From Candidatus Nanopelagicales bacterium (GTDB lineage Bacteria; Actinomycetota; Actinomycetes; S36-B12; CAIYMF01): a stretch of DNA of 64,000 bases. The DNA is taken from the NCBI GenBank assembly GCA_017882705.1, contig JADGOZ010000063.1, positions 1 through 64,000 on the forward strand. Reading direction: 5' to 3'. The translations under genes were made by a program, and so were the position numbers. This document shows, piece by piece, positions 1-64,000 of the stretch (the first letter of the stretch is position 1; each line of letters opens with the position of its first letter). The notes beneath the pieces were generated by a model that saw only the letters and a program-made list of their open reading frames with translations, was not told the DNA's origin and made no database searches.

Positions 1-1976
1 ATCAGCACGGGCAGCACGGTGTAGCCGGCCTCGCCCTTGTTCAGGATGTCCTGCTTGGCGCGAACGATGCCCTCGGCCACCGGGTTGACGGCCTCGAGGT
101 GCGACGGGTTCGCCGCGAGGTAGACGGGCACCTGCTGGCCGCTCTCGGCGGTGAAAGTGCCGCTCGTGCCGAGGTGGTACTTCACGTCGCCGGACCCCTG
201 CACGGAGCCCTCCACCTCGAAGTCGCCCTCGAACTCGCGGAAGATCTGCGCGTAGGACTTGCCGGCGATGTTGGCCAGCACGTTGAGACGGCCGCGGTGC
301 GGCATGCCGATGCAGACCTCGTCGATGCCACCCTCGGCGGCCGCCGAGAGGACGGCGTCCATCAGCGGGATGACCGACTCGGCACCCTCGAGGGAGAACC
401 GCTTCTGGCCCACGTACTTCGTCTGCAGGAAGGTCTCGAAGGCCTCGGCCGCGTTGAGGCGGCGCAGGATGCGCAGCTGCTCGTCGCGCGGGGGCTTGTC
501 GTAGTGGCGCTCGATCCGGGCCTGGATCCAGGCGCGCTGCTCCGGGTCCTGCATGTGCATGTACTCGACGCCGGTGGTCCGGCAGTAGGCGTCGCGGAGG
601 ACGCCGAGGATGTCGCGCAGCTTCTTGAACGGCTTGCCGCCGAAGCCCCCGGTGGCGAACTCGCGGTCCAGGTCCCAGAGCGTCAGGCCGTGGCTGGCAA
701 CGTCGAGGTCGACGTGACCGCGCTGCTGGTACTCCAGCGGGTCGGTGTCGGCCATGAGGTGGCCGCGCACCCGGAACGCGTGGATGAGCTCGTGCACGCG
801 CGAGGTCTTGTCCAGGTCGTCGTCGTGCGCGGTCGCGATGTCGGCGGCCCAGCGGATCGGCTCGTAGGGGATGTGCAACGCGGTGAAGATGCCGTCGTAG
901 AACTCGTGCTCGCCGAGGAGGAGCTGGTTGACCAGGCGGAGGAACTCGCCGGACTGCGCGCCCTGGATGATCCGGTGGTCGTACGTCGAGGTCAGCGTGG
1001 TGATCTTGCTGATGGCGTGACGCGCGAGGGTCTCCTCGGCCGCGCCCTGCCACTCGGCCGGGTAGTCGATGGCGCCGACGCCGATGATCGCGCCCTGGCC
1101 CGCCATGAGGCGGGGCACGGAGTGCACGGTGCCGATGCCGCCGGGGTTGGTGAGGCTGATGGTGGTTCCCACGAAGTCGTCGACGACGAGCTTGCCGCCG
1201 CGCGCCTTGCGGACGACCTCCTCGTAGGCCGACCAGAACGCCGCGAAGTCCATCGTGTCGACGTTCTTGATGTTGGGCACGAGGAGCTGGCGGGTGCCGT
1301 CGGGCTTGGACATGTCGATGGCGATGCCGAGGTTGACCCGCGGGTTCTGCAGGACGGCGGGCTTGCCGTCGACCTCGACGAAGCCGTGGTTCATCTCGGG
1401 CATGGCCTTGACCGCCTGGATGAGCGCCCAGCCGATGAGGTGGGTGAACGACACCTTGCCGCCGCGACCGCGAGCGAGATGGTTGTTGATGACGACGCGG
1501 TTGTCGATGAGCAGCTTCACGGGGACGGCGCGGACGCTCGTCGCCACCGGGACGGAGAGGCTCTCCTCCATGTTGGTGACGGTGCGGGCGGGCGCCCCGC
1601 GCAGGATGGTGGGCTCGACCTTCTCGGCCACGGCGGGCGCAGGCACGGGGGCCGGTGCGGGCCGGGCCGTCGCGGGAGCCGGCGCGACGACCGGCTGCAG
1701 CGGCTGCGGGGCTGTGTGGGTGGCGATCTCGGCGTCGGACGCCAGCTCGGCGGCCTCCACCTCGGCCTTGTGCGCTGCCCGGACCGCGGCGGATGCGGCG
1801 ACGAGGTCGGCCGTCGCGTGCTCGGTGGGCACGTAGTCGGCGAAGAAGTCCCACCACGCCGGGTCGACGCTCTTCGGGTCGGTGAGGTACTGCTGGTAGA
1901 TCTCGTCGACGAGCCACTCGTTGGGCCCGAATGCGGCAAGGCGGCTGCTCTGCTCCGACTGATCCGACGTCGACAT
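1..1976 (-). CDS. kgd: Multifunctional 2-oxoglutarate decarboxylase/dehydrogenase E1/E2-like protein, 3' end truncated by the window edge
   Basis: Minus-strand translation from ATG at 1974-1976 reads MSTSDQSEQSSRLAAFGPNEWLVDEIYQQYLTDPKSVDPAWWDFFADY..., then a catalytic acyltransferase region (STYDHRIIQGAQSGEFL) and an E1 region (GMPHRGRLNVLANI). Frame is not in the supplied ORF track because it runs off the edge. Confidence 0.95.
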   Translation of the reverse strand, partial: MSTSDQSEQSSRLAAFGPNEWLVDEIYQQYLTDPKSVDPAWWDFFADYVPTEHATADLVAASAAVRAAHKAEVEAAELASDAEIATHTAPQPLQPVVAPAPATARPAPAPVPAPAVAEKVEPTILRGAPARTVTNMEESLSVPVATSVRAVPVKLLIDNRVVINNHLARGRGGKVSFTHLIGWALIQAVKAMPEMNHGFVEVDGKPAVLQNPRVNLGIAIDMSKPDGTRQLLVPNIKNVDTMDFAAFWSAYEEVVRKARGGKLVVDDFVGTTISLTNPGGIGTVHSVPRLMAGQGAIIGVGAIDYPAEWQGAAEETLARHAISKITTLTSTYDHRIIQGAQSGEFLRLVNQLLLGEHEFYDGIFTALHIPYEPIRWAADIATAHDDDLDKTSRVHELIHAFRVRGHLMADTDPLEYQQRGHVDLDVASHGLTLWDLDREFATGGFGGKPFKKLRDILGVLRDAYCRTTGVEYMHMQDPEQRAWIQARIERHYDKPPRDEQLRILRRLNAAEAFETFLQTKYVGQKRFSLEGAESVIPLMDAVLSAAAEGGIDEVCIGMPHRGRLNVLANIAGKSYAQIFREFEGDFEVEGSVQGSGDVKYHLGTSGTFTAESGQQVPVYLAANPSHLEAVNPVAEGIVRAKQDILNKGEAGYTVLPVL

Positions 1977-2227
1977 CGACGACCCTTCACTGCGCACAGG
2001 GATGGCCCGCCGGTGGACGGGCACGACCTCCCCAGTCTACGCGGTGAGCGCTCCTCGCCGGACGGCCGGTGCCGCGGGGCGAGACGGTCCGGAGCGCCCG
2101 GCGCGTGGTCCGTCCGGGGCGACGCGACGCGTTGCGGGGCGACCCCGGGCGCTAGCGTGTCGAGGGCTGGCGCAGGCGTCTGCTGGAGGCCATGGGGCGC
2201 CGACCGTGACCGGACGGTGCCGGCCGG

Positions 2228-3031
2228 TCAGGTGACGTCGCGCCGCTGGGTGGTCGCGGCGGCGAGAGCGGCGAACACCGCCGTCCAGCCGATCAGCACG
2301 AGCGCGCCTCCCCAGACCGGGAGGTAGGAGGTGTTGTTCGGACCGGTCGCCTGGAGGATGCCGTTGAGCGCACCGCCCGGGAGCCACTTGCCGAACTTGG
2401 GCAGGAACGACACGAGCAGCGACTCGATGATGAGCACCCAGACCAGCACGCCGAGGATCGCGGCGATCTGGTTGCGGATCAGCGTGCCGAGGGCCACGCC
2501 GAGCACGGCGAAGAGCGCGCAGCCCAGGACGGCGCCGCCGGCGATCTGCCACATCGCGGTCCACGGGATGTCGGCGTGGGTCTTGAGCGGCAGCAGCGCG
2601 AGGGCCAGCACGTAGCCGAACACCACGCCGATCACGGCGTAGACGGCACCGATCACGGCGTACGCCGCCATCTTCGCGACCATCACGCGGTTGCGTCGCG
2701 GCTCTGCGAGCAGCGTCGAGGTCAGGGTCTGGTGGCGCAGCTCCTGCGTCATGCCCATCGTGCCGATGACGATCGCGAACAGGTAGGCGCCCCCGGCCTG
2801 GCCGAACACGTTGCGCAGGCCCTCGGGCGTGGTGAGGCGCGGGACGACGACGCCCGGCTGCTCGGGCGCCAGGATCGTCGCGACGATGCCGATGCCGATG
2901 AACAGCACGACGCCGACGAGCATCCCGAGCCACATCTTCGTGCTCGTGACCTTGAGCAGCTCGGCGGAGACGAGCCGGCTAGGCGCCGCGAGGTGCGCGG
3001 GGGCGGGGGCGGTGAGGGTGTCGGTGCTCAT
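2228..3031 (-). CDS. ABC-2 type transporter permease
   Basis: 267 aa, several hydrophobic segments, ELLKVTSTKMW N-terminus; overlaps the ABC ATPase by 4 bp. Confidence 0.85.
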   Translation of the reverse strand: MSTDTLTAPAPAHLAAPSRLVSAELLKVTSTKMWLGMLVGVVLFIGIGIVATILAPEQPGVVVPRLTTPEGLRNVFGQAGGAYLFAIVIGTMGMTQELRHQTLTSTLLAEPRRNRVMVAKMAAYAVIGAVYAVIGVVFGYVLALALLPLKTHADIPWTAMWQIAGGAVLGCALFAVLGVALGTLIRNQIAAILGVLVWVLIIESLLVSFLPKFGKWLPGGALNGILQATGPNNTSYLPVWGGALVLIGWTAVFAALAAATTQRRDVT

Positions 3032-3939
3032 GAGGTGGCTCCACCGGTGAGGGACAGGAAGACCTCTTCGAGGTCGGAGGACGCGGGGCGCAGCTCGTGC
3101 AGCTCGACCTGCGCGCCGAAGGCGATGTGCCCGATGGTCGCGGCGTCGGCGTCGACGACGTGCAGCGAGCCGTCCTCGGTGCTCACGCGGGCACCTGGTG
3201 CGTGCGCCGCGAGGGCGTCGGCGAGCTGCTGCGGCGTCGGCGTACGGACGACGACGTGGCTGTGGCCGGCGGTGAGCTCGTCGAGCGGGCAGGCGCGGAC
3301 CAGGCGGCCATTCGCGATGATCACGACGTCGTCGACGGTCTGCTCGACCTCGGAGAGCACGTGGCTCGAGACGAGGACGGTGCGGCCCTGGCCGGCGAGG
3401 TAGCGCAGGAAGGCGCGGAGCCAGGCGATGCCCTCGGGGTCGAGGCCGTTGGCCGGTTCGTCGAGCAGGAGGACCCCGGGGTCGCCGAGCAGCGCCGCCG
3501 CGAGCTGCAGCCGCTGGCGCATCCCGAGGCTGAAGCCTCCGACCGTGCGGGTGGCGGAGTCGACGAGACCGACCAGCTCCAGAACCTCCGGGACGCGTCG
3601 TTCGTCGATGCCCGCGGCACGGGCCAGCACGCGCAGGTGGTTCTGCGCGCTGCGCCCGGGGTGGAAGCCCGTGGCCTCGAGCGCTGAGCCGACGATCCGC
3701 ATCGGGTGCGGCAGGTCGTGGTAGTGCTTGCCGTCGATCGTCGCGCTGCCCGAGGTGGGAGCGACCAGGCCGAGCAGGCAGCGCAGCGTCGTGGTCTTGC
3801 CCGCGCCGTTGGGGCCGAGGAAGCCGGTGACCCGGCCCGGTCCCACGGAGAAGGTGAGGTCGTCCACGGCCAGGACGGTGTCGAACTGCTTGGTGAGCCC
3901 GGCGACGTCGATCGTCGCGCCGAGCGATGCGGTGGTCAT
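3028..3939 (-). CDS. ABC transporter ATP-binding protein (drug/antibiotic exporter type)
   Basis: Walker A GPNGAGKTTTLR, signature SLGMRQRLQLA, Walker B LLLDEPANGLDPEG; start at MTTASLGATIDVAGL. Confidence 0.93.
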   Translation of the reverse strand: MTTASLGATIDVAGLTKQFDTVLAVDDLTFSVGPGRVTGFLGPNGAGKTTTLRCLLGLVAPTSGSATIDGKHYHDLPHPMRIVGSALEATGFHPGRSAQNHLRVLARAAGIDERRVPEVLELVGLVDSATRTVGGFSLGMRQRLQLAAALLGDPGVLLLDEPANGLDPEGIAWLRAFLRYLAGQGRTVLVSSHVLSEVEQTVDDVVIIANGRLVRACPLDELTAGHSHVVVRTPTPQQLADALAAHAPGARVSTEDGSLHVVDADAATIGHIAFGAQVELHELRPASSDLEEVFLSLTGGATS

Positions 3940-4128
3940 GCCTCCACCCTGTCCCGCGGAGTCGCGCAGCACCACCCGGTTCGCGTCGTGTCGCCCCTGA
4001 TCCACCCCTGAATCGACCCTGAGCCCGGCTCCGGGCACGCAGCGTGCGCCGAGGGTCGCTACCCGTCGACGCGTCGGACGTGGCAACCTCGCCTCACCCG
4101 TGCACGCACGAACCCTGGGAGCCACGTC

Positions 4129-5475
4129 ATGCCCGAGTCACCGTTCGGCGACGAGACCGGCATCGCGCGGATGGTCGGCGACTGGGCGGCCGAGCGCGTC
4201 GTCCGGCCGACCGACCCGAAGTCCTCGGCGCGCACGCCGGAGGAGCTGCACCGCGATGCCGGCGTCACGATCACGCACGACGGCATCGGTGCGGAGGCCG
4301 CGCTGCGCGTGTTCGACACGGTCCTCGTGCCCGCGACCCGCGCGCAGGACGACCCGATGAACCTCGCGTACATCCCGTCGGCACCGACGCGTGCGGCCGT
4401 CGCGTTCGACCTCGCGACGAGCGCGGCGAACGTCTTCGGCGGCATCTGGGAGGCGGGCGCCGGCGCGATCTTCGCCGAGAACGAGGCGCTCGCCTGGATC
4501 CGCGAGCTGCTCGGCTGGCCCAGCACCGCGGGCGGCACGTTCGTCTCGGGGGGTACGTCGGGGAACCTGTCGGCCCTCCACGCGGCGCGCGCCACCGCAC
4601 GCACGCGTCGCGGCGGCCGCCCCGAGCAGGGCTGGGCCATCGTGTGCGCGGCGTCGGCGCACTCCTCGATCCGCTCGGCCGGGTCCGTCCTCGACGTCGA
4701 CGTCATCCCCGTGCCGCAGGACGATCGCGGTCGTCTGACCGGCGCGGCTCTCCGTCCCGTGCTCGAGGCGCACCCGGAGATCTGCGCCGTGGTCGCGAGC
4801 GCCGGGACGACCAACACCGGGACGGTCGACGAGCTGGACACCATCGCCGACGTCTGCCAGGACCTCGGCGTATGGATGCACGTCGACGGTGCCTACGGCG
4901 GTGCCGCGCTCGCGGCGCCGAGCGCACGTGACCTCTTCCGCGGCATCGAGCGTGCCGACAGCTTCATCGTCGACCCGCACAAGTGGCTGTTCGCGCCGTA
5001 CGACTCCTGCGCGCTGCTCTACCGAGACCCGGAGCTGGCTCGCGCGGCCCACTCCCAGCACGCGTCGTACCTCGACGGGATCGACCGCGAGGCGACGAAC
5101 CCGAGCGACCTCGCGATCCACCTGTCGCGCCGCGCACGCGGGCTGCCGCTGTGGTTCAGCCTCGCCACCCACGGGACGGCGAGGTACTCCGAGTCCGTCG
5201 AGCGGTCGCTCACGACGGCGCGCGAGGTGGCGGCGTACATCCGAGGCAGCGAGCACCTGCGGCTGCTGCTCGACCCGATGCTCAGCGTGGTGATCTTCGA
5301 CCGTCCGGGGTGGAGCGAGGAGCAGTACACGGCGTGGTCGAAGCACATGGCGATCACCGGGCAGGTCCTCTGCCTGCCGACCCGCTTCCAGGACGAGATG
5401 GTGCTGCGCCTCGCCTTCGTCAACCCGCTCACCGAGAGCGCGCAGGTCGTCGAGGTCCTCGAGACGCTGCGTTGA
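4129..5475 (+). CDS. Group II pyridoxal-dependent decarboxylase (glutamate/aromatic amino acid type)
   Basis: FVSGGTSGNLSALHAAR, MHVDGAYGGAAL and the PLP-lysine motif DPHKWLFAPYD. Confidence 0.92.
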   Translation: MPESPFGDETGIARMVGDWAAERVVRPTDPKSSARTPEELHRDAGVTITHDGIGAEAALRVFDTVLVPATRAQDDPMNLAYIPSAPTRAAVAFDLATSAANVFGGIWEAGAGAIFAENEALAWIRELLGWPSTAGGTFVSGGTSGNLSALHAARATARTRRGGRPEQGWAIVCAASAHSSIRSAGSVLDVDVIPVPQDDRGRLTGAALRPVLEAHPEICAVVASAGTTNTGTVDELDTIADVCQDLGVWMHVDGAYGGAALAAPSARDLFRGIERADSFIVDPHKWLFAPYDSCALLYRDPELARAAHSQHASYLDGIDREATNPSDLAIHLSRRARGLPLWFSLATHGTARYSESVERSLTTAREVAAYIRGSEHLRLLLDPMLSVVIFDRPGWSEEQYTAWSKHMAITGQVLCLPTRFQDEMVLRLAFVNPLTESAQVVEVLETLR

Positions 5476-5557
5476 CCGGCACGTGGCGCTGACCGGCCGC
5501 TAGCCTCGACAGGAGCGCCCGCCGTCCCGGTGCGGCGCCGAGTGCACGGAGGACCCG

Positions 5558-6028
5558 ATGGCCGGCAAGGACCTGTTCACCGACGAGGAGTGGGCGCTCG
5601 TCACCCCGGTCCCCGCGCTCGTGGTGATGGCCGCGAGCATCTCCGACGGCAAGGCGATGCCGTCGGTCCGCGAGATCACGGCTGGCGCCGAGGTGCTGGT
5701 CGAGGCCGCGAAGGACCACCCGGCGGACACGCTCGTCGGCGAGCTGGTGGCGGGCCTGAAGGACCACAGGCCGGACCTCGGCGAGTCCAAGCCGTCGAGC
5801 ACCGCGGGCGTGGTCGACGAGCTCGTGGCGCAGATCGAGGCCGGCTGGAGGACGTTCACCTCGAAGGCTCCGGGCGAGGACGTCGTGGCGCTGCGTGCGG
5901 TGCTGACGACCGCGGCGAAGGCCGTCGTGGAGCGTCTCGGCACCGGGTTCATGGGGTCGGGCGACGAGAAGGTCACGCCGAGCGAGCAGGCCTTCGCGGG
6001 CCGGCTGGCCGCGATCCTCGCGGCGTAG
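5558..6028 (+). CDS. Hypothetical protein
   Basis: 156 aa ORF with start after a purine-rich region; no recognised domain. Confidence 0.7.
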   Translation: MAGKDLFTDEEWALVTPVPALVVMAASISDGKAMPSVREITAGAEVLVEAAKDHPADTLVGELVAGLKDHRPDLGESKPSSTAGVVDELVAQIEAGWRTFTSKAPGEDVVALRAVLTTAAKAVVERLGTGFMGSGDEKVTPSEQAFAGRLAAILAA

Positions 6029-6039
6029 CGTCGCGCGCC

Positions 6040-6648
6040 GTGGCCACAGTCCTTCTCACGGGGATGTCCGGCACCGGCAAGTCGACCGTGCTGGGCGAGC
6101 TCGCGGCACGTGGCTACCGCGTGATGGATCTCGACGACGAGGGGTGGGGCGTCGAGGTCGCGACGCCGGACGGCTCGGCGATGGAGCAGCTCTGGCGCGA
6201 GGACCGGGTCGCAGAGCTGCTGGCGTCCGGCGCCGACGCTCCGCGCGTCGTCGCCGGCTGCGCGGCTAACCAGGGCGTGTTCTACGACCGCTTCACGGCT
6301 GTCGTGCTGCTGAGCGCCCCGCTCGACGAGCTTCGTGAGCGGCTGGCTACGCGCGACACGAACGACTTCGGCAAGGACCCGCACGAGCTCGAGCGCATCC
6401 TCGGGGACCTCGCCGAGGTGGAGCCGCTGCTCCGCGCGACCTCGACGACCGAGATCGACACGACCGCCCCGCTCGCCGAGGTGGCCGACGCCGTCGAGGC
6501 GCTCCTCACCGCGTCACGCGCTCGACACCGACGTCGTCATCGAGCGCTTCGACAGGTGAGACGGTCCGGGAACGGGAACGTGGACCGCCCCCGAGGGGGC
6601 GATCCACGTGTCGACGGCGGTGAGCCGTCCCGGGTCTGTGAGACCTAG
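6040..6648 (+). CDS. P-loop AAA family ATPase / kinase-like protein
   Basis: GTG start; Walker [18 protein letters not shown] motif after it. Basic C-terminal tail overlaps a hairpin. Confidence 0.8.
6579..6608 (-). terminator. Rho-independent-like terminator hairpin downstream of the cold-shock gene
   Basis: CGTGGA-c-CGCCCCC-ga-GGGGGCG-a-TCCACG, 13 bp stem with one mismatch, 37 nt past the csp stop codon. Confidence 0.75.
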
Positions 6649-6848
6649 AGAGGCGTGACGTTCTCGGCCTGCGGGCCCTTCTGGCCCTGCGTGACGTCGA
6701 ACGTGACCTTCTGGTTCTCCTCGAGCGAGCGGTAGCCCGACGACGCGATGGCGGAGAAGTGCACGAACACGTCGGCGCTTCCGTCCTCGGGGGCGATGAA
6801 GCCGAAGCCCTTCTCGCCGTTGAACCACTTGACTGTTCCGTTGACCAT
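6645..6848 (-). CDS. Cold-shock protein
   Basis: 67 aa [34 protein letters not shown]...; RNP1 GFGFI and RNP2 VFVHF. Confidence 0.97.
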
Positions 6849-6871
6849 GGTGTTCCTCTTCTGTAGCTCGG

Positions 6872-6896
6872 GCAGGATGCGAACGTCGCATCCTGC
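6872..6896 (-). promoter_or_regulatory. Perfect 11-bp hairpin in the 5' UTR of the cold-shock gene
   Basis: GCAGGATGCGA-ACG-TCGCATCCTGC, ending 24 nt before the start codon. Confidence 0.6.
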
Positions 6897-7289
6897 AAGT
6901 TGCCACCGAGGTGCCCTCCATCGCCTGAGACTCAGGGAGAAAGCAAGGACGCCCGGCGGAGTCGATCCGCGGGCGTCCGAAGAACGTTCGAGGAACTGCT
7001 GTACCAACCTCTCTGAGGCTACCACGCTCGGCAGGCGCGCTTCGTTCAGCACGGTGCCCGGCGGCCGCGTCTCGTGGGCCTACTACCTGCGCGCTGGGCC
7101 TTCATCGCGGTGCCCAGGACGTCCTGCGCGCCCGCTCCTCCGCTGTGCTCCATGAGTGCAACCTCTCGGCGAGGAGAGGGTTCACGGGGAACTCTCAGCC
7201 GCGAGGCGGGCCGAAGCGCTCCGGAACGACCCCCGGTGACCGATGGGCGGGGGACGGCACGTCCTCGCACCCATCCGTCAGGAGATGCC

Positions 7290-7644
7290 GTGAGCATCGC
7301 ACCCATCGGCACCACCCCGCTCGACCCCGTCGGCAAGAGCGAGGGGCACCGCAGCCACGGTGGTCACCGCGTGGCCATGGACATGCCGCCCAGGCGCTCG
7401 GCATGTCCGCGAAGGACCTGCGCACCGCGCTCACCGGCAGGCAGGCCATCGCCTCGCTCGCGACGAGCAAGGGCACAGCACCGACACCGTGAAGCCGGCC
7501 ATCACCGACGCCCTCACCAAGGCCGACCCGAACATGACCGCCGACCGGGCTCAGCAGCTCGCGCAGCGCTTCCTCGACGGCCCGAAGAACGCCGGCGGCG
7601 CCCCGAAGCCGGGCGACGTCGACAACGACGGCGACAGCCACTGA
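7290..7644 (+). pseudogene. Frameshifted small conserved protein (two apparent 1-nt deletions)
   Basis: GTG start after AGGAG. Coherent protein runs through three frames: MSIAPIGTTPLDPVGKSEGHRSHGGHRVAMD / AAQALGMSAKDLRTALTGRQAIASLATSKG / HSTDTVKPAITDALTKADPNMTADRAQQLAQRFLDGPKNAGGAPKPGDVDNDGDSH. Confidence 0.65.
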
Positions 7645-7674
7645 CGCAGGCAGCCGCGCCCCACGATCGTCGCC

Positions 7675-7875
7675 CTACGGCGCCGTCTCCTCGCGGTGGC
7701 GGCGTCGTAGCCGTGCGACCTCGGCGCGCAGCTCGGGGTCGTCCATCACGATCGCGACAGTCGGGCAGTCCGACGGCCCGAGGAACGCCTCGGGGTGGCA
7801 CAGCGTGCACGGCTGGCCCGGGCGCAGCGGGCAGGCCGCGTCGACGACGCGCGCTGCCGTGCCCGTGCTGGTCAC
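7675..7875 (-). CDS. Small Cys-rich conserved hypothetical protein (DUF6767-like)
   Basis: VTSTGTAARVVDAACPLRPGQPCTLCHPEAFLGPSDCPTVAIVMDDPELRAEVARLRRR; CPLRPGxPCTLC motif. Confidence 0.7.
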   Translation of the reverse strand: MTSTGTAARVVDAACPLRPGQPCTLCHPEAFLGPSDCPTVAIVMDDPELRAEVARLRRRHREETAP

Positions 7876-7887
7876 CCGACCAGTCTG

Positions 7888-7911
7888 CGCCTGCCGTCGC
7901 GACGGCAGGCG
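7888..7911. terminator. 24-bp perfect palindrome, likely transcription terminator
   Basis: CGCCTGCCGTCGCGACGGCAGGCG starts 6 bp after the stop of the 7917-8312 minus gene. Confidence 0.6.
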
Positions 7912-7916
7912 GCCGG

Positions 7917-8312
7917 TCACTCCGACTGTGACGCGAGATACGCCGCGAGGACTCGCTTCGGTGCCCGCGTGATCCAGGACTCGGTGATGAGCTCCTCGAG
8001 CTCGTCGAGCTCCACGTCGTCGAGGAGGACCAGGACGGCGGCGTTGCCGTCGAAGTGCGGGATCGTGAAGACGGCAGCGGACGACTCCGCCAGGACGTGC
8101 TCCTTCACGTCGAGGTCGGCGACGCGCACCCCGAGGGTCTCGCCCTGCGGCGCATCGTCGCCGAGCACGCGCATGTCCGACGGGCGCAACGGGCGTTCCC
8201 AGGCGAAGTTCTTGCCCTTCACCAGCCACTGCCGCCAACCCTCGCGCATCACGCTCGCCTCGGTCTCGGGCAGCGCGAGGGCGACCCGCGCGACGTCGTC
8301 CCAGCCGGCCAT
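7917..8312 (-). CDS. MmcQ/YjbR family DNA-binding-fold protein
   Basis: 131 aa MAGWDDVARVALALPETEASVMREGWRQWLVKGKNFAWERPL. Confidence 0.85.
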   Translation of the reverse strand: MAGWDDVARVALALPETEASVMREGWRQWLVKGKNFAWERPLRPSDMRVLGDDAPQGETLGVRVADLDVKEHVLAESSAAVFTIPHFDGNAAVLVLLDDVELDELEELITESWITRAPKRVLAAYLASQSE

Positions 8313-8350
8313 CGCACGACCGTAGCGAGCCCCGCTCCGTCGCGGAACAG

Positions 8351-9421
8351 TCAGCGCTCGGCGAGGCCGCGCAGCGTCACGGCGACGAGGTCGCCGAGGG
8401 TGTCGAGGTGGTAGCCGCCCTCCTGGACGGCGACGGTCGGGAGGCCGAGCGCGGCGAGGCGGCGTCCGGCGGACTCGTAGCCGTCGTGCGAGACCTGCAG
8501 CGGCGACTCGGGGTCGGCTGCGGCCGCGTCGACGCCGAGGCTCACGACGAGCGCGGTCGCCCCGTGCGCCGCGACGGCGTCGACGATCCGGTCGATCGCG
8601 GCGAGCCACTGCTCGTCCGGTGCGCCCTCGGCCAGCGGCACGTTGAGGTTCGCGCCGAGACCGGCGTCGCGTCCGGTCTCGTCCGCGAACCCGGCGTAGT
8701 GCGGGAACCATCCCGCGCCGGGATCGACGTGCACAGAGGCGTAGAGGACGTCGGCCCGGTCGTAGAACAGCGCCTGCGTGCCGTTGCCGTGGTGCGCGTC
8801 GATGTCGACGATCGCGACCCGCCCGTGACCGGCGTCGCGCAGTGCCTGCGCCGCGATTCCCGCGTTGTTGAGGTAGCAGGACCCGCCGTGGGCGGCCTTG
8901 GTGACGTGGTGGCCAGGCGGACGCGCGAGCCCGTAGGCGAGCGGCTCGCCGCCCACGACGAGGTCGACGGCCGAGAGCGTCACGTCGACGGCCGCACGGG
9001 CCGCCTCCCACGTGCCGGGACCGACGAGCGTCATCGTGTCGTAGCACCAGCGACCCGCGGCGGCATGCACGGCGGTCGGCTCGCGCTCAGGCAGCCCGTC
9101 GAGCATCCCCGCGGTCGGCATGAGGTAGGGCACGACGCGGTCCTGGCCCGGCTCGACCGGGAAGCCGGCCTCGACCCAGCGCGACCACACCGTGCGCAGG
9201 TGCTCGACGAGCCGCGGGTCGTGCACGCGCAGCAGCACGTCGTCGCTGTGCCCGACGGCGTCGACGACCGCATGGCCGGCACGTCGCAGCGCATCCTCGA
9301 TGCGGGTCGCGCGCTCGGGCAGCTCGGTGCCGGGCGTGCGCACACCGACCCAGATCTCGGCACCGGGGACGTGCAGCAGACAGGCGTCGCTGCGGACTAC
9401 GACGGCGGGCGAGGTGCTCAC
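8351..9421 (-). CDS. Histone deacetylase-family / acetoin utilization (AcuC-like) protein
   Basis: RPPGHHVTKAAHGGSCYLNNAGIAAQAL, VAIVDIDAHHGNGTQALFYDR. Confidence 0.93.
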   Translation of the reverse strand: MSTSPAVVVRSDACLLHVPGAEIWVGVRTPGTELPERATRIEDALRRAGHAVVDAVGHSDDVLLRVHDPRLVEHLRTVWSRWVEAGFPVEPGQDRVVPYLMPTAGMLDGLPEREPTAVHAAAGRWCYDTMTLVGPGTWEAARAAVDVTLSAVDLVVGGEPLAYGLARPPGHHVTKAAHGGSCYLNNAGIAAQALRDAGHGRVAIVDIDAHHGNGTQALFYDRADVLYASVHVDPGAGWFPHYAGFADETGRDAGLGANLNVPLAEGAPDEQWLAAIDRIVDAVAAHGATALVVSLGVDAAAADPESPLQVSHDGYESAGRRLAALGLPTVAVQEGGYHLDTLGDLVAVTLRGLAER

Positions 9422-9517
9422 CCGCGCAGCATGGCAAACTCCGCGCCGCGGCGGTGGCCGGGGGCGACCTCGCGCGTCCGACGCCGTCGAGGACGTGCGC
9501 TGGGGCAGGATGCGGGG

Positions 9518-10597
9518 ATGACCTCGCTCGCTGACCTGGGAGTCAGGATCGGCACCCTCCCCACGGGTCCGACGAACTCGGTGGTCGACGTGCCGGGCGT
9601 CGGCCTCGGCCACTCGACCGTCGTCTACGACGATGCTCCGCCTCCCTTCGGGCGCGGAGTCGCCCGCACCGGCGTGACCGTCCTCGACCTCGGCGGCGAC
9701 GTCTGGGAGCGGCCGGTCGTGGCCGGCGTCTCCGTCCTCAACGGTGCGGGCGAGCTCACCGCCCGCAGCCAGGTGGACGAGTGGGGACTGCTCGAGACGC
9801 CGGTGTTCCTCACGTCCACGATGCAGGTCGGCCGGGTCTACGACGCCGCGTGCCGCCTGCTCATGGCCGAGCAGCCGCGCATCGGTGTCGACGACGTCGT
9901 GATCCCGATGGTCGGCGAGTGCGACGACTCGTGGCTGAACGACCCGCGGCACATGCACGTGACCGACGAGCACGTCGCCGCCGCGCTCTACGCCGCGCGG
10001 GGGTCCGCCGGCTCCGGAGCCGCGCCAGAGGTCGGTGCGGTCGGCGCCGGCACCGGCATGTCGTGCTTCAACTGGAAAGGCGGCATCGGCACGTCGTCGC
10101 GCGTCCTGCCCGACGGCCACGTGGTCGGCGTCGTGCTGCTCACCAACTTCGGGCAGTGGGACCGGCTCACCCTCGGCGGCGTGGCCGTCGGCCGCGCGCT
10201 CGGCGCACCGCGCCACCTCCCGCCGCCGCCCGCCGGATCGTGCCTCGGGGTCGTCGTGACCGACGCCCCGCTCGACCACAGCGCGTGCGAGCGCCTCGCG
10301 ACCCGCGTCGGCCTCGGGCTCGCGCGCACCGGCTCGACCGCGCACCACTCGTCCGGAGAGCTCTTCGTCGCGGCGGCCCTCGGGCTGCGCGCGTCCCGCG
10401 GGGAGGCGCCCACTGCGACGCCGGTCACCGGGCGGGGCCTCGATCCCTACTTCGAGGCGGTCGTCGATGCGAGCGAGGAGGCCGTGCTGGTCTCGCTGCT
10501 TGCCGCCCACGACGTCACGGGCGTCGAGGGCCGCACCGTCGCGGCGCTGCCGGTCGACCGACTGCGCCGGATCCTCGCGGAAGGACGCCCCGCATGA
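9518..10597 (+). CDS. P1 (DmpA/BapA-like) family peptidase
   Basis: VPGVGLGHSTVVYDD, VGAGTGMSCFNWKGGIGTSSR, HHSSGELFVAAALG. Confidence 0.9.
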   Translation: MTSLADLGVRIGTLPTGPTNSVVDVPGVGLGHSTVVYDDAPPPFGRGVARTGVTVLDLGGDVWERPVVAGVSVLNGAGELTARSQVDEWGLLETPVFLTSTMQVGRVYDAACRLLMAEQPRIGVDDVVIPMVGECDDSWLNDPRHMHVTDEHVAAALYAARGSAGSGAAPEVGAVGAGTGMSCFNWKGGIGTSSRVLPDGHVVGVVLLTNFGQWDRLTLGGVAVGRALGAPRHLPPPPAGSCLGVVVTDAPLDHSACERLATRVGLGLARTGSTAHHSSGELFVAAALGLRASRGEAPTATPVTGRGLDPYFEAVVDASEEAVLVSLLAAHDVTGVEGRTVAALPVDRLRRILAEGRPA

Positions 10598-12576
10598 CCG
10601 ACACCACCGAGGCCCCCGGGCCGGACGTGGGCGCAGCGAATCCCGGCACGAAGGTCGACGCCTGGATCCCCATGAGCGACGGCGTGTTCCTGGCTGTCAC
10701 CCTCTACCTCCCCGATCCGGGCGCCGGGCCGCAGCCGTGCATCCTCGAGGCGCTGCCCTACCGCAAGGACGACATGACGTCGTCCTACCGCCCGGAGTAC
10801 GTCCGGCTGCGCGACGAGCACGCCTACGCCGTCGCTCGTCTCGACGTGCGGGGCACCGGGAGCAGCGGCGGCCGCGCGACCGACGAGTACCCCGAGGTCG
10901 AGCAGCGCGACCTGGCCGAGGTCATCGCGTGGCTGGCCGCACAGCCGTGGTGCGACGGCAACGTCGGGATGTACGGCACGTCCTATAGCGGCTTCAACTC
11001 GCTGCAGATGGCCTGCGAGCGCCCGGCCCACCTCAAGGCCGTGATCGCGATCTACGCGACCGACGACCGGCACACCGACGACGTCCACTACATGGGCGGG
11101 CTACGGCGATGGATCGACCTCGTCGACTACTGCCACTACATGACGCCGATGAACGCCCTGCCGCCCGTGCCCGCGGTGTTCGGTCCGACGTGGCGCGACG
11201 AGTGGCGTGCGCGGATCGCCGAGCACGAGCCGTGGCTGTTCACCTGGCTGAGCCACCCGCACGACGACGCCTACTGGCGGCACGGCTCCGTGCGCCCGGC
11301 GTACGACCAGATCGAGATCCCGACGATGATCGTCGCCGGCTGGGCCGACGGCTATCGGAACAACACGTTCCGCACGATGGAGAAGCTCGGCGAGAACGGG
11401 GTGCCGCGACGGCTGCTCGCGGGCCCGTGGTCGCACGCGTCGACGTCGTCGTCGCTGCCCGGCCCGCGCATCGACCTGGTGCCCGAGATGGTGCGCTGGT
11501 GGGACCGCTGGCTGCGCGGCGTGGAGAACGGCGTCGACACCGAGCCCGAGGCGATCTGGTACTCCCGCGCGTCGCACCGGCCGGCGCCCGACCTCGACAT
11601 CGTGCCCGGGGTCTGGCGCGCCGACTCGTGGCCGACCGTGCGCTCGACCTGGATGGAGCTCCCGCTCGAGGCGAAGCTGCCCTACGTCGTGAAGCCGGAC
11701 GTCGGCACCGCGGCCTGGATCTCCTGCGCGGGTCACCTGCCCTACGGGCAGCCGCTCGACCAGCGCCACGACGACGCCGACTCGCTCACCTGGACCGTCG
11801 ACCCCGAGGGCCTCGAGATCGCCGGCAACCCTCGCGTGCAGCTGTCGATCTCAGCCTCGGCTCCCGTCGCGACGGTCGCGCTCAAGCTCAACGACGTCGC
11901 CTCCGACGGCACGTCCACGCTCGTCACCCGCGGCGTCCTCAACCTCACGCGGCGCGGCGGCATGGACACGGCGGTCCCGCTCGAGCCCGGCGTCGCCTAC
12001 GACGTCGAGGTGGAGCTCGAGGCGACGGCATGGCAGTGGCGTCCCGGCCACAAGCTGCGGCTGTCGCTCGCGGGAGCCGACTGGCCGAACACGTCGGCGC
12101 CGCCCGAGCCGGTGACGCTCTCCGTGCGCGGTGGCCGCATCCTGCTCCCGGCGTACTCAGCGGCGGGATCGCCTGCGCCGCCGGAGTTCTCGCCCGGCGA
12201 CGAGTCGTCGTCGGAGAGCGACCACGGCGTCGTGTGGCGCGTCGAGCACGACGTGCTCGGCCGCACGACCTCCTGCGTGATCGACCACGGGTCGGCCTAC
12301 GACGCCCCCTACGGCTCGGTGGTCGAGCACTACTCCGGCCGCGTGTCCGTGTCGAGCCGCACGTTCGCGCAGGTCGCCGCGGCCGACGTGTCGTTCACGC
12401 TCCGCTTCGCCGACGACGGCACGGGAGAGGCGACCTCGGTCGTCGCCCGGTCCGTCCTCGAGGTGCACGCCGGTCCGCGGACCTACGACGTGACGATCAG
12501 CCTGGTCTGCACCGAGGCCGGCGAGGTCGTCGGCGAGCGCCACTGGCAGGCCCAGTTCCCCCGCGACCTCGCCTAG
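10594..12576 (+). CDS. CocE/NonD family (X-Pro dipeptidyl-peptidase type) alpha/beta hydrolase
   Basis: DVRGTGSSGG, nucleophile elbow GMYGTSYSGFNSLQMA, C-terminal jelly-roll-like region; 4 bp overlap with the upstream peptidase. Confidence 0.92.
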   Translation: MTDTTEAPGPDVGAANPGTKVDAWIPMSDGVFLAVTLYLPDPGAGPQPCILEALPYRKDDMTSSYRPEYVRLRDEHAYAVARLDVRGTGSSGGRATDEYPEVEQRDLAEVIAWLAAQPWCDGNVGMYGTSYSGFNSLQMACERPAHLKAVIAIYATDDRHTDDVHYMGGLRRWIDLVDYCHYMTPMNALPPVPAVFGPTWRDEWRARIAEHEPWLFTWLSHPHDDAYWRHGSVRPAYDQIEIPTMIVAGWADGYRNNTFRTMEKLGENGVPRRLLAGPWSHASTSSSLPGPRIDLVPEMVRWWDRWLRGVENGVDTEPEAIWYSRASHRPAPDLDIVPGVWRADSWPTVRSTWMELPLEAKLPYVVKPDVGTAAWISCAGHLPYGQPLDQRHDDADSLTWTVDPEGLEIAGNPRVQLSISASAPVATVALKLNDVASDGTSTLVTRGVLNLTRRGGMDTAVPLEPGVAYDVEVELEATAWQWRPGHKLRLSLAGADWPNTSAPPEPVTLSVRGGRILLPAYSAAGSPAPPEFSPGDESSSESDHGVVWRVEHDVLGRTTSCVIDHGSAYDAPYGSVVEHYSGRVSVSSRTFAQVAAADVSFTLRFADDGTGEATSVVARSVLEVHAGPRTYDVTISLVCTEAGEVVGERHWQAQFPRDLA

Positions 12577-12582
12577 TGGTGC

Positions 12583-12646
12583 GCGTGTAACAGTCGGGAG
12601 TGCGCACAGACGTGCCCGGAAGCGAGCACATCCGACTGTTACACGC
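12583..12646. terminator. 15-bp perfect inverted repeat with 34-nt spacer between convergent genes
   Basis: GCGTGTAACAGTCGG ... CCGACTGTTACACGC; right arm contains the TAA stop of the MFS gene. Confidence 0.55.
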
Positions 12647-13859
12647 CGGGCTTCGGGGGTGCGACGACCGGGGCGAGGACGACGATGCCGACCGCGAGGA
12701 CGGGCAGGATCCACAGCGCGTGGCCGATGCCGATCTGCTGGGCGAGCAGACCGATCAGCGGCGGGCCGATGAGGAAGCCGCCGTAGCCGATCGTCGACAC
12801 CGCAGCGATGGCGTCGGCGGCGCGGCCGGGCTGCTCGCCGCCCGCGCTCATCGCGGCGGGGAAGACGAGCGCGGTGCCGATGCCCCAGAACGCGATGCCG
12901 AGGATGATCCCCGGCATCGCCGGCAGGGCGAGCGCCGCCGCGACGCCGAGGCCGGCCAGGACGCCGGCGATCCGGATCGCCGTGCCGCGGCCGAGCCGCG
13001 CGATCACCGGCGTTCCGCCGAACCGGCTGAGCGCCATCGCCGTCGCGAAGACCGTGTAGCCGAGGGCCGCGGCGGTCTGCGTCTGGTCGCGGTCGTCGGT
13101 GAGGAAGAGCGTGATCCAGTCCGACGCCGAGCCCTCGAGCAGCGTGGCGCACAGCGTGATCACGCCGATGAGCACGATGCGTCGGGTGAGCAACCTGGCC
13201 CTGCGCACGCCGGGCTCAGCGTCGTCCTCGCTCGCGACGACGACCTCGTCGGGCTCGCGGTCGTCGATGTACTCGCGCAGGACGATCACGATGGTGAGGG
13301 TCACGGCGACCAGTGCGGCGACGGTGAAGTGCACGCCCAGTGCGATGCCGGCGCCGGCGGCGAGCGCACCGAAGGCCCCGCCGAGGATCGCGCCGACGCT
13401 CCAGCAGGCGTGGTAGCGCGGCATGTAGTCGCGGCCGGCGCGGCGGTCCACGTAGGAGCCCTGGATGTTCATGGCGACGTCCCACGAGCCGTAGCACGTG
13501 CCCATCACGAACAGGGCGATCCCCGTCGTGACGACGCCCGGGGCGAGGGCCGCGGCCACGAGCCCGATGCCGGAGACGATCGACGTGACGATCACGACGG
13601 GGCGGCTGCTCCACCGGTGGGCGAGGCGCCCGACGAACGGCATGGCGACGAGCGACCCGAGACCGAGCGTGAGCAGGGTGAGGCCGATCGTGCGGGGGTC
13701 GGCGTCGAGCCGGTCACGGGTGGCGGGGAGCCGCGAGATCCACGCCGCGATGACGGTCCCGTTGAGCGCGAAGACGGCAGCCGTCGCCAGTGCGGCACGC
13801 CTCGAGCCGTGAGGCAGGGCGGTGTCGGCGTAGGCGGAGGTCTCGCGGCTCACCCGCAC
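12639..13859 (-). CDS. MFS transporter
   Basis: 406 aa, about 12 hydrophobic segments, GRLAHRWSSRP loop motif. Confidence 0.9.
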   Translation of the reverse strand: MRVSRETSAYADTALPHGSRRAALATAAVFALNGTVIAAWISRLPATRDRLDADPRTIGLTLLTLGLGSLVAMPFVGRLAHRWSSRPVVIVTSIVSGIGLVAAALAPGVVTTGIALFVMGTCYGSWDVAMNIQGSYVDRRAGRDYMPRYHACWSVGAILGGAFGALAAGAGIALGVHFTVAALVAVTLTIVIVLREYIDDREPDEVVVASEDDAEPGVRRARLLTRRIVLIGVITLCATLLEGSASDWITLFLTDDRDQTQTAAALGYTVFATAMALSRFGGTPVIARLGRGTAIRIAGVLAGLGVAAALALPAMPGIILGIAFWGIGTALVFPAAMSAGGEQPGRAADAIAAVSTIGYGGFLIGPPLIGLLAQQIGIGHALWILPVLAVGIVVLAPVVAPPKPGV

Positions 13860-13884
13860 GATCCTGCCACGCGGACGGGAGCGG

Positions 13885-15048
13885 TCAGTCCTCGATGTGC
13901 GGGGGGATGCCGAGGTAGCCGCGACCGATCATCTGGACCCACTGGTGGACCGCGTCCTCGTTGGGCGCGAACGGGCCGGGGGAGAAGTGCGGGGACGTGA
14001 GACCGCGCTGCACGAGCTCGCAGGCCTTCCAGTCCTGGGAGTTGGTGAGGTCCCAGAACTCCATGGCGTAGGACGGGTCGATGTCGGAGCCGGGGAAGTA
14101 CCAGCTGCACTCGATCCAGGTGAGGTCGGGCGCGACGGGCAGCACGCGATGGGTCATGACGTAGTCCGGGTGGCCCGAGATGAGCAGGTTCGGGAAGAGC
14201 TGGACGTAGAGCACGGTGTGCTGAGGGGCGCCCTCGATCGGTCGGCCCTTCGACGTGCCGTCCATCGACATCGTGACGGCGTCGCCCTTGAAGTCCATCG
14301 TGCCGCCGACCCACGCGCCCGGGAGCGAGTGGTTGTCGCCCGAGCTGGGGTTCGAGACCTGGCACAGCTCGGGGTGGATGAGCGGGCAGTGGTAGCACTC
14401 GTGGTAGTTCTCCGAGACCAGCTTCCAGTTCGCGGCGATCTCGTAGGTGTGGTGGCCGCCGAGCACGAGATCCTCGGGGCGGTAGGGCGCGACCAGGTCG
14501 TCGAGCACGCCGAGGTGCTCCTCGAACGGTGCGGCGGTCCCGGTCGCGTTGACGAACAGCCAGCCGTGCCAGACCTTCGCCGGCAGGGGCACGAGGCCGT
14601 AGTCGGCTTTGTCGAAGAACTCGTTGTCGCGGAACCCGGGAGCGCCCTGCAGCGACCCGTCGAGGCGGTACGTCCACGCGTGGTAGACGCACAGCACCGA
14701 CTTGTTGGTCGAGCACTGGTCATCCTCGAGCAGGACGTGCGCGCGGTGCCGGCAGGTGTTGGCGAAGGCCCGGACCTCGTCGTCGGCGAAGGTCAGGAGC
14801 ACCGGGATGTCGCCCACGACGATCGCCCGCTGCGTGGAGTCGGCGCCGCGCAGCTCTTCCACGCGCCCGACGCACGCCCAGGAACCCGCGACGAGGTTGC
14901 GCAGCTCCCAGGCCAGGACGTCCGGCGATGTGTAGGACTCGACCGGCAGCATCGTCGACCGCCCGAAGGGCAGCAAGGCCCTCGAGAGGCCCTCCGGGTC
15001 GACCGGGGCGAGCGGGGAGAGGGACGACACGTCGTCGAGCGTGCTCAT
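13885..15048 (-). CDS. Rieske non-heme iron oxygenase alpha subunit (GbcA/CntA-like)
   Basis: Rieske CRHRAH...CVYHAW; mononuclear iron site ENYHECYHCPLIHPEL. Confidence 0.92.
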   Translation of the reverse strand: MSTLDDVSSLSPLAPVDPEGLSRALLPFGRSTMLPVESYTSPDVLAWELRNLVAGSWACVGRVEELRGADSTQRAIVVGDIPVLLTFADDEVRAFANTCRHRAHVLLEDDQCSTNKSVLCVYHAWTYRLDGSLQGAPGFRDNEFFDKADYGLVPLPAKVWHGWLFVNATGTAAPFEEHLGVLDDLVAPYRPEDLVLGGHHTYEIAANWKLVSENYHECYHCPLIHPELCQVSNPSSGDNHSLPGAWVGGTMDFKGDAVTMSMDGTSKGRPIEGAPQHTVLYVQLFPNLLISGHPDYVMTHRVLPVAPDLTWIECSWYFPGSDIDPSYAMEFWDLTNSQDWKACELVQRGLTSPHFSPGPFAPNEDAVHQWVQMIGRGYLGIPPHIED

Positions 15049-15068
15049 CGGGGACTCCTGCTGACTTG

Positions 15069-15086
15069 CGCGACAGTACAGTCGCG
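15069..15086. promoter_or_regulatory. Candidate operator in the divergent Rieske/TetR promoter region
   Basis: CGCGAC-AGTACA-GTCGCG inverted repeat just before the TetR start. Confidence 0.5.
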
Positions 15087-15089
15087 ACC

Positions 15090-15689
15090 GTGGCGAGACG
15101 AAAGGTCGAGGTGCGGCGCGAGGAGATCCTCGCAGCCGCCGAGGCCGAGGTGACGAAGCGCGGCTTCGCGCACACGCGGGTCGGCGACGTCGCCGACGCC
15201 CTCGGCGTGAGCAGCGCGCTGATCTTCTACCACTTCGGCACGAAGGAGAAGCTCTTCGCCCAGACGCTGGAGCACGCGGTGAAGCGCGACCTCGACCGCC
15301 TCGACGACGCCGTCGCGCGCGCGTCCGGCCCGATCGACGGGGTGCGCCGGATGCTGCAGCTGTGGGCGCCGCAGGGCAACGCCGCCGGCTGGACGGTGTG
15401 GGTCGACGCGTGGGCGGAGTCGCTGCGCGAGCCCGAGATGCGGGCGATGAGCCGACGCCTCGACGTGACGTGGAAGGAGGCGCTCGCCGACCAGATCACC
15501 CGTGGCAACGAGGCCGGGCTCTTCTCCTGCGCGGACCCGGAGGGTGCGGCCTGGCGGCTGTCGGCGCTGCTCGACGGTCTGGCGGTGCAGGTGACGGTGC
15601 ACCGCAACCTCACCAAGAAGCAGCTCGCGGTCTGGGTCCGCGGTGCCGCCGCGCGCGAGCTCGGCGTCGACCCCGGCGTGCTCGACTGA
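15090..15689 (+). CDS. TetR/AcrR family transcriptional regulator
   Basis: RREEILAAAEAEVTKRGFAHTRVGDVADALGVSSALIFYHFGTKEKLF HTH; GTG start. Confidence 0.92.
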   Translation: MARRKVEVRREEILAAAEAEVTKRGFAHTRVGDVADALGVSSALIFYHFGTKEKLFAQTLEHAVKRDLDRLDDAVARASGPIDGVRRMLQLWAPQGNAAGWTVWVDAWAESLREPEMRAMSRRLDVTWKEALADQITRGNEAGLFSCADPEGAAWRLSALLDGLAVQVTVHRNLTKKQLAVWVRGAAARELGVDPGVLD

Positions 15690-15695
15690 GGTCAT

Positions 15696-16856
15696 CTAGA
15701 CCATCCAGTTGGGCACGTAGGACGGGTCGGTGAGGCCCGGGCGGTCGAGGGAGAACGCGCGGATGTCGGCGGTGGTCGTGCCGTCGACCGCGACGCCGGT
15801 CAGCAGGCGGCCGAACGTCGCCGCGAACTTGTAGCCGTGCGCGGCGCCGAGCCCGACGCTGACCTGCGGGTGCTCGGGGACGCGTGAGACGACGAAGTCG
15901 CGGTCCGGGGTCAGCGTGTAGAGGCAGCGCTTCGAGCGGGTCGCGGGACCGGACGCCGGGAAGGTGCCGGCCATGAACTCGGCGAGGCGGTCCCGCAGCC
16001 TGGCGTTCTCGGCGCCCTCGCGGTCCTCGGCGGTCACCACCGGGCCGCCGCAGTCCTGAGCCGCCTTGACGGTGTCCTCGCCGTAGCAGGGAAAGCCGTA
16101 GAACGACGGCTCGTCCATCCAGATCCACACCGGGAACCGCCCGGGGCGGAAGGGCTCCGGGTCGGCCGGCGTGAAGTAGGTGACCTGCTCCTCGGTGACG
16201 GTCAGCGGGAGGTCGCGGCCGAGCGGCGCGAGCAGCGCGGACGTCCACGCGTCCGCGCTCACGACCACGCGCGCCGCGGACACGACGCCGGCGTCGGTCA
16301 CGAGGTCGACGGCGTCGCTGCGCGGCACGATCGCACGGACCGCGGTTCGGTCGCGCAGGACGGCGCCGTACGCCATGGCCCGGCGCTGCATCGCCGCGAC
16401 TCCGCGCGCCGCGGGGACGATCGCGGTGCGCTCCTGGAACAACACGCGGGTGCCTTCGGGCAGCGAGATCTGCGGCCACCGCGACCGTGCCTCTGCTACG
16501 TCGAGGACCTCGTGCGCGACTCCGCAGGCGTTCATCGACGACGTGTAGTCGTCGATGCCGATGACCGCGGCGTGCGGGAACAGGTCGATGCCGCCGGTGA
16601 TCGTGACGAAGGACTCGCCGGTCTCCGCCTCGAGGTGGGCCCAGTCGTCGTAGGCGGCGAACGTGAGGTCGACGTACTCGGGCGTGTGGTAGCTGTGGCG
16701 CAGGATGCGGCTGCTGTCGTGCGACGCGCCGCGCTCGTGACCGAGCTCGAACTGCTCGAGGCCGATCACCGAGAGGCCGCGTCGCGAGGCGTGCCAGGCG
16801 GTGGACGAGCCCAGGGCGCCGAGGCCCACGATCGCGAGGTCGTAGGTCTCGGTCAT
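15696..16856 (-). CDS. FAD-dependent oxidoreductase, N-methyl-tryptophan/sarcosine oxidase-like
   Basis: Dinucleotide fold MTETYDLAIVGLGALGSSTAWHASRRGLSVIGLEQFELGHERGASHDSSRILRHSYHTPEYV. Confidence 0.9.
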   Translation of the reverse strand: MTETYDLAIVGLGALGSSTAWHASRRGLSVIGLEQFELGHERGASHDSSRILRHSYHTPEYVDLTFAAYDDWAHLEAETGESFVTITGGIDLFPHAAVIGIDDYTSSMNACGVAHEVLDVAEARSRWPQISLPEGTRVLFQERTAIVPAARGVAAMQRRAMAYGAVLRDRTAVRAIVPRSDAVDLVTDAGVVSAARVVVSADAWTSALLAPLGRDLPLTVTEEQVTYFTPADPEPFRPGRFPVWIWMDEPSFYGFPCYGEDTVKAAQDCGGPVVTAEDREGAENARLRDRLAEFMAGTFPASGPATRSKRCLYTLTPDRDFVVSRVPEHPQVSVGLGAAHGYKFAATFGRLLTGVAVDGTTTADIRAFSLDRPGLTDPSYVPNWMV

Positions 16857-18022
16857 GCGGTGCTCCCGGTGGCGTCGGCGCCTGCGTGCCCGGCCGCGTC
16901 GCCGTCGAAGCGGGGGAGGAGCCAGCGCCGGATGTCGAGCGAGGCGTCCTCCATCGGCGCGTACCAGCCGTCGACGTAGGCGCGCGAGGACATCCCGCGC
17001 TGCACGGACTCGCAGATCCGCCAGTCCTGGAGGTTCGTGATGTGCCAGAGCTCCTCGGCGTCGCTCGGGTCGAACGAGTCCTTCGCGACCTCGTCGGGCG
17101 CGAAGAGCAGGTCGCAGGTGACCTCCGTGCGGTCCGCCGCGAGCGGGCGCAGCAGGAACGCCGCGGCGTGCTCGGCGGAGAGCGACAGCAGCAGGTTGGG
17201 ATAGACCAGCTCGCCCTTGTGCTTGACCCGCTCGTGCTCGTCGAGGTCGGGGAACGGCGCGCGGTCCGACGTGCCGCTCATCGTGAACGTCCAGGCGCCC
17301 TCGCGGTGCGGCACGCCGTCGTCCCACGTGAGGTCGGTGCCGCCGCCGGCGAACGCCGGCACGAGGCGCGAGAGCTCGGGGTGGACGGGACCGCAGTGGT
17401 AGCACTCGTTGTAGTTCTCCGCGACCACCTTCCAGTTCGCGGCGACGTCGTAGACCAGGCGCCTGCCGACCACGAGCGTGTCGAGGGGATAGCGCACCAC
17501 CTTCTCGGGCACAGGTGCGAGCGCGTCGAGCAGGGGAGCGGCCGTCGCGGGCGAGCCGTGCAGCCAGAGCCAGCCGCCCCACGCGTCGACGCCGACCGGG
17601 TGCAGGCCGAACGCCGAGCGGTCGAGGACGACCTCCTCGGTGTGCGGCGCGTGCAGCAGCGAGCCGTCCAGGGCGTAGGTCCACGAGTGGTAGGGGCAGC
17701 GCAGCGATCTCACCGCGCACGGGGCCGGCGCCTCGGAGGTCGGGTCGACCGGCACGACCTGCGACCCGCGGTGCCGGCAGACGTTGTAGTGCGCGTGCAG
17801 CGCGGCGTCGCGGTCGGTGGTGACGAGGACCGACTCGCCGTGCAGCTCGACGACGGCGAGCCGTTCGGGGAGGAGGGATGCGGAGCCGGACGTGGTCAGC
17901 CCGAGGTCGTCGAGGCGGCCGACGCAGGTCCACTCGTGCAGCAGCACGCGCTCGCGCTCGGCGAGGTGCGTGGCCGGGTCGACGTAATGCTCGCGCGGGA
18001 GCGCTGCCTGCAGGCCCGCCAC
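16853..18022 (-). CDS. Second Rieske oxygenase alpha subunit (GbcA/CntA-like)
   Basis: CRHRGSQ...CPYHSW and ENYNECYHCGPVHPEL. Confidence 0.92.
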   Translation of the reverse strand: MAGLQAALPREHYVDPATHLAERERVLLHEWTCVGRLDDLGLTTSGSASLLPERLAVVELHGESVLVTTDRDAALHAHYNVCRHRGSQVVPVDPTSEAPAPCAVRSLRCPYHSWTYALDGSLLHAPHTEEVVLDRSAFGLHPVGVDAWGGWLWLHGSPATAAPLLDALAPVPEKVVRYPLDTLVVGRRLVYDVAANWKVVAENYNECYHCGPVHPELSRLVPAFAGGGTDLTWDDGVPHREGAWTFTMSGTSDRAPFPDLDEHERVKHKGELVYPNLLLSLSAEHAAAFLLRPLAADRTEVTCDLLFAPDEVAKDSFDPSDAEELWHITNLQDWRICESVQRGMSSRAYVDGWYAPMEDASLDIRRWLLPRFDGDAAGHAGADATGSTA

Positions 18023-18025
18023 GGG

Positions 18026-19666
18026 TCAGCCGCCGCTCTTCGAGCCGAACGACGGGATCTTGGACTTCCACTGCTCGCGCTTGCGGTCGCCGAGGATCTG
18101 CGCCACGACGTTGCGTCCCGGCACGCCCGTCACGCCGCCACCGCCGTGCGTCGCGGAGCCCGCCTGGTAGAGACCGCGGACCGGCGTCCGAAGGTCCGCA
18201 TAGCCCGCGGCCGGGCGTGCGTGGAACATCTGTCCCATCGTGAGCTCGCCGTGGAAGATGTTGCCGCCCACGATGCCGTACTCGTGCTCGATGTCGTAGG
18301 GGCTGAGGATCTGCCGGTGCAGCACCGACGAGGTGAAGCCGGGAGCCACCGCCTCCACGCGGGCGAACAGGCGGTCGGCGTAGGCCTCGAGCTCGTCGCG
18401 GTGCGGCTCGGCGTTCCAGGTGTGCGGCACCCACTGGGTGAACATGCTCATGACGTGCTTGCCCTCGGGCGCCAGCGTCGGGTCGAACACGCTCGGGATG
18501 CAGATGTCGGCGAACGGCAGGGTGCTCGGCCTGCCCGCGGCCGCCTCCTGGAACGACGCCTCGACCTCGTCGAGGCTCTCCGAGAGCACGATCGTGCCGC
18601 CCTGCACCTGCGGGTCGAACCCGGGCTTGCTGGTGAAGTCGGGCAGCCGGTCGAGCGCGACGTTGATCTTCACCGTGCCGCTGCGTGACTTGTAGCGCTC
18701 GATGTCGTCGACGAAGTCGGCGGGCAGGTCGGCGCGGTCGAGCAGGCGCAGGAACGAGATCTGCGGGTGCGCGGTCGTGATGACCGTCGGCGCGGAGATC
18801 TCGGTGCCGTCCTCGAGCACGACGCCGGTGACCTCGCCGCCCTTCGTGGCGATGTGCCCGACCGGTGCGTCCGTGCGGATCTCCGCGCCGAACGTGCGCG
18901 CCGCCGACGCGATCGCCTGCGACACGCCGCCCATGCCTCCGCGCGGGAAGCCCCACGCGCCGATGCGCCCGTCGCCGAGGTCGCCGATGTGGTGGTGGGC
19001 GATGACGTACGCCGTGCCCGGGGTGCGCGGCCCGGCCCACGAGCCGATCACCGCGGAGACCGACAGCACGCCGCGCATCGCATCGGACTCGAAGGTGTCC
19101 TCGATGAGGTCCGCAGCGCTGCTCGTGAGCAGACGCGTCAGGTCGACAGCCTTGCGCTGGTCGACGTCCTTGAGGCGGCGCAGCAGCAGCGCCTGGCGGG
19201 CGAGGTCGATGGGCTTGCGCGAGCCGACCTTCGGCGGGATCTCGCTGATGAGCGGTCCGAGCACGTTGCCCAGGCCGTCCATCCACTCGTCCCAGTGCTC
19301 GACCGCGTCGGCGTCCTTCGCGGAGAACTTCGCGATCTGCTCGCGGCGCGCGGCCTTGTCGTCGGGCAGCTGGAGGTAGCGCCCGTCGACGCGCGGCGCG
19401 AAGTACGGACCCTGCGGGTAGACGTGGTAGCCGTGCCGGACGAGGTCGAGGTCGCGCACCAGCGTGGGAGGCAGCCAGGAGACGACGTAGGAGAGGCTCG
19501 TGACGGTGAAGTCGGGGCCGAAGGGCTGCTCGCTGACGGCCGCGCCACCGACGATGTGCCGCCGCTCGAGCACGAGGGTCGCGAGGCCCGCGCGGGCGAG
19601 GTAGGCCGCGGCGACCAGGCCGTTGTGCCCGCCGCCCACGATGACGACGTCGTAGCTCTGGGGCAC
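18026..19666 (-). CDS. PYROXD2/phytoene desaturase-like NAD(P)/FAD-dependent oxidoreductase
   Basis: YDVVIVGGGHNGLVAAAYLARAG; C-terminal GLYQAGSATHGGGGVTGVPGRNVV. Confidence 0.92.
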   Translation of the reverse strand: MPQSYDVVIVGGGHNGLVAAAYLARAGLATLVLERRHIVGGAAVSEQPFGPDFTVTSLSYVVSWLPPTLVRDLDLVRHGYHVYPQGPYFAPRVDGRYLQLPDDKAARREQIAKFSAKDADAVEHWDEWMDGLGNVLGPLISEIPPKVGSRKPIDLARQALLLRRLKDVDQRKAVDLTRLLTSSAADLIEDTFESDAMRGVLSVSAVIGSWAGPRTPGTAYVIAHHHIGDLGDGRIGAWGFPRGGMGGVSQAIASAARTFGAEIRTDAPVGHIATKGGEVTGVVLEDGTEISAPTVITTAHPQISFLRLLDRADLPADFVDDIERYKSRSGTVKINVALDRLPDFTSKPGFDPQVQGGTIVLSESLDEVEASFQEAAAGRPSTLPFADICIPSVFDPTLAPEGKHVMSMFTQWVPHTWNAEPHRDELEAYADRLFARVEAVAPGFTSSVLHRQILSPYDIEHEYGIVGGNIFHGELTMGQMFHARPAAGYADLRTPVRGLYQAGSATHGGGGVTGVPGRNVVAQILGDRKREQWKSKIPSFGSKSGG

Positions 19667-19685
19667 CCAGGACCTCCGCAGGTAT

Positions 19686-19699
19686 TGACTCGTGAGTCA
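19686..19699. promoter_or_regulatory. Candidate TetR-type operator upstream of the PYROXD2-like gene
   Basis: TGACTC-GT-GAGTCA inverted repeat 20-33 bp upstream of the start. Confidence 0.55.
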
Positions 19700-19800
19700 G
19701 CAAGTATGCGGCCAGGGTGCTCTGTCCGGAAGGCTTTCCGGGGCGAGTCCCAGGGGCGCCCCGGGGTGGGGCTCGCCCGCCGAGTGTGGGGGGACGGGGC

Positions 19801-20019
19801 GGCGCCGATCGGCTGGTCTCGCTCGTGCCGCGCTTCCCGGCGCAGGTGTGGGGGCGCGACGAGCTCGGCACCGGCGACATGTGGAACTCCAACTCGCTCG
19901 TCGCCTGGCTGCTCGCGCGGTCCGGCATCCCGACGGCCGGACTCGCCCCGCCGCACGGCGGCCGGGCGCCCGGATGGGCTGCCGGCCTGGTCGTCGCGGC
20001 TAGGTCGGGCGACGGCTGA
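19801..20019 (+). pseudogene. 5'-truncated remnant of a conserved actinobacterial hypothetical protein
   Basis: GADRLVSLVPRFPAQVWGRDELGTGDMWNSNSLVAWLLARSGIPTAGLAPPHGGRAPGWAAGLVVAAR resembles the C-terminal part of a longer family; region before it in frame is low-complexity. Confidence 0.5.
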
Positions 20020-20578
20020 CGCGCGTCCGGACGACCCAGCGGTCCTTGCCGATGCGGCGGTCGCGGGCGAAGCCGTGCCGCTCGAACATCCCGACCGTGC
20101 CGTTGTGCAGGAACGACGACGAGACCTTCCGTGCCTCGGTGTCCTCGGGGTAGCTCTCGACCGTGCCGCCGCCGAGGCCGGCGATGAGCTCGAGGGCGCC
20201 GGCGAGCGCGGCGTCCGACACGCCCTGCTTGCGCCGGGTCTTGTCGACGTAGAAGCAGGTGATCCGCCAGTCCGGCAGCTCTGTGGCGCCGACGGCGTAG
20301 GCCTTGAGGTTCTTCAGCCGGGTGAGCTCCGCGGACGAGCCGAACTGGCACCAGCCGACGCACGTGCGGCCGTAGTAGACCAGGGCGGCATGCGCCGCGT
20401 CGTTGCGGACGCGTTCGTGCTTCGCGTCTCGGTTCTCCTCCACCGAGGTGCGGCTGAAGCCCTCGGGGTGGAACCCCATGCACCAGCAGCCGCCCCACAC
20501 GCCACCGCTGCGCTCGACGAGGTCGGCGAAGTCGGGCCAGGTGGACTCGTCGAGCGCCTTCACGTCGAAGCCGGCCAT
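20000..20578 (-). CDS. GNAT family N-acetyltransferase
   Basis: WRITCFYVDKTRRKQGVSDAALAGALELIAGLGGGTVESYP; AGGAGG before ATG. Confidence 0.85.
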   Translation of the reverse strand: MAGFDVKALDESTWPDFADLVERSGGVWGGCWCMGFHPEGFSRTSVEENRDAKHERVRNDAAHAALVYYGRTCVGWCQFGSSAELTRLKNLKAYAVGATELPDWRITCFYVDKTRRKQGVSDAALAGALELIAGLGGGTVESYPEDTEARKVSSSFLHNGTVGMFERHGFARDRRIGKDRWVVRTRVSRRPT

Positions 20579-20660
20579 GCGCACCTCCTGCGTCGAGCTG
20601 GACTGGGCCAGGCTACGACGCGCGCCGCACGACCGAGGCTGCTCTCAGGTGCGTCTGTCG

Positions 20661-21146
20661 CTAGTCCTCGATGACGTCGAGGCCCTGCTCCCGCAGTACT
20701 GCCACACGCTCGAGCATGCCCTGCAGCACCTCGGGGGAGTGGCCCTCCCAGCTCTCCACCTCGTCGACGACCCGCAGCGGGTGTCGTGTCCGGTAGGACT
20801 GCGTGATGTTGCCGGGGAAGCGCTTGTCGGTCACGTTGGGGTCGTCCTCGAACGGACCCAGGGGCTCGACGACGTAGATGTGCCCGCGCTCGTCGATCCC
20901 GGCGAGCGCCGTAGCCAGCTCTGCTCCCCAGGCGGCCGTGTCCACGAGGGCGGTGAAGTAGATGTTGTTCGAGACGCGGCCCTCCTGGAAGTTGGAGCCG
21001 AAGCCCGGCATGAGCTCCTCGCCGATCGGGAGAGCCGACTTCGTCCCGTGGAAGAACGGCCCCGCGATGCGGTGGCAGGTCGCGAACGTCACCGGGGTGT
21101 AGGGGCTGTCGGTCTCGCTCATGGCTGTCGTCTCCTCGTCGGTCAC
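20661..21146 (-). CDS. arr: NAD(+)--rifampin ADP-ribosyltransferase
   Basis: FFHGTKSALPIGEELMPGFGSNFQEGRVSNNIYFTALVDTAAWGAELATALAG...HIYVVEPLGPFEDDPNVTDKRFPGNITQSYRTRHPLRV, full-length Arr motif set. Confidence 0.92.
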   Translation of the reverse strand: MTDEETTAMSETDSPYTPVTFATCHRIAGPFFHGTKSALPIGEELMPGFGSNFQEGRVSNNIYFTALVDTAAWGAELATALAGIDERGHIYVVEPLGPFEDDPNVTDKRFPGNITQSYRTRHPLRVVDEVESWEGHSPEVLQGMLERVAVLREQGLDVIED

Positions 21147-21254
21147 GTGGTTCCTTCCGTGCTGTGGCCCGGCCGCATGACGCCGATGGAGCGGTCGACG
21201 GCACTGGCTCCCGCGCCCGCCCTGCTCCCCTTGACCAGGTCGGATGGTGTCGAG

Positions 21255-21273
21255 AAGGCTTAGGCTGCCCTAA
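21255..21273 (+). promoter_or_regulatory. Candidate DtxR/IdeR iron box
   Basis: AAGGCTTAGGCTGCCCTAA matches the recalled TWAGGTWAGSCTWACCTWA consensus at 14/19; core TTAGG-CTGC-CCTAA is an inverted repeat. Confidence 0.45.
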
Positions 21274-21297
21274 TCCTCGGCACGAGGAGATCCGGTC

Positions 21298-21462
21298 ATG
21301 GAGTTCGTGATCCTGTTGGGAATCTGCGTCGTCATTGTCGGGAGCGTCGCCTGGATCGGCCGCCGGCGCCGAGATGCTGACCCGAACCTCGTGGCGCGGA
21401 CCAACCGTGAGGTCGAAGCGCGTTTGAGGGTGCTCCGTGACAGCAGACGAGGCATGCAATAG
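21298..21462 (+). CDS. 54-aa putative single-TM small protein
   Basis: MEFVILLGICVVIVGSVAWIGRRRRDADPNLVARTNREVEARLRVLRDSRRGMQ*; GAGGAG 8 nt before ATG; not in supplied ORF track. Confidence 0.6.
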   Translation: MEFVILLGICVVIVGSVAWIGRRRRDADPNLVARTNREVEARLRVLRDSRRGMQ

Positions 21463-21492
21463 CGCCGGTTCCTTCGCTGTTGTGCGCGGGGT

Positions 21493-21841
21493 TCACGGGC
21501 GTTGGGCCGGGGCGACGAAGGTGACGTGGTCGGGGTGGCCGGGGTCGAGGTCGGTGCTGCGCAGGATGCGCCAGCGTCCTTCGTGGACCTGGTGGTGGTG
21601 CCTGGCGCACAGCAGGACCATGTTCGCGACCGACGTGTCGCCGTGGTGCTCCCAGTAGGTGATGTGGTGCGCCTCGCATCGGGACGGGTCGGTGTCGCAG
21701 CCGGGCACGGCGCAGCCACGGTCGCGCACGGCCAGGCACGTCGGGTCTTGGGTGGAGCGGTGCGGAGTCGAGCGCGACCTGCAACCCCTCGACCGCAGCC
21801 GTCACCGACGGCGCGGGAGGGAAGTCGAGGATCGAGCTCAT
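21493..21841 (-). pseudogene. DUF222/13E12-type HNH endonuclease remnant with large internal deletion
   Basis: N-terminus MSSILDFPPAPSVTAAVEGLQVALDS is followed within ~30 codons, in another frame, by the HNH C-terminus AVRDRGCAVPGCDTDPSRCEAHHITYWEHHGDTSVANMVLLCARHHHQVHEGRW. Confidence 0.75.
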
Positions 21842-22114
21842 GAGTCACACCCTAGAGACCACCCCTGACAGCCCGACCCTGCCGAAAGCCGTTCATCCCC
21901 AATGCCTTTCAGTCGACGGCGAACAACCATCGAGCACCACGCCGGTTGGCAGCCCGAGCATCAGCCGGTACGGTCTGGCTGAACGTGGCACGACTCGAGG
22001 AGGTGAGCCCGATGCACGCACCGTCCACCCCGGGCACCCCCGTGACGTCCACGATCGCGCCACGCACCTAGCCGTCGCGGGGAGCGCTCACGGCACTCGC
22101 TGAAGGCGACGACC

Positions 22115-23050
22115 ATGAATCCTCCACACCCGAACGACCCTGAGCCGAACTTCCACGACCTCTCCGAGGACGCCACCCGTACGGCGTTGGTCCTGGGGGG
22201 TGGCGGATCGGCAGGCAATGCATGGCTGATCGGCGTCATCGCGGGCCTGGGTGACGCCGGCGTCGATGTGACCGACGCCGACCTGATCGTCGGGACGTCG
22301 GCCGGATCCACCGCCGCGGCCCAGGTCACCAGCCGCACCCCGGCCGAGCTGCATGCCGACATCCTGGGCGCTGCGCCCGAGCCACGCAGCGGAAGACCCG
22401 CGCCCGACCGTGGACCAGGCCCGATGAGGCCCGCGACGAACCACCTGGAGACGACGAGCGCGATCATCGCCGCTGCTGAGGATGCGGCCGACATGCGGCG
22501 CAGGATGGGTGCGTGGGCGCTCGAGAACGAAGCGGCGTCTCCCAGGTCCGCGCACTGGCGCGCCACCGTCGCCGCTCGGCTTCCCAGCCAGCTCTGGCCG
22601 CACCGGCGCCTGCTCATCACCGCGGTCGATGCCGACACGGGTGAACCGGTCGTCTTCGACCGCCGCAGCGGGATCGACCTGGTCGACGCCGTGGCCGCCA
22701 GCTGCTCCAGCGGCTCGGCCTACTCCGTCGGCGGCAGCCGGTACATCGACGGCGGCTACCGCTCCAACGCCGACAACGCCGATCTGGCAGCCGGATACGC
22801 ACGGGTGCTCGTGCTCTCACCCTTCGGCGGGAGAGCACGGACGCCGTTCGGCTGGGGCCTGCATCTCGCCACACAGGTCGACGAGCTCCGCGCTGGCGGC
22901 AGCAGGGTCGAGACGATCTTCCCGGACGGCAGCTCGCGCACGGCGTTCGGCGACAACATGATGGACCCGTCGACACGGTCGCCCGCCGCGCGAGCCGGGT
23001 ACGACCAGGGCGCAGCCCTCACCACGCAGCTCACCGACTTCTGGCGCTGA
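22115..23050 (+). CDS. Patatin-like phospholipase
   Basis: Oxyanion GGGGSAGN, nucleophile GTSAGS, catalytic DGG (YIDGGYRSN). Confidence 0.92.
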   Translation: MNPPHPNDPEPNFHDLSEDATRTALVLGGGGSAGNAWLIGVIAGLGDAGVDVTDADLIVGTSAGSTAAAQVTSRTPAELHADILGAAPEPRSGRPAPDRGPGPMRPATNHLETTSAIIAAAEDAADMRRRMGAWALENEAASPRSAHWRATVAARLPSQLWPHRRLLITAVDADTGEPVVFDRRSGIDLVDAVAASCSSGSAYSVGGSRYIDGGYRSNADNADLAAGYARVLVLSPFGGRARTPFGWGLHLATQVDELRAGGSRVETIFPDGSSRTAFGDNMMDPSTRSPAARAGYDQGAALTTQLTDFWR

Positions 23051-23086
23051 CCCGCGACCCGATGGATCGACGGGCACGGACCCCGT

Positions 23087-24073
23087 TCAGAGAGCAGCGA
23101 GGTGACAGGCGCTGGTGTGCTCCTTGCCTACGGCGAGGACCGGGAGCGCCTGCGTCCTGCACGCCTGCTCGATGCCGAGGCGGGCGGCCTCACCCGACGC
23201 GACGACCGGGCACCGCGGGTGGAAGCGGCACCCGGCGGGGACCTTGGTCGGGTCCGGCGGCTCACCGGTGAGCACGACCTGCTCGAGGCGCGCCATCTCG
23301 GGGACCACCGAGAGCAGGGCACGCGTGTAGGGGTGCTGCGGGTTCGCGAGCACCTGCTCGGTCGGGCCCTCCTCGACGATCCGGCCGAGGTACATCACCG
23401 CTACGCGGTCGGCGATGTTCCACGCGAGGCCGAGGTCGTGGGTCACGACGAGCAGCGACAGGCCGAGCTGCTCGCGGAGCTTGAGCAGCAGCGCGAGGAT
23501 CTCGCCGCGCACCGAGGCGTCGAGGCTCGACACCGGCTCGTCGGCCACGATGATGTCGGGCTCGAGCACGAGCGCGCCGGCGATGACCACGCGCTGGCGC
23601 TGGCCGCCGGAGAGCTCGTGCGGGTAGCGCAGGAAGAAGCGCTCGGGCGGTCGGAGGCCTGCGAGCGAGAGCGCCTCGGCGACGCGCTGGCGCTCCGCCT
23701 CGACCGCGCCGTGCACGCGCAGGCCCTCCGCGACGGCCTCGTAGACCGTGTGCCGCGGGTTCAGCGCGCCGGTCGGGTCCTGCAGCACGAGCTGCACGCG
23801 ACGCCGGTAGGCCTTGAGCGCCTTGCGGCCGTACTCCAGCGGCTCGCCGTCGACCACGACCTCGCCGTTCGTCGGCTTCTCGAGGCCGAGGAGCGTGCGC
23901 GCGAGCGTCGTCTTGCCGCACCCGCTCTCGCCGACGAGCGCGACGATCTGGCCGCGGCCGAGCGCGAGGTCGACACCGTCGACCGCCCACGCCGTGCCGC
24001 CGCCGCCGCGCCCGCGGAACGACACAGCGACTCCGCGCGCCTCGAGCGCCGCGTTCGTGGACTCGACCGTCAT
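23087..24073 (-). CDS. Oligopeptide/dipeptide ABC transporter ATP-binding protein
   Basis: GESGCGKTTLARTLLG, LSGGQRQRVVIAGAL, C-terminal CRFHPRCP motif. Confidence 0.95.
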   Translation of the reverse strand: MTVESTNAALEARGVAVSFRGRGGGGTAWAVDGVDLALGRGQIVALVGESGCGKTTLARTLLGLEKPTNGEVVVDGEPLEYGRKALKAYRRRVQLVLQDPTGALNPRHTVYEAVAEGLRVHGAVEAERQRVAEALSLAGLRPPERFFLRYPHELSGGQRQRVVIAGALVLEPDIIVADEPVSSLDASVRGEILALLLKLREQLGLSLLVVTHDLGLAWNIADRVAVMYLGRIVEEGPTEQVLANPQHPYTRALLSVVPEMARLEQVVLTGEPPDPTKVPAGCRFHPRCPVVASGEAARLGIEQACRTQALPVLAVGKEHTSACHLAAL

Positions 24074-25044
24074 GCCTGCACCGCCTCGTCCTGCGCGACG
24101 AGGCATGCTGTCTTGTGCTGGCCCACCTGCAGCAGCTCCGGCTCGGTCGCGGAGCAGCGGTCCTCCGCGCGTGGGCAGCGCGGGTGGAACGGGCAGCCGC
24201 TGGGCAGGTCGCCGGGGAACGGCGGGTCGCCCGGCAGACCTGCGGGGGCGTAGCGGAAGCGGGTGTCGCCGATGCGCGGGAACGCGCCGGCGAGCGCACC
24301 GGCGTAGGGATGCTTCGGACGGTCGAACACGTCGCCCGCCGGACCCTCCTCGACGACGCGGCCCGCGTACATCACGGCGATCTGGTCGCACGTGCTCGAC
24401 AGCACCGAGAGGTCGTGGCTGATGAACACCAGGCCTACGCCGAGGTCCTTGACCAGACCCGTGATGACGTCGAGGACCTGCGCCTGCACCATCACGTCGA
24501 GCGCGGTGGTCGGCTCGTCGGCGATGATGAGGCGTGGGCCGCAGGCTAGGGCCATCGCGATCATCACGCGCTGCTTCTGGCCGCCGGAGAGCTGGTGCGG
24601 ATAGGCCTGCGCGCGCCGAGCGGGGAGACCGACCATCTCGAGCAGCTCGCCGACGTGCCCGTCGGCCTTGGCCTTCGACGTCTTCGGGCTGTGCAGCAGG
24701 ATCGGCTCGGCGAGCTGGTCGCCGATGCGCTGCACCGGGTTGAGCGCGTGCATCGCGCCCTGGAACACCACCGACGCCTGCGCCCAGCGCAGCGCACGCA
24801 CCTTGCCCCACGAGAGGCCTAGCACGTTCTGGCCGTCGAGGCGCACCTCGCCGGTGACACGGGCGGTCTTGGGCTGCATCCGCAGCACCGTGCTGGTGAG
24901 CGTGGTCTTGCCGCACCCGGACTCGCCGGCGATGCCGAGGGACTCGCCGGCGTCGACGCTCAGCGTGACGTTGCGGACCGCGGGCACGTCGGCACCGCGT
25001 GAGCGGTAGGTGACGGAGACGTCGTCGAACTCGAGGAGGGCCAT
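24070..25044 (-). CDS. Oligopeptide/dipeptide ABC transporter ATP-binding protein
   Basis: GESGCGKTTLTS, LSGGQKQRVMIAMAL, CPFHPRCPRAEDRC. Confidence 0.95.
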   Translation of the reverse strand: MALLEFDDVSVTYRSRGADVPAVRNVTLSVDAGESLGIAGESGCGKTTLTSTVLRMQPKTARVTGEVRLDGQNVLGLSWGKVRALRWAQASVVFQGAMHALNPVQRIGDQLAEPILLHSPKTSKAKADGHVGELLEMVGLPARRAQAYPHQLSGGQKQRVMIAMALACGPRLIIADEPTTALDVMVQAQVLDVITGLVKDLGVGLVFISHDLSVLSSTCDQIAVMYAGRVVEEGPAGDVFDRPKHPYAGALAGAFPRIGDTRFRYAPAGLPGDPPFPGDLPSGCPFHPRCPRAEDRCSATEPELLQVGQHKTACLVAQDEAVQA

Positions 25045-26006
25045 CAGCGCGCGTCCCCCCGTGGGTCGAGGATCTCCTCGATGGCACGACCGATCAGGTT
25101 GAACGACAGCACGACGAGCACCACGCAGACACCGGGCGCGCCGAGGTACCACCACGCACCCTGCGAGATCGCCCCGGAGGCGAAGCCCTGCTCGAGGATC
25201 GAGCCCCACGACACGTTGTCCGGGTCGCCGAGCCCGAGGAACGACAGCGTCGTCTCCGACAGGATCGAGATGGACACGGCCAGCGTGGTGTTGGCCAGCA
25301 CGAGCGGCATCACGTTGGGCAGCACGTGCTTGGTCATCTGGTGCACGTTGCCCGCGCCGAGAGCCTTCGCCCGCTCGAGGTAGGGCCGACCCTCGACCGA
25401 CAGCGTCTGCGCGCGGATGAGGCGAGCGGTGCCCGGCCACGACGTGACGCCGATGACGATGATGATGTTGAGCAGCGAGCGCCCGAGGACCGTCGCGAGC
25501 ACGATCGCGAGCGGGAGGTAGGGGATCACCAGGAACCAGTCGGTGAACCGGTCGAGAGCCCCGCCGCCGAATCCCCGGTAGTGGCCCGCGGAGATGCCCA
25601 CGGTGGTGCCGATGAGCATCGACAGCACCGTGGCCGCGAGACCGACGAGCAGCGAGATGCGGGCGCCCCAGCACACCAGGGCCAGCACGCTGACTCCGGA
25701 GTCGTCGGTGCCGAGCGGGAACTCGAGCGACGGCGGGGAGAACGGCTGACCCGTCGCCTGCGTGACGTCGAGCACCGTGCGTGGGAAGAGGAGCGGCGCG
25801 GTGAGCGCGACCAGCACGAAGAACACGAGGATGAACAGGCCGAACATCCCGCTGCGGCTGCGTGCGAACCGGCGTAGGAAGCTCGACAGCGCGACGCGGC
25901 GACGCGTCCAGACGATCGCGCGTGCGGACGACGGCGCGGAACCCTCAATCCGGGGTCCCTGCCCCGATGATCCTCGCGGTGCCTCGGGCACGGTGGGGGC
26001 GCTCAC
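25044..26006 (-). CDS. Oligopeptide ABC transporter permease (OppC/DppC type)
   Basis: Hydrophobic segments; RAKALGAGNVHQMTKHVLPNVMPLVL EAA loop. Confidence 0.93.
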   Translation of the reverse strand: MSAPTVPEAPRGSSGQGPRIEGSAPSSARAIVWTRRRVALSSFLRRFARSRSGMFGLFILVFFVLVALTAPLLFPRTVLDVTQATGQPFSPPSLEFPLGTDDSGVSVLALVCWGARISLLVGLAATVLSMLIGTTVGISAGHYRGFGGGALDRFTDWFLVIPYLPLAIVLATVLGRSLLNIIIVIGVTSWPGTARLIRAQTLSVEGRPYLERAKALGAGNVHQMTKHVLPNVMPLVLANTTLAVSISILSETTLSFLGLGDPDNVSWGSILEQGFASGAISQGAWWYLGAPGVCVVLVVLSFNLIGRAIEEILDPRGDAR

Positions 26007-27037
26007 GTGCGCACTCGCGGGTCGAAGTAGCCGTAGAGCAGGTCGGCAGCCAGGTTGGCGAAGATGACCGCGGCCGAGAAGAGCAGGAACAGCGCCTGAA
26101 GCAGGGGTACGTCGGGACCGCTGAGCGCGTCGACAGTCAACGACCCGAGGCCGTTGATGGAGAACACGTACTCGATGGTGATCGCTCCGCCCACGACGAA
26201 GCCGAGGTTGAGGAAGACCAGCGTCATCGTCGGCAGCATCGCGTTGGGCACCGCGTGGCGCTTGCGGACCATGCGGTCCATCAGCCCCTTCGCCCGCGCG
26301 GTCTGGAGGTAGTCCTGCCCGGTCTCCTCGATGATGGACGCGCGCATGATCAGCGAGTACTCCGCGAGGTAGATCACCGCGAGCGTCGTCACCGGGAGCA
26401 CGAGGTGCCACGCGACGTCGAGCCAGCCCGCGGGCGTGCTCGTGTCGACCCCGGGAGTGGACAGACCCCCGATCGGGAAGATGCCGGGGAACGGCCCGAT
26501 GCCGACCGCGAACACGATCAGGATGATCATGCCGAACCAGAACTCGGGCATGGAGTAGAGCACCAGCGTGGTGCTGGTCGAGACCTTGTCGAAGCGCCCG
26601 CCGCGGTTCCAGCCGCTGCGGATGCCCAGCCACACGCCGACGATCGTGGCCACCAGCGTGGCCGTGCCGACGAGCAGCAGGGTCGGGCCGACGCGCGGGC
26701 CGATGACCTCCCACACGGGGGCGTGGTACTTCACCGAGTCGACGCCCTGGGAGAACGGGTTCTTCAGGTACTCGACGAGCTGCTGGAGGATCGGCTTGTC
26801 GAGGGCCGCGCGGAGCTGTCGGATCTGGTCGGCGTCCATGTTGCGGCCCCGCGTGTAGAGGCCGATGGGGTCGCCGGGCATGACGCGGAACAGGAAGAAG
26901 TTGAACAGCACCACGAAGACCAGGGTGCTGATCGCGGCGAGGAACCGGTTGACGACGTAGCGGGCGGTGGGGCTGAACGCCCCACCCGACCGCTGTGCCG
27001 CGGACGGGTGGGGGCCGGCTTCGGTGAGCAAGGCCAC
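26003..27037 (-). CDS. Oligopeptide ABC transporter permease (OppB/DppB type)
   Basis: FLFRVMPGDPIG, TARAKGLMDRMVRKRHAVPNAMLP. Confidence 0.94.
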   Translation of the reverse strand: MALLTEAGPHPSAAQRSGGAFSPTARYVVNRFLAAISTLVFVVLFNFFLFRVMPGDPIGLYTRGRNMDADQIRQLRAALDKPILQQLVEYLKNPFSQGVDSVKYHAPVWEVIGPRVGPTLLLVGTATLVATIVGVWLGIRSGWNRGGRFDKVSTSTTLVLYSMPEFWFGMIILIVFAVGIGPFPGIFPIGGLSTPGVDTSTPAGWLDVAWHLVLPVTTLAVIYLAEYSLIMRASIIEETGQDYLQTARAKGLMDRMVRKRHAVPNAMLPTMTLVFLNLGFVVGGAITIEYVFSINGLGSLTVDALSGPDVPLLQALFLLFSAAVIFANLAADLLYGYFDPRVRT

Positions 27038-27049
27038 AGGTGGGTCCGC

Positions 27050-28951
27050 CTACTCGCGGTCGTCGTCGGAGCCCAGGTCACGGTTGCGCCCGCGACCGAG
27101 GACGATGCCGACGACGAGCGCGACGACGATGAGCGCGCCGATCCCGATGATCGCGAGCCAGTTCGTCGACGATGCCGCGGGCGTGGTCGTGCCCTGCCCG
27201 ATCGTCGTGCCGGGGCTCGGCGACGTCTCCGCGGTGACCGGCTTGATGTTCTCGTAGGACCACGTCCCGTACTGGAAGAGCATCGCGCCCTTCGGGGAGG
27301 GCTGGTTGACGAACCCGGTGAAGCGGTCGGACCGGTAGGCCTCGGGGTTGTCGTAGTAGTACGTGAGGACGTAAGGGGCGTCGTCGTAGAGCATCTGCTG
27401 CATCTGCTTGACGATCTCGGTGCGCTTGGCGTTGTCGGTCTCGACGCTCTGCTGGTTGAACAGCGCGTCGTAGGCCGGGTTGCAGTAGAACGAGTCGGAG
27501 AGGTTGGCGTAGATGGAGTCGCCGTCCTTGTACGACCGGTTCGCGCAGGTGAACGTGGAGAGCTGGTAGTTCGGGTCGGGCTCGACGACCCAGCCCCACT
27601 CGAACATGTCGAACTTGCCCTCGCCGATCAGCGTGGTGAGGTTGTCGCTCGCGACCATCTTGGTCTTCACCTCGACGCCCACGGCGGCGAGGTAGCCCTT
27701 GAGGAACTGCACCGCCTTCTGCGAGTTGTTGCCCGAGGAGTCCGTGCGGCCGAAGAGCCGGAACGAGAGCCGGTTGCCCTTGGAGTCGGCGCGGATGCCG
27801 TCGGCGCCGACCTTGTAGCCGGCGGCGTCGAGCAGCGACTTGGCCTTCTCCGGGTCGTAGCTGCTCGGGTTGGCCGGGTCGAGGTGCAGGCTCGCGTACA
27901 TCGGCGGGACGATCGTCGAGCCGGGAGTGCCGCCGCCACCGAGGATCTTGTCGACCATGGCCTGCTTGTCGACCGCCCAGCCGAGCGCCTGGCGCAGCGC
28001 CTTGTCCTTGAGCAGCGGGTTGCCGTCACCGATCGGCGTGCCGTCGGCGAGCGCAGCACCGGTGTTGAACGCCAGCTCGTTGAAGCCGGAGTACGTCGAC
28101 GACAGCGTGGTGATGCCGGGCTGGTTCTGGAGCGACTTGAAGACGTTGGACTCGAGGGAGTCGGCGAAGTCGATCTCGCCCTTCTTCAGCGCCTGGCCGA
28201 GGGCGTCCTGGTTCTTGTAGATCTTGAAGACGACCTCGTCGACCGCGGGCTTGCCGCGGTAGAAGCTCGGGTTGGCCTGCATCCGGATGAACTGGCCGAC
28301 CTTGCGCTCGACCATCGTGAAGGGGCCGGAGCCGACGGTCGGCGAGGACGGCGTGCCCTCGTTCGGGTAGCTCTTGACCGCCTTCTCGTCGATCGACTTC
28401 CAGATGTGCTCCGGGATGATGTAGACGAGCAGCTTCTCCATGATCGGTGAGGGCTTCTTCACCGTCAGCACGAGCGTGGTGTCGTCGGGTGCGACGGCCT
28501 TGGTGATGTTGTCGACGTAGGACCCGAAGTTGGTGCGCTCGTACTGCCCGCTGATCACACGGTTGAAGGAGTACGCCGCGTCCTTCGCGGTGAGCGGCAC
28601 GCCGTCGGACCACGTCAGGCCGGAGCGGATCTTGTAGGTCCACGTGGTGTGGTCGGCCGACTCCTTCCACGACTCGGCGAGGCCCGGCACGATGTGGAAG
28701 TCGCCGGCGTCGTACTCGGTGAGGGTCGGGTACTCCATCTGGAAGATCTCGTAGGACACCGCGGCGATGCCCGTGAACGGGTTGGCCGAGTCGATGTCCT
28801 CGGTCATGCCGACGGTGAAGACCACCTTGCCGGACGGGCTCGGCGTCGCGCTGTCGGTCGCGGCGGCGGTCCCGGTCAGGGTCACCCCCAGCAGCAGCGA
28901 TCCCGCGGCTGCGGCGGCGAGAAGTCGGACCGGACGGGACGGTGCGCGCAT
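27050..28951 (-). CDS. Oligopeptide ABC transporter substrate-binding protein with C-terminal TM anchor
   Basis: SBP_bac_5-type sequence; N-terminal signal LLAAAAAGSLLLGVTLTGTAAA without lipobox Cys; C-terminal NWLAIIGIGALIVVALVVGIVLGRGRNR. Confidence 0.93.
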   Translation of the reverse strand: MRAPSRPVRLLAAAAAGSLLLGVTLTGTAAATDSATPSPSGKVVFTVGMTEDIDSANPFTGIAAVSYEIFQMEYPTLTEYDAGDFHIVPGLAESWKESADHTTWTYKIRSGLTWSDGVPLTAKDAAYSFNRVISGQYERTNFGSYVDNITKAVAPDDTTLVLTVKKPSPIMEKLLVYIIPEHIWKSIDEKAVKSYPNEGTPSSPTVGSGPFTMVERKVGQFIRMQANPSFYRGKPAVDEVVFKIYKNQDALGQALKKGEIDFADSLESNVFKSLQNQPGITTLSSTYSGFNELAFNTGAALADGTPIGDGNPLLKDKALRQALGWAVDKQAMVDKILGGGGTPGSTIVPPMYASLHLDPANPSSYDPEKAKSLLDAAGYKVGADGIRADSKGNRLSFRLFGRTDSSGNNSQKAVQFLKGYLAAVGVEVKTKMVASDNLTTLIGEGKFDMFEWGWVVEPDPNYQLSTFTCANRSYKDGDSIYANLSDSFYCNPAYDALFNQQSVETDNAKRTEIVKQMQQMLYDDAPYVLTYYYDNPEAYRSDRFTGFVNQPSPKGAMLFQYGTWSYENIKPVTAETSPSPGTTIGQGTTTPAASSTNWLAIIGIGALIVVALVVGIVLGRGRNRDLGSDDDRE

Positions 28952-29127
28952 GGGTTCCTCCGTAGACGCCGAGCGGGCCCTCACCCGCGTCCTGACCCGT
29001 GGTTCAGGTCGGCGTGGCGTAGTTCTACCTCATGCCCGTCCGAATCGGGACATTTGTGACCTGTTCGTTCCCATCGCGTCTTTCTGCGGAAACAACGGCT
29101 CTGCGACGGATGAATTACGGTCTGGGC

Positions 29128-31227
29128 ATGTCCCGACCGCCGATCGCGTCGTCCCGCCCCGTCACGACCGTGCTTCATGGCGTCAGGGACGTCGATCCGT
29201 ACTCCTGGATCGACGATCCGGACGACCCGGAGACCGCCGACTACCTGCGTGCCGAGCGCGACTACTACGACGCGCGAGTGGCCGGCCTGCGCACGGTGGC
29301 CGCCGAGCTCGCGGCGGAGATGACCGCGCGGGTCCCCGAGGTCGAGCCGTCCGCGCCCTGGGAGCAGGGCGGCTGGCGCTACCGCCGGGTGACCCCCGCC
29401 GGCCTGGAGTACGACCAGCTGCTGCGTCGGCCCGCGGCCGACCCGGACGCTGCGGAGCACCTGCTGCTCGACCTGCAGGTGGTCCACGACGAGGGCGGCA
29501 CGTCGTACTCCGAGGAGGGGCTGATCGAGATCAGCCCGGACGGGCGCTGGCTGGCCTGGTCGATCGACCTCGACGGCGACGAGGTCTACGCCCTCCGCTT
29601 CCGCGACCTGACGACCGGTCTCGACCTCGACGAGGTCGTGCCCCGTACCTACTACGGCGGTGCCTGGTCCGCCGACTCGACGTCGTACCTCTACGTCGTG
29701 CACGACGAGGCCTACCGCCCGTTCCAGGTCTGGCGGCACCTCCTCGGGACGGCGGTCCTGTCCGACGAGCTGGTCTTCGAGGACCTCGACGACCGCCTCG
29801 AGCTCGAGCTGCACGCGTCGCGGTCGGGCCGCTGGGCCGTCGTCACCCTGGCGGGTCGCGGCTTCACCGAGGAGTGGCTCCTCCCGACCGCCGACGTGTC
29901 GTCCGAGCCGCGGCTCGTGCGCCCGCGCGAGCTCGGCGTGGAGTACGCGCTGGAGCACGCCCCGGCCCACGGCCCGAACGGGACCGACGGCTTCTACGTC
30001 ACGACCAACCTCGGAGCCACGGAGTTCCAGGTGATGTGGGCCCCCGAGGGCGACCCCGGCGCCTGGGTGCCGCTCGTCGCCGGGGACCCGGCGGTGCGCG
30101 TCTGGGCGGTCGACGCGTTCGCCGGTGGGCACGTCCTGTCGCTGCGCCGCGACGGGGCGGCGACGCTGCGCGTGGTTCCTCGCGCGGGCGAGCCGATCGA
30201 CCTCCTCCCCGAGCACGCGGGCGGCATGGTGCGCCTCGAGCGCAACGAGGACTGGGACGCGCCGTTCGTGACCGTGGCCGTCGAGTCCTTCGTGCAGCCT
30301 GCGGTGGTCCAGGACGTGGCCTGGGACGGCTCGCGCACGGTGCGGCACCGCACCGAGGTCGTCGGCGTCGACCCGGACGTCTACGTCTGCGAGCGGCGGC
30401 TCGTGCCGCGCCCCGACGGGGTCGAGGTCCCGGTGATCCTCGTGCGGCACCGCGACACCCCCCTCGACGGCACAGCGCCCTGCTTCCTCTACGGCTACGG
30501 CTCCTACGAGTCGTGCCTCGACCCGGACTGGGGCATCGACTTCTGGCGCGTCCTCCCGTCGGTCCTCGACCGCGGTGTCGTCTACGCGATCGGGCACCCC
30601 CGCGGCGGTGGCGAGATGGGTCGCCGCTGGTGGGACGACGGCCACCTCGCCGCGAAGCACCACACGTTCGACGACCAGGCCGCCGTCGCCGAGCACCTGC
30701 TCGACGGCCTCGTGCGCGCGATCGTGTCGCGCGGCGGGTCGGCCGGCGGGCTGCTGCAGGGCGCGCTCTACGGCCGCCGCCCGGACCTGTTCGCCGGCTT
30801 GGTCGCCGCGGTGCCGTTCGTCGACGTCGTCGGCTCCATGCTCGACGAGACGCTGCCGCTCACGGCGCAGGAGTGGCTCGAGTGGGGGGACCCGCGCACG
30901 CCGGAGGAGCACGCGTGGCTCGCGGCGTACTCCCCGATGCTCAACCTCCCGGACGTCGCGGACCGGCCACCGCTGCTCGTCACCGGCTTCGTGCACGACC
31001 CGCGCGTGCTCGTCCGCGAGCCGGCGCGCTGGGTCGCGCGCCTGCGCGCGAGCGACCCGGAGCACGGGGCCGGCGACGACCCGACCTCGCCGGTGTCGCC
31101 GCGGACCGTGCTGTTCCGGTGCGAGACCGGTGCGGGTGCGCACGGCGGGCCGTCGGGCCGCTACTCCGAGCTCGAGTTCGAGGCCGAGCTCTACGCGTGG
31201 GCGCTGCGCGCTCTGGGTGTCGCGTAG
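29128..31227 (+). CDS. S9 family prolyl oligopeptidase / oligopeptidase B-like
   Basis: HGVRDVDPYSWIDDPDDPETADYL, YGSYESCLDPDWGIDFW, nucleophile SRGGSAGGLLQGA. Confidence 0.93.
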   Translation: MSRPPIASSRPVTTVLHGVRDVDPYSWIDDPDDPETADYLRAERDYYDARVAGLRTVAAELAAEMTARVPEVEPSAPWEQGGWRYRRVTPAGLEYDQLLRRPAADPDAAEHLLLDLQVVHDEGGTSYSEEGLIEISPDGRWLAWSIDLDGDEVYALRFRDLTTGLDLDEVVPRTYYGGAWSADSTSYLYVVHDEAYRPFQVWRHLLGTAVLSDELVFEDLDDRLELELHASRSGRWAVVTLAGRGFTEEWLLPTADVSSEPRLVRPRELGVEYALEHAPAHGPNGTDGFYVTTNLGATEFQVMWAPEGDPGAWVPLVAGDPAVRVWAVDAFAGGHVLSLRRDGAATLRVVPRAGEPIDLLPEHAGGMVRLERNEDWDAPFVTVAVESFVQPAVVQDVAWDGSRTVRHRTEVVGVDPDVYVCERRLVPRPDGVEVPVILVRHRDTPLDGTAPCFLYGYGSYESCLDPDWGIDFWRVLPSVLDRGVVYAIGHPRGGGEMGRRWWDDGHLAAKHHTFDDQAAVAEHLLDGLVRAIVSRGGSAGGLLQGALYGRRPDLFAGLVAAVPFVDVVGSMLDETLPLTAQEWLEWGDPRTPEEHAWLAAYSPMLNLPDVADRPPLLVTGFVHDPRVLVREPARWVARLRASDPEHGAGDDPTSPVSPRTVLFRCETGAGAHGGPSGRYSELEFEAELYAWALRALGVA

Positions 31228-31248
31228 CGGGTCAGCGGTCGCGCGGCC

Positions 31249-31671
31249 TCATCGATCCGTGAGGCGGCGCACGAACATCAGGCCGCTCCAGGTCGCGTCG
31301 ATCGCGCAGACCTTCGTGTCGACGACGCCGGTCGCGAGACCCTCGGCCCGCACGACGCCGTCGCTCAGGTCGGTCACGACGCCGCTCGCCTTCTTCGGCC
31401 ACGCCACCCAGAGCCGACCGGCCGGCGGAGCCGTGCGCGCGATGTCGCGTTCCAGCGTGCGCACGAGGGCACGTCGGCTGTCGCGGAACACCAGGACCAC
31501 GTCGTACGCCGTGCGCCCGGCGCGACGCTGGAGGACCACGCCGTCGGGCAGCGGACCGAGCGTGTCGGTCTCGAACCCCTCGGGCGCCCCGTCGATCAGC
31601 ACCCGGTCGCCCGGCCTGATCCCCAGCTTCCTCGGCAGCGGGGTGCCGGAGTACCCGGCCGGACCAGTCAC
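31249..31671 (-). CDS. DUF3052-like conserved protein
   Basis: AGYSGTPLPRKLGIRPGDRVLIDGAPEGF...LWVAWPKKASGVVTDLSDGVVRAEGLATGVVDTKVCAIDATWSGLMFVRRL. Confidence 0.8.
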   Translation of the reverse strand: MTGPAGYSGTPLPRKLGIRPGDRVLIDGAPEGFETDTLGPLPDGVVLQRRAGRTAYDVVLVFRDSRRALVRTLERDIARTAPPAGRLWVAWPKKASGVVTDLSDGVVRAEGLATGVVDTKVCAIDATWSGLMFVRRLTDR

Positions 31672-32285
31672 GCGGACGGGCGGGTGGACGTGTCGACCTT
31701 CCACTCGAAGTCGCCCTTGACCGGCGCGTTGGTGCCGACGCGGACGCCGGACACGAGGTCGTAGACCGTACGCCGGTCGCTGCGCACGAACGCCGTGAGC
31801 CACGGCAGCGCGGCGAGGACGACACCGACCCAGACCGAGCCCAGTGCGAGGCCGGCGACGAACAGCGCGAGCGGCATCGCCGTGCGCAGCATGTTCCGCC
31901 AGCGAGGGACCGGAGCGCCGTGCGTCGTGCGGACGGTGAGGCTCATGAACCCGTCGCCCGGCGTGCCGTGGCCGAACCGGCAGCTGCCGAGCCACGCGAT
32001 CAGCAGCACGAGTCCGAGCGACACGGGTGCCACCCAGGTCGGGCTGTTCGCTGCGATCCCGTGCCACGACTGCGCTCTGTCCGGTCCGTACTGGCCGGGC
32101 GAGCCGAAGCCGACCGCCGTGCCGGTCGTGAGGATGTCCTGCTTGGTGACGACCCCGTAGACGAACAGCCCGATGCCGACCACGAGCGTCGCACCGATCC
32201 CGACGACGAGCGTCGCGCCGACCGTCGCAGCGGCGGAGCGGACGCGTTCTCCTCGGGTGGCGTCGGGCAGCAGCTGGTCGCTCAT
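31668..32285 (-). CDS. RDD family membrane protein
   Basis: GHGTPGDGFMSLTVRT, DRRTVYDLVSGVRV. Confidence 0.8.
   Translation of the reverse strand: MSDQLLPDATRGERVRSAAATVGATLVVGIGATLVVGIGLFVYGVVTKQDILTTGTAVGFGSPGQYGPDRAQSWHGIAANSPTWVAPVSLGLVLLIAWLGSCRFGHGTPGDGFMSLTVRTTHGAPVPRWRNMLRTAMPLALFVAGLALGSVWVGVVLAALPWLTAFVRSDRRTVYDLVSGVRVGTNAPVKGDFEWKVDTSTRPSA
32170..32217. repeat. Imperfect 24-bp tandem duplication inside the RDD gene
   Basis: ccgatgccgaccacgagcgtcgca / ccgatcccgacgacgagcgtcgcg, encodes GATLVVGI x2. Confidence 0.7.
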
Positions 32286-32358
32286 GAGGTCCTCCCTCGG
32301 GTGCCGCGGGGTAGCCAGAGCACGATGGTGACGCAACGGGGCCTCCGTCGCGCGGGAA

Positions 32359-32718
32359 TCAGGGCGACGGCGCGTCGTCCGAGCGGTCGGAGTCGGGGAA
32401 CCATTCGGCGGGCGGCTCGGCGGGGGAGTCCGGCGCCGTGCGGTTGTGCCACCAGCGCCCGATCTCGGACAGGGCGAAGGCCACCGCCACGCCGCCCATG
32501 ATCCCGAAGCCGTCGCGCGCCGCGTCGAACGCGTTGACCACGACGGACACGCTCAGCATCACGACGAGCAGCCAGAGGTAGAGCGACCTCGTGGGGATCT
32601 CGCCCTTGCTCAGGAACGGCACGCGGAGGCCCGGCGAGAAGTCGCGCAGGAGGACGGCGTACCAGACGCCGGCGCCGGCGATGCCGAGCACTCCGAGCGA
32701 GAGCAGCCAGATGTTCAT
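32359..32718 (-). CDS. Small membrane protein
   Basis: MNIWLLSLGVLGIAGAGVWYAVLLRDFSPGL, three hydrophobic segments. Confidence 0.7.
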   Translation of the reverse strand: MNIWLLSLGVLGIAGAGVWYAVLLRDFSPGLRVPFLSKGEIPTRSLYLWLLVVMLSVSVVVNAFDAARDGFGIMGGVAVAFALSEIGRWWHNRTAPDSPAEPPAEWFPDSDRSDDAPSP

Positions 32719-32751
32719 GAGGGCCCGAGAGTAGGCCACTCCGCTTCCGGC

Positions 32752-33408
32752 TCAGCCGCCCGGCACGCGCGAGCGCGCGCTGACGCGCGCAGCGAGGTCG
32801 TCGAGCAGCACCGGTTCGAGCAGCAGCCCGGCCCCCACCGTGCGGCACCCGTGTGCGCGCGCGGCCGAGGTCACCGAGTCGAGCAGCCGCCCCGGGGCGA
32901 GCAGCCACGGCACGACGTCCGCGCCGCCGGGTCGTGCGGCGTCCTCGACGCGCCGCCCCGGTCCGGTCGCGTACGCCGCCACCGCGGGCACCCGCGTGCG
33001 GGTCGAGGCCGCCGTCACCGCGCGGGCGAACGCCGCCCGCTCCTCGTCGAGCCGCGTGCCCGCAGACACCACGACCGCGGGTCCGCAGCACCGGCGCAGC
33101 AGCTCGTCGAGCAGGGCGGCGGGGTGCCCGACGGTCCCGAGCAGGGCGACGTCGCGGTCCAGCGCGTCGACGGCCGCGGGCACGTCGACGCGCGCGTGGA
33201 ACGCGGTCGAGAGCAGGAGGGGGAGCACCACCACGTCGTCGGTGGGGTCGAGCGACGACACCACGGCACGGAGGTCGCGCGGGTCGTGGTCGAGGAACGC
33301 TGCCGTCACGTGAGTGCCGGTCCGCGCCCCGACGGCGACGGCCGCCGCCAGCACCGCCGCCTGCGACCGCGGGTCCGGCGAGCCGTGGGCGAGCAGGACG
33401 GCTGTCAC
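32752..33408 (-). CDS. Sirohydrochlorin chelatase / CbiX-like
   Basis: VTAVLLAHGSPDPRSQAAV, FLDHDPRDLRAVV, two-half organisation. Confidence 0.85.
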   Translation of the reverse strand: MTAVLLAHGSPDPRSQAAVLAAAVAVGARTGTHVTAAFLDHDPRDLRAVVSSLDPTDDVVVLPLLLSTAFHARVDVPAAVDALDRDVALLGTVGHPAALLDELLRRCCGPAVVVSAGTRLDEERAAFARAVTAASTRTRVPAVAAYATGPGRRVEDAARPGGADVVPWLLAPGRLLDSVTSAARAHGCRTVGAGLLLEPVLLDDLAARVSARSRVPGG

Positions 33409-33421
33409 GACGCCTCGGCCG

Positions 33422-34678
33422 TCATGGTCGCCGCGCCTGGCGCGACTCCGGCGAGAAGGGGCCGAGGTCCGCGCGCAGGGCGACGACGTCGCCGACCACG
33501 ACCACGGCCGGCGACTGCACGCCACCGGCCTCGGCCAGGTCGGCGATGTCGGCGAGCGTGCCGACGGTCGTGCGCTGCTCCTCGGTCCAGCCGCGCTCGA
33601 TGATCGCCACGGGGGTCGAGGCGGACCGCCCCGAGGCGACGAGCGCGGCTGCTGAGTCGCGCAGCAGGCGCACCCCCATGAGCAGCACCAGCGTGGTCGT
33701 GGCGGCATGCTCGTGGGCCGCGCGCTCGATCGGCTCGACACCGTCGTGCGCGGAGACGAGCGCGAACGACGACGTCACGCCGCGGTGCGTGACGGGGATG
33801 CCCGCGGCTGCAGGCACGGAGACGGCCGACGTCACGCCCGGCACGACCTCGACGGGCACGCCCGCAGCGTGGCACGCGAGCGCCTCCTCGCCGCCGCGCC
33901 CGAGGACGAACGGGTCGCCGCCCTTGAGCCGAACGACGTCGAGCCCCTGCAGTGCGCGCTCGACGATGACGGCGTTGATCTGGTCCTGGGTCAGCTGGTG
34001 GTGCCCCGGAGTCTTGCCGCAGTCGATCACCTCGACGTCGGGAGAGAGCCGGTCGAGCAGCCCGCGCGGCGCGAGACGGTCGACGACCACGACGTCGGCC
34101 GTGGCGAGCAGCCGTCGGCCGCGCACGGTGACGAGCGAGGCATGGCCGGGACCGCCGCCGACGAGGTGCACCGTGCCCGGACCCTTGATCGTGCGCCGCC
34201 GGGTCGCGCGCACCGGCAGCTCGCCGGAGTCGAGGCCTGCGGCGACGGCGTCGCGGATGGCGCGCGCACGCCCGGGATCGCCGCCGCCGGACACGGCCAC
34301 GAGCACGCCGTCGGCGGAGCGTGCCACCGCGGGAGTCCATGCGGCAGAAGCGGATGCGTCGTCGGCGCGCACGCACCACGCACGTGCGCGGTCAGCGGCG
34401 TGGGCGACGGCGTCGTCGGTCGTGCGGTCGCCCGTGGCGGAGTGGACGAACCAGGCTCCGTCGACGTCGCCGTCGGCGTAGTCGCGCGCACGCCACTCCA
34501 CCGCACGGTCGGCGACGAGCGAGGCGAGCTCCTCGCACAGCCACGGCGCGACCACCTCGACCCGTCCGCCCGCAGCGACGGCGGAAGACGCGCGCCGCGC
34601 GGCGACGGGACCGCCGCCGACCACGAGGACGCGGCGCCCGGTCAGGTCGAGGACGACGGGATACGACGGCGTGCTCAC
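33422..34678 (-). CDS. cysG: Siroheme synthase / uroporphyrinogen-III C-methyltransferase fusion
   Basis: Met8-like VLVVGGGPVAARRA; SUMT motifs VHLVGGGPGHASLVTVRG, VVRLKGGDPFVLGRGGEE, GIPVTHRG. Confidence 0.93.
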   Translation of the reverse strand: MSTPSYPVVLDLTGRRVLVVGGGPVAARRASSAVAAGGRVEVVAPWLCEELASLVADRAVEWRARDYADGDVDGAWFVHSATGDRTTDDAVAHAADRARAWCVRADDASASAAWTPAVARSADGVLVAVSGGGDPGRARAIRDAVAAGLDSGELPVRATRRRTIKGPGTVHLVGGGPGHASLVTVRGRRLLATADVVVVDRLAPRGLLDRLSPDVEVIDCGKTPGHHQLTQDQINAVIVERALQGLDVVRLKGGDPFVLGRGGEEALACHAAGVPVEVVPGVTSAVSVPAAAGIPVTHRGVTSSFALVSAHDGVEPIERAAHEHAATTTLVLLMGVRLLRDSAAALVASGRSASTPVAIIERGWTEEQRTTVGTLADIADLAEAGGVQSPAVVVVGDVVALRADLGPFSPESRQARRP

Positions 34679-35553
34679 GAGGACGACCCGGTGAGTCCGC
34701 GCGAGCGCAGCAGCCGGCGCTCGATCGGCGAGAAGACCAGCAGCTCGATGCCGACCCCGACCACCAGGATCATCAGGATGGCCGCGACCACGAGGCTCAT
34801 GTCGGACAGCTCGCGACCGGTCTGCAGCAGCTGCCCGAGGCTCGTGCCGAGCGCGGGGGAGAAGGTGATCAGCTCGGCCGCCATGAGCGAGCGCCACGCG
34901 AACGCCCAGCCCTGGCGCAGGCCCGCGAGGTAGCCGGGCATCGCCGCGGGCAGGACGACGTAGCGGATCGACGCCCAGCCGCGCGCGCCGAGCACGCGAC
35001 CCACGCGCAGGTAGATCGGCGGCACCTGCTGCACGCCGGCGAGCAGCCCGTTGGCGATCGAGGGCACGGCGCCGAGCAGCACCACCATGTAGATCGCGGC
35101 GTCCGAGAGCCCGAACCAGATGATCGCCGCGGGGACCCACGCGACCGACGGCAGCGACTGCAGGCCGGACACGAGCGGCCCGATCGCGGTGCGGACGAAG
35201 CGGGACTGGGCGAGCAGCAGCCCGAGGGCCGTCCCGATCACGACCGACACGGCGAAGCCCACGAACGCGCGACGCAAGGAGTTCCACACGGCGGACTGCA
35301 CTGCGCCCTGCGACCAGTAGTCGGCGAACGTCGACCACACGTCCGACGGTGCAGGGACGACGTAGGTCGGCTTGAGGTGCAGCGCGACGACGACCACCCA
35401 CACCAGCGCGAAGAACACGATCGCGACGACGGGAGGCAGGACCGAGCGACTCAACCGCGTGCCCCACGACTCCGTCGACGAGGAGGGGGTGTCGAGGGCG
35501 TCGAGCCCCGCCTCGAGGCTCGCGACGTCGTCCAGCGGCGTCGTGGTGCTCAT
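34675..35553 (-). CDS. ABC transporter permease (sulfonate/nitrate/taurine type)
   Basis: PSVAWVPAAIIWFGLSDAAIYMVV, AMPGYLAGLRQGWAFAWRSLMAAEL. Confidence 0.92.
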   Translation of the reverse strand: MSTTTPLDDVASLEAGLDALDTPSSSTESWGTRLSRSVLPPVVAIVFFALVWVVVVALHLKPTYVVPAPSDVWSTFADYWSQGAVQSAVWNSLRRAFVGFAVSVVIGTALGLLLAQSRFVRTAIGPLVSGLQSLPSVAWVPAAIIWFGLSDAAIYMVVLLGAVPSIANGLLAGVQQVPPIYLRVGRVLGARGWASIRYVVLPAAMPGYLAGLRQGWAFAWRSLMAAELITFSPALGTSLGQLLQTGRELSDMSLVVAAILMILVVGVGIELLVFSPIERRLLRSRGLTGSSS

Positions 35554-36383
35554 GACGGTCCTCCGGTCGCGCGTACGGCGGCGTGCCGGCGGATCTCGCG
35601 CCGCAGGTCGTCGGTGATCTCGCGCGACAGGTCGGCGACCTCGGGGGACTCGATGCGCCGCGGACCCTCGATGTCGACGAGCCATCGGCGTACGAAGCGG
35701 CCGGGGCGCGAGGACATCAGCTCGACGCGCTGACCGAGGCGGACGGCCTCGCGCACGTTGTGGGTCACGAACACGATCGTGAGCCCGTTCTCCTGCCATA
35801 CGCGGGTGAGCTCGTCGTGCAGCACGTCCCGCGTGATCGCGTCGAGCGCGGCGAACGGCTCGTCCATGAGCAGCACGCGCGCGTCCTGGGCCAGCGCGCG
35901 CGCGAGGGCGACTCGCTGGCGCATGCCGCCGGAGAGCTCGTGCACGCGGGCCTTGTGCTGCCCGCCGAGGTGGACCGACTCCAGCAGGCGCTCGGCCTCG
36001 CCATGACGGTCGCGGCGAGGTACGCCGCGCAGCTCGAGCGCCAGCTCGACGTTCTGGCCCGCCGTGAGCCAGGGGAAGAGCGCCGACTCCTGGAACATCA
36101 GCGCGGTGGTGCCACCGGGGGTCGACACGCTCCCGCTGGTCGGGGAGTCGAGCCCCGCGACGAGCGAGAGCAGCGTCGACTTCCCGCAGCCGGAGGCGCC
36201 GAGCAGCGACACGAACTCGCCCTGGGCCACGGTGAGCGACACGTCCTGCAGGACGGCCGGACGCGCGCCGTCGCGGTCGAACCGCTTCGTGACGCGATCG
36301 AGCTCGATCGCGTCAGGAGCGCTCGGCGTCGGCACGTCGGCCACCGCCCCCTGCTCCTCGTCACCCACCGTGGCCACCGTCAT
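35550..36383 (-). CDS. ABC transporter ATP-binding protein (SsuB-like)
   Basis: LGASGCGKSTLLSLVAG, LSGGMRQRVALARALAQDARVLLMDEPFAALD. Confidence 0.93.
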   Translation of the reverse strand: MTVATVGDEEQGAVADVPTPSAPDAIELDRVTKRFDRDGARPAVLQDVSLTVAQGEFVSLLGASGCGKSTLLSLVAGLDSPTSGSVSTPGGTTALMFQESALFPWLTAGQNVELALELRGVPRRDRHGEAERLLESVHLGGQHKARVHELSGGMRQRVALARALAQDARVLLMDEPFAALDAITRDVLHDELTRVWQENGLTIVFVTHNVREAVRLGQRVELMSSRPGRFVRRWLVDIEGPRRIESPEVADLSREITDDLRREIRRHAAVRATGGPS

Positions 36384-36390
36384 GCCGTCC

Positions 36391-37491
36391 TCACTCCTTG
36401 CCGAGCCCGGCCGAGGACACCGGCTGCTCGCCGCGCGAGCGAAGCAGCGCGTTGAGCAGTGCGAGGTCGTAGATGCCGGAGAGGTCGGCCTTCTTGGTCG
36501 TGCCGACCTCGACGCCGTGGTCCGCGGAGACCTGCAGCGTGGACGCGATCGGGTCGAGCGTGAGCGTGAGGTCCGCGAAGGCCCGGTCGAGGACCGCCGG
36601 CTTGAGGGTCTTGCCGGTGAGCGCCTTCAGCGCGTCGTTGGCCGTGGCCTTCGCCTTCACCGGGTCGGCCTTGACCGCGTCGAGCGTCGCGGCCTCGGCC
36701 TCGAGCAGCTTCGCGACGGTGCCGGGGTACTTGGCGAGGAAGTCGGTCGACACGATGAGGTGGGTGGTGACGAACGAGCCCTGCGGCCACAGCGTCTTCT
36801 CGTCGACGAGGACCTTGCCGCCGCCCTCGGTCACGAGACGCGACGCCCACGGCTCCGGGACCCAGGCCCCGGCGATCTTGCCGGCCTTGAACAGGTCGAG
36901 GGTCTGCGAGTTCTCCTGCGGTGCGACCGTGACGTCGCCCGCGCCGGTCACCGGCGCGCTGAGCCCCTGCTGCTTGAGCCAGTAGCGCAGGGCCACGTCC
37001 TGGGTGCCGCCGAGCTGCGGTGAGGCCACGGTCTGGCCCTTGAGGCCTGCGGCGTCGGTGATCGACGGCTGCACGACGAGCTGCGCCCCGCCGCTCGAGG
37101 CGCCCGCGACGATGCGGACCGCCTCGCCGTTGCTCTTGGTGAACGCGTTGATGGCCGGGTTCGGGCCGACGTAGGCAGCGTCGATCGAGCCGGCGAACAG
37201 CGCCTCGACCGCAGCGGGTCCGGCGTTGAAGATCTGCGTCTCGAGCTTCGTGCTGCCGAGGGTCTTCGCATACGTGCCGTCCTGCACGCCGATGAGCGGA
37301 AGGGCGTGGGTGATGTTGGCGAAGTAGCCGAGGCGCAGCGCAGGTGCCTCCGCGTTGGCAGCGCCGCTCGTCGTGGGCGTCGCGGCCTGCGAGGAGGAGC
37401 ACGCGGTGAGTCCCGCTGCAGCGAGGACTGCTGCGGCGAGGGCCGCAGCCCCACGTCGGAGGCGGGACCCGGAGGTGATGGTGATGGTCAT
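36391..37491 (-). CDS. ABC transporter substrate-binding lipoprotein (SsuA-like)
   Basis: Lipobox LTACSSS; LRLGYFANITHALPLIGVQDGTYAKTLGSTKLETQIFNAGPAAVEALFAGSIDAAYVGPNPAINAF. Confidence 0.92.
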   Translation of the reverse strand: MTITITSGSRLRRGAAALAAAVLAAAGLTACSSSQAATPTTSGAANAEAPALRLGYFANITHALPLIGVQDGTYAKTLGSTKLETQIFNAGPAAVEALFAGSIDAAYVGPNPAINAFTKSNGEAVRIVAGASSGGAQLVVQPSITDAAGLKGQTVASPQLGGTQDVALRYWLKQQGLSAPVTGAGDVTVAPQENSQTLDLFKAGKIAGAWVPEPWASRLVTEGGGKVLVDEKTLWPQGSFVTTHLIVSTDFLAKYPGTVAKLLEAEAATLDAVKADPVKAKATANDALKALTGKTLKPAVLDRAFADLTLTLDPIASTLQVSADHGVEVGTTKKADLSGIYDLALLNALLRSRGEQPVSSAGLGKE

Positions 37492-37541
37492 GGCGGCTGT
37501 TCCTTGTCTGTGCGGGTGGGCATGGCAGGCGTGCGCGGTGC

Positions 37542-37571
37542 GAGGACTCATCCCGTGCGGGATCAGTCCTC
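37542..37571 (-). promoter_or_regulatory. Intergenic hairpin straddling the cysN stop codon
   Basis: GAGGACTcATCCCgtgcGGGATcAGTCCTC: 7 bp + mismatch + 5 bp stem; no U-tract follows. Confidence 0.55.
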
Positions 37572-38885
37572 GCTACATCGCGTCACGACGGCCATGCCGG
37601 CAGCGAGGGTGGAGCCGTCCTGCTCGTCGACGAGGAGGAACGCGCCGGTGCGGCGCAGCAGGCTGTAGGCGTCGACCGCGAGGGGCTCGGCCAGTCGCAG
37701 GGTGAGGCGCCCGATGTCGTTGACCACCAGGGCGTCCGAGTACGCCGAGGACTCGAGCGAGACCAGGTCGAGACGGGAGGTCACCGCGACGACCTTCGCC
37801 CGGACCGTGCGGGTGCCGTGCCGCACGAGGACGCGGTCGCCGGCCGCGAGGAGGCGGTCGGACACGACGCACACGTCGCCGACGAGGTCCGGCGACGGCG
37901 TCGCGGCCTCCTCGGCAGCGGCGAGCAGGTCGCCGCGGGACACGTCGACGTCGTCGCGCAGCCGGATCGAGACCGACTGCGGGGCGAACGCCTCGTCGAG
38001 CGGGCCGTCGAGGCCGTCGATCGCGGCGACGACCGTCGAGCGTCCGGAGGGGAGGACGACCACGGGGTCGCCGACCCGCACGACGCCGTGCGCGACGCGT
38101 CCGGCGTAGCCCCGGTGGTCGTGGTGCTCGTCGGTCTGCGGTCGGATGACGTACTGGACGGGGAAGCGGAACGGCTCGAGCGCCGGGTCCTCGCCGACGG
38201 GCACCGCCTCGAGGTGCTCGAGGAGCGTGGGGCCGTCGTACCACGGCGTGTGCTCCGACCGGTCGACCACGTTGTCGCCCCGCAGCGCGGACAGCGGGAG
38301 CGCCACCACGTCGTCGACGCCGAGAAGCCTTGCCACCGAGTCGAAGTCGACGCGGATGGCCGTGAAGACCTGCTGGTCGAACCCGACCAGGTCCATCTTG
38401 TTCACCGCCAGCGCGAGGTGGCGCACGCCGAGCAGGGCGGCCGCGGCCGCGTGCCGACGGGTCTGCTCCACGACGCCGTGGCGCGCGTCGACGAGCACGA
38501 GAGCGAGCTCCGCGGTCGACGCGCCCGTCACCATGTTGCGGGTGTACTCGACGTGCCCCGGGGTGTCGGCGAGGACGTAGGAGCGCGTCGGGGTGGAGAA
38601 GTAGCGGTAGGCGACGTCGATCGTGATGCCCTGCTCCCGCTCGGCACGAAGGCCGTCGGTGAGCAGCGCGAGGTCGGCGCCGTCGTGGCCGCGCGCGAGG
38701 CTGGCCCGCTCGACGGCGGCCAGCGTGTCGGCGAGCACCGACTTCGTGTCGTGGAGCAACCGTCCGACGAGCGTGGACTTCCCGTCGTCGACGGAGCCCG
38801 CGGTCGCGAAGCGGAGCAGCTCGTGGGGGCCGGAGCCCTGCAGCGCGAGCAGCGGGTCGGCCGTCGCCTCGTGGATGGCGGTCAT
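37563..38885 (-). CDS. cysN: Sulfate adenylyltransferase subunit 1 (GTPase)
   Basis: ATAGSVDDGKSTLVGRLLHDTKS, DTPGHVEYTRNMVTGASTAELALVLVDARHGV. Confidence 0.96.
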   Translation of the reverse strand: MTAIHEATADPLLALQGSGPHELLRFATAGSVDDGKSTLVGRLLHDTKSVLADTLAAVERASLARGHDGADLALLTDGLRAEREQGITIDVAYRYFSTPTRSYVLADTPGHVEYTRNMVTGASTAELALVLVDARHGVVEQTRRHAAAAALLGVRHLALAVNKMDLVGFDQQVFTAIRVDFDSVARLLGVDDVVALPLSALRGDNVVDRSEHTPWYDGPTLLEHLEAVPVGEDPALEPFRFPVQYVIRPQTDEHHDHRGYAGRVAHGVVRVGDPVVVLPSGRSTVVAAIDGLDGPLDEAFAPQSVSIRLRDDVDVSRGDLLAAAEEAATPSPDLVGDVCVVSDRLLAAGDRVLVRHGTRTVRAKVVAVTSRLDLVSLESSAYSDALVVNDIGRLTLRLAEPLAVDAYSLLRRTGAFLLVDEQDGSTLAAGMAVVTRCSED

Positions 38886-38887
38886 GT

Positions 38888-39823
38888 CTAGAAGTACCCC
38901 TCGCGCTTGCGGTCTTCCATGGCGGCCTCGGTGAGGCGGTCGTCGGCGCGGGTGGCGCCGCGCTCGGTGATGGTGCTGATGGCGACCTCGGCGATCACGT
39001 CGGCGACGGTGGTGGCGGTCGAGTCGACCGCGCCCGTGCACGACATGTCGCCGACGGTGCGGTAGCGCACGGTGCGGCGCTCGACCGTCTCGTGCTGCTT
39101 CGGGCCGCCCCACTCGCCCGCGGTGAGCCACATGCTGTCGCGGAGAAACACGTCGCGCTCGTGCGCGTAGTAGATCTCCGGCAGTGCGATGCCCTCGCGG
39201 GCGACGTACTCCCAGATGTCGACCTCGGTCCAGTTCGACAGCGGGAACACCCGGACGTGCTCGCCGGCGCGGTGGCGACCGTTGTAGAGGTCCCAGAGCT
39301 CGGGGCGTTGACGACGCGGGTCCCACTGGCCGAACTCGTCGCGCAGGCTGAAGACGCGCTCCTTGGCGCGAGCCTTCTCCTCGTCGCGGCGTCCGCCGCC
39401 GAAGACGGAGTCGAACCGGTAGCCGTCGATCGCCTCGAGCAGCGGCACCGTCTGCAGCGGGTTGCGCGTACCGTCCGGCCGCTCGCGCAGCCGTCCCGAG
39501 TCGATGAGCTCCTGCACCGACGCGACGAGCAGGCGTACGCCATACTCCTGCACCGCCCGGTCGCGGTGGGCGATGACCTCGGGGAAGTTGTGCCCGGTGT
39601 CGACGTGCAGAACCGGGAACGGGATCGCTGCGGGTGCGAACGCCTTCGCCGCGAGGTGGAGCATGACGACGGAGTCCTTGCCGCCGCTGAACAGCAGCAC
39701 CGGCCGCTCGAACTCGCCGGCCACCTCACGGATGATGTGGACGCCCTCGGCCTCGAGCGCGTCGAGCTGGCTGAGTCGGCGCACGGCGGTCACGGAGTCG
39801 CTCCTGTCGTGGGTCGTCGTCAC
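38888..39823 (-). CDS. cysD: Sulfate adenylyltransferase subunit 2
   Basis: LLFSGGKDSVVMLHLA, DSVFGGGRRDEEKARAKERVFS, C-terminal MEDRKREGYF. Confidence 0.97.
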   Translation of the reverse strand: MTTTHDRSDSVTAVRRLSQLDALEAEGVHIIREVAGEFERPVLLFSGGKDSVVMLHLAAKAFAPAAIPFPVLHVDTGHNFPEVIAHRDRAVQEYGVRLLVASVQELIDSGRLRERPDGTRNPLQTVPLLEAIDGYRFDSVFGGGRRDEEKARAKERVFSLRDEFGQWDPRRQRPELWDLYNGRHRAGEHVRVFPLSNWTEVDIWEYVAREGIALPEIYYAHERDVFLRDSMWLTAGEWGGPKQHETVERRTVRYRTVGDMSCTGAVDSTATTVADVIAEVAISTITERGATRADDRLTEAAMEDRKREGYF

Positions 39824-40536
39824 GTGTGCAGCCCGCACTCGGTCTTGCCGGAGCCGCTCCAGCGGCCGGCGCGCGGATCCTCGCCGGGCGCGACCGGGCG
39901 CGTGCACGGCTCGCAGCCGATGGAGGCGTAGCCGAGCTGGCGCAACGGGTTCAGCAGCACGCCGTGCTCCTCGGCGTAGGCGTCGACCTGGTCCTGCGTC
40001 CACGCCGCGAGCGGGTTCAGCTTCACCTTGTCGCGCTTGGCGTCCCAGCCCACCACGTCGATGTCGGCGCGCGTCGGCGCGTCCTCGCGGCGCATCCCGG
40101 TGACCCAGGCGTCGTAGGGCGCGAGACCGCGCTCGAGCGGCTCGACCTTGCGGATCGCGCAGCACGCGTCCGGGTCGCGCGACCAGAGGTCCGGACCGTG
40201 CTCGGCCGACTGCTGCTCCACCGTGATGAGCGGCAGGACGGTCCGCACCCGCACGTCGTAGGTCGCGGCGACGGCGTCACGCGTGCCGATCGTCTCGGCG
40301 AAGTGGTAGCCGGTGTCGAGGAAGAGCACCTCGACGCCGGGTGCCGCGACGGAGGCGAGGTGCACGAGCACCTCGTCGCCCATCGAGCTCGCGACGACGA
40401 GCCGGTCGCGGAACGTCTCACGCGCCCAGCGCAGGGCGACGGTCGCCTGCTCGACGACATCGGCGCCGACGGCGGCGACGAGCGACGAGCCGTCGACGAC
40501 GGCGTGGCGCAGGGTCTCGGTCGAGAGCTCGGTCAT
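39820..40536 (-). CDS. cysH: Phosphoadenylyl/adenylyl-sulfate reductase
   Basis: VEVLFLDTGYHFAETIGTRDAV, CCAIRKVEPLERGL, IGCEPCTRPV, C-terminal KTECGLHT. Confidence 0.96.
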   Translation of the reverse strand: MTELSTETLRHAVVDGSSLVAAVGADVVEQATVALRWARETFRDRLVVASSMGDEVLVHLASVAAPGVEVLFLDTGYHFAETIGTRDAVAATYDVRVRTVLPLITVEQQSAEHGPDLWSRDPDACCAIRKVEPLERGLAPYDAWVTGMRREDAPTRADIDVVGWDAKRDKVKLNPLAAWTQDQVDAYAEEHGVLLNPLRQLGYASIGCEPCTRPVAPGEDPRAGRWSGSGKTECGLHT

Positions 40537-42212
40537 GCGAGGGCCTCCTCGTCCGCACGGTGCGCCCACGAGGCGAAGCTCTCGGCGCCTTCGCGCTGCT
40601 CGGCGTACTGGCCGAGGACGCGCTCGACGTAGTCCGGTAGCTCGTCGGCGGTGACCTTGAGGCCGCGCGGCTTGCGCCCGAGGCCGGTCGCGAGCTCGCC
40701 GCCGAGGTGGACCTGGAAGCCCTCGGCCTGGTTGCCGTCCGCGTCGGTGACGAGCATCCCCTTGAGACCGATGTCGGCCACCTGGATCCGCGCGCAGGAG
40801 TTGGGACAGCCGTTGACGTGGATCGACAGCGGGCGGTCGAAGGTCGGCAGCCGGTCCTCCAGCTCCGCGACGAGCGACGCGGCGTTGGCCTTCGTCTCCA
40901 CGATCGCGAGCTTGCAGAACTCGATGCCGGTGCAGGCCATCGTGCCGCGCCGGAACTCGCTGGGGCGCACCTCCAGACCGAGCTGGTGCAGCGCGGCGAC
41001 CAGAGGCTCGACGCCGTCGTCCTCCACGTCGAGGATCACCAGCTTCTGCTGCGCGGTGAGCCGGACCTGCCCCGAGCCGTACTGCTCGGCCAGGTCGCCG
41101 ACACGGTGCAGGATCGTGCCGCTGACCCGCCCGACCGTCGGCGCGGCACCGACGTACTTGCGGCCGTCCTGCTGGTCGTGGACGCCGACGTGGTCACGCC
41201 GACCGGCGTACGGCGCGGCCGCGGGGCCGTCGAGCAGCGGACGCTTGAGGTACTGCGTCTCGATGACCTCGCGCACCTTCGCCGCACCCCAGTCGTTCAC
41301 CAGGAACTTCAGCCGCGCGCGGGTGCGCAGTCGGCGGTAGCCGTAGTCGCGGAAGACCGAGATGACGGCCTCGTAGACGTCGGGCACGTCGTCGAGCGGG
41401 ACCCACACGCCGAGGCGCTGCGCGAGCATCGGGTTCGTCGACAGGCCGCCGCCCACCCAGACGTCGAAGCCAGGACCGTGCTCGGGGTGGACGACACCCA
41501 CGAAGGAGACGTCGTTGATCTCGTGCGCGACGTCCTGGCGCGGGGATCCCGACACCGCGGACTTGAACTTGCGCGGCAGGTTCGAGAAGCGCGGGTCGCC
41601 GACGTACCGGCGGACGATCTCGCGGACCGCGGGAGTGCCGTCGACGATCTCGTCGGCGGCGACACCGGCCACCGGTGAGCCCAGCACCACGCGAGGCGTG
41701 TCACCGCACGCCTCGCTCGTCGAGAGCCCGACTGCCTCGAGCCGCTGCCAGATGGCCGGCACGTCCTCGATGCGGATCCAGTGCAGCTGGATGTTCTGGC
41801 GGTCGGTGATGTCCGCCGTGTCGCGCGCATAGGTCTGCGACACGTCGGCGACGGCGCGCAGCTGGTCGGGCGTGAGGATGCCGCCGTCGCTTCGGACGCG
41901 GAGCAGGAAGTACTCGTCGTCGAGCTCGTGCGGCTCGAGCGACCCGGTGCGCCCCCCGTCGATGCCGGGCTTGCGCTGGGTGTAGAGGCCCCACCACCGC
42001 ATCCGGCCGCGCAGGTCGCTCGGGTCGATCGACGCGAAGCCGTCGCGCGCGTAGACGGTCTCGATGCGTGCACGGACGTTCAGGCCGTCGTCATCGCGCT
42101 TGAACTGCTCGTTGGCGTTGAGCGGTTCGGTGTGACCGAGCGCCCACTGCCCCTCGCTTCGGGGCGCACGGGTGCCGGTGCTCGGCGCTGCGGGGCTGGG
42201 CTCGGGAGCCAC
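40533..42212 (-). CDS. Ferredoxin-dependent sulfite/nitrite reductase
   Basis: MACTGIEFCKLAIVETK and VNGCPNSCARIQVADIG siroheme/4Fe-4S ligands; GTG start after GAGGAG. Confidence 0.93.
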   Translation of the reverse strand: MAPEPSPAAPSTGTRAPRSEGQWALGHTEPLNANEQFKRDDDGLNVRARIETVYARDGFASIDPSDLRGRMRWWGLYTQRKPGIDGGRTGSLEPHELDDEYFLLRVRSDGGILTPDQLRAVADVSQTYARDTADITDRQNIQLHWIRIEDVPAIWQRLEAVGLSTSEACGDTPRVVLGSPVAGVAADEIVDGTPAVREIVRRYVGDPRFSNLPRKFKSAVSGSPRQDVAHEINDVSFVGVVHPEHGPGFDVWVGGGLSTNPMLAQRLGVWVPLDDVPDVYEAVISVFRDYGYRRLRTRARLKFLVNDWGAAKVREVIETQYLKRPLLDGPAAAPYAGRRDHVGVHDQQDGRKYVGAAPTVGRVSGTILHRVGDLAEQYGSGQVRLTAQQKLVILDVEDDGVEPLVAALHQLGLEVRPSEFRRGTMACTGIEFCKLAIVETKANAASLVAELEDRLPTFDRPLSIHVNGCPNSCARIQVADIGLKGMLVTDADGNQAEGFQVHLGGELATGLGRKPRGLKVTADELPDYVERVLGQYAEQREGAESFASWAHRADEEALA

Positions 42213-42336
42213 GGGGTCGTCTCCTCGGGGGAGGACGGACGAGCCACCACGGGACGGGAGCGCGACGACGATGGCGCACACGGATGCCCGGGCGGCGCCG
42301 TTCGTCGGGGTGCTGCGGGTGCAGCGGGACGTCAGG

Positions 42337-42420
42337 TCAGCCGCAGGGGCGACACAACGCGCTGTTCACGCGCATGTGGTCGACGTGACGTCGAACCACG
42401 AGGCGGGTGTGCGCGGACAT
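42337..42420 (-). CDS. 27-aa Cys-containing leader peptide (uORF) upstream of the sulfate-assimilation operon
   Basis: Complement reads MSAHTRLVVRRHVDHMRVNSALCRPCG*; resembles actinobacterial leader peptides with RRHVD core and C-terminal Cys near sir genes; 124 nt upstream of the reductase start. Confidence 0.8.
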   Translation of the reverse strand: MSAHTRLVVRRHVDHMRVNSALCRPCG

Positions 42421-42430
42421 GGGGCAAGAG

Positions 42431-42444
42431 TGAGGGTCACCTCA
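42431..42444. promoter_or_regulatory. Inverted repeat just upstream of the leader peptide
   Basis: TGAGG-GTCA-CCTCA. Confidence 0.4.
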
Positions 42445-42609
42445 GTCGCGGGGCAAGGCGGTCCCACGATGTGAGACCGATGACCGCACTGCGGACTTCT
42501 TGCGAAGAGTTCGCGACAGGCTCGGGTGGCCGGCTCGGCGCACCCGTGTGACCCACTCCTCCGCGCCGGAGGGTCCCGCGGCGTGGACACGGGCGCTAGC
42601 GTCGCGGCC

Positions 42610-44064
42610 ATGACGACTCCTGGGATCCCCGGCATCGATGCCGGCTCCGTCACTCCTGTCCTGATCGATGGCGAGCTGGTCATCGGCTCTGCGTCGACCG
42701 AGGTCCGTGCGCCGTACGACGGCACGCTGCTCGGCTCGATCCCGGCGCTCGGCGCGGCCGAGGTCGACCGTGCGGTGGCCGCGGCGAAGAAGGCGTTGCA
42801 CGACACTCCGCTGGCGCAGTGGAAGCGTGCGGAGATCCTCGACAAGGCGGCGCTGCTGCTCGCGGAGCGGGAGGAGGACTTCGCCCGCTGCATCGCGCAG
42901 GAGGCGGCGAAGCCGATCCGCACCGCCCGCGGTGAGGCGCAGCGCGCGGTGTCGACGTTGCAGTTCTCCGCCGCGGTCGCGCGCTCGCTCGCCGGCGAGG
43001 TCGTGCCGCTCGAGGCGTCGGCGGCGGGCGAGGGCAAGCTCGGGTTCATCCTGCGCGTGCCGGTCGGGGTGGTCGGTGCGATCGCGCCGTTCAACTTCCC
43101 GCTCAACCTGGTGGCCCACAAGCTCGGTCCGGCGATCGCGGCGGGCTGCCCGGTGGTCCTGAAGCCGGCGAGCCAGACGCCGTTCTCGTCGATCCTGCTC
43201 GCGCGGGTGCTGGTCGAGGCAGGTCTGCCGACCGGCTACCTGCACGTCGTCACCGGTGGCGGCTCGACGGTCGGCAACGCGCTGGTGGACCACGACGACG
43301 TCGCGCTGATCACATTCACGGGCTCGCCCGAGGTCGGCTGGGGGATCCGGGCGCGGGCGCCGCGCAAGCGGGTCGGGCTCGAGCTCGGCAACAACGCGCC
43401 GCTGATCATCGAGGCCGACGGCGACTGGAGGTCGGCCGCGGCGAAGGTGAAGGTCGCGGGCTTCTCCCACGCGGGCCAGTCGTGCATCTCGACCCAGCGG
43501 ATCTTCGTGCACCGGTCGGTCGCCGACGAGTTCGTCGCCGCGCTCACCGCCGCAGTGAAGACGATCGTGGTCGGTGACCCGCTCGACGAGGCCACCGACG
43601 TCTCCGCGCTGATCAGCACCGGCGAGCGCGACCGCATCGCCGGCTGGATCCGCGAGGCCGCCGAGCAGGGCGCCGTCATCGCGGCCGGGGGAGAGATCGG
43701 TGCCGACGGCGTCCTGCGGCCGACCCTCGTGGTCGACGCGACGCCGGAGATGAAGGTCTGCTCGCAGGAGGTCTTCGGCCCCGTCGTCGCGGTCACCCGC
43801 TACGACGACTTCGACGACGCCCTCGCGATGGCCAACGACACTCGCTACGGCCTGCAGGCCGGCGTCTTCACCGCCGACATCACCAAGGCGCTGAAGGCCG
43901 CCCGTACCCTCGACTTCGGCGGCGTCCTGATCAACGAGGTCCCGACCTGGCGCGCCGACCAGCAGCCCTACGGCGGCCTGCGGGACAGCGGCAACACCAA
44001 GGAGGGCCCCGCCTGGTCCGTCCGCGAGATGACCGACGAACGCCTCATCATCCTCACCGGTTGA
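42610..44064 (+). CDS. Aldehyde dehydrogenase family protein
   Basis: APFNFPLNLVAHKLGPAIAAG, VGLELGNNAPLII, HAGQSCISTQR. Confidence 0.95.
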   Translation: MTTPGIPGIDAGSVTPVLIDGELVIGSASTEVRAPYDGTLLGSIPALGAAEVDRAVAAAKKALHDTPLAQWKRAEILDKAALLLAEREEDFARCIAQEAAKPIRTARGEAQRAVSTLQFSAAVARSLAGEVVPLEASAAGEGKLGFILRVPVGVVGAIAPFNFPLNLVAHKLGPAIAAGCPVVLKPASQTPFSSILLARVLVEAGLPTGYLHVVTGGGSTVGNALVDHDDVALITFTGSPEVGWGIRARAPRKRVGLELGNNAPLIIEADGDWRSAAAKVKVAGFSHAGQSCISTQRIFVHRSVADEFVAALTAAVKTIVVGDPLDEATDVSALISTGERDRIAGWIREAAEQGAVIAAGGEIGADGVLRPTLVVDATPEMKVCSQEVFGPVVAVTRYDDFDDALAMANDTRYGLQAGVFTADITKALKAARTLDFGGVLINEVPTWRADQQPYGGLRDSGNTKEGPAWSVREMTDERLIILTG

Positions 44065-44221
44065 CGGCGCCTCCAAGCCGCCGCCCGCCTGGCGTCGGCG
44101 CACGCCTCCGCCTCGTGGCTTGTCGCGTCGCCTCGCTCCGCTACCGACGGGTGCTCACGCCCCCGCCGGGGCGTTCGAACCCGTCGCCCCTCGGGCTTGG
44201 GCGTAGGGCTCCTGGGCGCCG

Positions 44222-44833
44222 TTACGCGGCAGCGGCGCCCCAGGTGCCGCTAAAGGCGATGTCCGACAGGGGCTTGCGCTCGCGGGGGGCGGACTCGCGC
44301 TCGGCGGCCCAGGCCGGGAGCGCGGCAGGGTCACCGAGGCGACCGACCGCGAGCACGACGACGGCTCGGTACTGCGCGGGAACGCCGAACTCCACGGCGA
44401 TCTGCCCGGCGTCGAAGCCACCCATCTGGTGCGCGTGCAGGCCGCGCGCGGATGCCTCGACGGTGAGCTGCGCGACCGCGAGCCCGAGCTCGTACGGCGC
44501 GATCTCGCGTGCGGAGCCGTCCTCGTGCTCGACCTCGACGATCGCGGCGATCAGCACCGGCGCTGCAGAGGCCCACACCTGGTTGAACTCGGCGAGCGCG
44601 TCGAACAGGCCCTTGTAGGTGGCGTCGGAGCCGTCCACGCCCGCACGGCCGACCAGGAAGCGCCAGGGCTGGTAGTTGTTCGCGCTCGGCGCCCAGCGGG
44701 CAGCCTCGAGCAGCGCCGTGACGTCGGCGTCGGACACCGGCTCGCGGTCGAACGCGCGGGGGGACCAGCGCTCGGCGAGCAGCGGGTGGAGCTCGACGGC
44801 GGTGCCGGCTGTGCGGGTCGCGACGGTGGTCAC
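44222..44833 (-). CDS. Nitroreductase family protein
   Basis: RWSPRAFDREPVSDADVTALLEAARWAPSANNYQPWRFLVG. Confidence 0.92.
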   Translation of the reverse strand: MTTVATRTAGTAVELHPLLAERWSPRAFDREPVSDADVTALLEAARWAPSANNYQPWRFLVGRAGVDGSDATYKGLFDALAEFNQVWASAAPVLIAAIVEVEHEDGSAREIAPYELGLAVAQLTVEASARGLHAHQMGGFDAGQIAVEFGVPAQYRAVVVLAVGRLGDPAALPAWAAERESAPRERKPLSDIAFSGTWGAAAA

Positions 44834-44844
44834 GGTGGCTCCTC

Positions 44845-44880
44845 GGGTCAGGTAGTTGTCCTTTCAACAATTTCTGACCC
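44845..44880. promoter_or_regulatory. Nested inverted repeats upstream of the nitroreductase (candidate operator)
   Basis: Outer GGGTCAG...CTGACCC (7 bp); inner GTTG-TCCTTT-CAAC at 44855-44868. Confidence 0.5.
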
Positions 44881-45089
44881 ACGGCATTCCCCGGGCTGCC
44901 CGCTCGGGGCGGTGACGGCGCTCACACGTCGTCACCGCCAGGGGTGTCCGGCGTGTCCTGCGCGGCGCGCGGCACGGGACACGCCACTCTGGACCCGTCG
45001 AACGGCAGCCCTCGTGGCTGCGGGGAAGCGGTCGGCGCAGGTGGCCCGCACGGGTCCGCCTGCTGCCGCATACCGTCCCAGGAGTTCCC

Positions 45090-46022
45090 GTGCCCCTCGA
45101 CACCCGAGCCCTCCTCGCGCTGAGCGACCTCGCGGGCCGCCTGCGCCCGGAGCGCGAGCGCCCCGCGTCCTCGGCGGTCCTCGCTCGTCGTCGGGTCGCT
45201 GCGCTCGCCGTCGCGTCGGTCGGCGCCGGGCTCGTGTGCGGGCTGGTCGTGCCCGTCGACGCCGCCACGACAGCCGCGGCGGGCCCGGCGGCGCCCCGCG
45301 CAGTCGTCGTGGCCGCCCCCGCGGTCCTGCTCACGAGCTCGCCGTCGCCGTTCGCCGCCGCGACCGTCCGCCGCACGGCGGCTGCCCCGACCACGGCCAG
45401 GGGCGCCGCGAAGCCCGCCACGGCCGCGAAGCCGACGACCGTGGCGACCGAGCCCCGGACCGCGTCGCGCGCCGTGGCCCGCCCTGCGACGGTGCTCGTC
45501 GCCGACCCGCTTCCGGGTCGCGCGGGGTCGGTCGTGGCGCTCGGGCACGTCGCGACGACCCCGGTGACGACCGCCGTGACGGCTGCGGGCGCACCGGCGT
45601 ACGTGCCCACGCGGCCCCTGCCGGCGCACAGCGGGGCGGGCCGGCGGATCGTCTACTCCGAGCGTGCCGCGCACCTGTGGGTCGTCGGCGACGGCGGCGC
45701 CGTGGTCCGGGACTACCCCGTCACCGGTCGCGTCGGCCGGCCCAAGCCGGGCGTCTACCACGTCTACTCGAAGTCGACCGTGGCCATCAACCCGGGCGAG
45801 AAGCTCCGGTTCGAGTTCATGGTCCGCTTCGCCGTGGGGATCACGGGCGCCCGGATCGGCTTCCACACGATCCCGCGCTACCTCGACGGGGTCCCGATCC
45901 AGAAGGAGAGCCAGCTCGGCACGGCGATCGGCGCCGGCGGCTGCGTGCGTCAGTCCCGGGCCGACGCGGTGTGGCTCTACGGCTGGTCCCGCATCGGCGA
46001 CACGGTGGTCGTGCGGCTCTGA
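45090..46022 (+). CDS. L,D-transpeptidase (YkuD) family protein
   Basis: IGFHTIPRYLDGVPIQKESQLGTAIGAGGCVRQSRADAVWLYGWSRIGDTVVV; N-terminal TM and Ala/Thr-rich stalk. Confidence 0.85.
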   Translation: MPLDTRALLALSDLAGRLRPERERPASSAVLARRRVAALAVASVGAGLVCGLVVPVDAATTAAAGPAAPRAVVVAAPAVLLTSSPSPFAAATVRRTAAAPTTARGAAKPATAAKPTTVATEPRTASRAVARPATVLVADPLPGRAGSVVALGHVATTPVTTAVTAAGAPAYVPTRPLPAHSGAGRRIVYSERAAHLWVVGDGGAVVRDYPVTGRVGRPKPGVYHVYSKSTVAINPGEKLRFEFMVRFAVGITGARIGFHTIPRYLDGVPIQKESQLGTAIGAGGCVRQSRADAVWLYGWSRIGDTVVVRL

Positions 46023-46084
46023 GCCGTACACTCGCTGTCGGCGTCACGTCGGCGCCCTTCTCGACGTCCGGAAGGACAGCCAAC

Positions 46085-47074
46085 GTGAGCCGAGCCGGCA
46101 CCCTGCGCAGGCGCTCTGCGGCCCGTCTGCCGCTCGTCCTGGCCGCGTCCGTCGCCCTGGTCGTGTCGCTCACGGCCGCGCCCGCGACCGCCGCGCCCCC
46201 GTCGCCGACCCCGTCGCCGACCGCGCCCTCGCGGCGCCCGCCGGCACCGATCCCGCCGCTGCCGGCAGCCCGATTCGGCGTCACGATCACCCCGGGCAAC
46301 GGTGCGGTGGTCGGGGTCGCCTACCCCATCACCGCGAAGTTCTCCGCACCCGTCACGAACCGCGCGCTCGCCGAGCACAACATGCACGCCTACGTGAACG
46401 GGAAGCTCTCGACGGGCGCGTGGTACTGGAAGACGACGACCACGGCGCTGTTCCGCACCAGCGGTTTCTGGCCCGGGCACGCGACCCTCCAGGTGCGGCT
46501 CACCCTGGCCGGCGTCGAGCTCGGTCGCACCGCCGACGTGCGCTACCTCGGAGCCGCGACGACGACGCGCAACCACACGATCCGCACGTCGCGCGCGCTC
46601 ATCGCCAACGTCAACGGCGTATCGGACCGCTTCACCGTCGTCGTCGACGGCGTCACGGTGAAGACGTTCCGCACCTCGCTCGGCAAGCCCGGCTTCGAGA
46701 CGCGTTCGGGCATCAAGGCCGTGATGGAGAAGTACGCGCTGCGCCACATGACGAGCGTCGCGGCGGGGATCACGAACCCGAACGACCAGTACGACCTGCA
46801 GGTCCCGTGGGCGGTGCGGATCACGCCGACGGGTGAGTTCGTCCACGGTGCGCCGTGGGCGCTCGCGCGGCTCGGTCGCTACAACGGCTCGCACGGCTGC
46901 ACGAACCTCAACGTCCCCGACTCGCACTGGTTCTTCGACCACGTGATCCCGGGCGACCCCGTCGTCACCACGGGCACGCCGCGGTCGATGGAGTACTGGA
47001 ACGGCACCGGGGCGCCCTACAACATGCCGTGGGCCCAGTGGCTGTCGCGCTCGGCGCTCAAGGGCAAGCCCTAG
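46085..47074 (+). CDS. L,D-transpeptidase with Ig-like domain
   Basis: GTG start, signal peptide; VHGAPWALARLGRYNGSHGCTNLNVPDSHWFFDHVIPGDPVVTTGT. Confidence 0.93.
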   Translation: MSRAGTLRRRSAARLPLVLAASVALVVSLTAAPATAAPPSPTPSPTAPSRRPPAPIPPLPAARFGVTITPGNGAVVGVAYPITAKFSAPVTNRALAEHNMHAYVNGKLSTGAWYWKTTTTALFRTSGFWPGHATLQVRLTLAGVELGRTADVRYLGAATTTRNHTIRTSRALIANVNGVSDRFTVVVDGVTVKTFRTSLGKPGFETRSGIKAVMEKYALRHMTSVAAGITNPNDQYDLQVPWAVRITPTGEFVHGAPWALARLGRYNGSHGCTNLNVPDSHWFFDHVIPGDPVVTTGTPRSMEYWNGTGAPYNMPWAQWLSRSALKGKP

Positions 47075-47083
47075 CCGAGCCGA

Positions 47084-47992
47084 TCAGTCCGCCGTCCCGC
47101 TCCGGGGGACGCGGACGACGAGGGCTCCCTGTCGCACCCGCGCCTGGATGCTGCGGCCCGGGTCCACGACGTCACCGTCGATCTGTCGCGGCGCAGTCTC
47201 CCGGGCGACGACCCAGGCGGACGAGCCCTGCAGGTGGTAGCGGGAGTCGTCCGTGACGGCCCGGCGCAGCGCGAGCCGGGCGCCGGTGCGGACCCAGTCG
47301 ACGGGGTTGGCGAGCGGTAGGACGACCACGTGCAGCATCCCGTCGGACACCTCGGCCTCGGGCACGGCGTCGAGCCCGGCCACGAGGCCGCCGACGTTGG
47401 CGACGAGGATGCTGCGCGCGGAGAACCAGCGCGGCTCCCCGCCGTCGACGGCGACACCGACCCGCATCTTCTTCTGGCGCAGCGCCTTGACCGTGTTCAG
47501 CGCGTACGCCGTCGGGCCGATCACGCTCTTGAGGCCTTCGGAGGCGTCGATGAGCAGTGCGTCGAGGCCGATGCCGGCGATGACCGTGCAGATGGTCACC
47601 CGGCCGCCGAGCCCCACCTCGATCACGTCGACGCGGCGCTCGGTTCCGCCGAACGCCACGGCGCCCGCCGCGTCGAGGTCGAGCGGGAGGCCGAGGTTGC
47701 GGGCGAGCAGGTTGCCGGTGCCGGCCGGGATGATCCCGAGCGCGCTGACGGTGCCGACGAGGCCCTCGGCCACGGCCCGGACCGTGCCGTCACCTCCCCA
47801 GGCGAGCACGAGGTCGGCACCCGAGGCGACGGCCGCGCGCGCCTGCTCCGTGCCGGGGGAGTCGGCCGTGGTCGTCACCACGTGCGGGGTCGAGAGTCCG
47901 ACGGCGTGGGCCCACCGCGCCAGTCGCTCCACCGCGGCCTCGCGCCCACCCGACTTCTGCGGATGCACGACCGCGACGACGTCGGTCGTCAC
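47084..47992 (-). CDS. Diacylglycerol kinase-family lipid kinase
   Basis: VLAWGGDGTVRAVAEGLVGTVSALGIIPAGTGNLLARNLGLP. Confidence 0.94.
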   Translation of the reverse strand: MTTDVVAVVHPQKSGGREAAVERLARWAHAVGLSTPHVVTTTADSPGTEQARAAVASGADLVLAWGGDGTVRAVAEGLVGTVSALGIIPAGTGNLLARNLGLPLDLDAAGAVAFGGTERRVDVIEVGLGGRVTICTVIAGIGLDALLIDASEGLKSVIGPTAYALNTVKALRQKKMRVGVAVDGGEPRWFSARSILVANVGGLVAGLDAVPEAEVSDGMLHVVVLPLANPVDWVRTGARLALRRAVTDDSRYHLQGSSAWVVARETAPRQIDGDVVDPGRSIQARVRQGALVVRVPRSGTAD

Positions 47993-48519
47993 TGCGGCAG
48001 CCCGAACGTGAGGTTGCCCTGGTCGTCGTCCTGGTGGACCGTCACCGTCGAGCTCACGCCGTCATCGGTCGTGGCCTCGCAGGTGAACGTCGTGCCGGCC
48101 GCGATGTCGACGGAACCCGGGCAGGCGACAGTCGTGTGCAGTCCGGACGACGCCGAGATCTGCGCCGCGATCTCGCTCTCGACCGCACCCATGTCGAGCT
48201 TGTTGCGCGACGCGACGGACAGGGCGACGGCGACGCCGATCGCGACCACGCCGAGCAGCAGCAGCACGGCTCCGGCGACGATCCACGGCGTCCTGCTGCG
48301 CGGGCGTGGTCGCTCGGCCTCCCCGGCCGGGTCGTCGTCCGCGGGGTCCGGCACCACGGGGGACCAGGCCGTGGGCGAGGACGGCGCGGAGACCTCCGAC
48401 GCTGTCGGTGCCGCTGGCCGCGTCTGGTCGGTCCAGGTGACGCCGGTCCACCAGCGCAGCCCACCGGTCCCGGCGGGGTCGGGGTACCAGCCCTCGGCCG
48501 GGGCGGCGGATTCGGTCAC
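47989..48519 (-). CDS. DUF2510 + DUF4333-like membrane protein
   Basis: GWYPDPAGTGGLRWWTGVTWTDQT, single TM, C-terminal CPGSVDIAAGTTFTCEAT. Confidence 0.85.
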   Translation of the reverse strand: MTESAAPAEGWYPDPAGTGGLRWWTGVTWTDQTRPAAPTASEVSAPSSPTAWSPVVPDPADDDPAGEAERPRPRSRTPWIVAGAVLLLLGVVAIGVAVALSVASRNKLDMGAVESEIAAQISASSGLHTTVACPGSVDIAAGTTFTCEATTDDGVSSTVTVHQDDDQGNLTFGLPQ

Positions 48520-48578
48520 GGGTCGAAACTAGCGCGCGGCGAGGCGGGCGCGGTCGCGCCCCGCGAACGCCGCGCTGC

Positions 48579-48803
48579 CTACGCCGTCAGGAGACGGTGG
48601 TCGGCCGCAGCGCGCTCGCAGTCGCGGATCGTGTGGAAGCCCGACTCGAAACCGCAGTCGTGGCACACGGCGATCGATGAGCTGCCGAGGTGCACGACCT
48701 CGACGCTGTGGGGCTGGCAGCACGACGTCGCGTGCGCGTGGTCGCGCCGGTGGACCGCGGCGAGCATTGCCCGCACGATCGGCTCCGCTGTCATCGTCGT
48801 CAT
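48579..48803 (-). CDS. Small conserved Cys/His-rich hypothetical protein
   Basis: MTTMTAEPIVRAMLAAVHRRDHAHATSCCQPHSVEVVHLGSSSIAVCHDCGFESGFHTIRDCERAAADHRLLTA. Confidence 0.75.
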   Translation of the reverse strand: MTTMTAEPIVRAMLAAVHRRDHAHATSCCQPHSVEVVHLGSSSIAVCHDCGFESGFHTIRDCERAAADHRLLTA

Positions 48804-48919
48804 AACACCCGTATCGGATCGGGAGGACCAGTACCTGAGCCGAACTGCGCCCGGCGAACGGACGAATTCGTGACGGCAGTACGGCGGGTCCCCCGGCGCG
48901 GCCCCGGTACGGTCGCCGC

Positions 48920-49741
48920 ATGAGCCCAGTGTCGCGCCGTCGCCCCTCGCGCGGACCGAGGCGAGGAGGCCCGCCCGGCGGTGCCGACGCCGAGGCCGCG
49001 CGCCTGCGTGGGCGGCCTCCTCTCGACGTGCTGATGCGCGAGCTGGCCCGTGTCCAGGAGGCCGACGACACGTTCCTCGCAGAGGGGCTCGGCGCCTACG
49101 TCGTCGGCCTGCTCGACGTGCGCGGCCCCGACGGCGGCGCGTCCTTCGCGGCGTTCTGCCGCGAGGCGATCGAGGACGGGCGCGCGGCCACGTCGGTGCC
49201 CGGTCTCGCGGCCACGTCCCTGCTCGCCGAGCTCGGCCACCCGTCCGTGCGCGACCGCGCCGCGTCGATCGTCGCTGCAGCCGACCGGGAGATCGTCGCC
49301 GCGCTCCCTTCGTGGTGCTCGCACGTCGGACGCGTGCACGTGGTCGAGGCCGGCTCGCTGCGCACGCGCGACGGCCGCGAGACCGTGCTGCACGTGATGC
49401 TCGACTACGACGATGCCTCGGCCGGCTCACGGCACCTGCTGTCGGTGGCCACCGAGCGCGACGAGCAGCGGGTGCACCTGCTCGACGTGCGAGCCCGCGG
49501 CCCGCAGGACTCGCTCGCACCGATCGCCGAGCAGTACTCCACGTCGCCGACCGCCCGGTGGCAGTGGCGGGAGGTCGACGAGCTCGACGCTCTCGTCGGT
49601 GACCCCGTGCGCACGACATGGACCCGCACGGCCACCGACTGGCCCGTGCAGGACGTCGAGGGAAAGCCAACGCCCGCCTGGGCTTTCGGCGTACGCCGTC
49701 TCGAGCGGCTGACCGGTGCGACGATGCGACCGCCGACCTGA
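48920..49741 (+). CDS. Hypothetical protein
   Basis: 273 aa, coding-like; no recognised domain. Confidence 0.7.
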   Translation: MSPVSRRRPSRGPRRGGPPGGADAEAARLRGRPPLDVLMRELARVQEADDTFLAEGLGAYVVGLLDVRGPDGGASFAAFCREAIEDGRAATSVPGLAATSLLAELGHPSVRDRAASIVAAADREIVAALPSWCSHVGRVHVVEAGSLRTRDGRETVLHVMLDYDDASAGSRHLLSVATERDEQRVHLLDVRARGPQDSLAPIAEQYSTSPTARWQWREVDELDALVGDPVRTTWTRTATDWPVQDVEGKPTPAWAFGVRRLERLTGATMRPPT

Positions 49742-49744
49742 GCG

Positions 49745-50455
49745 TCAGTCGCGCAGAGCCGAGGCGAACATCCGGTCGATCCGCTCCCACGCGTCGGCCG
49801 CCGCGGTGTCGACGAACCCGGCGTTGAGCGACTTCGTCATCGGCTTCATCCAGCCGGGCGCCTCGGAATGGTTGAGGAAGGAGTGCCCCGCCTCCGGGTA
49901 CACCTTCACGTCGTGCTCCACGCCGGCGCTCTCGAGCGCCGTCTCGAGGGTGGCGGCCGCGCCCTTGAGCGAACCGTCGCGGCCGCCGTATGACGCGACG
50001 ATCGGGCAGGCGCCCGCGGCAGCCGCGTCGAGGCGCTTGGGCAGGCGGCCGTAGTTCACCGAGCTGACGTCGAAGCCGCGGTTGGCCATGAGGATCGCGA
50101 ACGCGCCGCCCAGGCAGAAGCCGGCGATCCCGGTGCGGCCGTTCGAGTCGTCACGAGCGGTGAGCCACGCCCGGGCCGCGGCGATCTCGGTGAAAGGTCG
50201 GCCCTGGCCCGTGCTCAGGGCGCGCGTCACGGTCACGAGGCACCGGACGGTGGCGCCGTAGGACAGCAGGTCCGGCGCCACCGCGTGGTAGCCGCGCTCC
50301 GCGAACCGGTCGGCCATGTCGCGGATGTCGGCGTTGAGGCCGAACGCCTCGTGCACGACCACGACACCGGGGCCCGGGCCGTCGACCCCGCGGGCGGGGG
50401 AGAAGTAGGCCGGGAGGAGCCCTGTGCCGGGGACGTCGATGGTGATGTCGGGCAT
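49745..50455 (-). CDS. Dienelactone hydrolase family protein
   Basis: VVVVHEAFGLNADIRDMADRFAERGYHAVAPDLL, nucleophile GIAGFCLGGAFA, AGHSFLNH. Confidence 0.93.
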   Translation of the reverse strand: MPDITIDVPGTGLLPAYFSPARGVDGPGPGVVVVHEAFGLNADIRDMADRFAERGYHAVAPDLLSYGATVRCLVTVTRALSTGQGRPFTEIAAARAWLTARDDSNGRTGIAGFCLGGAFAILMANRGFDVSSVNYGRLPKRLDAAAAGACPIVASYGGRDGSLKGAAATLETALESAGVEHDVKVYPEAGHSFLNHSEAPGWMKPMTKSLNAGFVDTAAADAWERIDRMFASALRD

Positions 50456-50734
50456 GGTGCTCCTCGGTGCGCGGTGGGGGCGGGGGTCCGCCCGCACGAA
50501 GGCTACGGAGACACCGACGCTGCCGCACCCCGCGTGCGCGAGTCCCGGGGTCGAAACCCTCGACGCTAGGTGGAGGGTGAGGTGTGCGCGGGTCGACCCG
50601 GGGACGAGGGTTCGGGCTCCCTCCCTCCACGCCGGCTCAGGCGGTGCGCCGGAACGGCTCGTCAGACCCGGTCCTGATCGACAGAGGTACCCCGTTCGGG
50701 CTAGCGTCAGCATCGCCTTGTGGGGAAGCAGGGC

Positions 50735-50906
50735 GTCACGACCGGACCGCCGAGTCCCGTCCACGGCCGTGACCCAGGAGAACCTGGACGGGAGTGGGGG
50801 AACCACACTCGGCCGACGACCTCGCGTCGACGGCCTCGGGGTGAAGTCGCGAGAGCGGCAGGCCGACCTCCGGCCCAACCCGACAGCTCACCTCGCAGGC
50901 GGCGGA
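50735..50906 (+). ncRNA. c-di-AMP riboswitch (ydaO/yuaA type)
   Basis: GACCGCCGAGTCCCGTC ... GGGGGAACCA ... CGGGGTGAAGTCGC ... GGCCCAACCCGACAGCTCACCTCGCAGGCGGCGG, then RBS and a cell-wall gene; 3' CCCGACAGCTCACCTCGCAGGCG is the class hallmark. Confidence 0.88.
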
Positions 50907-50918
50907 GGATCCACGTCC

Positions 50919-51536
50919 ATGGCGTATGTCATGCCTGTGCGCACGCTGCTCGGCGTCGTCGCGCTCAGCACGGTCCTCGTGACCGTGCTGCTCGCACCCG
51001 TCGCGCCAGCCGTGGCGGCCACGCCGACCGTCGCAACGACGGCCGCGACCGTGCTCCCCACCCTGCGGGCCGGCTCGGCCGGCGCCAACGTCACGCGCGT
51101 CCAGCGCGTCCTCGCCATCCGGCAGACCGGCGTCTATGACGCGGCGACGGTGGCTGCCGTCAAGCGCCTGCAGACCTGGAAGCGGATCTCGCCGGTGAGC
51201 GGCGTGGTCAGCGGCGCGACCTGGACCGCCCTCGCCGACCCGACCCTCTCGGCGGCCGCCAAGACGTCGTGGGGCGTCCGCGCCGCACTGCCGTTCGCGA
51301 CCTGGGCGGCCTCCGTGCACGGGCGCGGCATCGCCTACCGCGAGTCGCACCTGTCCTGCACCGTCGTGGCGGCCAGCGGGTCCTGGCGCGGCAAGTGGCA
51401 GATGACGAAGTCCCTGTGGAAGGCCTACGGCGGTCTCGCCTACGCCGCGACGCCCGAGAAGGCCTCGTGCCTCGCGCAGGACAAGGTCGCCTACCGCGTG
51501 TGGGTCGTGTCCTGGTGGGGGCCCTGGGGCGGCTGA
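50919..51536 (+). CDS. Secreted peptidoglycan-binding protein, transglycosylase-like C-terminus
   Basis: Signal peptide; LRAGSAGANVTRVQRVL...GVYDAATVAAVKRLQ repeat; C-terminal YRESHLSCTVVAASGSWRGKWQMTKSLWKAYGG. Confidence 0.85.
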   Translation: MAYVMPVRTLLGVVALSTVLVTVLLAPVAPAVAATPTVATTAATVLPTLRAGSAGANVTRVQRVLAIRQTGVYDAATVAAVKRLQTWKRISPVSGVVSGATWTALADPTLSAAAKTSWGVRAALPFATWAASVHGRGIAYRESHLSCTVVAASGSWRGKWQMTKSLWKAYGGLAYAATPEKASCLAQDKVAYRVWVVSWWGPWGG

Positions 51537-51547
51537 GCCCCTCGGCG

Positions 51548-52219
51548 TCAGCGCGTCGCGCCCTCGTCGGCGCGACGCACGAAGACCAGGTCCGCCACCT
51601 CGTGGCCCTTCTCGATCCCCGTTCGCTCGAACTTCGTCATCGGCCGCTCGAGCCGTGGCGCGTAGTCGTCGTAGGCGTTGACGAGCAGCGGCTCGCAGGT
51701 GAGCACCTCGAGCATCGCCTCGGCGTAGGGCGTCCAGTCCGTGGCGCAGTGCAGCCCACCGCCGGCCACGAGCCGTGATGCCATGAGGGACACCAGGTCC
51801 GGGCGCACGATGCGCCGCTTGTGGTGCCGCGCCTTCGGCCACGGGTCGGGGAAGAAGATGCGGATCGCGACGAGCGACGCCTCGGGGATGCGCTCGCGCA
51901 GGAGCTCCACGGCGTCGTCGTGCACGACGCGCACGTGGTCGAGGCCGTGCTCGTCCACCTCCTGCAGCAGCCGTGCGACGCCGGGCGTGTGGACGTCGAC
52001 CGCCAGGATCCCGGTGGTGTCGTCGTCGAGCGCCATCTCGAGCGTCGCGTGCCCGAGGCCGAAGCCGATCTCGAGGGCGACGGGGCGACCGGCGAAGAGC
52101 GCCTCGAGGTCGAGCGGTCCGTCGGGCACGCCGTACCTCGGCAGGAGCATGGCGAGGGCCTCGATCTTGGCGTCGCTCATGCGTCCGCGTCGGGGGTGGA
52201 AGGTCCGGATGTCCTGCAT
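51548..52219 (-). CDS. trmB: tRNA (guanosine(46)-N7)-methyltransferase
   Basis: ALEIGFGLGHATLEMA, RIFFPDPWPKARHHKRRIVRPDLV, TKFERTGIEKGHEVADLVF. Confidence 0.95.
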   Translation of the reverse strand: MQDIRTFHPRRGRMSDAKIEALAMLLPRYGVPDGPLDLEALFAGRPVALEIGFGLGHATLEMALDDDTTGILAVDVHTPGVARLLQEVDEHGLDHVRVVHDDAVELLRERIPEASLVAIRIFFPDPWPKARHHKRRIVRPDLVSLMASRLVAGGGLHCATDWTPYAEAMLEVLTCEPLLVNAYDDYAPRLERPMTKFERTGIEKGHEVADLVFVRRADEGATR

Positions 52220-52343
52220 GGCGCATCGAGCCTACGGCCGCGCGCCCCGGTGAACGGCAGCGGTCGATGCGTGCGAACCGGTTGTGAGGACCGTGCGCCG
52301 CTGACATCGTGCCGGGGAGCCCGCGCGACACGAGAGGGATCCC

Positions 52344-53705
52344 ATGGCGACGAAGGACACCGCGCACGCGACGAGCGACGGCCCGTCGAAGGTCGAGGCC
52401 GCGCTGCGGCGGGGCATCGAGGCGGGAGACATCGTCGAGGGCGCGCGCTGCTACTACCTCCCGGGCCAGCTGATCCTGTCCGACCTCGCGGCGCGGCTGC
52501 TCGAGGACGAGCTGCGCGAGCTGCAGGCGGAGCATGACCCCGGTGACGACCGTGGGCACGGCTTCCTGGCCGGGCTCCGGCTCCAGCTGTGGCGCGTGGC
52601 CGCGCAGTCCCACGACCTCGTCGCCGTCGCCGCCCGGCTGCACGCCCGTGCGCTCACAATCGTGGACGAACGCGGTCGTGACGTCGACGACGCGACCGAC
52701 GAGCCGGTGATCGTCTCCCTCAACCACGTCGTCCTCGGCCAGCCGCACCCGAGGGGAACGGCGCTCGAGCCACCGCTCGTCACCGCCGCGCACCGGGTCC
52801 TGCTGCCCGCATCCGACGGCGCCGACCCCGACATCGCCATCCTCGACACCGGCGTGCCGTCACCGAAGGAGCTCGCCGACTGGCACCCCGACCTCGAGGA
52901 CGCGGTGCGTCGCGATGCGGCGAACCCGCGCTTCCCCGACGACCTCGACACGTTGTACGAGAACGGAAGTGCGCCATCGCTGCGGGCGCTCGCGGGCCAC
53001 GGCACCTTCATCGCCGGGCTCGTGCGTCTCGTCGCGCCGGAGCTCGTGATCAGCCCCTGCGCGGTGCTCGACCCGGACGGGATCGGCAACGACATCGACG
53101 TCGCCCGTGCCCTCCTGCACGTGGGCTCGCGCCCGATGTCCGTCCCCGTCGTGTCGATGTCGCTCGGTGCCTACACCTACGACGACGCCCCGCCACCCGC
53201 CCTGCAGCACGTCGTCGACCGCCTGCCGCGCACGACCGTGGTCGTCGCTTCCGCAGGCAACGACGGCGTCTCGCGTCCCTTCTTCCCCGCGGCGCTCGCC
53301 CGTGTCGTCGCCGTCGCCGCCTTCGACGACCTCGGTGGCGTCGTGCGTCCTGCACCGTGGAGCAACTTCGGGCCGTGGGTCGACGTCTGCGCTCCCGGTG
53401 TCGGGCTGCTGAGCACCTACGTCGCCGGCACCTACGAGACGTCGCCGGGAGCCACTGAGACGTTCGACGTCCCCGCACCGTCGGCGCGCTGGAGCGGCAC
53501 GTCGTTCGCCGCTCCGCTGGTCGCGGCCGAGATCGCGAGGCGCGTGCGGGAGGACGCCGACACCGGCACCCTGCCCTCGGGCCCGCTCACCGCGGACCAG
53601 GCGTGGCGCGACCTGCAGGCCGAGCTGGAGCGGGTCGACTCCGACCGTGCGGTCGGGCTCGAGTACTGGCCGCCGGTCGACCCGCGTACTCCTCGCCTGC
53701 CCTGA
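52344..53705 (+). CDS. S8 family (subtilisin-like) serine peptidase, no signal peptide
   Basis: DIAILDTGVPSP, GHGTFIAGLV, SAGNDGVSRPFFPAA, RWSGTSFAAPLVAAEIAR. Confidence 0.93.
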   Translation: MATKDTAHATSDGPSKVEAALRRGIEAGDIVEGARCYYLPGQLILSDLAARLLEDELRELQAEHDPGDDRGHGFLAGLRLQLWRVAAQSHDLVAVAARLHARALTIVDERGRDVDDATDEPVIVSLNHVVLGQPHPRGTALEPPLVTAAHRVLLPASDGADPDIAILDTGVPSPKELADWHPDLEDAVRRDAANPRFPDDLDTLYENGSAPSLRALAGHGTFIAGLVRLVAPELVISPCAVLDPDGIGNDIDVARALLHVGSRPMSVPVVSMSLGAYTYDDAPPPALQHVVDRLPRTTVVVASAGNDGVSRPFFPAALARVVAVAAFDDLGGVVRPAPWSNFGPWVDVCAPGVGLLSTYVAGTYETSPGATETFDVPAPSARWSGTSFAAPLVAAEIARRVREDADTGTLPSGPLTADQAWRDLQAELERVDSDRAVGLEYWPPVDPRTPRLP

Positions 53706-53711
53706 CGCCGG

Positions 53712-56342
53712 TCAGGACCCGACGCACACGAACGCCGCAGCCGTCGCGACAGCGAGCGGGTCCTCGGCGTCGCCGGCGGCACGTGCGGTGCTCAGCGCCT
53801 CGGCCGGCGACGCGGAGCGCGCCAGCGCCTCGTGGAAGCGGACCATCAGCGCAGCGGTGACGGCGTCCGGCACCGCCGTGGTCGCCGCGACGACGCTCGC
53901 CGCACCGGCGCCGAGCAGGGTCCAGGCCAGGCCGAGCATCTCCTCGCCGGGCAGGCTCCGGCCCGCGCCGGAGTGGCACGACGGCAGCACGACGGTGTGC
54001 GGCACCCGGTCGAGCCGCTCGAGGTCGTAGCCCATGAGGGGGCCGTCGGCGAGCTCGAGGCTGGAGAAGAGCGGGTTGTCGCCGCGCAGCGACCCGTGCA
54101 CGGCGAGGTGCGCGACATCCGCTCGCCGCAGTGCCGCGGTGACCGCATCGACCGACGCGCCCGGGCCGGTGAGAGACGTGACCCGTCGGTGCAGCGACGC
54201 CACGTGGGCCACCTCCTCGCGTGCGTGGTCGAGACCGGGCCCGGCCACCGCGACGACGCGCGGTGCGCGCGGGCGCGTCCGTGCCTGAGCGCGATGCCAC
54301 GACGTGGCCGAGGGCGTGACCACGACGACGTGGTCGGCGAACGAGACCAGCGACGACCACGGCACGCGCCAGAGGGCTCCGGTGGGCGACACCACGACGT
54401 CGACGGCTCCCAGCAAAGGACGCAACGGGGTCGCGAGCAGCAGGTCGAGCTCGCCGACGGCCGCGGCGAACGACTCGGTGCCGGCACCCCCGAAGCCGGC
54501 GGCCATCCGGCGCAGCGCGAACTCGCACCGGTCGATGGCGCGGCGCGTCTGCGCGACCGGAGCGAGCCGCAGGAGACGGGTGCGGCGGTCGTCGGCGACC
54601 ACGGCGACGACGTCCGCGCCGATGGTCACGAGCTCGACGAGGGTCGTGCCGGCCAGGGCCTCGCGAAGCCGCCGAGCGTCCACGGGAGGGTCGCCGTCGA
54701 CGCCGGACGCCTGCCGGGTGAGCCGCACGACGTGCTGCTCGAGCCGGGCGAGCTCACGCGCGTCGGCGGCGTCGGACCGGCCCGAGAGGGCCGCCTCGTC
54801 CTGCGAGCGCGAGAGCATCCGCAGCCGGCCGAGCGTGGCCGCGAGCTCGGGGTCGTCCGGCGGCAGCGCGGGCGGGAAGCGCAGGCTCGCCGCACGACCG
54901 CGCTCCGCCCACTCGAGGACACCGGCGGCGGAGCCGTCGGCCGCCCGGGAGCGAAGGCCCTCCGCGACGATTCCCACGGCCTGGTGCGCCGTCGTGGCAC
55001 GCAGCTCGCTCGCGCCGACGAGCGCCCGCTGGCGGTCGACCAGGTCCCACCCCGATCGCAGGTGACGCGCGGCTCCCGCACGGTCGCCCTCGAGTCGTCG
55101 CCGCAGCGACTGCAGGTGGTGCGACCTGCTCCGCACCTCCAGCGGGTCGTCGCGTCGCGCCGCGGCGCCGTCGGTGGCGTCCCACGCGAGCGAGGGTCGT
55201 CCTGCCGCGAACGCGGCCGTCGCGACTGCGATGCGCAGGTCGAGTGCGAGCGTGCGCCACCCGCGGTGCTCCAGCCTCGTCGCCGTCCCCAGGTGCGAGC
55301 GGCGCGCGACGCCGTCCCGCTCGAGCTGCGCCACGGCGCGGACCTGGTCGGCGAGCGCCTGCCACGACGACCTGCCCTGCGCCCGGAACATCGCGCCCGC
55401 CGTGTCGGCGTGCGCCTCCGCCTCGTCGAGCCGACCGCCGCGCAGGAGTGCCTGGGCCAGGCCCAGCTGCGCCTCCGCGGCCATCGTGTCCCAGCCCGTG
55501 CGCTGGGCGTCGAGCCACTCCACGGCGCGCGTGGCGGTCGCGACGGCCTCCCGCGTGAGCCCGGCGCGGAGCAGGATGTCGGCGCGGTCGAGCCACGCGA
55601 TCGGGTCGTCAGGGGGGAGCTTGTCCCGGATCTCGTCCCACAGCCGCAACGACTCGGGGATGCGCCCGGACATGCCGAGCATCCAGGCCAGGTCGGAGGC
55701 GGACTGCCCCTCGTGATGGAGCTGGCCGAGCTCGGCGGTGAGCTCCACAGCACGGCGCTGGTCCGCGATCGCGCGGTCGAGCTCACCCCGGTAGGCCAGC
55801 AGCGCCGCCCGGTTGTGGTGCAGCTTCGCGAGCATCGCGCGGTCGTCGTGGTGCTCGAGGAGGGGCTGGGCGGCGGCGTAGGCCTCGAGCGCCTCGTCGG
55901 TGCGGCCCATGGTCTGCAGGACGAGCGCGCGCTGCGCCTCGCCCTTGCCGAGGTCGGCCTCGCCCAGGCCCGTGAGCGCGCGGTCCGCGGCGCGCAGTGC
56001 CTGTGACAACCGGCCACGGCACAGCAGGACGTAGGCGAGCGACATCTGGGCCTGTGCGACTCGCTCCGGCGACCGGGACTTGCGGGCGGAGTCGAGCGAC
56101 AGGCGTATCCGCGACTCGGCCGTGTGCAGGTCGCGGGCCTCCACCAGCGCCAGTGACGCGACGCGGTGAGCCATCGACACGGCGGCCAGCTGCTCGCGCG
56201 TGGCGTCGGCGGACGAGACCGTCGCGACGATCCGGTCTGCCTCGGTGAGCGCGGCCGCGGGATCGGCACCGACGAGGTCGAACGCGGCTTCAGCCTCGTC
56301 GTCGAGCGCGGTCGGCGAGTCCGGCGCCGCGGTCCCCGTCAT
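53712..56342 (-). CDS. TPR-repeat CHAT-domain (caspase-like) protease
   Basis: N-terminal helical/TPR-like repeats; C-terminal CHAT with ADVAHLAVHGSLRGDNPLFSSLELADGPLMGYDLERL and VVLPSCHSGAG (His/Cys dyad). Confidence 0.93.
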   Translation of the reverse strand: MTGTAAPDSPTALDDEAEAAFDLVGADPAAALTEADRIVATVSSADATREQLAAVSMAHRVASLALVEARDLHTAESRIRLSLDSARKSRSPERVAQAQMSLAYVLLCRGRLSQALRAADRALTGLGEADLGKGEAQRALVLQTMGRTDEALEAYAAAQPLLEHHDDRAMLAKLHHNRAALLAYRGELDRAIADQRRAVELTAELGQLHHEGQSASDLAWMLGMSGRIPESLRLWDEIRDKLPPDDPIAWLDRADILLRAGLTREAVATATRAVEWLDAQRTGWDTMAAEAQLGLAQALLRGGRLDEAEAHADTAGAMFRAQGRSSWQALADQVRAVAQLERDGVARRSHLGTATRLEHRGWRTLALDLRIAVATAAFAAGRPSLAWDATDGAAARRDDPLEVRSRSHHLQSLRRRLEGDRAGAARHLRSGWDLVDRQRALVGASELRATTAHQAVGIVAEGLRSRAADGSAAGVLEWAERGRAASLRFPPALPPDDPELAATLGRLRMLSRSQDEAALSGRSDAADARELARLEQHVVRLTRQASGVDGDPPVDARRLREALAGTTLVELVTIGADVVAVVADDRRTRLLRLAPVAQTRRAIDRCEFALRRMAAGFGGAGTESFAAAVGELDLLLATPLRPLLGAVDVVVSPTGALWRVPWSSLVSFADHVVVVTPSATSWHRAQARTRPRAPRVVAVAGPGLDHAREEVAHVASLHRRVTSLTGPGASVDAVTAALRRADVAHLAVHGSLRGDNPLFSSLELADGPLMGYDLERLDRVPHTVVLPSCHSGAGRSLPGEEMLGLAWTLLGAGAASVVAATTAVPDAVTAALMVRFHEALARSASPAEALSTARAAGDAEDPLAVATAAAFVCVGS

Positions 56343-56386
56343 CCCGTGATCGTTCCACGCCCACCGCGCGACGGTGGCTGCGACGG

Positions 56387-56848
56387 CTAGAGCGAGACCC
56401 AGGTGGTGACGATGCGCCCACCCGTGGGGTCCAGGACCGACAGTCGTGCCGGACCTGGCGCGAGGCCCTCGACGTCGAACTGCCCGTCGACGAGCGGAAC
56501 GGTGATGCGGGTGCGACCGCGCTCGATGACGAGGTCGCCGTCGGCCCCGGTGACGAAGCCGCGCATGCGTCGCGTGCCCGTGATCGAGTCGGTCTCGACG
56601 TCGACCTCGATACTGGCGCCGTCGCTCGTGAACGTGAGCATCCGCAGGGTGCCGAGGCTGTCGCGCGTCGCGACGGCAGGCTGGTCGCGCCACGAGTCGG
56701 CCACCAGCGTCGCGATGCGGGAGTCGAGGTCGCGCAGCTCCCAGGACGCCTTCGCGGCGGCGGTCACGTGCTCGGGGACGGCGTCGTGCTGCGCGGCGAG
56801 GTCGCGCAGCAGCGACTCGAGCTCGTCGTCGGTGCTCATGGGCGTCAT
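56387..56848 (-). CDS. Hypothetical small protein between sigma and CHAT genes, carboxypeptidase-regulatory-like fold possible
   Basis: 153 aa MTPMSTDDELESLLRDLAAQHDAVPEHV...VPLVDGQFDVEGLAPGPARLSVLDPTGGRIVTTWVSL. Confidence 0.75.
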   Translation of the reverse strand: MTPMSTDDELESLLRDLAAQHDAVPEHVTAAAKASWELRDLDSRIATLVADSWRDQPAVATRDSLGTLRMLTFTSDGASIEVDVETDSITGTRRMRGFVTGADGDLVIERGRTRITVPLVDGQFDVEGLAPGPARLSVLDPTGGRIVTTWVSL

Positions 56849-56853
56849 CCCCC

Positions 56854-57438
56854 TCACCCCGGGTCCACAGCGAGGTCGGCGTCGATCGCGAGCGTGCGGA
56901 GGGTCGCGAGACAGCGTGCGCGGGTCGGACCGATGCTCCCGACAGGCATGTCGAGGGCCGCCGCGATCTCGGCGTACGACGGCGGGGGCGTGGCGATCAT
57001 GACGCGGAGCAGGCGCCGGCAGCCGTCGGACAGCCGCTCGAACAGGGCCCACAGGGCGGTGTCGCGCTCGCCGCGCAGCAGGTCGTGGTCGACCGGCGGC
57101 CGTGGGTCGGGCACGGTCGACATGATCTCGAGGACGTCGAGCGCCGGCTCGCGCGTCGTGCGCCGCAGCGTGTGCAGGCACTCTCGCCGCGCGGTGGTGG
57201 CCAGCCAGCTGCCGAGGCGCTGCGGGTCCTCGATCCGGTCGAGGTGGTCGAGCAGCCGCAGCCACGTCGTCTGCACGACGTCCGCAGCGTCGTCGTCGGG
57301 CAGCCGGAACGAGCGCGCGACCGACCAGACGAGGGAGTTGAAGCGGTCGACCAGTGCGTCCCAGGACGCGCGATCACCCGCGGCGGCGGCCGCGAGCCGC
57401 GCGCCCAGGTCGTCGTCGATGCCGCCTGCCGTCTCCAC
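56854..57438 (-). CDS. Sigma-70 family (ECF-like) RNA polymerase sigma factor
   Basis: Region 2 LVDRFNSLVWSVARSFRLPDDDAADVVQTTWLRLLDHLDRI; region 4 YAEIAAALDMPVGSIGPTRARCLATLR. Confidence 0.9.
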   Translation of the reverse strand: METAGGIDDDLGARLAAAAAGDRASWDALVDRFNSLVWSVARSFRLPDDDAADVVQTTWLRLLDHLDRIEDPQRLGSWLATTARRECLHTLRRTTREPALDVLEIMSTVPDPRPPVDHDLLRGERDTALWALFERLSDGCRRLLRVMIATPPPSYAEIAAALDMPVGSIGPTRARCLATLRTLAIDADLAVDPG

Positions 57439-57533
57439 CCGTCCTCCCGCGCCGATTCTGTCGGCCGCGAGCGGTCGGTGCCACCGCCTTGGGCGCACCG
57501 TCGTCGGTGGGCGGACGAGCGTGCGCCCGGAGG

Positions 57534-57878
57534 TCAGGACGTCCACTGCCGCGGAAGCGCGCCGTGACGGACCACCCGGCCGAACCGCGGGTGCGACACG
57601 GGGTCGGCGTGGACGACCGGTCCGAAGCGCGAGTGCACCGGCAGCGTGGCGGTCCCACCGGATCCTGACCCGGTGGGCGCCACCGGAGGCGATGCGACCG
57701 CGGCCACGCCGAGCCCGACGGCCGCGACGGCCACGAGGGCTCCGATCGTGAGGGCGACGGTGCGCGTCGGCTGGGGCCACCCGGTGAGACCCTGCGTCAC
57801 CGTGATGTGGTCCCACCTGTCGGCCGCGACCCGCAGGTCGGAGGCCACGCGGTCCTCGGTGCTCGTCGTGCTGCTCAT
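57534..57878 (-). CDS. Hypothetical single-TM protein
   Basis: MSSTTSTEDRVASDLRVAADRWDHITVTQGLTGWPQPTRTVALTIGALVAVAAVGLGVAAVASPP... Confidence 0.65.
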   Translation of the reverse strand: MSSTTSTEDRVASDLRVAADRWDHITVTQGLTGWPQPTRTVALTIGALVAVAAVGLGVAAVASPPVAPTGSGSGGTATLPVHSRFGPVVHADPVSHPRFGRVVRHGALPRQWTS

Positions 57879-58119
57879 GGGTTCCTCCGTGCGTCCGGGG
57901 GAGCGATGGCGAGCGTCGTCCGTGACCCGGCTCCGGGGCACGGGACCCGGCCACGGACGACGATGTCGCCCTGCGCCCGCCCCACCCCCGTGCGGGCCGA
58001 CGCTCCGACCTCAACAGGAGCCACGAGGCGCCCGGCTGATACGTCGAGCGGCGAGGAGATTCCTCGGTCCGGTGATTTCGGACCGCGACGGCGCCGCTGA
58101 TAAGGTCGCTGCACTCCTG

Positions 58120-58194
58120 GCCCCCGTAGCTCAGGGGATAGAGCGGTGCCCTCCGGAGGCATGCGCGCAGGTTCGAATCCTGCCGGGGGCACCA
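58120..58194 (+). tRNA. tRNA-Arg (anticodon CCG), encoded CCA
   Basis: GCCCCCGTAGCTCAGGGGATAGAGCGGTGCCCTCCGGAGGCATGCGCGCAGGTTCGAATCCTGCCGGGGGCACCA folds as a cloverleaf; anticodon loop CTCCGGA. Confidence 0.97.
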
Positions 58195-58280
58195 TCCACC
58201 CACCGGGCGCGGCAGTTCGCCGAGGTCCAGCACGCGATACGGCCGCGAGCCGGTGCGACCTGCGCCGATAGGCTCGCGCC

Positions 58281-59948
58281 ATGACGCCCGATCAGCTCGC
58301 CGCCGCGATCCGTCACGCCGTCGTGACCGCGATCGCCGAGGGCGACCTCGCCCTCGAGCCCTCCATGGTCCCGGACGAGATCACGGTCGAGCGTCCGCGC
58401 AACCCCGAGCACGGCGACTACGCCACCAACGTGGCCCTGCAGCTGGCCAAGCCGGCCGGCACCAACCCGCGGGCGGTCGCCGAGCTCGTCGCCGTACGTC
58501 TGCGCGACGTCGCCGGGATCGAGGACGTCGACATCGCCGGCCCCGGGTTCCTCAACATCACGCTCGACGCCGCGACGCTCGGCGAGCTCGCGCGGTCGGT
58601 CGTCGTCGCGGGCGAGACCTACGGCCGGATCGACCGCTACGCCGGGCAGAAGTACGACGTCGAGTTCATCTCGGCCAACCCGACCGGCCCGCTTCACCTC
58701 GGTCACACGCGGTGGGCGGCCGTCGGCGACGCGATCGCCCGGGTCCTCGAGGCCGCCGGGGCCGAGGTCGCGCGCGAGTTCTACATCAACGACCGTGGCG
58801 TGCAGATGGACAAGTTCGGCATGTCGCTCGAGGCGCGCGCCCTCGGCGTCGAGCCGCCCGAGGGCGGCTATCAGGGCGGCTACGTCGACGAGCTCGCCCA
58901 GCAGATCGTGGCGGCCGACCCGGCGATCCTCGACCTCGTCGGCGACGCACGGTGGGAGGCGTTCCGCGAGGCCGGCTACGCCCTTCAGCTGCAGCAGCAG
59001 AAGGACGTCCTCGACCACTTCAACACCCACTTCGACGTCTGGTACTCCGAGCGCTCGCTGCACTCGAGCGGTGCGGTCGAGCGCGGCTTCGAGAAGCTGC
59101 GCGAGCAGGGCCACATGTTCGAGGCGGACGGCGCGGTGTGGCTGCGTACGAGCGACTTCGACGACGACAAGGACCGCGTGCTGGTCAAGGCCGACGGCGA
59201 GCTCACCTACTTCGCGAGCGACACCGCCTACTACCTCGACAAGCGCAGCCGTGGGTTCGACGTCAACATCTACCTCCTCGGCGCGGACCACCACGGCTAC
59301 GTCAACCGGCTGCGCGCCGTCTCGGCCTGCGCGGGCGACGACCCCGACGTCAACATCGAGGTGCTCATCGGGCAGCTCGTGAAGATGGTCAAGGGCGGCG
59401 AGGAGGTCCGGCTGTCCAAGCGGGCCGGCAACATGATCACGCTCGAGGACCTCGTCGACGAGGTCGGAGTCGACGCTGCGCGCTACTCCCTCATCCGCTA
59501 CCCCGTCGACAGCCCGCTCGTGCTCGACCTCGACCTGCTCGTCTCGCGGAGCAACGACAACCCGGTCTTCTACGTGCAGTACGCGCACGCACGCATCTCC
59601 TCGGTGCTGCGCGGAGCGGCCGACCTCGGGATCGACTGGCGCTCGGCCGACGCGGACCTGTCTCTGCTCACGCACGAGCGGGAGACGGCGCTGCTCGGCC
59701 TCATCGGCGAGCTGCCTCGAGTCGTGGCCACGGCGTCGGAGCTGCGCGAGCCGCACCGCGTCGCGCGCTACCTCGAGGAGCTGGCCAACGGCTATCACAA
59801 GTTCTACGACGTCTGCCGCGTGCTGCCCATGGCCGACGCCGAGCTCGAGCCGATCAACGTCTCGCGGCTCTGGCTCTGCGCCGCCGCTCGGCAGACCCTG
59901 GCCAACGGCCTGGGGATGCTGGGCGTGACCGCTCCCGAGCGGATGTAG
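58281..59948 (+). CDS. argS: Arginyl-tRNA synthetase
   Basis: [52 protein letters not shown]. Confidence 0.98.
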
Positions 59949-59952
59949 CGGC

Positions 59953-61392
59953 ATGCGCGCCCACCCCGCCGGACCGCGCCACGGCGAGATCCTCGCCCCC
60001 GCCGGTGCACCGCCTCTCCCGGCCGACGCCGAGGCGATGCACGCGCTCGCCGCAGGGGTCTGGCCCACCGGCGCGTCTCGCGGCGTCGACGGCGGTCTCG
60101 CCGCTCGCGCCGTGAGCATCGCAGGGGTCGACGTACGCGACCTCGCGGCCGAGTTCGGCACGCCGCTGTTCGTGCTCGACGAGGCCGACTTCCGTTCGCG
60201 CGCAGCCGCTTTTCGCATTGCCTACGACGACTCCGAGGTCCCCGCCGACGTGTTCTACGCCGGCAAGGCGTTCCTCTCCGCGACCGTCGCGCGCTGGGTC
60301 GCGGAGGAGGGGCTCAACCTCGACGTCTGCTCGGGCGGCGAGCTGCTCACCGCCGTGCGCGCCGGCTTCCCGGCCGACCGCATCGCCTTCCACGGCAACA
60401 ACAAGAGCGTCGCCGAGCTCGAGCTCGCGCTCGAGCACGGGGTCGGTCGCTACGTCGTCGACTCGTTCGAGGAGATCGTCAGGCTCGCCGCTGCCGCGGA
60501 GCGCGCGGCCGTGGTCGCCGACGTCCTGGTGCGCGTCACGGTCGGTGTCGAGGCCCACACGCACGAGTTCATCGCGACCGCGCACGAGGACCAGAAGTTC
60601 GGCCTCTCGCTGGCCGGGGGAGCGGCCGAGGAGGCCGTGCGCCGCATCGTGAAGCTGCCGTCGCTGCGACTCGTCGGCCTGCACTCGCACATCGGCTCGC
60701 AGATCTTCGACACCGCCGGCTTCGAGGTGTCGGCGCACCGCCTCGTGGGCCTCGCCGCCAGGATCCGTGACGAGCACGGCCTCGAGGTGGACGAGCTCGA
60801 CCTCGGCGGCGGCATGGGCATCGCCTACCTCGACGGTGAGGACCCGATGCAGCCGTCGGCCATGGCCGACCTGCTCCGCGGGATCGTGGTGCGCGAGTGC
60901 ACGGCGTACGGCCTGCGGCTGCCGCGCCTCGCGGTCGAGCCGGGGCGTGCGATCGTCGGACCGTCGATGGTCACGCTCTACGAGGTGGGCACCGTCAAGG
61001 AGGTCGACCTCGGGTCCGGCCACGCGCGCCACTACGTCAGCGTCGACGGCGGCATGAGCGACAACATCCGCACCGCGCTGTACGACGCCGAGTACACCGT
61101 GCGGCTCGTGTCGCGGTTCTCCGACGCCGCGCCCGTCCTCAGTCGCGTGGTCGGCCGGCACTGCGAGAGCGGCGACATCGTCGTGCGCGACTGCTGGCTT
61201 CCCGGGGACCTCGCCCCGGGCGACCTGCTCGCGGTCGCCGCGACGGGCGCCTACTGCCGTGCGATGGCCTCGAACTACAACGCCGTCCCGCGGCCGGCCG
61301 TCGTCTCGGTCCGCGACGGCCGCGCGTCGGTCGTCCTGCGGCGGGAGACGCCCGAGGACCTGCTCGCCCTCGACGCGGGGCTGACGCCCTGA
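59953..61392 (+). CDS. lysA: Diaminopimelate decarboxylase
   Basis: [61 protein letters not shown]. Confidence 0.97.
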
Positions 61393-61482
61393 CCCGTCGA
61401 GCCCGCACCGCACACCGACCTGCAGCCGCCTCGCCCCGGATGGCAGGCTAAGCACCGCACGCTTCCCCTGGGAGGGACCCCG

Positions 61483-62793
61483 ATGACCACGCCGGATCCG
61501 GCGCACCGCGAGCTGACCGTCGCCCTCCTGGGCGGCGGCACCGTGGGAAGCCAGGTGGCCCGACTCCTGCGCGAGTCCGCCGACGACCTCGCCGCGCGCG
61601 CGGGCGCCCCGCTGCGCCTCGTGGGCGTGGGTGTCCGCGACACCACGAAGGAGCGCGAGGGGATCGACTCGGCGCTGCTGACCGACGACCTCGAGGCGCT
61701 CGCCACGAGCGGCGTCGACGTCGTCGTCGAGCTGATGGGCGGCATCGAGCCGGCGCGGTCGCTGATCCTCGCGGCGATGGCGGCCGGTTCCTCGATCGTC
61801 ACGGCCAACAAGGCGCTGCTCGCCGAGGACGGCGCGACCTTGCACGCCGCGGCCGAGAAGCACGGCGTCGACCTCTACTACGAGGCCTCCGTGGCCGGCG
61901 CGATCCCGCTGCTGCGCCCGCTGCGCGAGAGCCTCGCCGGCGACAAGGTCCGTCGCGTGCTCGGCATCGTCAACGGCACGACCAACTTCATCCTCTCGGC
62001 GATGGACGAGAACGGTGCCGACTACGCCGACGTCCTGGCCGAGGCGCAGGCGCTCGGCTATGCGGAGGCCGACCCCACGGCCGACGTCGAGGGCTACGAC
62101 GCCGCCGCCAAGGCGGCGATCCTCGCCGGTCTCGCGTTCCACACCCGCGTGCGGCTCGAGGACGTCTTCCGCGAGGGCATCACGACGGTCTCCGCGCAGG
62201 ACGTCGCCGCCGCCCGCGAGATGGGCTTCGTCATCAAGCTGCTCGCCGTCGCCGAGCTCTCCGAGGACGAGAAGGGACTCGTCGTCCGGGTGCACCCGGC
62301 GATGGTCCCGAGGACCCACCCGCTCGCGGGCGTGCGCGGCGCGTTCAACGCCGTCTTCGTCGAGGCGGAGTCCGCCGGCCAGGTCATGTTCTACGGCCGC
62401 GGTGCCGGCGGTGCTCCGACGGCGTCGGCCGTGCTCGGCGACATCGTCGCGGTGGCGCAGCACCGGATCGCCGGCTCGCGTGGCCCCGCGGAGTCGACGT
62501 ACGCCCATCTGGAGGTGCGACCGGTCGGCGACGCCGTCACGCGCTACTACGTCAACCTCGAGGTGTCCGACCGGCCCGGTGTCCTCGCGGCCGTCGCGCA
62601 GGCCTTCGCCGACAACGGCGTGAGCATCCAGAACGTGCGGCAGGACGGCCACGGCGACGACGCCGGGCTGGTGGTGCGGACGCACACCGCGCGGGACTCC
62701 GACCTCGCCGCCACGATCGAGCGGCTGCGGTCGAGCGACTCCGTTCGTCGGGTCGTCGGGGTCATGCGCGTCGAAGGAGAGGGCGAGCGATGA
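61483..62793 (+). CDS. hom: Homoserine dehydrogenase
   Basis: [43 protein letters not shown]-terminal ACT domain. Confidence 0.97.
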
Positions 62794-63869
62794 GCCGGCA
62801 CGTCACCGTGGGCACGCACCAGTGGCACGGCGTGATCGAGGAGTACCGCGACCGGCTGCCGGTGAGCGACAAGACCCCCGTCATCACGCTGCGCGAGGGC
62901 GGCACGCCGCTCGTGTCCGCCGGCTACCTCTCGGAGCTGACCGGCTGCGACGTCCACCTCAAGGTCGAGGGCCAGAACCCCACCGGGTCGTTCAAGGACC
63001 GCGGCATGACGATGGCGATCTCCAAGGCGGCGGAGGAGGGGGCCAAGGCGGTCATCTGCGCGTCGACCGGCAACACCTCGGCGTCGGCCGCGGCCTACGC
63101 CGTCAAGGCGGGCATGCTCTGCGCGGTGCTCGTGCCGCAGGGCAAGATCGCGCTCGGCAAGCTCGCCCAGGCGCTGGTGCACGGTGCGAGGCTGCTGCAG
63201 GTCGACGGCAACTTCGACGACTGCCTCACCCTGGCGCGCAAGCTCTCCGAGCACTACCCCGTGTCGCTCGTGAACTCGGTGAACCCGGCGCGCATCGAGG
63301 GCCAGAAGACCGCGGCGTTCGAGATCGTGGACTTCCTCGGTGACGCCCCCGACATCCACTGCCTGCCCGTCGGCAACGCCGGCAACATCACGGCCTACTG
63401 GAAGGGCTTCACCGAGTACGCCTCCGACGGCGTCTCCACGAAGCGTCCGCGCGAGTGGGGTTTCCAGGCTGCCGGGTCGGCGCCGATCGTCAACGGTGCG
63501 CCCGTCACGCACCCCTCGACCATCGCGACCGCGATCCGGATCGGCAACCCCGCGTCGTGGGACCAGGCCCTCGCCGCGCGCGACGAGTCCGGCGGTCGCA
63601 TCGACGCCGTGACCGACCGCGCCATCCTCGCCGCCTACCGGCTGCTCGCGTCGAAGGAGGGCGTGTTCGTCGAGCCGGCCTCCGCCGCGTCGGTGGCCGG
63701 GCTCCTCCAGGTGCACGCGGCCGGCGGTCTCGACGCGGGCCAGCGCGTGGTCTGCACGGTGACCGGTCACGGCCTCAAGGACCCGGAGTGGGCCATCGCC
63801 GGGGCGCCCAAGCCCGTCAGCGTGCCGGTCGACGCCCACATCGCCGCCGTCGAGCTGGGCCTCGCTTGA
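62790..63869 (+). CDS. thrC: Threonine synthase
   Basis: [46 protein letters not shown]. Confidence 0.98.
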
Positions 63870-64000
63870 TGGCCACTCCGAGCAGCCGCCCGATGTTCCG
63901 GGCCGCACCCACGCGGGTCCGCGTGCCCGCGACGTCGGCCAACCTCGGTCCCGGCTTCGACGCGTTCGGGCTCGCTCTCGGTCTCTACGACGACGTCGTG
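63869..64000 (+). CDS. thrB: Homoserine kinase (5' part only)
   Basis: [44 protein letters not shown]; overlaps thrC stop. Confidence 0.93.
   Translation, partial: MATPSSRPMFRAAPTRVRVPATSANLGPGFDAFGLALGLYDDVV

Follow-up and report, generated by a model that had tools for sequence, protein, structure and literature searches.

ECF54 sigma factors are found in Actinobacteria with conserved neighbours encoding a subtilase, a CHAT protein and a 'carboxypeptidase', and proteolytic control has been proposed for them (PMC8999054; the group was defined in Huang 2015 and Casas-Pastor 2021, as cited there). In the review's account, ECF54 is one of the sigma groups for which no anti-sigma factor is known, and its proteolytic mechanism is given as unproven (PMC8999054). 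Type III-E CRISPR immunity employs TPR-CHAT proteases, and in the CASP/Craspase system Csx29 cleaves Csx30, relieving inhibition of CASP-sigma (PMC10028731). CalpL/CalpT/CalpS is a protease/anti-sigma/ECF-sigma cassette of type III CRISPR (PMC11417357).

Here we analyse a locus from an actinobacterial metagenome-assembled genome, Candidatus Nanopelagicales bacterium, lying in a 64,000-nucleotide stretch of DNA (the window), in which genes for an ECF sigma factor, a small protein (SP), a TPR-CHAT protease (CHAT) and an S8 subtilase (S8) stand side by side (Table 1). All five open reading frames of the first-pass annotation were recovered with unchanged boundaries. S8 is convergent with the sigma operon and, as had been reported, 6 bp separate its end from the CHAT stop. 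The window sigma factor has the ECF build (sigma2 and sigma4 only), judged by its matches to Sigma70_r2 and TIGR02937 and its 194 aa, and it probably belongs to ECF54, judged by the gene neighbourhood as described in the review. A subtilase and a CHAT gene lie nearby in its relatives, with all four genes in 38 of 53 loci (drawn from the best 80 of 579) and in the reverse check on CHAT described below. A carboxypeptidase domain is found nearby through relatives of SP rather than the window copy, and its identity with the published domain is inferred. The association of these genes is thus already known, as far as the review describes it (PMC8999054); the first-pass annotation read the neighbourhood correctly as a unit but missed this published context. 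What is new is the proposed inhibitor, its cleavage site and the promoter. Our main reading, to which we give a probability of about one half, is that the locus encodes an ECF54-type switch on the chromosome that is gated by proteolysis and amplifies its own transcription.

Table 1. Features of the locus in the window.
Feature	Position	Strand	Match
S8 subtilase, 453 aa	52344-53705	+	Pfam Peptidase_S8 E=6.9e-20, match 162-399
TPR-CHAT protease, 876 aa	53712-56342	-	Pfam CHAT E=1.6e-31, TPR_12 E=2.9e-12
CHAT Cys789 codon	about 53976-53978	-	
CHAT His749 codon	about 54096-54098	-	
SP (small protein), 153 aa, soluble, putative anti-sigma factor	56387-56848	-	
SP Arg62 codon, candidate cleavage site in linker	56663-56665	-	
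ECF sigma factor, 194 aa, GTG start	56854-57438	-	Sigma70_r2 E=1.5e-14, TIGR02937 E=2.3e-18
Single-TM protein gene, first of predicted operon	57534-57878	-	
Predicted ECF-sigma promoter GTATCA-N16-CTC	58018-58042	-	Exact motif match
tRNA-Arg CCG	58120-58194		
argS	58281-59948		

The locus shares with CASP/Craspase (Csx29, Csx30, Csx31, CASP-sigma) a TPR-CHAT protease, an intermediary protein, an ECF sigma factor and sigma motifs within the locus. The window CHAT carries the His/Cys dyad, earlier described as intact, and across 71 homologues His749 is invariant and Cys789 is 99% conserved. Profile comparison shows its CHAT domain to be homologous to Csx29, and the nearest solved CHAT structure is 8rot. 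Unlike CASP/Craspase, the window unit has an SP without detectable similarity to Csx30 and an extra cytosolic subtilase, and the host genome (91% complete) yielded no match to RAMP (PF03787), as in Cas7-11, or to Cas1 (PF01867); the annotation's remark that this is not a standard Craspase fits these searches. In its proposed logic, a protease cleaving the soluble anti-sigma factor of an ECF sigma factor, the unit resembles CalpL/CalpT/CalpS. In that cassette, however, the protease is a Lon-SAVED protein activated by cyclic oligoadenylate, and neither domain occurs in the window unit.

The S8 subtilase has about 160 aa ahead of the Pfam catalytic match. Its D/H/S motifs were rightly called intact, with D168, H219 and S387 identical in 59/59 homologues. 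Since the catalytic residues of both enzymes are essentially invariant, CHAT and S8 are probably both active proteases. A hydrophobic N-terminus was seen in none of the 59 S8 homologues, in agreement with the cytoplasmic subtilase envisaged before, and a hydrophobic segment in none of 98 SPs. The core machinery (sigma factor, SP, CHAT and S8) thus appears cytosolic, whereas in regulated proteolysis of the RseA/DegS/RseP and RsiW type the anti-sigma factors are membrane proteins that sense envelope stress.

Sigma loci were collected by a profile scan of genome contigs. Only the best 80 of 579 were named and, because these are the best-scoring ones, the fractions given here are valid for the close family and not for all relatives. 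The profile also picks up sigma factors without SP (L079, L123 and L133 in our numbering, for example). Among these best 80 of 579 loci, SP lies directly downstream of the sigma gene in 74. In the 53 of them flanked on each side by 6 kb or more, SP is present in 51, CHAT in 43 and S8 in 42, and all four genes occur in 38. The four-gene loci display about ten gene orders and orientations, one of which (L131) is probably noise from ORF boundaries; the commonest layout in relatives is CHAT< S8> sigma> SP>. In the reverse check, covering 15 further CHAT loci, S8 adjoined CHAT in 14, and sigma and SP adjoined as well in 9. Of 397 genomes of the phylum, 26 were reported to have an SP homologue, although two of these (G358 and G391) look spurious by sequence; most of the others have sigma, CHAT and S8 as neighbours, and 23 of the 24 genomes with a true SP contain a CHAT homologue. 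The pairwise distances of the four proteins are correlated (r 0.85-0.94, 49 loci), with a contribution from shared species history.

Sigma, SP, CHAT and S8 are a unit that recurs across Actinomycetota. A chance neighbourhood is ruled out by the co-occurrence across the phylum, the reverse check on CHAT and the correlated divergence. A functional four-gene unit had been proposed by the first-pass annotation, which named a neighbourhood survey as the test that could refute it; with that survey run, the refutation fails because the four genes travel together. Some loci depart from the usual composition. L188 (5743-17181, genome G157) holds two tandem CHAT-S8-SP sets, surrounded by motif sites, for which only one sigma gene was detected. 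In two Dactylosporangium loci (L100, 5343-7994; L102, 5812-8394) CHAT is missing and a gene for 860-883 aa takes its place, divergent from S8-sigma-SP; the one in L100 encodes FHA plus ABC transporter domains.

The window SP on its own had no family match in Pfam and NCBIfam. CarboxypepD_reg (PF13620) was matched by 12/24 SP homologues (best E=1.6e-7) and by 18/59. The matched domain is a regulatory-like beta-sandwich that occurs in carboxypeptidases, not the enzyme itself. SP is most likely the 'carboxypeptidase' of the published ECF54 neighbourhood, and we infer that no carboxypeptidase activity is involved. An AF2 model of the window SP (59 sequences) has helices at residues 7-21 and 26-55 and a confident beta-sandwich at 68-147, joined by a linker of low confidence (mean pLDDT 62-66 over residues 51-70). 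A comparison of the SP profile with the PDB gave no Csx30 chain at E<=1, and Foldseek returned weak beta-sandwich matches alone, with no significant fold match; neither search linked SP to Csx30, CalpT or an established anti-sigma factor. With its helices and a non-catalytic, CarboxypepD_reg-like sandwich, SP is placed like a cytoplasmic anti-sigma factor, and its inhibition of the sigma factor is putative. Of 93 sigma-SP gene pairs, 42 share a 4-nt overlap, and the two genes stay together even in G146 and G178, where the proteases sit elsewhere in the genome. A tandem of the two proteins, an in-frame sigma-stop-SP reading of L073 used as a modelling device and no real fusion, gave an AF2 model with pTM 0.44 and no confident interface.

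The linker between the two SP domains varies in length, and its Arg62 is near-invariant, being found in 82 of 84 non-redundant SPs; the other two have Arg two residues earlier. Val precedes it in 63/82 and Gly, Ser or Ala follows in 78/82. That this residue hardly changes while the flexible linker around it varies suggests that it is recognised or cleaved. Proteases of the caspase/separase/gingipain clan commonly have Arg at P1. As an alternative, Arg62 could make a contact with the sigma factor or with the sandwich. Craspases cut non-conserved sites (PMC11106740), whereas the candidate site in SP is conserved. The earlier suggestion that the small protein is an inhibitor or a substrate gains support from the adjacency to sigma, the frequent 4-nt overlap and the conserved linker Arg. 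SP genes without an adjoining sigma factor of the family occur in L036, L038 and L048, with the motif 55 bp ahead of the L038 orphan; both L036 and L038 belong to genome G102, whose third SP is part of a complete unit (L058). Loci of Catellatospora, Allorhizocola and Rhizocola (L066, 5271-5963; L075, 5476-6147; L080, 5264-5932) encode, downstream of CHAT, a protein of 220-230 aa with the motif upstream, and the one scanned, that of L066, has a C-terminal CarboxypepD_reg-like domain resembling that of SP.

The published view of ECF54, as far as the review sets it out, has no anti-sigma factor; our reading instead takes the 'carboxypeptidase' to be SP, a putative anti-sigma factor without catalytic function, and adds a proposed promoter motif and cleavage site. 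According to that published proposal (PMC8999054), the proteases would degrade the sigma factor itself and so keep it inactive, and SP could then be an adaptor that presents it. That both proteases are cytosolic and conserved agrees with such a mechanism, but it takes SP for a carboxypeptidase or leaves it out. No other component is linked to sigma more tightly than SP, and the domain that SP matches is non-catalytic. If the proteases did nothing but switch sigma off, sigma-driven S8 would amount to negative feedback, which is possible but would leave the linker Arg of SP unexplained, and we regard degradation of the sigma factor as unlikely.

A candidate promoter was derived from word counts in upstream regions, which gave GTATC..CTCT, refined to GTATCA-N16/17-CTC. 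The unit loci, 1.81 Mb in all, contain 128 copies of the refined motif, where shuffled sequence contains 4-7. With redundant loci removed, 25 of 152 regions ahead of unit genes carry it, compared with 1 of 3040 shuffled regions and with 26 of 660 regions ahead of other genes in these loci. GTATCA-N16-CTC is therefore predicted, from these sequence counts, to be the promoter of this ECF sigma factor, and its position ahead of the window operon speaks for the sigma control of expression assumed in the first-pass annotation. The exact pattern is found once in the host genome, 164 bp ahead of the TM gene. This single copy is partly luck, because background copies occur in other genomes and the chance of at least one in a shuffled 64-kb window is 16%; the argument rests on enrichment across genera. 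As a marker of a genome-wide regulon the motif was rejected, with background copies up to several per Mb in other genomes.

Of the 25 loci with the commonest layout, 20 have the motif directed at S8-sigma-SP and none has it directed at CHAT, so CHAT need not depend on the sigma factor. Where CHAT-S8 lies apart from sigma-SP, the motif is still upstream of S8 in L182, L186 and L194; the window S8 has no motif upstream. In Streptomyces and relatives an AAA_16/LuxR (LAL-type) gene stands beside the unit (L134, 3401-5212; L101, 3774-5672; L118, 3241-5883; L107, 6143-8059), with the GTATCA motif at or just ahead of its start. The distance is 33 bp in most Streptomyces, where the predicted start is that of an AAA_16/GerE regulator, a spacing consistent with leaderless transcription. 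The LAL-type regulator is a likely fifth, sigma-driven component. Streptomyces that carry the unit include S. violaceorubidus (L134), S. tendae (L137) and S. parvulus (L145).

The single-TM gene, which had been noted upstream of the unit, is indeed there, but its place inside the operon, behind the motif and upstream of sigma, had been missed. Its product has no family match in Pfam and NCBIfam. A genus-mate (L089) keeps the repetitive C-terminus of the protein upstream of sigma, and in L063 an unrelated-looking gene of 180 aa takes the same position, also behind the motif. The TM gene is best described as a lineage-specific first gene of the predicted operon. Both genus-mates have imperfect repeats SHxR(F/L)GxVV in this C-terminus (window 57534-57878; L089 3-149). 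The unit is present in 2 of 10 genus-mates. The trmB-argS interval measures 0.43 kb, with the tRNA alone, in G007 and 6.1 kb in the window genome, and in other genus-mates it holds unrelated metabolic genes; the unit was gained or lost as a block. In the window the tRNA-Arg beside argS shares the strand of argS, but most genus-mates have the two on opposite strands; in G002, another genome with the unit, the tRNA did not turn up in the 1.5 kb around argS. The unit seems to go along with a local inversion.

The patchy presence and block-wise gain or loss, together with the role of TPR-CHAT proteins in type III-E CRISPR immunity (PMC10028731), would suit a conflict or suicide module, in which the two proteases would be effectors released or induced on infection and sigma-SP would set expression. 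We consider this, if anything, harder to sustain than degradation of the sigma factor. PADLOC matched S8 with generic subtilase and IetS models and none of the other genes; no CHAT match was found among 72,556 plasmids, and viral contigs gave no match to a single sigma query. No defence genes were identified beside the unit, whose surroundings are housekeeping ones, with metabolic genes in the trmB-argS interval of relatives, and it is retained in many chromosomes of several classes. The conflict role offered in the first-pass annotation finds no support in the PADLOC, plasmid and viral searches or in the housekeeping interval, although the plasmid, viral and RAMP/Cas1 negatives are weak arguments against defence. 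Phage or plasmid cargo was likewise set aside, given no viral match to the single sigma query and no CHAT match on plasmids.

In the proteolysis-gated switch that we prefer, the N-terminal helices of SP would hold the sigma factor inactive in the cytoplasm, and the TPR part of CHAT would read some signal. Activated CHAT, alone or with S8, would cut the flexible linker of SP after Arg62. The free sigma factor would then bind GTATCA-N16-CTC, leading to transcription of TM-sigma-SP-CHAT in the window and, in relatives with the commonest layout, of S8-sigma-SP, as well as of the LAL/LuxR regulator gene in Streptomyces. When the signal ends, fresh SP would reset the switch. CHAT would be the initiator, not driven by sigma in the commonest layout, and S8 a sigma-induced second protease; this division of labour is the least secure step, and it is not uniform, because the window CHAT lies inside the sigma operon and the window S8 lacks the motif. 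By analogy, the switch would work like Craspase or CalpL/T/S, without CRISPR.

For the switch speak the co-occurrence and correlated divergence of the four genes, the coupling of SP to sigma, the linker Arg, the conserved catalytic residues and the motif enrichment, along with the homology of CHAT to Csx29 and the precedents of protease/anti-sigma/ECF-sigma cassettes (PMC10028731, PMC11417357). Against it stand the missing sigma-SP interface in the tandem model, the dissimilarity of SP to known anti-sigma factors, the orphan SPs, the window exceptions in motif and layout, and the published ECF54 proposal, which in the review's account has no anti-sigma factor (PMC8999054). The low pTM of the tandem and the SP copies without adjoining sigma, one with a motif upstream, would also fit an SP that is a cofactor of sigma, or a substrate-effector whose cleaved fragment acts elsewhere, but SP keeps its place beside sigma where the proteases are elsewhere and often overlaps it by 4 nt, which makes this quite improbable. 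A more specific version of the switch is put forward tentatively: the unit may be a widespread, CRISPR-free relative of the type III CRISPR cassettes, with SP as a new family of soluble anti-sigma factors whose linker is cut at V-R/(G,S,A), between Arg and the small residue, by TPR-CHAT, and with a cytosolic, sigma-induced subtilase that amplifies or executes the response.

The unproven proteolysis of ECF54 is now reduced to three points that can be tested in cultivable Streptomyces: whether SP is an anti-sigma factor, whether it is cut at the conserved Arg, and whether the promoter is the one defined here. If the reading is true, ordinary chromosomal regulation across Actinomycetota would include sigma factors gated by caspase-family proteases, and the CRISPR cassettes built on this logic may have taken over a type of switch that already existed.
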